Assembly: GCA_020060085.1 (NCBI GenBank)
Contig: JAGVAW010000325.1
Coordinates: 1-34,480, forward strand
From: Desulfobacterales bacterium
Lineage (GTDB): Bacteria; Desulfobacterota; Desulfobacteria; Desulfobacterales; Desulfatibacillaceae
DNA length: 34,480 nucleotides
Reading direction: 5' to 3'
Shown: positions 1 to 34,480 of the stretch, in pieces
How the letters are laid out: each line of letters starts with the position of its first letter
How positions within the stretch are numbered: position 1 is the stretch's first letter
Position numbers and translations under genes: made by a program
Notes under the pieces: model-generated
Told to the model about the DNA's origin: nothing
What the model saw: only the letters and a program-made list of their open reading frames with translations
Databases searched by the model: none

Positions 1-1
1 C

Positions 2-640
2 CTTGTCGGCAACCGCCGCAGGGTTCTTATTTCGGATTTGGCCGGAAAATCCAACATTGAGTACAAGGCAAAGGAGCTGGGCATAGATTTGAACGGCGGG
101 GGCAACGGCCTGGATGCCGGGGCTGTTGTGCAGGAAATCAAGAAGATGGAGCACGCGGGCTATCAGTATGATGCTGCCGAGGCCTCATTCGAGCTTATGC
201 TCAAGAGAAAGTTAAATCTTCTGACCGCGCCATTCGAGTTTGAGAGCTTTCTGGTGACCATCCGCAAGGAAAAGGATTCGCCCTGCTGCTCCGAGGCCAC
301 CATAAAAATTGTGGTCAACGGCCAGGACCGATTCACCGCAGCCCAGGGAGCCGGGCCGGTCAGCGCGCTGGACAATGCATTGAGAAGGGCCTTGCGCCGC
401 TTTTACCCGGATGTTCTGGATGCAATCCGCCTTGTTGACTACAAGGTGCGGGTGCTGGATGGCCGGGACGGCACGGCAGCCAAGGTCAAGGTTTTCATTG
501 AATCAAGGGATAAGGAAAACATCTGGAAGACAATCGGGGTTAGCGAGGACATAATTGAAGCAAGCTGGCAGGCCCTTGCAGACAGCGTGCAGTATCCCTT
601 AAGCAAGATTTCTGCCCCCAAAAACAATTGCGGAGAATGA
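2..640 (+). CDS. cimA: Citramalate synthase / 2-isopropylmalate synthase family, C-terminal part (5' truncated by window edge)
   Basis: Frame is open from base 2 (LVGNRRRVLISDLAGKSNIEYKAKELGI...) through the listed ORF start at 38. The VGN.R.VLISDLAGKSN motif and LeuA-dimer-type C-terminal domain (ATIKIVVNG...GPVSALDNALRRAL) are typical of CimA. Followed by leuA. Confidence 0.85.
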   Translation, partial: LVGNRRRVLISDLAGKSNIEYKAKELGIDLNGGGNGLDAGAVVQEIKKMEHAGYQYDAAEASFELMLKRKLNLLTAPFEFESFLVTIRKEKDSPCCSEATIKIVVNGQDRFTAAQGAGPVSALDNALRRALRRFYPDVLDAIRLVDYKVRVLDGRDGTAAKVKVFIESRDKENIWKTIGVSEDIIEASWQALADSVQYPLSKISAPKNNCGE

Positions 641-814
641 AAATGAGCACCGGAAATGGAGTCAAAATCGCCACGGGGAAATTGTTTGAAGACAATTCTT
701 CCCCGTGGTGCACGCTTCCATGACTTGAATAAAAAGTCGCTCAAACCACGGGAGTTTGCTTTTGCGGCAAAAGCTTTTATCCGCCCCTAAAAAGGCTTTT
801 TGGAGATAAAGATC

Positions 815-2368
815 ATGGAAGACAAAAACAGGGTAATTATTTTTGACACAACCCTGCGTGACGGCGAGCAGTCGCCCGGCGCAAGCATGAATGTAAACGA
901 AAAGGTCCGTCTGGCGGGCCGTCTTGAAAAACTGGGCGTGGATGTTATTGAGGCGGGATTTCCTGCTGCCTCCCAGGGAGATTTTGACGCAGTGGCCGCT
1001 GTGGCGCAAAGATGCCGCAAAACCGGCGTTGCCGGGCTTTGCCGCACATCCAAGGCAGACATAGACCAGGCATGGGGCGCCATTTCAAAGGCAGTCAAGC
1101 CGCGCATCCATACATTTATCGCCACCTCGGACATCCACATGGAATACAAGCTCAAGATGAGCCGGGACCAGGTGATAGCAGCCACCATAGAAGCTGTGCG
1201 CTATGCAAGGACCCTTTGTGGCGATGTGGAGTTTTCGGCTGAAGACGGCAGCAGAAGCGACAGGGACTTTCTGTGCAAGGTCTTTTCCGCAGCCATTGGC
1301 GCGGGGGCCACAACGCTCAACCTGCCCGATACGGTGGGCTATGCCGTGCCAGAAGAGTTTTCCCAACTGGTGGCCTATGTGATTGCCCATACGGAAAACA
1401 TCCACAAGGCAGTGCTGTCCATACATTGCCACAACGATCTGGGCCTGGCCACGGCCAACACCCTGGCTGCCCTCAATGCAGGCGCGCGCCAGGCCGAGGT
1501 AACAATCAACGGCATTGGAGAGAGGGCAGGCAACACCTCTTTGGAAGAGGTGGTCATGGCTCTGCACACAAGGCCCAATTTCTTTGATCTCTACACCAGC
1601 ATCGTCACCGAGCAGATTGTGCCTGCAAGCCGCCTTGTGACCATGATAACCGGTATGGCGGTTCAGCCCAACAAGGCCATAGTTGGGGCCAATGCCTTTG
1701 CCCACGAGGCAGGCATTCATCAGGACGGGGTATTAAAAAACCCCATGACCTACGAAATAATGAAGCCCGAAGTGGTGGGGCTTTCCAGAAACAGAATGGT
1801 TCTGGGCAAGCATTCGGGGCGTCACGCCCTGCGCTCGCGTCTGGAGGAAATGGGCTATCTCATAAGCGATGATGAAATAAACACGCTGTTTGCCAGTTTC
1901 AAGGATTTGGCGGACAGGAAAAAGCATGTGGTGGATGAGGACCTGGAAGCCCTGGTGGCGGAAGCCATTTTGCGCACGCCTGAAACCTTTGCCCTGGAAT
2001 ACCTTCATGTTTCTGCGGGCAACACGGTTTATCCATCGGCCACAGTCAAATTGAGGGTGCATGACAAGCTGGTTCAGGGGGCGGAGTTCGGCAACGGCCC
2101 CATTGATGCCACCTTCAACGCCATATCCAAGCTCACCGGCTCAAAGGCCGAGCTTGCCCGCTTCATGGTGAGCGCGCTCACGGGCGGCACGGATGCCCAG
2201 GGCGAGGTTACGGTGCGCCTGAAGGAAAACGGCCTTCAGGCTGTTGGCAAGGGCGCAGACCCGGACATAATAACCGCAAGCGCCAAGGCCTTTATCAACG
2301 GATTGAACCGCCTGGAATACCTCAAGGCAAATCCCCTGCATTCCTCGCACACGGATATCTACGACTGA
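815..2368 (+). CDS. leuA: 2-isopropylmalate synthase
   Basis: FDTTLRDGEQSPGASMN, IHCHNDLGLATANTLAALNAGA, GIGERAGNTSLEE and HEAGIHQDGVLK motifs. ATG at 815 with GGAG upstream is preferred over the TTG at 800. Confidence 0.95.
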   Translation: MEDKNRVIIFDTTLRDGEQSPGASMNVNEKVRLAGRLEKLGVDVIEAGFPAASQGDFDAVAAVAQRCRKTGVAGLCRTSKADIDQAWGAISKAVKPRIHTFIATSDIHMEYKLKMSRDQVIAATIEAVRYARTLCGDVEFSAEDGSRSDRDFLCKVFSAAIGAGATTLNLPDTVGYAVPEEFSQLVAYVIAHTENIHKAVLSIHCHNDLGLATANTLAALNAGARQAEVTINGIGERAGNTSLEEVVMALHTRPNFFDLYTSIVTEQIVPASRLVTMITGMAVQPNKAIVGANAFAHEAGIHQDGVLKNPMTYEIMKPEVVGLSRNRMVLGKHSGRHALRSRLEEMGYLISDDEINTLFASFKDLADRKKHVVDEDLEALVAEAILRTPETFALEYLHVSAGNTVYPSATVKLRVHDKLVQGAEFGNGPIDATFNAISKLTGSKAELARFMVSALTGGTDAQGEVTVRLKENGLQAVGKGADPDIITASAKAFINGLNRLEYLKANPLHSSHTDIYD

Positions 2369-2405
2369 AAAAAGGCTTTTGTGCAAGTCAGCAGGCAAAT
2401 AAAAA

Positions 2406-2442
2406 GGGGAGGGGGTGGAAGGAACACCCTCTCCCCGCTTTT
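2406..2442 (+). terminator. Intrinsic terminator downstream of leuA
   Basis: GGGGAGGGGGTG...CACCCTCTCCCC stem (one mismatch) followed by GCTTTTTT. Confidence 0.75.
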
Positions 2443-2450
2443 TTAAAGCC

Positions 2451-3074
2451 TTATAAAAGACCGGCCTTTGCCTTTATTTTAAGCAGGCCTGGGCTTTTGT
2501 TCAGATACATGAGCGGCGAATCAAGCCCTTTTTCAATGAAAAGTTTTTCAAGGTCGTCAAAAAGCACAGGCCGGTCAGGCCAGGTGAAGCTTTTTCTTTT
2601 TTCCTGAAAAGCCTGCCAGGTTTTGCGTACACCCTGATTGGGGGCCAAAATCTGCCTTTCCAGCCTGTCGCATACAAACAGCGCGCAAACCACTGGGGGA
2701 ATCTGCCACAGGCAGCCGGTGTTTGAAAGATAGACGCAACGGCCATCCTGGCGGGGACTTTTTATAGCGTCCAGAATTGCATTTATCTGCTGCGGCGTGC
2801 TGATAACTGCGTTAATCAGCGCATCGGCAAAGAATGTGACAATGCCTTCCCGTGAGCAGCATGCGCTTGTTTTGTCGTTAAAGCAGGCGGAAGTGCAAAA
2901 GTCTTTGAACCTGGCTTTCTGGAATGCATCAAGCTCATTGCGGAAGGCAAGATAGGGCTTTATCTGCCCGGTGATTTCCCGGCGCAGGCTTTCCCCCTGA
3001 GGGCCTTGCAGATGCCGGGCCATCATCTCCCAGGTCCGGCGCTGCTCCAGATTATAGGCGCTTTCTGAGTTCAC
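2451..3074 (-). CDS. Cys-rich conserved hypothetical protein (possible metal-binding)
   Basis: 207-aa ORF, GTG start, 16 nt downstream of the cyclic-nucleotide-binding gene on the same strand. Cys cluster CTSACFNDKTSACCSREG plus further Cys. Confidence 0.6.
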   Translation of the reverse strand: MNSESAYNLEQRRTWEMMARHLQGPQGESLRREITGQIKPYLAFRNELDAFQKARFKDFCTSACFNDKTSACCSREGIVTFFADALINAVISTPQQINAILDAIKSPRQDGRCVYLSNTGCLWQIPPVVCALFVCDRLERQILAPNQGVRKTWQAFQEKRKSFTWPDRPVLFDDLEKLFIEKGLDSPLMYLNKSPGLLKIKAKAGLL

Positions 3075-3090
3075 CTTGCCGTACCGGCTG

Positions 3091-3573
3091 TTAGCAGTGC
3101 CTTGTTGCAGGAATTCCCTTTCTGCGGGCCAGCTCCTCCTGCACCTGATGAAAACGGGTGCGGATGACCTCTGCCATGTGGCTCATCACAATGTAGCCCA
3201 TGCGGGGGTCCTCTTCAAACAGGGCCAGCAGGCAGTCCCGGCCCACCTTGAGCAGACGGCATTTGTCCGTGGCGCAGTAGGCCGAAAGGCTGTAAATGGG
3301 CGAGTGCATGAGCGCAGACCAGCCAAGCACCTGGCCCTGGCGGACGCTTGTGATGTTGTCTGAAGAGGTGCTCTCCCGCCCAGGAATCTCAAAGCGAAGA
3401 TCCACCCGGCCTTCAAGCACCACAAAGAGGCTTTCCGCCTGCTGGCCGTCTGCAAAAATCCTTGCGCCCGCAGTGTACTCTTTCTCCTGGCAGCAGGCCT
3501 TGACCTTGTTCATCTGCCCTTGGTCAAGACCGTCAAAAATAAGAATTTGCGTAAAAATATCTTTGCTGGTCAT
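3091..3573 (-). CDS. Cyclic nucleotide-binding domain protein (Crp/Fnr-type effector domain; no clear HTH)
   Basis: YTAGARIFADGQQAESLFVVLEGRVDLRF... and GQVLGWSALM... are cNMP-binding beta-roll motifs. 160 aa. Confidence 0.8.
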   Translation of the reverse strand: MTSKDIFTQILIFDGLDQGQMNKVKACCQEKEYTAGARIFADGQQAESLFVVLEGRVDLRFEIPGRESTSSDNITSVRQGQVLGWSALMHSPIYSLSAYCATDKCRLLKVGRDCLLALFEEDPRMGYIVMSHMAEVIRTRFHQVQEELARRKGIPATRHC

Positions 3574-3627
3574 TTTTGTTTTCCTCTTTGCCCCAAAAAA
3601 GCTTTTATTGATGAGGGCTTAAAAACC

Positions 3628-5112
3628 TCATGGTATGAAAATCCTGGGGTCCGGAAAAAGTGGCAGGCCGCGCATGGCAGGCGTAACGCGCTCCACAGCG
3701 CGGGCAATGCCCTGGCCGGGCTTGCCCTTGCGGGCCATTTTCTTTGGCTTGCCTTCCTTTTCACGAATTGCCTCTGCTGTCTGCCATCCTGCGCAGCACG
3801 CACTTTCCATGGAGGCAGGAACCTGGGTTCTGCACCAGTCTCCGGCAACAAAAAGGTTTTCAACAGGTGTAACCACGGGTGGCCTGCGTCTTTCCGTGCC
3901 TGGGTGGGGGCAGTGGATGGCCATGGGTATTCTCACCACAAGGCTGTGGACAAGCTTGGCGCGCTTTGCCTCCGGCAGAAACTGGGCAAGCTCGGCAAGA
4001 GTGGTCTGCACAACCTGTTTGTCGGTCATGGAAGAGGCGCGCTGGCAGTAAATGCAGTTTGTGGTGATAAGAGAGTGCGGGCTTGTTCTGTGGGAGTAAA
4101 TGTTGGAGTAGTCGTAAAAGTCGCAGTTCAAGTCCTTTTCGTCAAACTCCCTTGCCCAGAACTGGCGGCGCGTGAGCTTTTTGTCGAACCACAAATAAGT
4201 GCTTATGTAGGGGGAAGGCTCGAAAAATTCCAGATCTTTAAAAGGCGATTTTGCGGCCTTCCAGTTTTCGGGAACAATGTGCTTCAAGGCTGTTGGCGGC
4301 AGGGCTGCCACAACATATTTTGCATGGATTGCAGAGCCGTCTGCAAGCTTTACTTCAAGGCCGGAGCTGTTGCGGCTTATTTTTTCGACCGCGCGGCGGG
4401 TAAAAACCTTTCCGCCGGATTTTTCAATAAGGGCCTGGGCCTGGGGTGCAAAAAGCTCCCCAAGGCCTCGGTCTGCAAAGCCCACATCATACTGCATGTG
4501 GCTTACCATAAGCTTGAAGAAGCGGAAGAGCGCTCCTGCCGAGCACTTTTCAAGAGGCACATTCATTATGGACATGCAGACAAAGCGCCAGAAGCGGTTG
4601 ATGAAGTTGTCAGTAACCCCAAGCTTTTTAAGCACGCTTAAAGCATCCACCCGGTCAAGGCGCAGAACATCCTGCTCCGAAAGGCCCATGCAGAACCATG
4701 CGGCCCGCCTGTTGGACAGGATATCCCTGATGGGGAAAAACTCCCTTTCACGGATTATGCTTGGCAAAAAGTTGAAGGGCGGGGGCAGGGGAGCCATGTT
4801 TATTTTGTAGATTTTTTCCCCCTTTGCGATATCTATAAACTTGCCCCGCTGCCACACAATGCAGTTTTCGGTTTTCAATATCCGCAGCAATTGGAGCATA
4901 TTGGGATATTCGGAAAGAAAAATGTGCGGGCCGACAGTAACCGAGTCCCCAGTGGTTTTGTCAATCCAGCTCCTTGCCCTGCCGCCCAAAATGTCATCCT
5001 GCTCAAAAACGGCAACAGAAAGGCCTGTTCCTATAAGGCCCACCGCCGTGGTAAGCCCGGCAAGGCCGCCGCCCACAATGACAACATCCATACTGGAATC
5101 TTGTTGAGACAT
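3628..5112 (-). CDS. FAD-dependent oxidoreductase, phytoene desaturase / amine oxidase family
   Basis: N-terminal dinucleotide-binding motif VVIVGGGLAGLTTAVGL, FEQDDILGGRARS, and C-terminal VENLFVAGDWCRTQVPASMESACCAGWQTAEAI. Confidence 0.85.
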   Translation of the reverse strand: MSQQDSSMDVVIVGGGLAGLTTAVGLIGTGLSVAVFEQDDILGGRARSWIDKTTGDSVTVGPHIFLSEYPNMLQLLRILKTENCIVWQRGKFIDIAKGEKIYKINMAPLPPPFNFLPSIIREREFFPIRDILSNRRAAWFCMGLSEQDVLRLDRVDALSVLKKLGVTDNFINRFWRFVCMSIMNVPLEKCSAGALFRFFKLMVSHMQYDVGFADRGLGELFAPQAQALIEKSGGKVFTRRAVEKISRNSSGLEVKLADGSAIHAKYVVAALPPTALKHIVPENWKAAKSPFKDLEFFEPSPYISTYLWFDKKLTRRQFWAREFDEKDLNCDFYDYSNIYSHRTSPHSLITTNCIYCQRASSMTDKQVVQTTLAELAQFLPEAKRAKLVHSLVVRIPMAIHCPHPGTERRRPPVVTPVENLFVAGDWCRTQVPASMESACCAGWQTAEAIREKEGKPKKMARKGKPGQGIARAVERVTPAMRGLPLFPDPRIFIP

Positions 5113-5375
5113 TTTTTCTCCCCAGACGAGCGTTTATAACGCAGAGCAATGACCCTGCGGGGCGCTTGCCGCCTTATGCAGTAAAAATAATTTCCCCATG
5201 CCTTTAAAGGATGCCCAAAGATTTGCCCGTTAATGCCTTTTACCCGATTGACAAAAACAGTAAGCCATTTGCCCTTGCGGGTCAACAGAAAGCTATTTTT
5301 GAGCATTCACAAACAAGCGCCAGTTTTTCTTGCAGGCTGTCTGGGCCGGGGCCTTATAGCTGCTGCGTTTTTTTT

Positions 5376-5403
5376 TTGACAGGCTGTGCTGCTGCTCTAT
5401 AAT
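5376..5403 (+). promoter_or_regulatory. Consensus sigma70-type promoter (TTGACA-16 bp-TATAAT)
   Basis: TTGACA at 5376-5381 and TATAAT at 5398-5403, spacer 16 bp, 129 bp upstream of the ATG at 5532. Confidence 0.75.
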
Positions 5404-5531
5404 TGCAGAAGCGGGAGATAAATAGCGGCAAAACCACATTTTTTTACAAGCATATTACAGGTTCCACCTTTTTGCCGGAAAATGCTATACTTAAAGGTAA
5501 AATAAACTCCTTGCAGGGTTTTGATTGCGCC

Positions 5532-6188
5532 ATGAGCAATGCTGATTACCAGACAGAGTCCAGCCTTGTGAAAGACCTTTCCGGAGGCCGGAGAAGGACA
5601 AGAGCAGGGGCTTTATCCGTCCTTTACAAAAGGTACAACAGCTCTCTGGCCTCCTTTGCGCGGCAAAGGCTTGTTGATGCTGGCAGAATAAAAAACACTC
5701 TAACCCGCTTCTGGCTGGATGCCGTTCAAAAGGGCGCATTGGGTGATTACAAGGGCGATATCCCCCTTGAGGCATATCTTACAAGGCGGCTGGATGAATA
5801 CATCCAGCAGGAAAACCGCAGCCTGTCGCCGGATGATGAGGATCTTGCCACCCGCCTGGACCTTGAGGAGGATTATTCCGGACGCCTTTCAGATGAGCAG
5901 CGCAGGCAAAGGCAAATGGAAAGCCGGGTGCTTGGCCGCAGTCTGGCGCTTATGGTCAGGCACTTTCCCCAGGACGCCGAGCTGGTCTGGGCGTATTTAA
6001 AAGGCATGGACAGCCAGCAGATGGCCCGAAAAAGCCTTCCCCCCGGTGCCAGCCAGCGAAGTGTTGCAGACAGGGCCGCAGAGATTGAAAAGCAGCTTTT
6101 AAAGCCCCACACAGGCTCTCTTGCCCGCTTTGAAATTCTTGTGGAGCGCTGCCGCAGGCAGGAGCAGGAGGCCAAACCAAAGCTTTAA
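5532..6188 (+). CDS. Divergent sigma70-like (ECF-type) protein
   Basis: ALSVLYKRYNSSLASFARQRLVDAG...LTRFWLDAV...YKGDIPLEAYLTRRLDEYI resembles sigma region 2; C-terminal helical segment resembles region 4. ATG 5532 preferred, because the listed start (TTG 5403) overlaps the -10 element. Confidence 0.55.
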   Translation: MSNADYQTESSLVKDLSGGRRRTRAGALSVLYKRYNSSLASFARQRLVDAGRIKNTLTRFWLDAVQKGALGDYKGDIPLEAYLTRRLDEYIQQENRSLSPDDEDLATRLDLEEDYSGRLSDEQRRQRQMESRVLGRSLALMVRHFPQDAELVWAYLKGMDSQQMARKSLPPGASQRSVADRAAEIEKQLLKPHTGSLARFEILVERCRRQEQEAKPKL

Positions 6189-6204
6189 GGACAAGGCAAG
6201 CCCC

Positions 6205-7020
6205 ATGAAGTTTGAGCATATCCGATACAAGGAAATACCCTTGGGCAGCAGGGAAGGCTCTGTTGACCTCAGCACGGGTGCGCTCAAACTCATTTTTTTC
6301 AACAAGGATGAAAAACTCCGCAGCCATGCAGTAAAACACCTCACCAACCTTGCCGAGGCCCAAACCACCTGGAAGAGCCTTTCAAACGACCAGGAAAAGG
6401 TTGTGGCCAGAACCATCAAGGATTTGCAGGTTTTAGGCTGCCCCCACATTGCCCTTAAAACCCTTATCCCGCCCTGCGACAGGGGCGACTACCGCTGCAA
6501 GCTCTACGACCTGTGCACGCCCAAGGTGAAGGAGCTGGAGGAAATCTACCTTGCAGCAGTGAGGGGCTTTGTGGAGGATGCTGCCCAAGCCCCCCGCCTT
6601 GCCGAATATTTTTCCGACAGGGATGGCGAATATGCCATCACCCTCATGCCGGAAAGGCCTGTGGTCATAAAGGCAGCTCTTCTGGACAAGCAGGCTTACA
6701 ACCTAGTCACTTGCTACGGAGGCGTGGACATTAGCTTTGCCCAGATGCGGGATGCTCAGCTTGCCATGATAAGAAACGAAGCCCGCAAAAAAAACATAAC
6801 CCTGCACGAGGAGGCTGCCTGGGGTATTGAGCAAGGCCCGGCAGATGATTTTGCCGGTCAGGCCCACGCAGGAGAAAAGGCCACTGAAAATCAGAAGGCA
6901 AAAGACAAAACCCGGCGGGCAAGATTCCGTGGCGGCGCGCAATCATGGCGGCGCTATCTGGACTCTCTGGATGAATTTTCCGGCGAAGATGCAGAGGGAT
7001 TTTTTGATGACGACCTTTAA
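6205..7020 (+). CDS. Hypothetical protein of unknown family, second gene of sigma-like cassette
   Basis: Continuous ORF from ATG 6205, 16 nt after the sigma-like gene. Contains Cys motif PPCDRGDYRCKLYDLC and an acidic C-terminus. No family recognised. Confidence 0.7.
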   Translation: MKFEHIRYKEIPLGSREGSVDLSTGALKLIFFNKDEKLRSHAVKHLTNLAEAQTTWKSLSNDQEKVVARTIKDLQVLGCPHIALKTLIPPCDRGDYRCKLYDLCTPKVKELEEIYLAAVRGFVEDAAQAPRLAEYFSDRDGEYAITLMPERPVVIKAALLDKQAYNLVTCYGGVDISFAQMRDAQLAMIRNEARKKNITLHEEAAWGIEQGPADDFAGQAHAGEKATENQKAKDKTRRARFRGGAQSWRRYLDSLDEFSGEDAEGFFDDDL

Positions 7021-7100
7021 GGGATTCTGACACTTTGCTTTAGGCCCGCCGGATTACAGTTGTTGGCCGGCAACAGGGCTTTTGGTTTTACGGGCAGGCA

Positions 7101-8735
7101 ATGGCGCAAGAGCAAAAGAAAAATATCTATTGGGAAGATATTTTTGAGCGCGCAACCTTGGTTGTGAGCGACCTGGATTATGCTGTTGAAAGGCTGGCGC
7201 ATATCCGGGCAGGGGCAGGCGCGGCGGAGCCGATTTTCCGGGCGCTTTGCGCGCGCGCCAGGCTGAACCAGGCCCTTGCCCTGATGGCAAACTCCCTGCC
7301 TGATGACTACAAGACTTATTTTATAAAGCTTAAAACCTGTTTTGAGAAAAACAGCGAAAAACTTTTTGGGATAATTGGCCAAAGGCGCGAGGAATATGAG
7401 CGGATTATAAATGAACAGGGTATCAGGCAAACCCGCGCCATGAACAGGCTGTTTGAAAGGCTTTGTTTAATGGCCCAGGATGGCTTTCTTCTGGAGGGCC
7501 TTCAGACGGATGAAATCCTACGCGAGGAGGGGCATCTTTTCCTTGTTCTGTTTCAGGATCTCGCCCTTGCCCGCGAGGAGCTTAAAGCAGCCCTTGCCGG
7601 GCAAATTGACGCCACAGGGTTTTTTGGAGAATTTGACAATTTTGAAAGCGTCTTTGTCCAGAACACAAAATATTTTGCTTGTCTGGAAGACCTCTGGCCT
7701 GCTTTGGCTGACCGGCAATTCAAAAAGCCTGCATCCTGGCTGGCAAGGCCCCCTTCAACCTGCGATGTCTACCGCCCCTGGCCAGATCCGGCAAAACTGG
7801 AATCTTTTGCACGGGCTTTTCGCATGGAGGCAATTGCTGCTGCAAAAGACTGCGAAATGGCCCAGCAGACCATTGCATTGGGCAAGGGCTTTTTAGAGCA
7901 GGACAAAATACCTCAAGCTTATGAGCATCTGGATTCCTGCCGGTTCTGCCGCAAGCTTCTTCTGGATGTGAGCAGGGCCTCATCTTACGATTTGGATGAG
8001 CCGACTCAAGATATAAATATATGGCCCGACCTGGAGCAGGCCCTTGGCATTGGCGGTTTCAGGCACAAAATCTGGCAAAGGGCCAATTCCTTTAAAAGGG
8101 CTTTTGCTCCTGCCCTTGCAACAAGGGTATTGGCAGGCCTTTTGTTGATCATGCTGCTTTTTGCTGGCCTTTGGTTTGGTTTTGGGCGCAAAGTTTTTTT
8201 GGGTGAGATTGTTTCTCCGCCCTCAATGCTGCCGACTTCGGCTTTGGAAGAGCCGGATGCAACAGCCCAGCCGGGCATTGTAAAAGATTTTGAGCCTGGA
8301 GAGAGGACAATAGGGATAAGGCTTTTTGGCCGCAGCGCAAGAAGCGGCGCAGCAGGTGGAGTCATGGGCGGCCTGGCTCCGGCTCCGCTGCCGCCAAGCG
8401 GTTTCCTGCATTCCGGCGACAGCTTTCAGGTGCATTTTGCCGTGGACAAGGCCTCATTTGTTTTTGTATTTTTTTTAGATTCATCGGGCAGCATTTCACC
8501 GCTGTTAAGGGGCAAGGCCAGCGCAGGGGAATATTTTGTTCTTCCGGGCATAAACAACTGGTACACTCTTGATAATGTTGCCGGAACCGAAACCGTTTGG
8601 GTGCTTGCCACCCATAGGCCCATACCCGATTTTTACGAGCGCCTGGAACTTTTAAGGGAAAAGGGCACGGATGCCGTGGGGGAAGTTTTCCCCGACTCAT
8701 ACCGGCAGGTTTTTTCCTTTGAGCACAGGCCGTAA
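7101..8735 (+). CDS. Membrane protein with anti-sigma-like zinc motif and DUF4384-like C-terminal domain
   Basis: EHLDSCRFCRKLL (H-x3-C-x2-C, zf-HC2/anti-sigma-like), one TM helix (ALATRVLAGLLLIMLLFAGLWFGFG), C-terminal SGDSFQVHFAVDKASFVFVFFLDSSGSISPLL...LPGINNWYTLD...ETVWVLATHRP typical of DUF4384. Confidence 0.7.
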   Translation: MAQEQKKNIYWEDIFERATLVVSDLDYAVERLAHIRAGAGAAEPIFRALCARARLNQALALMANSLPDDYKTYFIKLKTCFEKNSEKLFGIIGQRREEYERIINEQGIRQTRAMNRLFERLCLMAQDGFLLEGLQTDEILREEGHLFLVLFQDLALAREELKAALAGQIDATGFFGEFDNFESVFVQNTKYFACLEDLWPALADRQFKKPASWLARPPSTCDVYRPWPDPAKLESFARAFRMEAIAAAKDCEMAQQTIALGKGFLEQDKIPQAYEHLDSCRFCRKLLLDVSRASSYDLDEPTQDINIWPDLEQALGIGGFRHKIWQRANSFKRAFAPALATRVLAGLLLIMLLFAGLWFGFGRKVFLGEIVSPPSMLPTSALEEPDATAQPGIVKDFEPGERTIGIRLFGRSARSGAAGGVMGGLAPAPLPPSGFLHSGDSFQVHFAVDKASFVFVFFLDSSGSISPLLRGKASAGEYFVLPGINNWYTLDNVAGTETVWVLATHRPIPDFYERLELLREKGTDAVGEVFPDSYRQVFSFEHRP

Positions 8736-8816
8736 TAAAAAAGGCATTCAGCCGGGTTGAATGAAAATTTTGCCCGGCAAATATTTTTAAGCGCATTCCA
8801 GCAGGGAGAAGCAAAG

Positions 8817-9131
8817 ATGGCGGTTTACGAATACGAGCATATTCACGATGCCTGCAAAATCGGCAAGGTTTTTGAAGTGGTTCAGCCAATGGATGAAAAG
8901 CCCCTTAAAGTCTGCCCCCAATGCAAAGGGCCGGTCAAAAAGCTCATATCCCTTACCCACATCTGCATTCCTGTTTCCAACACAACATACAGGGAAAAGG
9001 GATTCACCAAGCTGGTGCGCCGGGAGGACGGGGTTTACGAAAATGTTACCCGCCGCGATGGAGAGTCCCGCTTCATGGTGCGGGACAACCCTGCCTCGGC
9101 TCCCGACATTTCCAAAATCATCACCGATTGA
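8817..9131 (+). CDS. FmdB-like zinc ribbon protein
   Basis: MAVYEYEHIHDAC...PLKVCPQCKGPVKKLIS matches the FmdB pattern; GGGAG upstream of ATG 8817. Confidence 0.75.
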   Translation: MAVYEYEHIHDACKIGKVFEVVQPMDEKPLKVCPQCKGPVKKLISLTHICIPVSNTTYREKGFTKLVRREDGVYENVTRRDGESRFMVRDNPASAPDISKIITD

Positions 9132-9166
9132 GGAAAAAACGGACAGCAGCACAAAATTTTTTCAGC

Positions 9167-9193
9167 AGCCCGGCCTTTTTCCGGGCTTTTTTT
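9167..9193 (+). terminator. Intrinsic terminator
   Basis: AGCCCGG-cctttttt-type loop-CCGGGCT followed by a T-run. Confidence 0.8.
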
Positions 9194-9402
9194 ATGGCCG
9201 GGAAGCAAAGGCATTAACCCGGCTGGCTGCCTTTGCTCAAATTAAAGAAATGCCAGGCTGTTGACGCAAAAAGCCTCCTGCTTCATATTGGGCCTGGCCC
9301 ATCGCGTTAAATGGGTTCGTGCAATTGAAATAAAGCTTTGCGCCCATGTCTTTATTCAAAAAGGGCATGGCCCTTACCCTCTCAAAAGGAGGAGCATAAA
9401 AA

Positions 9403-10596
9403 ATGAACAACCTGCTTATCATCGGTGCAGGCGGAGTCGGCAATGTGGTGGTGAAAAAATGCGCCCGCGCGCGGGATATTTTTTCCAAAATAACTTTGGC
9501 AAGCCGCACCCTTTCCAAGTGCGAAAAAATAGCCTCGGAAGCGGATTCCCCTGTGGAAATCGCCCAGGTGGATGCTGATGATTCCGCCCAGGTGGAGAGC
9601 CTCATCCGCAAAACAGGCGCAGACCTTGTTATAAATGTGGCCCTGCCGTATCAGGATCTTTCCATAATGGACGGCTGCCTTGCAGCGGGCGCACATTACC
9701 TGGACACAGCCAATTACGAGCCGCCAGATGAAGCGCGCTTCTGTTACAAGTGGCAATGGGATTACTTTGACCGCTTTAAGGATGCAGGGCTGATGGCTCT
9801 GTTGGGCTGCGGGTTTGATCCGGGTGTTACCAACATATTCTGCGCCTGGGCGTTAAAGCACCATTTTGACGAGATTCATTACATAGACATTGTGGACTGC
9901 AATGCAGGCGACCACGGGCACCCCTTTGCCACAAACTTCAACCCGGAAATAAACATCCGCGAGGTCTCTGCAAAGGGCCGCTATTACGAGGACGGGAAGT
10001 GGAAGGAAACAGATCCGTTGGCCGTTCACCGCACCTTTGACTTTCCGGAGGTCGGCCCCAAAGAGATGTATCTGATGTACCACGAGGAAATGGAATCTTT
10101 AGCCAGACACATACCCGGCATAAAAAGAATGCGCTTCTGGATGACATTTTCCGAGAATTATCTTACCCATCTGCGGGTTCTGGAAAATGTGGGGATGACG
10201 CGCATTGATCCGGTTTTGTTTGAAGGCCGCCAAATCATTCCCCTGCAATTTTTAAAGGCCCTTCTGCCCGAACCATCTTCCCTTGCTGCGGGCTACAAAG
10301 GCAAAACCTGCATAGGCTGCATCATTGAAGGGGTGAAGGACAACAAGCGCAAAAATGTGTTCATCTACAATGTGTGCGACCACCAGGATGCATTTGCCGA
10401 TACCGGAGGCCAGGCCATAAGCTACACAACAGGCGTGCCCACAATGATAGGAGCCAAGCTCATGGCCACCGGCGTATGGCAGGGCAAGGGCGTTTTCAAT
10501 GTGGAGCAGTTGAATCCTGATCCTTTCATGGAGAACCTCAATGAACTGGGCCTGCCCTGGCAGGTGGTTTTCCCGGACACTCATCTTGTGGACTAG
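9403..10596 (+). CDS. Carboxynorspermidine/carboxyspermidine dehydrogenase (saccharopine dehydrogenase family)
   Basis: NNLLIIGAGGVGNVVVKKCA Rossmann motif, ALLGCGFDPGVTNIFCAWA, IDIVDCNAGDHGHPFATNFNPEINIREV; directly followed by nspC. Confidence 0.9.
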   Translation: MNNLLIIGAGGVGNVVVKKCARARDIFSKITLASRTLSKCEKIASEADSPVEIAQVDADDSAQVESLIRKTGADLVINVALPYQDLSIMDGCLAAGAHYLDTANYEPPDEARFCYKWQWDYFDRFKDAGLMALLGCGFDPGVTNIFCAWALKHHFDEIHYIDIVDCNAGDHGHPFATNFNPEINIREVSAKGRYYEDGKWKETDPLAVHRTFDFPEVGPKEMYLMYHEEMESLARHIPGIKRMRFWMTFSENYLTHLRVLENVGMTRIDPVLFEGRQIIPLQFLKALLPEPSSLAAGYKGKTCIGCIIEGVKDNKRKNVFIYNVCDHQDAFADTGGQAISYTTGVPTMIGAKLMATGVWQGKGVFNVEQLNPDPFMENLNELGLPWQVVFPDTHLVD

Positions 10597-10604
10597 CAAA
10601 AGCC

Positions 10605-11747
10605 ATGTTCTTTGATCTGGACCCATATTCTGTGCCAAGCCCCTGCTATGTGGTGGATGTGGCCTCCCTGCGCGCCAACCTGGCTGTGCTGGATTTGGTG
10701 CAGAGGAAAACGGGCGCAAAAATCCTTCTGGCCCTAAAGGGCTTTGCCATGCACTGCCTGGCTGGCGAGATAATGCGCGTTCTGCATGGCACTGCTGCAA
10801 GCTCGCTTGATGAGGCAAGGCTTGGCCGGGAGGAGTTTGGCGGCGAGGTGCACATAACGGCCCCGGCTTTTAGAGATGATGAGTTTGAGCAGATTATGGA
10901 TTTGGCAGATCACATTGTCTTTAACAGCTTTTCCCAGTGGCAGCACTTTTCTATCCGGGTGGCTGCAAGCAAAAAGCCGCTACGCTGCGCAATTCGGGTG
11001 AACCCGGAGCACAGGGAGGTGGAGACAGCAATCTACGACCCCTGCGGCCCTGGCTCCCGCCTTGGGGTTTTGCAGAAAAATTTTCGGGAAGACCTTCTTG
11101 ATGGCATTTCCGGCCTTCATTTTCATACCCTGTGCGAGAAAAACGCGGATGCCCTTGCCAGGACGCTGCCTGTTTTCGAGCAGAAATTCGGCCCCTGGCT
11201 CAAGCAGATGAGCTGGGTAAATTTTGGCGGAGGGCACCACATCACAAGATCGGATTATGATGTGAACCTGCTTTGCAGGCTTGTGGGCGATTTTATTAGC
11301 CGCAGAAAGGTGGAGGTTTACCTGGAGCCGGGCGAGGCCATTGCGCTTAACACCGGCGTTTTTGTGGCAAGTGTGCTGGATATAACCGCCAACGATATGC
11401 CAATCGCCATTCTGGATACCTCTGCTGCGGCCCACATGCCAGATGTGCTTGAAATGCCCTACCGCCCCCAAATTGCCGGGGCAGATATGCCCGGAGCAAA
11501 ACCTTACACCTTCCGCCTTGCGGGCATGACCTGTCTTGCAGGCGATGTGATAGGCGAGTATTCCTTTGACAGGCCCTTAAATGTGGGCGACAGGCTGGTT
11601 TTCGGCGACATGGCCCATTACACAATGGTAAAGAACAACACATTTAACGGCATCCGTCTGCCGGATATTGCAGTGCGCGATGAGGATGGCCGGGTAAGGG
11701 TTGTTCGCAGTTTTAGCTACCAGGATTTCAAGTGCCGCCTGTGTTGA
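10605..11747 (+). CDS. nspC: Carboxynorspermidine decarboxylase
   Basis: PLP-dependent alanine racemase-fold decarboxylase: SPCYVVDVASLRANLAVLD, KILLALKGFA, GGGHHITRSDYD, EPGEAIALNTGV. 8 nt after the dehydrogenase. Confidence 0.9.
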   Translation: MFFDLDPYSVPSPCYVVDVASLRANLAVLDLVQRKTGAKILLALKGFAMHCLAGEIMRVLHGTAASSLDEARLGREEFGGEVHITAPAFRDDEFEQIMDLADHIVFNSFSQWQHFSIRVAASKKPLRCAIRVNPEHREVETAIYDPCGPGSRLGVLQKNFREDLLDGISGLHFHTLCEKNADALARTLPVFEQKFGPWLKQMSWVNFGGGHHITRSDYDVNLLCRLVGDFISRRKVEVYLEPGEAIALNTGVFVASVLDITANDMPIAILDTSAAAHMPDVLEMPYRPQIAGADMPGAKPYTFRLAGMTCLAGDVIGEYSFDRPLNVGDRLVFGDMAHYTMVKNNTFNGIRLPDIAVRDEDGRVRVVRSFSYQDFKCRLC

Positions 11748-11829
11748 CGGCGCTTTATTTGCTTTTGCTGCAAACAGGCGACAGAAATTGCCTGCAACTT
11801 AACAGGCCTGCATGGGGGGCATAACTGCA

Positions 11830-12363
11830 ATGAAAAAAAATCGTCTTGAAAGATTTTATTTCAAACTTGCCCAGGGCCGCATTGTGGCGATTTTCGGCTT
11901 TTTGTACGCCATGTCCCAGATTACGATGTTTAAAATACTCTCCCGCCTGGGAAGCGACCCCTTGATGCTACAGATAACCTTTTCAAAGGAGCGCTTCCTT
12001 GAAATAATCGGCGGATGGGGCCGCTGGGGGGTTGGGATTTACAAGAGCCATTACTGGTTCGACTTTGTTCATCCCATCTGGTATTCAATTTTTCTGGCTT
12101 CCTTCATTGCCTGGCTTTCTGCCAAAAAAGGAATAAGTCCTTCAAAGGGCCTGCTTTTGCTTTTTTGCCTGCCCTTTGCAGCGGGGTTGTGCGATCTTGT
12201 GGAAAACATCTTTCATGTGCTCATGCTAAACAGCGTGATACGCATAACAACTTTTTCCGTGGCCGCATCCGCTGCCTTTGCAAACACCAAGTGGCTTCTT
12301 GCAGGTATAAGCATTGCGGCAATAATTGTGCTGGGAATAAAAAAGGCAAAGACAAAATCTTGA
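11830..12363 (+). CDS. Integral membrane protein of unknown function
   Basis: About four hydrophobic segments; ATG 11830 preferred over 11812. Confidence 0.65.
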   Translation: MKKNRLERFYFKLAQGRIVAIFGFLYAMSQITMFKILSRLGSDPLMLQITFSKERFLEIIGGWGRWGVGIYKSHYWFDFVHPIWYSIFLASFIAWLSAKKGISPSKGLLLLFCLPFAAGLCDLVENIFHVLMLNSVIRITTFSVAASAAFANTKWLLAGISIAAIIVLGIKKAKTKS

Positions 12364-12453
12364 ACAAAAATTTTTCAGGAGAAGATTTTTTAATTCCCTT
12401 TTTAAAACCAAAACAGCTTTTTGCAGGCTTTTATAGTCAGGGAAGGCAAATTC

Positions 12454-14193
12454 ATGCGCTTTGATATCATATTTGAAAATCCGCAGATTTTTGACGGCAC
12501 GGGCCGCGCGTCTTTTAGAAACGATGTGGCAGTTAAGAACGGCAAAATCGCTGCTGTGGAAAAGTTAAATGGCGCAAAGGCCAAAACCCGCATTGATGCA
12601 TCAAAGCTTGCCTTGTGCCCTGGTTTTGTTGATGTGCATACCCATGCGGAAATGGCCCTTCATCAGCCCCAGTACGAAAAAATTGTGGAGCCGCTGGTGC
12701 GCCAGGGCATAACAACCTTTGTGGGGGGCAACTGCGGCGCAGGTTTGGGGCCTATTTCCCCTGAAAATGCCCATCATCAGTACGATTTTTACGATATTTT
12801 TCTTGGCTCGGATCAAAGGCCCTTCATCGCCTGGCAGGGCTTTGGCGAAATGCTTGATGTACTGGAAACCAAGGGCATGGTCCAGAACTGCGCCATGCTT
12901 GCGCCTCACGGGGTTATCCGTGCCCATGCAATGGGCGATTCCACAGAGCTTGCCAGGCCGGAGCACATCGCCAAAATGAAATCCGTGCTTGCCCAATGCC
13001 TTGAGGAAGGGGCAGTGGGCATGAGCACGGGGCTGATGTACTTTCCGGGCCTTTGCTCGGATGACCGCGAGCTTTTGGAGCTTGGCCGCGTTCTGCACGA
13101 CTACAATGGAGTGTTCACATCGCACTTGAGGAGCTACAATTCCGATACTATAGGCCGGGCCATTGATGAGGTTGTTGAAATAGGCAAAACCGCGCAGATT
13201 CCCATACAGATAAGCCACCTTTTCTGGGTGCCAAACCTGACGCCACCCTGGAATCTTGTCACCAAGGCCCTGATGAAGGGGGTAAGCTTTGCCTGGAACA
13301 AAAAAAACTTCCCCTTTCCTGTTGAGGCGGCCACAAAGCCATATCTAAAGCAGATTGAAAAGCTCAATTCCCAGGGCATTCCCGTGGGTATTGATTCCAT
13401 GCCCACGAGTGCGGGCTTTACCCACCTTTTTGCCTTTTTTCCGCCCTGGAGCCTCAAGGGCGGGCGCAAGGCCATATTGAAGCTCATTGCAGACCCGGCA
13501 AGCCGCAGGGAGGTGAGAAGGTCCATTGAAACAGGCGAGCCGATATGGCCCCATCGTGGAGAAAACCAGTGGTCCATGAACCTATTTAAGGTGATGGGAT
13601 GGGACTGCGCCTTTATAATGAGCGTGGCCTCCGAAAAAAACCAGCACCTTTTGGGCAAAAGCTTTGTGGAAATAGGCAAAATGGAGGGCAAGCACCCATT
13701 TGATGCAGCCTGTGACATAGCCCTTGAGGAGCAGGGCAGGGTGCTGATTTTTGAAACTCCAACTTTTCCGGGTGACGAGTTTGTTGAGCTGTCATTGAAG
13801 GGAACCCTGCTCGATAAAAATGTGAGCGTGGCCACAGACACCATCCCCATTGTTTTCGGGCGGCCGTCTCACCTTACATACGACTGCTTTCCGCGCTTTG
13901 TGGGAGGATATGCAAGGGACAAGGGCTATCTGCCGGTTGCAGAGGCCATAAGAAAATGCACTTCCCTGCCTGCCCGCCAGCTTCAGATAAAAAACCGGGG
14001 GACAATTGAAACAGGAGCATTTGCAGATCTGGTTCTCTTTGATGCGGAAAAAATAGGCTCCAACAGCACGGCCACAAACCCCGCGCATTTTGCAGCAGGC
14101 ATAGAATCGGTTTTTGTAAACGGCGTGGCAGTTGTGGACAGCAAGGGCTATCACCCGGAAAGATATCCCGGCAGGATGTTAAGGAGGCAATGA
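12454..14193 (+). CDS. N-acyl-D-amino-acid deacylase-type amidohydrolase
   Basis: CPGFVDVHTHAE metal-binding motif, GITTFVGGNCGAG, EEGAVGMSTGLMYFPG, FTSHLRSY, QISHL: D-aminoacylase family. Confidence 0.85.
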   Translation: MRFDIIFENPQIFDGTGRASFRNDVAVKNGKIAAVEKLNGAKAKTRIDASKLALCPGFVDVHTHAEMALHQPQYEKIVEPLVRQGITTFVGGNCGAGLGPISPENAHHQYDFYDIFLGSDQRPFIAWQGFGEMLDVLETKGMVQNCAMLAPHGVIRAHAMGDSTELARPEHIAKMKSVLAQCLEEGAVGMSTGLMYFPGLCSDDRELLELGRVLHDYNGVFTSHLRSYNSDTIGRAIDEVVEIGKTAQIPIQISHLFWVPNLTPPWNLVTKALMKGVSFAWNKKNFPFPVEAATKPYLKQIEKLNSQGIPVGIDSMPTSAGFTHLFAFFPPWSLKGGRKAILKLIADPASRREVRRSIETGEPIWPHRGENQWSMNLFKVMGWDCAFIMSVASEKNQHLLGKSFVEIGKMEGKHPFDAACDIALEEQGRVLIFETPTFPGDEFVELSLKGTLLDKNVSVATDTIPIVFGRPSHLTYDCFPRFVGGYARDKGYLPVAEAIRKCTSLPARQLQIKNRGTIETGAFADLVLFDAEKIGSNSTATNPAHFAAGIESVFVNGVAVVDSKGYHPERYPGRMLRRQ

Positions 14194-14197
14194 GGCT

Positions 14198-16123
14198 CTA
14201 TTGGGCATCCCTCCACATTTCCCAGGTGATCAGCGCCCACAGCCTGTGGGAGTGGTCGTGGATGCTGTTAAGGTGCTCGTTGACAACCCTGCTTACCATT
14301 TCCGGGTTGAAGATGCCTTCATCGTGCAGGCGCTTTTCTGCCAAAAGGTCTGTCATCAAAGGCTTTAGCTCGCCCTTTAGCCAGGCTGCCAAAGGAACTG
14401 CAAAACCGGCCTTGGGCCTGTCAACCAGGTTCTGGGGAACGAAGCGGTACAAAAGCTTTCTGGGCAGGTACTTGCCCCTGCCATCCCTGTAAAGGAGATT
14501 TTCCGGCAGGGTGGCGGCAAAGGCTGCTATGCGGTGGTCGCACAGGGGCAGGCGCACCTCAAGGCCGCAAGCCATGGAAGTGCGGTCCGTCTTGGTGAAC
14601 ATGGCATCAGGCAAATAGGTTTTCTGGTCCACCTGCATCAGCCTTCGCAAAATCGGCAGGCCCCTTGTGGCCTCAAATTCCTTTTCAAAGTTGGATTCAG
14701 GAACGGTTCTGCCCATCAGCTTTTCCACAGCCTCCTTTGTCCACAGGCTCACGGTGGGCCGGTAGATTTCTCGCAGGCGGTTTTCCGGCATCACGGCAAG
14801 AACCCGCGCCCATTTTTCGGGAAAGTCTCTCACTTTAAATCGCTGGGGCAGTCTGGCGGCAATGGGGTTGTAGGCAGTCTGGGGCCAGGCAGGCGGAATT
14901 ACTCCCAGAAGGGCCGCAGCAGGCCGCCTGACCCAGGCTGGTAGGGCAAAGAGATTTTTTGCAAGGCTTGCGGCCATCCAGTAGCGGACATATCCTGCAA
15001 AAAACTCGTCTCCGCCATCTCCTGAAAGGGCGACTGTAACCTTCTGCCTGGCCAGGGAGCAGACCATGTGTGTTGGAATTGCCGAAGGGTCTGCAAAAGG
15101 CTCGTCAAACATTATCGGCAGCCGCTCCACAAGGGCAAGGGCATCTTTTGGAGAGGCGTAGAGCTGTGTGTGATCCGTATCCAGATACTTTGCCACAGCC
15201 CTTGCATAGGGGGCCTCGTCCAAATCTGCCTGGGAAAAGCCTATGGTGAATGTGTTGACCCGGCAGCCGGCTTCCCGGCGCATGGCCGCCACCACAAGGG
15301 TGGAATCAACTCCGCCGGAAAGAAGCGCGCCGATCGGGACATCCGAAACAAGGCGATCGCGAACGGCAGTGCGGAGGAGAGTGTCAAGAGTGTTAAGCGC
15401 CTCCTGCTCGGAGGGCGGTCTGGAATCCTGGGGCGAAATTTCCGGAAAATCCCACCAGCGTTGGATTTCTGTGCCTTTGCCGTCAAAAACCGCATAGCAC
15501 CCGGGCGGCAATTTTTTTACATTTTTAAAAATGCTGCGCGGGCCTGGAACATACTGAAAATGCAGGAAAAGGGCCAGGGCATCCATATCCGCGGGGCCGC
15601 AGATGCTCCCCAGGGCTTTTATGGCCTTCAGCTCGGAGGCAAAGGCAATAAAGCTGTCCCCGTCTGCATAATAAAGGGGCTTCACCCCCATGCGATCCCT
15701 TGCAAGAAAAAGCTTTTTTTCCTGCTCATCCCAAATGGCAAAGGCAAACATTCCAAAAAGGCGGTTAAGGCAGCCCTCCATGCCCCATTGCCGGTAAGCT
15801 GCAAGCACCACCTCGGTATCGGTGCCTGTTGTAAAGCCAATGCCCAGTTGTTCAAGCTCATTACGGATGGAGATAAAATTGTAGGCCTCGCCGTTGTAAG
15901 TGATAACAGCCCTGCCGTCCGGCGACTTCATGGGCTGGTGCCCGGCAGGGGAAAGATCCAGTATTGAAAGGCGGCTGTGCCCCAACCCCAGGCTGTTTTG
16001 CGGGTCAAGATGTATGCCGGAATCATCTGGCCCCCGATGGGCAAGGGACAAAACAGCATCAGGAAGTTTTTTGGCAAGGGCGGCAAAATCCTTAAAATTG
16101 CAGAAGCCGACTATTCCGCACAT
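14198..16123 (-). CDS. asnB: Asparagine synthase (glutamine-hydrolysing)
   Basis: MCGIVGF class-II amidotransferase N-terminus, HRGPDDSG, YNGEAYN, LLSGGVDSTLV, ALSGDGGDEFFAGY. ATG 16123 places the catalytic Cys at position 2; the GTG at 16129 would not. Confidence 0.93.
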   Translation of the reverse strand: MCGIVGFCNFKDFAALAKKLPDAVLSLAHRGPDDSGIHLDPQNSLGLGHSRLSILDLSPAGHQPMKSPDGRAVITYNGEAYNFISIRNELEQLGIGFTTGTDTEVVLAAYRQWGMEGCLNRLFGMFAFAIWDEQEKKLFLARDRMGVKPLYYADGDSFIAFASELKAIKALGSICGPADMDALALFLHFQYVPGPRSIFKNVKKLPPGCYAVFDGKGTEIQRWWDFPEISPQDSRPPSEQEALNTLDTLLRTAVRDRLVSDVPIGALLSGGVDSTLVVAAMRREAGCRVNTFTIGFSQADLDEAPYARAVAKYLDTDHTQLYASPKDALALVERLPIMFDEPFADPSAIPTHMVCSLARQKVTVALSGDGGDEFFAGYVRYWMAASLAKNLFALPAWVRRPAAALLGVIPPAWPQTAYNPIAARLPQRFKVRDFPEKWARVLAVMPENRLREIYRPTVSLWTKEAVEKLMGRTVPESNFEKEFEATRGLPILRRLMQVDQKTYLPDAMFTKTDRTSMACGLEVRLPLCDHRIAAFAATLPENLLYRDGRGKYLPRKLLYRFVPQNLVDRPKAGFAVPLAAWLKGELKPLMTDLLAEKRLHDEGIFNPEMVSRVVNEHLNSIHDHSHRLWALITWEMWRDAQ

Positions 16124-16310
16124 GGACACCTTGTTAACATTGAGTTGGAACGGCAGATTTAATCGCTGGCGAAAATTCCCCTCACATTGAGCAACTATTC
16201 TTTTGCCTTACGAGCTTCAACATTTTGGCGGTTTTTGCGCGGAAAGTCAAAGAGGCTAAAAATCGTTCAGGCAAAATAAAAGGGTGGAAAGATTCAGGCT
16301 GTTGAAGGCC

Positions 16311-16370
16311 CCAAAAAAATAAAGCCGGGCAGGTTCTTGACGCAAAATATTGCATCAGACCCTGCCCGGC
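16311..16370 (-). terminator. Intrinsic terminator of the selenoprotein gene (minus strand)
   Basis: GCCGGGCAGG (16370-16361 on the minus strand) pairs with CCTGCCCGGC (16333-16324), then TTTATTTTTTT. Confidence 0.75.
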
Positions 16371-16416
16371 AAGCAGTTTTTATACTGATATGTCCCACAT
16401 CCTGACAGGGGGCATT

Positions 16417-16731
16417 TTAGCAGCCGCCGCCGCAACCCCCGCAGCCCTCGCTCTTGGGGCCTAGATCCAGATTGGAAGATATGTGAAAACCCATGGGTGT
16501 AAAATCAATGGTAATGGGCTTTGTCTTTTCCAGAAAATCCTTTTCCACAAGAAAGGTGAACCCGTTGACCTTAAAGGTTTCATCATTGTCACGCGGCTCA
16601 TCCAGAGCCAGCGCAAGGCTTGGGCCGCCTCATCCGCCTTCGTTCAAAAATACCCGAATGGGCGTCACCTTTTCCTGCTGCTCGAAATACTCGGCAAATC
16701 TTTTGGTTGCCGACTGGGTTACCTCCAACAT
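16417..16731 (-). CDS. HesB/IscA-like iron-sulfur-type selenoprotein (in-frame TGA at codon 34 read as Sec)
   Basis: Reverse-complement translation: MLEVTQSATKRFAEYFEQQEKVTPIRVFLNEGG-U-GGPSLALALDEPRDNDETFKVNGFTFLVEKDFLEKTKPITIDFTPMGFHISSNLDLGPKSEGCGGCGGGC*. TGA (16630-16632) sits at the conserved HesB Cys position, the frame continues with clear homology, AGGGAG is an RBS upstream, and a terminator follows. Confidence 0.88.
16591..16614 (-). promoter_or_regulatory. Bacterial SECIS-like hairpin
   Basis: RNA sequence GCGC-U-GGCUC-UGGAU-GAGCC-GCGU: 9 bp with a single bulged U and a GG-containing apical loop, starting 16 nt after the UGA, as in the E. coli fdhF SECIS architecture. Confidence 0.75.
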
Positions 16732-16772
16732 GGCTGACTCCCTTGTTGTAAAAAAAAGTTGATAAAAAAAAC

Positions 16773-16799
16773 CGGAGCCTGTTTTTGATTCAGGCTCCA
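16773..16799 (-). terminator. Terminator-like hairpin just upstream of the selenoprotein RBS (minus strand)
   Basis: Minus strand: GGAGCCTG-aatcaaaaa-CAGGCTCC-GGTTTTTTTAT. Confidence 0.6.
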
Positions 16800-17342
16800 T
16801 GCCTTGTTTTCAAAGGTTTTTTGGGGTCAGGCATAAAGCCTGTAACCACAAAAACCCCCTGACAAAGCTTTATTCCGCTCCTTAAAAAGCCGAGCGGAAA
16901 ACTTACCATAAAACACCTTATCAAAAAGCGGCCCGGCTTGTGAGTTTTTTTTGCGGCACACTCATTGACTTATGCGCCAAGCATTTTTTGCCCAAAGCAT
17001 GAGGCTTATTGGCAGATTTTTACCCTGCTTTCAAGCCAATTCTTTTCCTTTTTGATAGTAAATATTATTTGGAGTATGTCAATGGCTATATGCGAATCAG
17101 TCATGTTCCGGAAGAGCGGATAATACAGGGCTGTTATTGCGCTGTGGATGTGTTGGCACAAAGATTTTATTAAGCCGCCTGCATTTAAAAAGGTAGGGGC
17201 CGGATATATGCCGGTTTCAATATACGGATAAGAGCAGACCAAACCTTTCTTTTTTAAGTTGCGATGCCGCAAAGCGACATCGCAACCTCAAAAAGCACAC
17301 TTGGCAAAAGGCCGGTTTTATAAATGAGCAAAAAGGCCGGAC

Positions 17343-17591
17343 TTATGCTGGTGAACAGGCCATTTCGGTGTTCAAACGGGGTTTGCGTACGCCTTTGGCA
17401 CCCCGGTAACGGGCGTAAAGGTCGGGCCGAAAAATGGCTCGCAGCAAAAGGTGATAAGAAATGATGTCAAACTCCTCTCGTGGAGCACGGGCCTTGACAT
17501 GAGGGCAGGCCGCACAGTCAAATCCGGGGGAGTTGGCCATGGCCGCCCTGCTCAAGCAAGCATCGTAACTGGGGCAGTCAAAATTTCTCAT
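17343..17591 (-). CDS. Small Cys-rich protein (putative zinc-binding)
   Basis: 82 aa; MRNFDCPSYDACLSRAAMANSPGFDCAACPHVKA; GAGG RBS 5 nt before ATG. Confidence 0.6.
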   Translation of the reverse strand: MRNFDCPSYDACLSRAAMANSPGFDCAACPHVKARAPREEFDIISYHLLLRAIFRPDLYARYRGAKGVRKPRLNTEMACSPA

Positions 17592-17974
17592 TTTTACCTC
17601 GCAGATTTAGGAGTTAACGGCTATCTCGCGATTTCCCCCCAACACTAGCCATTTCATACCTGCCCCATTCCAATGCAATTATGGTTCCAAAATTTTACTT
17701 TTGTGAAAAAATTTAGTGATTGGCCGTTTATTACACCTAAAAACTGGTATTTTTCCGTGTGGGCAGTTTCATGGCCTGGTGAAAAAAACCGGGTGACTGG
17801 TGAAAATCACCGCTCAAAATTACTTCCAATTTCTCTTAAATCTGGCAAGGCTTTTTAAGATTATTTTCTGGCAGAGCTAGAAAAATTGAGCAACAGAATG
17901 CCAAAATACATAGAAAAGCAGCAAAAATAAGGTCTTATTTCGGCCAAATATAAGGCCTTGACAGGCTTGGCGGC

Positions 17975-18011
17975 GTTTGTTAACCAGGCTTGTCCAATAT
18001 GGTTAACAAAC
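17975..18011 (+). promoter_or_regulatory. BirA (biotin repressor) operator
   Basis: GTTTGTTAACC-(15 nt)-GGTTAACAAAC, a perfect 11-bp inverted repeat matching the TTGTwAACC-N14-16-GGTTwACAA BirA box, immediately upstream of birA. Confidence 0.9.
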
Positions 18012-18034
18012 TTTTCGGCAAGGGTTTGGCCTTT

Positions 18035-18967
18035 ATGAAAAGTGCAATACTTGCAATGCTTCGCAGCAGCGACGGGCCGGTATCAGGGCCGGGCATGGCC
18101 AAGTCCCTTGGGGTGTCCCGCGTGGCTGTGTTCAAGCATATCAAGGCCCTCAAGGAAGCAGGATACGAGATTGATTCAGGCCCTGGCGGCTATTTTCTCA
18201 AATCCTGGGGAGATTTTGTCTATCCCTTTGAATTTTCCGGTCGTCAAAAAAACATCCATTATTTTGAATCTTTGGAAAGCACCATGGACAAGGCAAGGGA
18301 AATGGCCCGCCAGGGCTGCCCGCCCAAAACCGTGGTTATTGCAGGGCAGCAGACCAGGGGCAGGGGCCGCCTTTCCCGGAAATGGCTTTCTGATGCCGGG
18401 GGGCTTTACTTCACCCTGGTATTGCGGCCAACCCTGCCGGTTGCCCTTGCTCACAGGGCGCTTTTTGCTGCATCGGTCTGCCTTTGCAGGGCTTTAAGAG
18501 ATCTGACCGGTGTTGCGGCAATGGTCAAATGGCCCAACGATATTCTGGTGGATGAAAAAAAGCTTGTAGGCATTTTAAGTGAAATGGCAGGGGAGGGGGA
18601 TCTTGTTTCCTATCTCAACCTGGGGGTGGGCATAAATGTCAACAACTCGCCCCAGGCCTTTGAGCCAAAATCTGTTTCCCTAAAGGAATTATTGGGAAAA
18701 CCCTTTCCCCGCCGGAACATTCTTGAAGCCTTTTTGGAGAAAATGGAAGTATGCGACCCTGCGGACGCAAACATTATTGATGACTGGAGAGAGCTTTCAT
18801 GCACACTTGGCCGCAAGGTTCTTATTCAAACCCCCCGCCAGCAGATTGAGGGCAGTGCAAGGGATGTGGATACTGACGGCGCCCTGCTGGTGGAAAAGGC
18901 GGATAAGACCGTGGAGCGCATCACTTATGGCGATTGCCTTCATCAGATTCTGGAGCCGCAAAAATGA
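18035..18967 (+). CDS. birA: Biotin--[acetyl-CoA-carboxylase] ligase / biotin operon repressor
   Basis: N-terminal HTH (GPGMAKSLGVSRVAVFKHIKAL), AGQQTRGRGRLSRKWLS, VKWPNDILV, KKLVGILSE. ATG 18035 preferred because the upstream candidate starts lie in the operator. Confidence 0.92.
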   Translation: MKSAILAMLRSSDGPVSGPGMAKSLGVSRVAVFKHIKALKEAGYEIDSGPGGYFLKSWGDFVYPFEFSGRQKNIHYFESLESTMDKAREMARQGCPPKTVVIAGQQTRGRGRLSRKWLSDAGGLYFTLVLRPTLPVALAHRALFAASVCLCRALRDLTGVAAMVKWPNDILVDEKKLVGILSEMAGEGDLVSYLNLGVGINVNNSPQAFEPKSVSLKELLGKPFPRRNILEAFLEKMEVCDPADANIIDDWRELSCTLGRKVLIQTPRQQIEGSARDVDTDGALLVEKADKTVERITYGDCLHQILEPQK

Positions 18968-19548
18968 GCCAAAACAGTTCAACAAAACCCCTTTCTTTGC
19001 AGGAAGTGCAGAATGTTGTTTTTGTGGCCCTTATGGCGGCGCTAATAACCGTGGGCGCATGGATAGCAATTCCAACTCCCTTTTTGGGCGTGCCCGTGGT
19101 TTTGCAGAACTACTTTGTTTATGTAACAGGCCTGGCCCTTTCGTGGCGGCTGGCCGGGGGCGCCCTTTTTCTTTATCTGGCAGCCGGTGCAGTGGGGCTT
19201 CCCGTTTTTGCGGGCTTTGCCGGGGGCTGGGGCCAGTTTGCAGGCCCCACTGGGGGCTTTCTGCTTGGGTATCTTCCTGCTGCAATTCTCATGGGGTTGG
19301 TTTCGGGAACCAAAAAGCCCTCCCTGTGGCGGGATGTGGCTGCCATGCTGCTTGGCACAATAGTCATCTACGGCATGGGCCTTGCCTGGCTCAAGCACCT
19401 TTTTCCGGAAAAGGCTTTTTGGGCGCTGGCTTTTGGAATGAGCGGATTTCTGGCTGTTGACTGCATAAAGATGGCTGCCGCCCTGCCTGCCGTCCGTCTG
19501 CTGCGCCGCATGACAGGGCGGTCTGCTGCTGACAAGGGACATCAATGA
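18964..19548 (+). CDS. bioY: Biotin transporter substrate-binding (S) component BioY
   Basis: FVALMAALITVGAWIAIPTPFLGVPVVLQNYFVYVTGLAL, GAVGLPVFAGFAGGWGQFAGPTGGFLLGY are BioY signatures; overlaps birA by 4 nt. Confidence 0.93.
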   Translation: MSQNSSTKPLSLQEVQNVVFVALMAALITVGAWIAIPTPFLGVPVVLQNYFVYVTGLALSWRLAGGALFLYLAAGAVGLPVFAGFAGGWGQFAGPTGGFLLGYLPAAILMGLVSGTKKPSLWRDVAAMLLGTIVIYGMGLAWLKHLFPEKAFWALAFGMSGFLAVDCIKMAAALPAVRLLRRMTGRSAADKGHQ

Positions 19549-20276
19549 CCGAGCCTGCCCTGATTTTTGAGGATGTCTCCTTTTTATATGCAGACAGGAC
19601 CAGGGGCCTGGACAGGGTGAGCTTTTCTGTAATGCCTGGGGAGTGCATTGCCCTTTGCGGCAGAAACGGATCCGGCAAATCCACCCTTCTGCGCCATGCC
19701 AACGGGCTTGCCCTGCCTTCAAGCGGCCAAGTAAGGGTGTTTGGAGTCTGCACAAAAAAGGATGCTGTTTTTGCAAGGCTGAATGTGGGCATGGTATTTG
19801 CCGATTCATCTGCCCAGATTGTGGAGGAAAGGGTTTATGAAGATGTTGCCTTTGGCCCGGAAAACTTGAATCTGCCTATGTCCGAGGTAAAGCGCCGGGT
19901 GGAAAAGGTCCTGAACTGGACAGGGCTTTCACCCCTTGCCGCAAAAAGGACGGAAACCCTTTCCAGCGGCGAAAAGAGGCGGCTTGCCATTGCCGGGGTT
20001 TTGGCAATGGAGCCAAAAATTATTGTGCTTGACGAGCCTTTTAGCAACCTGGACTGGCCCGGAAAAACGGCCCTGCTGGAAGAGTTGCTTCGGTTAAGGG
20101 ATTTGGGGACGACCCTTGTTGTTGCAACCCACGATGTGGAACTTGTGCAGGGGCTTTGCAGCAGAATTCTGATAATGGAAAAGGGGGCTGTAATTCGTGA
20201 CGGCGGTCTTGACGACTTTGCCGGGGAAAGCCAGATTCTTGGCTTAAGGCCCTGGGGGCGGATACCGTATGCGTGA
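19545..20276 (+). CDS. ECF transporter ATPase (BioM/EcfA-like)
   Basis: Walker A GRNGSGKST, signature LSSGEKRRLAIAGVLAM, Walker B IIVLDEPFSNLD; overlaps bioY by 4 nt. Confidence 0.9.
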   Translation: MTEPALIFEDVSFLYADRTRGLDRVSFSVMPGECIALCGRNGSGKSTLLRHANGLALPSSGQVRVFGVCTKKDAVFARLNVGMVFADSSAQIVEERVYEDVAFGPENLNLPMSEVKRRVEKVLNWTGLSPLAAKRTETLSSGEKRRLAIAGVLAMEPKIIVLDEPFSNLDWPGKTALLEELLRLRDLGTTLVVATHDVELVQGLCSRILIMEKGAVIRDGGLDDFAGESQILGLRPWGRIPYA

Positions 20277-21027
20277 GCCTGCAACATTCTCTGCCCAGTC
20301 AGGTTCTTCGCCTCTGCATGACTGGGATTCCCGGTGCAAGCTTGCCGCTCTGGTGATGACCGGCGGCGCGGCCTTTGGGGCGGGTCCGGCTGCTTTGGCC
20401 GGCCTTTCGCTGATACCTGCTGCAGCTGCAGCTGTTTCAGGCCTTGCCCTGTTGCGGATTGCCAAAGACTTGAAAGTTTTTTTCATTTTTCTGTTTTTTC
20501 TTGTAGCCACCCATGCTCTTTTTACACCCGGCGAGGAGCTTATGCAGCTTGGGTGGATTGGTGTTTCAAGACCCGGCCTTGCCCACGGGCTGGTTTTGGC
20601 CTGGAGGCTTTTTCTGGTTACAGCCTGCGGCGTGCTGTTTGCAGCAACAACCCCCAACAGCCGCATAAGGGCGACTGTGGAATGGTTTTTAAGGCCCCTG
20701 CCAGGGGTTCCCCACGCTCGAATTGCATCCATGATGGGCCTTCTTTTGAGCCTCTTGCCGGGCATCCTGGCTTCATCCAACGCCGTATCCTGTGCCCAGC
20801 AGGCCCGCGGGGTGGAGCAGGTAAAAAACCCGGTGCGGCGCTTGAGGCTTTTTGCCACCGCGCTTTTGCGCACCGTGTTTTCCCGCTCGCAAAATCTTGC
20901 CCTTGCCATGACAGCCCGCTGTTACAGCGATACACGCACCCCCCAGGAGTTTAAAGCCTCCGCACAAGACATTGCAGCCCTTGCAGGGGTTGCCGCATTT
21001 GTTGCAACCTTAAGATTTTACGCTTAA
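20269..21027 (+). CDS. ECF transporter transmembrane (T) component (BioN/EcfT-like)
   Basis: Hydrophobic protein with DWDSRCKLAALV N-terminus and C-terminal coupling motif A-x-x-A-R-G/AMTARCYSDTRTP; overlaps the ATPase gene by 8 nt. Confidence 0.85.
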   Translation: MREPATFSAQSGSSPLHDWDSRCKLAALVMTGGAAFGAGPAALAGLSLIPAAAAAVSGLALLRIAKDLKVFFIFLFFLVATHALFTPGEELMQLGWIGVSRPGLAHGLVLAWRLFLVTACGVLFAATTPNSRIRATVEWFLRPLPGVPHARIASMMGLLLSLLPGILASSNAVSCAQQARGVEQVKNPVRRLRLFATALLRTVFSRSQNLALAMTARCYSDTRTPQEFKASAQDIAALAGVAAFVATLRFYA

Positions 21028-21058
21028 AAAACAAACTATATCAATTAGTTATAACACA

Positions 21059-21088
21059 TTGACATCCTGCACACATCTGGACTATACC
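21059..21088 (+). promoter_or_regulatory. Candidate sigma70-type promoter for trkA
   Basis: TTGACA (21059-21064), 18 bp spacer, TATACC (21083-21088), about 95 bp upstream of the trkA GTG. Confidence 0.4.
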
Positions 21089-21181
21089 CATTTGGTATGC
21101 CAACCAAAATAAGGAACAGGATATCCATTTTGACAATTTTCCCAAAGCCATAACCCTTTAGCAATTGAACAGGGTCTTTTT

Positions 21182-22546
21182 GTGAAAATAATCATTGTCG
21201 GGGCAGGCGAGGTCGGCTTTCACATTGCAGGCCGCCTTGCAGCGGAAAACAAGGATGTGGTTGTTATCGACCCTAAGCCCGAAGCCTTGCGCCGGGTTTT
21301 GGACCTGTTGGATGTGCAGGTGCTGGAAGGCTCCGGGTCCAGCCCTGCTGTTCTGGAGGAGGCGGGTGTAAAAAGCGCGGAAATACTTCTGGCTGTAGCG
21401 GATTCCGATGAAATTAATCTGGCGTCCTGCCTTTTTGCAGACATTCTCTCCCCTGCCACCAGAAAGCTTGCCCGCATCAGGGACATGGACTACTCGGAGC
21501 TTGCCCAAAGCCTTCAAAAGGATAGGCCCCACATTGATGCGATAATAAACCCGGAACAGGAAATGGTCCGCACCATTGACAGGCTTCTTTCCGTACCCGG
21601 CGCTCTTGATGTGGCCGAGTTTGCAGACGGCAGGGTAAAGCTTGCGGGCATCCGGGTGGAGCCTCTTTCGCCTATGGCAGGGGTAAAGCTCTCCGGTATT
21701 GCAAGGGTTGCCGGAACAAGGAAAATCCTTGTGGCAGCCATTGTGCGCGGCGAGGAGCTTATAATACCCACAGGCAGGGATACGATACTGGCAGGGGATG
21801 TTGTCTATCTGGCCGAGGAGGCTGACCAGCTCCTTGCAGCCATTTCCGTTTTTGGCATAAGCCGCGAAAAGGTGCGCCGGGCCATGATTGTGGGCGGAGG
21901 CCGCTCTGGCGTGGCCCTTGCCGGGCTGCTTGTATCAAAAGGCATTCACACAAAGCTCATTGAAAAAAATGCTGCCAAGGCTGCAAAGATTGCAGCCTGC
22001 CTGGAGCATGTTGTTGTGCTAAACGGCGATGGCTCCGATCACCAGCTTTTGAGCGAGGAAAATGTTGCGGACATGGATGTAATTATCACCCTTTCAGGTG
22101 ATGAGGAAACAAATATACTCACTGCCCTTGTTGCAAAGCGAATGGGCGCAAAGACGGCCATCACCCGAATCGACAAGTTCGGCTATCTTTCCATGATGCC
22201 TGCACTGGGCCTGGATCTTGTGGTCTCTGCCCGGCTTTCTGCAATCAACACAATTTTGCACCTTGTAAGGCGCGGAATGGTTCTTTCATCCATAGCCCTG
22301 AAGGGCGAAAGGGCTGAAGTGCTGGAGGCTGTGGCCCTGGAAACCTCCGACATTGTGGGCAGGCCCATAAAGGATCTGGATTTTCCCCGTGGTGCGCTCA
22401 TCATAACCATTCTGCGCAATGGGCAGGTTATCATTCCTTCAGGCGATTCCGTTATCGAGCCAGGGGACCACATAATCATTCTTTCCACCCGCAAGGCAGT
22501 GCCAAAGGTGGAAAAGGCCCTTGCAGTAAAATTGGAATTTTTCTAG
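21182..22546 (+). CDS. trkA: Trk potassium uptake protein TrkA (two RCK/TrkA-N plus TrkA-C modules)
   Basis: KIIIVGAGEVGFHIAGRLAAENKDVVVID and AMIVGGGRSGVALAGLL Rossmann motifs; two TrkA-C segments; GTG start. Confidence 0.93.
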   Translation: MKIIIVGAGEVGFHIAGRLAAENKDVVVIDPKPEALRRVLDLLDVQVLEGSGSSPAVLEEAGVKSAEILLAVADSDEINLASCLFADILSPATRKLARIRDMDYSELAQSLQKDRPHIDAIINPEQEMVRTIDRLLSVPGALDVAEFADGRVKLAGIRVEPLSPMAGVKLSGIARVAGTRKILVAAIVRGEELIIPTGRDTILAGDVVYLAEEADQLLAAISVFGISREKVRRAMIVGGGRSGVALAGLLVSKGIHTKLIEKNAAKAAKIAACLEHVVVLNGDGSDHQLLSEENVADMDVIITLSGDEETNILTALVAKRMGAKTAITRIDKFGYLSMMPALGLDLVVSARLSAINTILHLVRRGMVLSSIALKGERAEVLEAVALETSDIVGRPIKDLDFPRGALIITILRNGQVIIPSGDSVIEPGDHIIILSTRKAVPKVEKALAVKLEFF

Positions 22547-22690
22547 CCCGAATAATTGATGAAAAATTTTGCCTATCAGAAAATATAAAATATTTACAAA
22601 TAGATAGGTGTATTTTTTAGGCTTGATCGAAAATAAAGTCTGCTTTTGATGCAAAAACTGTTTAAACGGCAAAATTTTTCACCCTTCGGG

Positions 22691-22788
22691 CGAGCCTGAT
22701 TCGCGCACTGGCTGCGTTCTCGGGGTCTCGACATACTTTCAGTATGTCTAAAGCCCCTCTAGCCTTGCCAGTACACAAATCAAGCTCG
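22691..22788. repeat. ~98-bp imperfect palindromic element
   Basis: CGAGCctGATTcgcgcACTGGC...GACATACT-TTC-AGTATGTC...GCCAGTacacaAATCaaGCTCG; many arm differences are C/T, compatible with G-U pairs in RNA. Confidence 0.75.
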
Positions 22789-22825
22789 TGAATTATCCGA
22801 GCTAACGCGCCAAAAAGGTATTGTC

Positions 22826-24274
22826 ATGCGCTGGTCAAGGGTTTTCAGAATTGTCGGAGTGTTGATTGCGTTTATAGGCTTGGCAATGCTGCCAGCCCTT
22901 TTGCTGGGGCTTTACCTGGGGGAGGCCAAAAGCATAAAAGCCTTTGCAGCGGCAACGGCCCTGACCGTGGGAGCCGGGGGAGGGCTGTTTCTTTATTTTC
23001 GCAAGCTGGATAACGGCCTTACCCACAGGGATGGTTTTGCCATTGTAACCCTCACCTGGGTTGGGGCAGGAATTTTCGGGGCGCTGCCCTTTTATTTCGG
23101 CGGGGTGTTCGGCTCATTTTGCGACTGCGCCTTTGAGTCCTTTTCCGGTTTCACCACAACAGGCTCATCGGTTTTGGCCGATATTGAGGCAGTTGAAAAA
23201 AGCATACTTCTGTGGCGCAGCCTCATCCAATGGCTTGGCGGCATGGGCATAATTGTGCTTTCGCTTGCCATACTGCCTTTTCTGGGCGTTGGCGGAATGC
23301 AGCTTTACAAGGCAGAGGTTCCAAGCCCCATGCCTGACAAGCTCACCCCGCGAATTCACGACACGGCAAAGGTTTTGTGGAAGGTTTATTTTCTGCTCAC
23401 GCTCCTTGCAGCCCTTTTTCTGCTTGCTGGCGGCATGGGCCTTTTCGATGCTGTGTGCCATGCCCTCACCACGCTGCCCACAGGCGGATTTTCAACCCAG
23501 AATGCTTCGCTGGGCCAGTACGGCAGCGCCTATTTTGAGTGGGTTGTCTTTTTTTTCATGGTTTTTGCAGGAATAAATTTCTCCCTTCATTACAGCCTGC
23601 TCCAGGGCAATCCAAAGGCATACCTTGCAAACCCTGAATGCCGTTTCTTCCTCATACTGCTTGCGATCTTTATTCTTATTGTTTTTGTGGATTTGCGGAC
23701 AGGCTTTTATGAAAGCTCTGAAAAAGCCCTGCGCTATGGGGCTTTCCAGGTGGCAAGCCTTCTCTCCACAACAGGTTATGCATCTGCGGATTACGAGCTT
23801 TGGCCTTCAGCCAGCAAGATGGTTCTTTTTTCATGCATGGTTATCGGCGGATGCGCTGGCTCCACTGCCGGGGCGGTTAAGCTTTTAAGGCTGATGCTTG
23901 TTTTCAAGTATTGCTACCGGGAGTTGATGCAGCTTATTCATCCCAGGGCTGTTTTGCCGGTGCGTCTGGGCAAGCGGGTTGTTTCCGAAGAGGTATTGAA
24001 AGGGGTGACAGCGTTTTTGGCTCTTTATGTGGGCCTGTTTGCTGTCTTTTCCCTTGCCCTGGCACTCATGGGTGTGGATCTGACCACTGCTTTTTCCGGG
24101 GTTGCCTCGGCTTTAGGCAACATAGGGCCTGGCTTTGGTGCGGTGGGGCCTATGGAGAATTTTGCCGGGCTGCCTTACGGGGCCAAATGGCTGCTAATGG
24201 TGTGCATGGTTCTTGGTCGGCTGGAAATATACACGGTTATTGTTCTTCTGGTGCCTGAATTCTGGCGCAGATAG
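22826..24274 (+). CDS. trkH: Trk potassium uptake membrane protein TrkH
   Basis: Multi-TM protein with FSGFTTTGSSVLADIE, TLPTGGFSTQNASLG, STTGYASADYELWP, SALGNIGPGFGAVGP selectivity loops. Confidence 0.93.
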   Translation: MRWSRVFRIVGVLIAFIGLAMLPALLLGLYLGEAKSIKAFAAATALTVGAGGGLFLYFRKLDNGLTHRDGFAIVTLTWVGAGIFGALPFYFGGVFGSFCDCAFESFSGFTTTGSSVLADIEAVEKSILLWRSLIQWLGGMGIIVLSLAILPFLGVGGMQLYKAEVPSPMPDKLTPRIHDTAKVLWKVYFLLTLLAALFLLAGGMGLFDAVCHALTTLPTGGFSTQNASLGQYGSAYFEWVVFFFMVFAGINFSLHYSLLQGNPKAYLANPECRFFLILLAIFILIVFVDLRTGFYESSEKALRYGAFQVASLLSTTGYASADYELWPSASKMVLFSCMVIGGCAGSTAGAVKLLRLMLVFKYCYRELMQLIHPRAVLPVRLGKRVVSEEVLKGVTAFLALYVGLFAVFSLALALMGVDLTTAFSGVASALGNIGPGFGAVGPMENFAGLPYGAKWLLMVCMVLGRLEIYTVIVLLVPEFWRR

Positions 24275-24276
24275 GC

Positions 24277-25992
24277 TTAAAACACTCCTATCCCCAGCTT
24301 TTTTGCCTTTCTCCAAAGCGTTGTCCTGTGAATTCCAAGCTCCTTGGCTGCTGCGCTCTGGTTGCCACGGTGTTTTTCAAGTGCCCTTGTCAGGGCCTGG
24401 CGCTCCAGGTCAAGGGCTGTGGGCGCGGCAGAAGAATCCGAATCAGCCTCCAGGCCCTGTTTCTGGCGTACGGCCCGCTCCAAAAAGTCGGGCAGGTGCT
24501 CCTTTTCTATTATGGCTCCGGGGCACAAAATAAGTGCGTGCTCAAGAATGTTTTCCAGCTCCCGCACATTACCCGGATAATCATGCTCCAGAATAAGCTT
24601 CATGGCAGGCTCGGAGATTTTTTCCACCGAGGTTTCCCTTGTGGCGCACAGGCGGCGCAGGATGTGGGCCACAAGCAGGTGCAGGTCCACCTTGCGTTGG
24701 GTTAAAGCCGGCAGCTCAAGGCGAACCACATTGAGCCGGTAAAAAAGATCCTGGCGGAAGGCCTTCTGGGCAACGGCGCTCATCAGATCCCGGTTTGTGG
24801 CCGCTATTATGCGCGTGTTGACCCTTACCACCTTGCGGCCTCCCAGGGGGTAGAATTCCTTGTCTTCAATGACCCGCAAAAGTTTGGCCTGAAGGGCAAG
24901 GGGCATATCGCCGATTTCATCCAGAAAAAGGGTGCCGTTGTCAGCATCCTGGAATCTGCCTGGCTTGTCTTTGTCTGCCCCCGTGAAAGCGCCCTTTGAA
25001 TAGCCGAACATCTCGGATTCCAGCAGGGTGTCCGGCAGGGCCGCGCAGTTTACCTTGATCAAGGGCTTTTTGGCACGCGGGCTGGCATTATGTATGACCT
25101 TGGCAAGGAGGTCCTTTCCTGTTCCGGTGGGGCCTTCTATTAGGATTGTGGCGTCAGAGGCGGCCACCACGGGAATTATCTCAAAAAGCCGGGTAATGGC
25201 CGGGCTTTGGCCCACCATGTCGAAAAATGTGTATTTGTCCCTTATGACCCCTTCAAGCTGATACATCAAAGAGAGGTCCGAAAAGGTTACCAGCCCGCCG
25301 ATGACCCGGCCCTGCTCGTTTTTTAGGGCCATGTAGCGGGCGCGCACCGGTATTCGCTCTCCCTTGCTGGTTTTTAAAATGCCCTCCCGGCTTACACGCG
25401 GCTTTGCGTCTGCAATGGTTTTTTGCAGAAGATAGACATCCGGGTTCACCTTGTGGGCAAAGAGCATAGAAAAATGTTTGCCGAGTATTTCGCTTCTTGC
25501 GTATCCGGTCAGGGTTTCGGCTGTTGCATTGAAAAAGCTGATATGCCCGCCCCTATCCACTGTGAGCACGCCTGTTTCAAGGGTATCAAGAATGGTTTTG
25601 AGCCGCCTGTCCTCGTGTCGAACCCTGGAAAGCAGATCCCTGAATGCGCTGTGATCCTGAAAAAGGGCTGCATGGCCTGCTGTTTTGCCATGCTCATCCC
25701 TTACGGCCCGCCACACAGGGTTGATGTCAGCAGTTTTCGCGTCCTGGTCTGCGCCCGGAGAAGGACAGGGCGAATCCGGCCCAAAGCCAAGAGCCTGTGA
25801 GCAGGGTTTTCCAATCAACTCTTCTTCTGTCTTATCTGTAAGCCACAGAGCTGTTTTGCTGGCAAAGATGATTTTGCCTTTCAGGTCTGCAAGCACAAGG
25901 CCTGCGCCAATGGAATCCAAGGCCTGGGCCATCTCCAGCCAGGGGGTAAAGGCCTTGTCTGCAAGCAGGTCACCAGCGCTTTTTTGGCTCAT
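24277..25992 (-). CDS. Sigma54-dependent transcriptional activator with PAS domains (no receiver domain)
   Basis: EGPTGTGKDLLAKVIH Walker A, FGYSKGAFTGADKDKPGRF (GAFTGA loop), LFLDEIGDMPLALQAKLLRV, C-terminal Fis-type HTH NQSAAAKELGIHRTTLWRKAKKLGI. Confidence 0.93.
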   Translation of the reverse strand: MSQKSAGDLLADKAFTPWLEMAQALDSIGAGLVLADLKGKIIFASKTALWLTDKTEEELIGKPCSQALGFGPDSPCPSPGADQDAKTADINPVWRAVRDEHGKTAGHAALFQDHSAFRDLLSRVRHEDRRLKTILDTLETGVLTVDRGGHISFFNATAETLTGYARSEILGKHFSMLFAHKVNPDVYLLQKTIADAKPRVSREGILKTSKGERIPVRARYMALKNEQGRVIGGLVTFSDLSLMYQLEGVIRDKYTFFDMVGQSPAITRLFEIIPVVAASDATILIEGPTGTGKDLLAKVIHNASPRAKKPLIKVNCAALPDTLLESEMFGYSKGAFTGADKDKPGRFQDADNGTLFLDEIGDMPLALQAKLLRVIEDKEFYPLGGRKVVRVNTRIIAATNRDLMSAVAQKAFRQDLFYRLNVVRLELPALTQRKVDLHLLVAHILRRLCATRETSVEKISEPAMKLILEHDYPGNVRELENILEHALILCPGAIIEKEHLPDFLERAVRQKQGLEADSDSSAAPTALDLERQALTRALEKHRGNQSAAAKELGIHRTTLWRKAKKLGIGVF

Positions 25993-27149
25993 GATGCTGC
26001 TCCGGGAAGGTAAAGCGTAAAGGTTGCGCCTTTACCCGGCTCGCTTACAAAGAACACATCTCCATTGTGATGCCGGGCTATTTTTTTTGTGAGCAAAAGC
26101 CCGACCCCCGTGCCGTTTTTGCCTTTGGTGGTGAAAAATTCGGAAAAAATCTTTGATTGCACGGAAGAATCAACGCCCGGCCCGGAGTCGCTTATTTCAT
26201 AGGATACTCCCTTGCCGGGAATACGCCGGACAGCCAGATTCACAATCTTTTCCCCTGGCAGGGCTTCCGGGGAGAGGCAGGCATCAATGGCATTATCAAG
26301 AAGATTTTGAAGGCAGAGGGACACGGCCTTCTCATCCATGAAAAGGCCATATCCAGGGCCTGCATATTGGGCGCACAGGCTCACGCCCAATTCAGCGGCC
26401 TTGCCTTGCAGTGCATCCAAAGCAAGGCGGGCAGGGGAGTCAGGCTCACCAGGCTCCGGGCAAACCGAATCGCTTTTGGCGTAATGCAATAGATCCATTG
26501 CCAGACGCGAAATTCGCTCCACATTGTTTTTTACCATCTCCCAGCCCTGAACCAGGTAATCCCTGTCATCAAGCTCAAGGCCTTTTTCAATCACAAAGGT
26601 TCCGCCCTTCAGGGAGCCGGCAATGTTTCTTATGGTGTGGGCAAGGGCTGCGGCGGTCTGGCCCACAGCAGCCATGCGCTGGGCCTCCAAAAGCTTTTGG
26701 GTCTTTTCCTCCACCATGTGCTCAAGACCCTGGGTATAGCTCTCCAACTGCCTGCGCAGGGCAATTCTTCTGGCAGCCCTTTCCAGGGCAACCTTAAGGG
26801 CGTCATCGCGGATTGGCTTGGTTATAAAATCGCTGGCCTGATGTTTGAGGCTCTCCACAGCCAAGTCCATATCCCCGTGGCCGGTTATCATTATCACCTC
26901 AACGCCGGGGTCTTCATTTTTTATCCGGTCCAGCAGCCATAGTCCGTCATATCCCGGCATTTTTATGTCGGTTATTACAACGCAGGGCCGGACGATTTTA
27001 AAGGTTTCAAGGGCTTGTTGGGCATCCGGGGCCGTGTGCGTACAAAAGCCCTCATCATCAAGAATTGAGGCAAGAACCTTTCTTATGCCCGGCTCGTCAT
27101 CCACAAGAAGGATGTTTTTAATGGTATTTCTGGCAGCAGAGAAATTCAC
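25989..27149 (-). CDS. Receiver domain-histidine kinase fusion protein
   Basis: N-terminal REC (ILLVDDEPGIRKVLAS, VVITDIKMPGYDG, DFITKPI), H-box region AALAHTIRNIAGSLKGG, HATPase (NLLDNAIDA, ISDSGPGVD, GTGVGLLLTKKIA). Confidence 0.9.
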   Translation of the reverse strand: MNFSAARNTIKNILLVDDEPGIRKVLASILDDEGFCTHTAPDAQQALETFKIVRPCVVITDIKMPGYDGLWLLDRIKNEDPGVEVIMITGHGDMDLAVESLKHQASDFITKPIRDDALKVALERAARRIALRRQLESYTQGLEHMVEEKTQKLLEAQRMAAVGQTAAALAHTIRNIAGSLKGGTFVIEKGLELDDRDYLVQGWEMVKNNVERISRLAMDLLHYAKSDSVCPEPGEPDSPARLALDALQGKAAELGVSLCAQYAGPGYGLFMDEKAVSLCLQNLLDNAIDACLSPEALPGEKIVNLAVRRIPGKGVSYEISDSGPGVDSSVQSKIFSEFFTTKGKNGTGVGLLLTKKIARHHNGDVFFVSEPGKGATFTLYLPGAAS

Positions 27150-29047
27150 GAATCAATAGCTTTCTGGGCAGGAAAGGAAAGGGTGAAAACCGCCCCGCCC
27201 TGCGGGGAGTTGGCGGCCTTTATTTCACCGCCGCAATCCGTAACAATGCCATAGGTTATGGAAAGGCCAAGCCCTGTTCCCTCACCCACCTTCTTGGTGG
27301 TGAAAAATGGCTCGAAAAGCCGATCCATAACCAATGGCTCAATGCCTTTTCCCGTGTCGGCAACTTGGGCAATAACCCTTCCATTTTCAAGTTTGGTGGA
27401 AAGGTAAATTATGCGACTTGGCTTTTCTTCTGGCAAAGCGGTGGCCCAATTTTCATCAATGGCGTCTCTGGCGTTGATAAGCAGGTTAATGAAAACCTGC
27501 TCCAGGCGGCCTGCATCTCCGAGTATGGGGGGAAGGTTATCTTTAAGGTTCCATTCAACGGAAATATTGCGCAGTTCAAGCTGGCGGCGGAAAAATTCGT
27601 AAGATCTGGTCATTATGTGATTAAGGTCAACAGGGGAAAGGGCCATATCCGGTTTTCTGCCAAATTCGCGCATATGGTTTATTATGCGTGTTGCCCTGTC
27701 CACATGGGTGTCTATTTCACCGGCCATGTCTGCAAGTATGGCCATATCCGGGGCAGTGTTCTCCTGCCCGGCCTTGTCAATTTTGCGCACAATGAAGCTG
27801 GATGCTGACTTGATAACGGTGAGGGGCTGATTGAGTTCGTGGGCAACCCCTGTGGCCATTTCGCCCAAAGTGGCCATTTTGCCTGCATGGATGAGCTGCT
27901 GCTCGGCTGCCAGACGCGCTGTTATGTCGCTTGCTGTCACAAGAAGTACATCACCGCCGGGAAACTTGCCCGGAGAAATGCGGATGTCTGCAAAAAGGCG
28001 GCGCCCGTCCTTTGCTATCTGGCGTACCCTGTTGATAATGGGGACCGATGTCAGCAGGCCCTTTATCCGCTCCTTTTCATCATCGCAAAAAAGGTTTAAA
28101 AAATTGCTGCCCACAAGCTCGTTTTTGTCATATCCATATATTTTATGGGCAGCATCGTTGCAGTCGGTTATTTCAAGGGTGTTGCGGTCAAGCACAAAAA
28201 CGGCGTTTGGAATGTTGTTGAATATGGCAAAGTAGATTTTCTCGGTCTGCTCAAGCTGCCTCTGCAACCGGCGAATGCCGCTTATGTCAAGGCTCATCTC
28301 CATTGCGGCCACAACATTGCCTGCATCGTCTGTAAGGGGCGCGGTGCGCACCAGCCAGTGGCGAACCGTGCCATCCTTGTCAACGCCCATTTCTTCGCTG
28401 TGGTGGGTCCGTCCATCCTCAAATGTGCGGGCCACCGGGCAGTCCGGGCATTTGGATGACCGGCCCTTGTAGGCGTGATAGCAGTAGTCGCCTGACTTGG
28501 GGTCAAACTGCCGGGCAAATTCGCGATTGTAGCCTATGAGCCGAAAGCGCCGATCCTGAACCGTGATTATGCACGGCACGGTTTCAAAAAGCTGCTGATA
28601 TTCATCCCTCTGGCGGTTAAGCTCCCTCTGTTTGGCGTAAATTTCCCGTCCCATGCGGCCTACGGCCACGGCCAGCCTGCCAAGCTCATCGTTCTGGCTG
28701 ACATCTGCTCCGGCAAGGTAGTTGCCCCTTTCAAAGCGCCTTGTGGCGCGCATCAGGGCATTGACCGGCCGGTTTACCACCTTTAAAATCATCAGGATTA
28801 TTGCCCCGGAGGTGAGCAGAAGGATGGCTGCGGCAAAAGCTATGGTGTTTCGGGTGAAGGATGCCAGATCCTCGCTGGCATGGGCCGGATCTGCGCCTAT
28901 GGCCAGAGCCGCAGCATTGATATACTGGCTGCTGTAAAGTATGGTGAATGCAGTCCAGGCCACAAGCCCCAAAAACAGGGGTATGCTTACAATGGCAAAC
29001 AGTTTGAAGGCCAGGCGGCCCTTAAAGAACTCGATGAACCGGATCAT
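27146..29047 (-). CDS. PAS-domain sensor histidine kinase with HAMP region
   Basis: Two TM segments, HAMP-like region, PAS with YCYHAYKGRSSKCPDCPV, H-box GVAHELNQPLTVIKS, HATPase (NLLINARDAI, DTGKGI, GLGLSITYGI). ATG 29047 preferred over 29107. Confidence 0.92.
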   Translation of the reverse strand: MIRFIEFFKGRLAFKLFAIVSIPLFLGLVAWTAFTILYSSQYINAAALAIGADPAHASEDLASFTRNTIAFAAAILLLTSGAIILMILKVVNRPVNALMRATRRFERGNYLAGADVSQNDELGRLAVAVGRMGREIYAKQRELNRQRDEYQQLFETVPCIITVQDRRFRLIGYNREFARQFDPKSGDYCYHAYKGRSSKCPDCPVARTFEDGRTHHSEEMGVDKDGTVRHWLVRTAPLTDDAGNVVAAMEMSLDISGIRRLQRQLEQTEKIYFAIFNNIPNAVFVLDRNTLEITDCNDAAHKIYGYDKNELVGSNFLNLFCDDEKERIKGLLTSVPIINRVRQIAKDGRRLFADIRISPGKFPGGDVLLVTASDITARLAAEQQLIHAGKMATLGEMATGVAHELNQPLTVIKSASSFIVRKIDKAGQENTAPDMAILADMAGEIDTHVDRATRIINHMREFGRKPDMALSPVDLNHIMTRSYEFFRRQLELRNISVEWNLKDNLPPILGDAGRLEQVFINLLINARDAIDENWATALPEEKPSRIIYLSTKLENGRVIAQVADTGKGIEPLVMDRLFEPFFTTKKVGEGTGLGLSITYGIVTDCGGEIKAANSPQGGAVFTLSFPAQKAIDS

Positions 29048-29306
29048 GACAAAGCCTTTTTGCTTGGGTGCAGGCAGAAGAATACAACAAGGGGCAACAA
29101 GTCGCAAGACGATTGCAACAGTTATGCAACAGTTGCCGGACCAGGAAGGCCGCAGATTTTTTTTGGGGTTGCAAAATCAGCCGCAATATTTTTGAATCCT
29201 TCCAGCAAAAAAGAGGTCTATCTTTCTGGCTTATAAGGGTTCTTCGTTTTTTGCCGGGCGGCTGTATTGTCTGCTGCAAAAAAACTTTCTCCAAAAGAGG
29301 TTGACC

Positions 29307-30119
29307 GTGAAAGAGCTTAAATCGCCTGTGGATATTCTGAAAATTGTTGACAGGTCCAACTGCCGCAAGTGCGGCGAACCCACCTGCCTGGCCTTTGCCG
29401 CAGCGGTTATCAATGGCAGGAGAAACCTTGATGAATGCCCGGTCATTCCAAAGGAAGAGCTTGCGCAATACAGCATAAAAGGGCGGCGCGGCGCAGACAT
29501 GGAAAGGGATCAGAAGCAGTTTCTCGATCTGTTGAAAAGCCGCATTCAACAGACTGGCCTTGAACAGGCAGCCAGCCGCATAGGGGCGTCCTATGCCAAT
29601 AAAAAGCTCACGGTTCCTGTTTGCGGAAAGCTTGTAAGCGTTGACGGGCAGGGCAACCTGTATTCGGAAATCCATTTGCACATGTGGCTGGCTGTTCCGC
29701 TTTTAAGCTACATACTCGACTGCCAGGGAGTGCCCCTTTCCGGGCAATGGGTTTCCTTTAGGGAGTTTTCCAAGGGAATGGAGTGGTACGGGCTTTTCCA
29801 CAAGGTTTGCGAAGAGTCCATGCGCAAAGTTGCAGACAGCTACCCGGAGCTTTTTGATGACATGATGGATCTTTTCGGGGGGCGGAAGGCCCAGGACTTC
29901 CATCAGTCCGACATTGCCGTCACTCTCTATCCGCTTCCCCTTGTACCTGTGCGCATCTGCTACTGGAAGCCCGGTGATGGCATGGAGTCCTCTCTGAATG
30001 TTTTTTTTGACTCCACAGGGGAGAAAAATCTGCCTGTGGAATCAATCTATGCCCTTGCCGCAGGCCTTGCGCGGATGTTCGAGAAAATTGCTATGCGCCA
30101 CGGAGTTGTTGTGAGTTGA
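29307..30119 (+). CDS. DUF3786 protein with N-terminal 4Fe-4S (corrinoid/CODH-type) domain
   Basis: DRSNCRKCGEPTCLAFAAAVINGRRNLDECP Fe-S motif followed by a DUF3786-like domain; AAAGAGG RBS before GTG 29307. Confidence 0.75.
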   Translation: MKELKSPVDILKIVDRSNCRKCGEPTCLAFAAAVINGRRNLDECPVIPKEELAQYSIKGRRGADMERDQKQFLDLLKSRIQQTGLEQAASRIGASYANKKLTVPVCGKLVSVDGQGNLYSEIHLHMWLAVPLLSYILDCQGVPLSGQWVSFREFSKGMEWYGLFHKVCEESMRKVADSYPELFDDMMDLFGGRKAQDFHQSDIAVTLYPLPLVPVRICYWKPGDGMESSLNVFFDSTGEKNLPVESIYALAAGLARMFEKIAMRHGVVVS

Positions 30120-30153
30120 AAGGGTTGCTTTAGCCTTTTGGGAGCAACAAAAA

Positions 30154-30188
30154 ACGGGGAAAAGCCACTTAAAAAGGCTTTCCCCCGT
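30154..30188. terminator. Hairpin terminator between convergent genes
   Basis: ACGGGGaAAAGCC...GGCTTTcCCCCGT stem with a T-rich flank; lies between DUF3786 (+) and ompW-like (-). Confidence 0.6.
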
Positions 30189-30212
30189 GCTTTTTCAAAA
30201 GCAGGCCTATGG

Positions 30213-30830
30213 CTACCAGTAGATTTTAAAACCCGAGGAAATCACCCAGGCATCCAGGGTAAGGGGGTCGGGGTTAGGGATATTTTCCTCTTCCGAGCGG
30301 TTTGCAGCATAACGGATGTCAAGAGACAGGGCGGTATGGGGCGTAAGAAGCTCGTCAAGCAGGTAATCCGCCCCAAAGCAAAGGTGCCAGCCGTAGTTGT
30401 CCTTTATGGAGGTGTCCTGAAGCGGTGTAAAAAAATGCTTGAAGTAATTGAAATAGTAGCCGCCGCCGCCGCCCAGGTAGGGCATGAAGTAATCCCCCAG
30501 GGTGGGCTGGAAGCGCAATGAAAGCAGAATGGGCGTCTGATGAAGGTCCCCCACCTCCCTGTCGTTGAGGGTGAGCTTGGTGCGCACATGCTCAACATCC
30601 AAAACCAGGGCAAAGTTGTTTATGGGGAAATAGCTGGCGCTGGCGGCAAAACCAAAGGCCGGATCAGCCCCCAGCTCAACCTGGCCGCCAAAGGCTCCTT
30701 CATCGCCCTTGTATTGCCAGTAACCGGCACGCAGGCCCAGGCTTGTCATGCCGGCTTCACCGGCAAGGGCCAGGGCTGGCACCACAAGCATTATTGCGGC
30801 CAACAGCAAGGCTGCGGAAAGGCGCTTCAT
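30213..30830 (-). CDS. OmpW-family outer membrane protein
   Basis: Signal peptide MKRLSAALLLAAIMLVVPALALAG, FMPYLGGGGGYYFNYF, beta-barrel pattern and C-terminal aromatic (KIYW). Confidence 0.75.
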   Translation of the reverse strand: MKRLSAALLLAAIMLVVPALALAGEAGMTSLGLRAGYWQYKGDEGAFGGQVELGADPAFGFAASASYFPINNFALVLDVEHVRTKLTLNDREVGDLHQTPILLSLRFQPTLGDYFMPYLGGGGGYYFNYFKHFFTPLQDTSIKDNYGWHLCFGADYLLDELLTPHTALSLDIRYAANRSEEENIPNPDPLTLDAWVISSGFKIYW

Positions 30831-30958
30831 TTATAAAGCCCTCCTTTTAATTCTGGCAGGGGTGTGATCAATTAAAACGGTGCTCCATGCCTGTTACCAA
30901 TAATCAAATTATTATAGCCGGGTGCATGGTGCTTGGCAAGAAGGATTTTGCCAAAACT

Positions 30959-32176
30959 TCAGGGTCGCTTGGGAAAGGCCGCGTCCGGCTCGATTCGCAA
31001 ATCCACGCTGGTTACATCCTTTAGGGCCTGGGGCATCTGTATGACAACAAAATGATCCATCTCTGAAAAATAGCCCCTTGTTTCCATGAGAACCCAGTAT
31101 TCACGAGTTTTGTTGTAATCCTTTACAAAAAGGTGGGTTATCCACTTTGAAAAGGGCAGGCCAAAGCCCTGGGACTCGAAGCGGAGCTGGGCAAGCTCAA
31201 TGGGCAGGTGGCTTATTGTTACCCTGGATGGCTCCACATTGGTTACAAGTATAAGCCTTTCGGTGCCGGTGACAAGGTAAATCGGAACATGAAGGGCCTC
31301 GTAAACAGGCCTTCGGGAGAGAAAGAAAAGTGTCATCAGCCCTGCCAGTATGACAAAGGCAATAGCAAGCCTTCTTTTGCCGGGCGCTTTTCTTTCGGAA
31401 ACACTCTTTTCAGGGCTTTCCACAGTTTCCGTGCCCAATTGCTCTGTTGCCGGAATGCCGGGCGCATTGGCGGCCTTTTCCTCGTGGGCCGGAATTCGCA
31501 GCACAAAATAGTACAGGCCCTGGGCTGTAAGCAGAATCACCCCCAAAGACCAGATTGCATCACTTGTAAAATGCGCCCCCTGAACCACCCTTGCCGCGCT
31601 CAAAAAGCCCCCCCAGGCAAGTCCGCTGCAAAGCCCTGCCCAGGCAAGGCCCGGGCTTTTTCTTCTTACAAACCAAAGCGAAACAAACACAAAGCCCATG
31701 GTGCAATGCCCACAGGGAAAGGAAGTACCCTTGCCCGGAACGCCCGGAGAAAGGGGGGCGCGGTATTCCCAGGCCCCGTCAAAAATCTGGGTCTGAACAG
31801 GCCGGGGCCGTCCCCAGTAGGGCTTTAAAAACCCGTTGACCACAATGCCGCCGCCAACAACAATGGTAAGCAGCACAAGAAGTGCGTATCGCCTCCAGGG
31901 TGCAACACGCGGGTAGGAAAGAGAGAATATCCACACCCCAAGGGCGACTATGCCAAGCAAAAGGCCTGGAATTGTTCCGAACCTGTAAAGGCTTATCCAG
32001 GGCTGTTTTGCATAAAGGCGCCAACCGCTTTCCGAATCGTAAAACAGGCCCGAAATTTTTGCATCCGCCCCCAAAAGCTCCAGAACAATGCTTATGAGGA
32101 CAAGGCAGGCAAGGGTAAGCCCCATGACAGCAAAGCCCCGCAGAATAAGCCGGGAGGTTTTGGGGTGTTCTTCCAT
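30959..32176 (-). CDS. PAP2-superfamily phosphatase-like membrane protein with C-terminal extension
   Basis: KPYWGRPRP, SFPCGHCTMGF, SAARVVQGAHFTSDAIWS match PAP2 motifs; additional ~150-aa C-terminal region. Confidence 0.85.
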   Translation of the reverse strand: MEEHPKTSRLILRGFAVMGLTLACLVLISIVLELLGADAKISGLFYDSESGWRLYAKQPWISLYRFGTIPGLLLGIVALGVWIFSLSYPRVAPWRRYALLVLLTIVVGGGIVVNGFLKPYWGRPRPVQTQIFDGAWEYRAPLSPGVPGKGTSFPCGHCTMGFVFVSLWFVRRKSPGLAWAGLCSGLAWGGFLSAARVVQGAHFTSDAIWSLGVILLTAQGLYYFVLRIPAHEEKAANAPGIPATEQLGTETVESPEKSVSERKAPGKRRLAIAFVILAGLMTLFFLSRRPVYEALHVPIYLVTGTERLILVTNVEPSRVTISHLPIELAQLRFESQGFGLPFSKWITHLFVKDYNKTREYWVLMETRGYFSEMDHFVVIQMPQALKDVTSVDLRIEPDAAFPKRP

Positions 32177-32183
32177 ATTTGGC

Positions 32184-32765
32184 CTATGCCCTGCCCGAAG
32201 CTTCCATGAGGTTCATCCAGTGGTGAAGGATGGCTGCGTGGGCTGTCTCGGCCTCGCCATAGCTTGGCGCAGGCACGAAAAAGTTGAGCGAGCCAAGTTT
32301 TCTTATGGCGTTATTGGGCTTCATGGCCGAAAGGGTCACAACCCGCCCCTTTAGAGCCAGGGCGGTTTCAACAGCTTTCACCACATTGGGGGAGTTGCCT
32401 GACGAGCTTATGGCAATGAGCATATCCGAGGGCTGCATCCACCATTCCAAAGGCTCTGCAAAAACCCTGTCAAAGGAAAGATCATTGCCTATTGCCGTTA
32501 TAAGCGATGGGTCTGTAAGCACATGGGCGCGGATATGGCCGTTTTTTGCAACATCTGCGGCAAAATGGCTGGCCATGCTTGCCGATGCCCCATTGCCGCA
32601 GAAAAACAGGCAGCGTTCTGCATTGCGGATTTCATCGCACCAGGCCTGCCACAGGGCAAAGCCCTCATTTTGGGCAAGGGGGCCGCTGCCTGCTGCATTC
32701 ACCTCAAGGCTTTTCAAAAGCCGGGAAATTTTTTGGCCAAACTGCTCCCAGGTATCAGTGTTCAT
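32184..32765 (-). CDS. SIS-domain isomerase, phosphoheptose isomerase-like
   Basis: CLFFCGNGASASMASHFAADVAKNGHIRAHVLTDPSLITAIGNDLSF and IAISSSGNSPNVVKAVETA. ATG 32765 preferred. Confidence 0.8.
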   Translation of the reverse strand: MNTDTWEQFGQKISRLLKSLEVNAAGSGPLAQNEGFALWQAWCDEIRNAERCLFFCGNGASASMASHFAADVAKNGHIRAHVLTDPSLITAIGNDLSFDRVFAEPLEWWMQPSDMLIAISSSGNSPNVVKAVETALALKGRVVTLSAMKPNNAIRKLGSLNFFVPAPSYGEAETAHAAILHHWMNLMEASGRA

Positions 32766-32810
32766 GGTTGTTGCCTTTGCAAGCAAGTTGTTAGTTTAAG
32801 GAATCTGTTC

Positions 32811-33482
32811 TTAAAAGCCCATCCAGGTTGTTATTTTATTCGGCTGCACCCTGTCGGTTTCCACGGCATTTGCAGGAAAGGCCGGGTCGGGCCAGCCTAT
32901 GGCAATGGCAATCAAAATGTTTTTGTCTTGCGGAAACCCTGCCACCTGGCGCAGCACCTGGGGGTACATCACCCCCTGGTCCTCAATGCAGGTTCCCAGG
33001 CCCTTTTCAGCAGCCAGCAGGCATATGTTCTGCATCACAGCGCCGATGTCAATCAAAGGCCCGGCATCGGAAAGGGATTTGTCTGCAAGGATAAAAATGG
33101 CCGCAGGTGCGCCAAAATAGCGAAAGCCAAGCTCCATCCAGGCATCGCGCTTCTGCTTGTCGTCCCGCTCAATGCCCATGAGGGAGAACAGCTCTTTGGC
33201 AAGGTCAACCTGGCGCTGGCGGAAGACCGAATCCTTTGGCCAGCCAAACCAGGGATGTTCCGGGGCAGGCATTTCCATGGCGCGAAGTCGCTTGACATTC
33301 TCTTGTCCAATCTGCTCAAGCATTTGTCCTGCCACCACAATGAATTCCCAGGGCTGGGTGTTGTTGGCAGAAGGCGCGCGCACGGCATTTTTGAGAATAT
33401 CCTCAATCAGGGCCTTTTCCACAGGGTCCGGCAGATAGCCCCGGATGCTTTTTCTTTTGTGAAGGGCGGCAACAAGCTCCAT
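32811..33482 (-). CDS. Nitroreductase-family flavoprotein
   Basis: KRKSIRGYLPDPVEKALIEDILKNAVRAPSANNTQPWEFIVV and C-terminal nitroreductase motifs; AAGGAG 6 nt upstream of ATG 33482. Confidence 0.88.
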   Translation of the reverse strand: MELVAALHKRKSIRGYLPDPVEKALIEDILKNAVRAPSANNTQPWEFIVVAGQMLEQIGQENVKRLRAMEMPAPEHPWFGWPKDSVFRQRQVDLAKELFSLMGIERDDKQKRDAWMELGFRYFGAPAAIFILADKSLSDAGPLIDIGAVMQNICLLAAEKGLGTCIEDQGVMYPQVLRQVAGFPQDKNILIAIAIGWPDPAFPANAVETDRVQPNKITTWMGF

Positions 33483-33492
33483 TTTTGCTCCT

Positions 33493-34480
33493 TTATTCAT
33501 CCAGAATTTTGGGCGTTTTTTGTTGGAAATATGACCTGGCTGTTGCATCTAGAGGGTCCAGCAAAAGAATAGCTGCATACACCTTGTCGGATTTTTCCGT
33601 ATTTGGCAAGAGCCGGTAGGCAAGGGCAAGATTGTGCAGAACCGCTTTGTCTGTAGGCGCTGCTTGCGCGGCCTGCTCAAACCAGAAGGCTGCCCCCTGA
33701 ATGTCGCCTGTCTGCGCATGGGCCATTCCCAGGTTGTTTAAAATGGAAGCTGATTCAATATGCGGGTTTTTGCCGGTAAAGCCCAAAAGCACTTCGGCTG
33801 CTTTCACGGGCCTTCCCATTTCAAAATACAAAAGGGCCAGGTTGTTTGCAGCAGCAGCATAGTCCGGCCTTATTGCAAGGGATTGCGAATAATGGAACAG
33901 GGCATCCTCATAATGGCGGGCATCTGCAAGGGCCATTCCCAACCGGTTATGGGCAAACCAGTTGCCGGTTGTCACCTTTATGGCATGGGAGTAAAGGCTG
34001 ATGCGGCTTTGCCACACAGCCGCCTGCATTGCCCCGGTTGCACCGGCTGCTATAATGAGAATTGCAGCCCCTATGGCAATGGCCTTTTTGGGTGCGGCAG
34101 GCCTTTGGGCAAGGCTGTGAGCGCTCCATACAATTATCCACAACAGGCCGGGAAGGGCCAGATAGGCAAATCTGTCCGCCATTGCCTGCGCCCCGGTTTG
34201 AACAAGCCCCAGGGCAGGGCCTGTTACTGCCGCAAACCAGATTCCACCTGCCAGGATATAAGGGTGTGTGCGGCGAAGCCCCACAGCCAAAACAAGGGCT
34301 GCGGATATGAGAAATGCAGCCAGGGCGACAGCAAAGGGCGAGAGTTCTTCGCCTGGATGCGGATAGAAAATGGCAAGGTCAAAAGGCCAGAAAAGCTTTT
34401 TTATGTAGAGACAAAAGCTGACCAGGGCGTTTCCGGCCTTCAGGCAGAAATCAAGGCCGGTTTGAATGGCAGTAAAATCC
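33493..34480 (-). CDS. TPR-repeat membrane protein (truncated by window end)
   Basis: Frame stays open to the window edge (DFTAIQTGLDFCLKAGNALVSFCLYIKKLFWPFDLAIFYPHPGEELSP...), TM segments, then TPR units (NRLGMALADARHYEDALFHYSQSLAIRPDYAAAANNLALLYFEMGR). Confidence 0.85.
   Translation of the reverse strand, partial: DFTAIQTGLDFCLKAGNALVSFCLYIKKLFWPFDLAIFYPHPGEELSPFAVALAAFLISAALVLAVGLRRTHPYILAGGIWFAAVTGPALGLVQTGAQAMADRFAYLALPGLLWIIVWSAHSLAQRPAAPKKAIAIGAAILIIAAGATGAMQAAVWQSRISLYSHAIKVTTGNWFAHNRLGMALADARHYEDALFHYSQSLAIRPDYAAAANNLALLYFEMGRPVKAAEVLLGFTGKNPHIESASILNNLGMAHAQTGDIQGAAFWFEQAAQAAPTDKAVLHNLALAYRLLPNTEKSDKVYAAILLLDPLDATARSYFQQKTPKILDE

Follow-up and report, generated by a model that had tools for sequence, protein, structure and literature searches.

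We analysed a window of 34,480 nucleotides, the whole stretch under study, from a draft Desulfobacterales genome of the Desulfatibacillum family (3.36 Mb in 349 contigs). Three open reading frames, which we call g1, g2 and g3, lie co-oriented on the + strand behind one perfect sigma70 promoter. All three were present where a sequence-only reading of this DNA had put them, and the consensus promoter that it had called was confirmed. The features of this cassette, and of the gene that follows it, are listed below.

5376-5403, + strand: sigma70-type promoter TTGACA-N16-TATAAT, matching the consensus at 12/12 positions and kept in the sister species locus L024.
5532-6188, + strand: g1, predicted divergent ECF-type sigma factor of 218 aa, with sigma similarity by four comparisons.
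6205-7020, + strand: g2, orphan conserved protein of 271 aa, with no family match and with invariant residues across 12 sequences.
6439-6516, + strand: cysteine cluster C79-C91-C98-C104 of g2, four Cys invariant among 12 homologs.
7101-8735, + strand: g3, membrane anti-sigma-like protein of 544 aa, with a zinc motif, a TM helix and a DUF4384-like domain.
7131-7715, + strand: N-terminal helical bundle of g3, aa 11-205, AF2 pLDDT mostly 76-95.
7851-7949, + strand: zinc motif C251-x24-H276-x3-C280-x2-C283 of g3, with zf-HC2 matched in two of eight homologs.
8109-8180, + strand: TM helix of g3, aa 337-360, hydropathy 2.48 at aa 343 and a helix in the AF2 model.
8310-8729, + strand: DUF4384-like beta-sandwich of g3, aa 404-543, PF14326 at E=3.8e-4 over aa 437-507.
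8818-9131, + strand: FmdB-type zinc-ribbon gene, PF09723 at E=2e-9.

The leader immediately 5' of g1 is conserved in the sister species, as the promoter is, and so are the ATG at 5532 with which g1 starts and the length of its product. A TTG at 5403 was rejected as the g1 start; this position falls at the -10 hexamer. The FmdB-type gene 3' of g3 is possibly co-transcribed with the cassette; this gene and a terminator-like hairpin downstream of it (9167-9187) lie outside the conserved cassette.

The window copy of g1 scored weakly against sigma models, under their curated cutoffs, with NCBIfam TIGR02937 (sigma70-ECF superfamily) matching at E=0.0018. Pfam Sigma70_r2 was matched in four of eight homologs (best 1e-4), and the g1 family profile matched ECF sigma factors in the PDB at E=1.3e-4 and 1.4e-3. 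Furthermore, hhalign aligned this family profile with that of CASP-sigma in region 2 (E=7e-5). The TIGR02937, Sigma70_r2 and PDB matches support the earlier description of a divergent sigma70-like protein, and by sequence similarity g1 is a putative divergent ECF-type sigma factor. Sigma70_r4_2 was found in two of eight homologs at a weak best E=0.042, which weakly supports a region 4 (sigma4 helix-turn-helix). A Pfam MPAB_Lcp_cat match of g1 (E=3e-4) was judged spurious, being below the cutoff and present in only two of eight homologs. Two observations at g1 weigh against the protease-linked switch that we propose below: no Pfam sigma model matched the window copy, and no convincing ECF-type autoregulatory promoter motif was found upstream of the gene.

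The AF2 model of g3 (mean pLDDT 74.5) reaches a pLDDT of ~90 across most of aa 431-543, in the C-terminal sandwich, and places four helices around the zinc motif (aa 230-297); the helical bundle that precedes them belongs to no known family. Shuffling the protein 5000 times gave the full zinc motif once; 8 of 12 homologs carry it in exact form, and zf-HC2 was matched in two of eight homologs (best E=0.0037). Hx3Cx2C is the signature used for calling zinc-binding class-I anti-sigma domains, and membrane proteins make up ~65% of class-I anti-sigmas (PMC7406223). In keeping with this class (ZAS), g3 carries Hx3Cx2C with an upstream ligand in a helical domain, and its gene is adjacent to an ECF sigma gene in most loci with both flanks sequenced. 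Against Pfam DUF4384 (PF14326), the window g3 scored 20.9 bits, where the curated cutoff is 27, and all eight homologs scanned were matched (best 7e-8). Foldseek returned mostly Ig-like, RhoGDI and CBM sandwiches as top matches of g3, none of them significant. The sandwich is predicted to be periplasmic or extracytoplasmic. Together, these data support the earlier claim that an anti-sigma-like finger, a TM helix and a DUF4384 domain are combined in one protein.

A complete C-x24-H-x3-C-x2-C motif could also belong to a cytoplasmic redox or metal switch of the RsrA/ChrR kind, in which zinc loss from the g3 finger would free g1 with no protease involved. The hosts are sulfate-reducing anaerobes and g2 has cysteines of its own, which fit such a switch, but we regard it as improbable. 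The zinc ligands are absent in both Desulfatibacillum copies (L029 and L030) and in L034, and L029 and L030 nevertheless keep the rest of the architecture. Moreover, in membrane anti-sigmas the zinc often has a structural role (PMC7406223), and a redox or metal switch leaves both DUF4384 and the protease linkage described below unexplained. The ligands missing from L029 and L030 also count against the protease-linked switch.

The product of g2 had been described as an orphan, and this label held up, with no match in Pfam, NCBIfam or PADLOC. Its acidic tail proved to be genus-specific, and the CX7CX5C-type cluster assigned to it was wrong: the cluster is C79-x11-C91-x6-C98-x5-C104, with all four Cys invariant in 12/12 sequences. 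Several homologs space the cluster as C-x2-C-x5-C, and a four-Cys metal site is therefore likely. Further invariant residues across the 12 sequences are H41, K44, H45, K156, N166, T169, Y171, E192 and W206. Foldseek with the AF2 model (pLDDT 73) gave no significant fold match (best E=0.05 in the PDB and 7e-3 in BFVD), and a sequence-based search for a structural relative of g2 or g3 gave none.

The invariant H/H/K/T/Y set of g2 raises the alternative of a defence or toxin module, in which g2 would be a BECR/RelE-like RNase effector and g1 and g3 would be accessory or would only regulate the module. Among the top PDB matches, although non-significant, are a CDI toxin complex and HigB-family toxins; a phage JAB-domain protein leads the BFVD matches (E=7e-3), and one locus has a PBECR3-like gene near the cassette. 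For g2, a BECR/RelE-like core into which a Cys site is inserted is no more than a guess, and we consider the toxin module very improbable: g2 had no profile match and no significant fold match to nuclease families (BECR/RelE-like), every structural match lies above E=1e-3, and the cassette has no immunity-type partner. Finally, searches of viral contigs, phages and plasmids gave no cassette match, and a phage or plasmid origin was rejected on the same grounds.

The trio was found in about a dozen Desulfobacterales genomes and in none outside them. Among 59 relatives, 10 have g2 homologs and 11 have g3 homologs; a phylum-wide sample of 395 genomes returned homologs from the host family alone, and a pattern scan of ~85,000 species returned 11 loci, nearly all labelled as Desulfobacterales or its families. 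Most loci, across several Desulfobacterales families, preserve the order g1-g2-g3; two small opposite-strand genes lie between g1 and g2 in Desulfatibacillum, and g1 was not detected at three loci (G002, G008 and G026). Because the adjacent trio is conserved, its arrangement is more than chance, and mean pairwise identities of about 26-38% indicate a real, old module. The conserved co-occurrence on which the sequence-only reading had staked its proposal was thus found.

Outside the host family, we observed a gene for a CHAT/caspase-type protease next to the cassette, once within a type III-E operon, and this association is new here. In 4/4 loci outside the Desulfatibacillaceae whose flanks are long enough (L032, L043, L047 and L049), a CHAT or caspase gene lies within ~1 kb of the cassette. 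At L032 (genome G009), a TPR-CHAT gene lies 14 bp from g3 and is the sole CHAT gene in 4.3 Mb; at L047, TPR-CHAT is 1 kb downstream on the same strand; and at L049, a caspase whose N-terminal segment resembles a signal peptide directly follows g3. From genome CHAT and caspase counts, the chance of all four neighbours is about 5e-8, a crude estimate that assumes random placement, comes from a test framed once the loci had been seen, and takes the L049 caspase count as one, from the locus, because the whole-genome search missed it. At L034, a caspase follows a g3-like HEAT-TM-DUF4384 protein. Some details of these loci count against a protease-linked switch: the L032 CHAT gene is convergent to g3 and not co-transcribed with it, and the CHAT gene of L049, 0.8 kb upstream of the cassette, is a 143-aa fragment.

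DUF4384 proteins with caspase/CHAT partners are among the known systems closest to the cassette. In sampled loci of the phylum it occurs mostly in exported proteins, several of them fused or adjacent to caspase/CHAT proteins; g3 shares its C-terminal domain with these proteins and, at L049 and L034, g3 or its g3-like counterpart shares the caspase neighbour, but the anti-sigma motif of g3 was found in none of the other sampled DUF4384 proteins. The sequence-only reading had taken DUF4384 to be frequent near sigma factors, which is unsupported by the two sigma-like neighbours found in ~28 sampled loci. Its hint of caspase or CHAT partners was borne out in four other lineages, but not near the window cassette. 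The outline of that interpretation was right, and we extend it below to a proposed protease-linked switch.

All Desulfatibacillaceae loci, the window included, have no protease gene beside the cassette. No gRAMP, CHAT domain or Csx30 was found in the window genome, and its single caspase-like gene, on a different contig, seems to have a substitution in the catalytic-Cys segment. These absences, of a CHAT domain from the genome and of a protease from the vicinity of the cassette, count against the protease-linked switch, and because of them a defence role in the window genome is one that we infer rather than see. They would fit an ordinary envelope-stress ECF/anti-sigma pair, in which DUF4384 senses an envelope signal, site-1 and site-2 proteases degrade g3, and the CHAT/caspase neighbours are incidental in defence-rich genomes. 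The presence of DUF4384 in exported proteins and the membrane topology of g3, which is typical of regulated intramembrane proteolysis, also favor such a pair. As in ECF sigma factors with class-I/ZAS anti-sigmas of the RseA/RsiW/RskA type, the sigma and anti-sigma genes are adjacent and the anti-sigma domain precedes a single TM helix and an extracytoplasmic domain. However, g3 adds a ~200-aa helical bundle before the anti-sigma domain, its outer domain is DUF4384, a conserved third gene lies between the sigma and anti-sigma genes, and CHAT/caspase linkage is frequent. We consider the envelope-stress pair unlikely, since it does not account for a clan-CD protease gene adjacent in every one of the four loci outside the family, once the genome's only CHAT, or for the operon and C-terminal swap of Desulfococcaceae HSG8.

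The HSG8 locus (L043) sharpened the caspase/CHAT hint, because here a type III-E CRISPR locus uses the cassette. Its order, g1-g2-g3'-TPR-CHAT-gRAMP, is equivalent to the rpoE-csx31-csx30-csx29-gRAMP order of D. ishimotonii (L080), such that in this type III-E (Craspase) operon the cassette stands in the place of rpoE-csx31-csx30. The TPR-CHAT protein (907 aa) shares 27% identity with D. ishimotonii Csx29 across 747 aa (E=4e-67) and has the catalytic His and Cys motifs, and PADLOC matched gRAMP in two frames that overlap, at 2e-135 and 3.5e-239. A Csx30 profile that detects Csx30 in four type III-E genomes found none anywhere in the HSG8 genome, and the HSG8 contig yielded no csx31 or CASP-sigma homolog and no CRISPR array. 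In g3', the N-terminal domain and zinc motif are kept and a different, soluble C-terminus replaces the TM helix and DUF4384; at L047, g3 has lost the TM helix and kept DUF4384. HSG8 and L047 are the two loci with a predicted cytoplasmic TPR-CHAT as same-strand neighbor. In the g1 tree, HSG8 clusters with two cassettes away from gRAMP, and recruitment into CRISPR therefore looks derived. Among ~12 genomes with strong gRAMP matches, three have the full cassette, and in a fourth, fragments of the g3 N-terminus lie on either side of a canonical type III-E locus (L081); location of the cassette within a type III-E locus was seen in HSG8 only.

In type III-E systems, CASP-sigma is bound and inhibited by Csx30, which Csx29 cleaves (PMC10028731; PMC9729208), and Csx30 is found in one complex with Csx31 and RpoE (PMC11106740). 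The cassette resembles CASP-sigma/Csx31/Csx30 in its order of sigma factor, middle protein and large protein (N-terminal domain, linker, C-terminal domain) and, in HSG8, in being followed by TPR-CHAT and gRAMP in a genome where no Csx30 was found. It differs in that g1 shares general ECF similarity only, most copies lie outside CRISPR loci, and most g3 copies carry a TM helix and DUF4384. Homology of g2 and g3 to Csx31 and Csx30 was rejected (no HMM match, hhalign probabilities 0.1%), and this dissimilarity counts against the protease-linked switch. The best reading is nonetheless that the cassette is a functional counterpart of CASP-sigma/Csx30: given its position, domain logic and protease linkage, it most likely works as they do, with g3 restraining g1 until g3 is cut.

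The case for a protease-linked switch comes from comparative genomics, and we think it somewhat probable that g1 is a sigma factor that a membrane-tethered anti-sigma, g3, holds until proteolysis of g3 releases it. The genes, their motifs, conservation and neighbourhoods and the C-terminal swap are observed, and from these we infer binding, cleavage, sigma release, a regulon and a part for g2. The cytoplasmic part of g3 (helical bundle and ZAS-type domain) would bind g1 and bar it from RNA polymerase; a cut in the g3 linker close to the membrane would release g1, alone or in complex with the g3 N-terminus, and g1 would then turn on its regulon. The position of g2 is that of Csx31, and g2 is probably in the same complex. 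In several lineages the cutter may be the product of a neighbouring gene, a cognate clan-CD protease: TPR-CHAT where g3 is soluble, and a predicted exported caspase where g3 is membrane-bound. In HSG8, it would be the Csx29-type TPR-CHAT beside gRAMP, so that an RNA-guided protease would have the cassette as its output arm. In the window's family, an unlinked, different protease would act, perhaps the general intramembrane-proteolysis enzymes. More broadly, we tentatively propose, with somewhat less than even confidence, that caspase/CHAT proteases trigger the cassette as a plug-in sigma/anti-sigma circuit that is independent of CRISPR. Its evolution would have been separate from that of Csx30/CASP-sigma, and at least one recruitment would have made it a type III-E Craspase output arm, with a soluble protease substrate replacing its membrane/DUF4384 part.

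The natural output of the programmable protease Craspase (Csx30, Csx31 and CASP-sigma) is so far only partly understood, and the cassette offers a candidate new Craspase substrate. Desulfatibacillum alkenivorans DSM 16219 provides a cultured strain in which the regulon could be found. An unrelated but positionally equivalent cassette, mostly outside CRISPR loci and often beside other caspase-like proteases, points to protease-to-sigma signalling as a general alarm architecture of bacteria, one that CRISPR was plugged into.

The 50 bases 5' of the divergent ECF-type sigma gene g1 (window 5480-5531, GGAAAATGCTATACT..AAAGGTAAAATAAACTCC) are nearly identical to those of the sister species, and it is possible that a second regulatory element lies within this stretch. 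At other cassette loci, additional genes were found within or beside the cassette of g1, g2 (orphan four-Cys protein) and g3 (membrane anti-sigma-like protein with DUF4384):

L041:9022-9870, opposite strand: two small helical phasin-like genes between g1 and g2 in Desulfatibacillum
L047:12577-12867: PBECR3-like protein of 96 aa between g3 and the TPR-CHAT gene (E=0.0017, below cutoff)
L049:12273-13991: caspase directly after g3, with a signal-peptide-like N-terminus

The L049 caspase was clear in hmmscan, yet was overlooked by a whole-genome PF00656 search. The sole caspase-domain protein of the window genome (contig C251) looks exported and, judging from its segment ILILSDTLFSE, seems to lack the catalytic cysteine. 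At L034:5112-9564, a HEAT-TM-DUF4384 protein precedes a large caspase protein that has a CsgG/FlgO-like part, and this pair occurs without g1 or g2.

Truncated g3 N-terminal domains lie on either side of a canonical type III-E locus (csx30, rpoE, csx31, csx30, TPR-CHAT, gRAMP) at L081:3-593 and L081:13535-14215, and both stop at the identical residue. The gRAMP of Desulfococcaceae HSG8 consists of two overlapping reading frames (L043:7237-12544), a split that reflects either a frameshift or an error in the assembly. A search of the contig that carries it turned up no CRISPR array. Finally, csx30, csx31 and CASP-sigma were not recognisable in the fetched stretches of the type III-E gRAMP loci L082, L083, L084 and L085, which may have further, different substrates.
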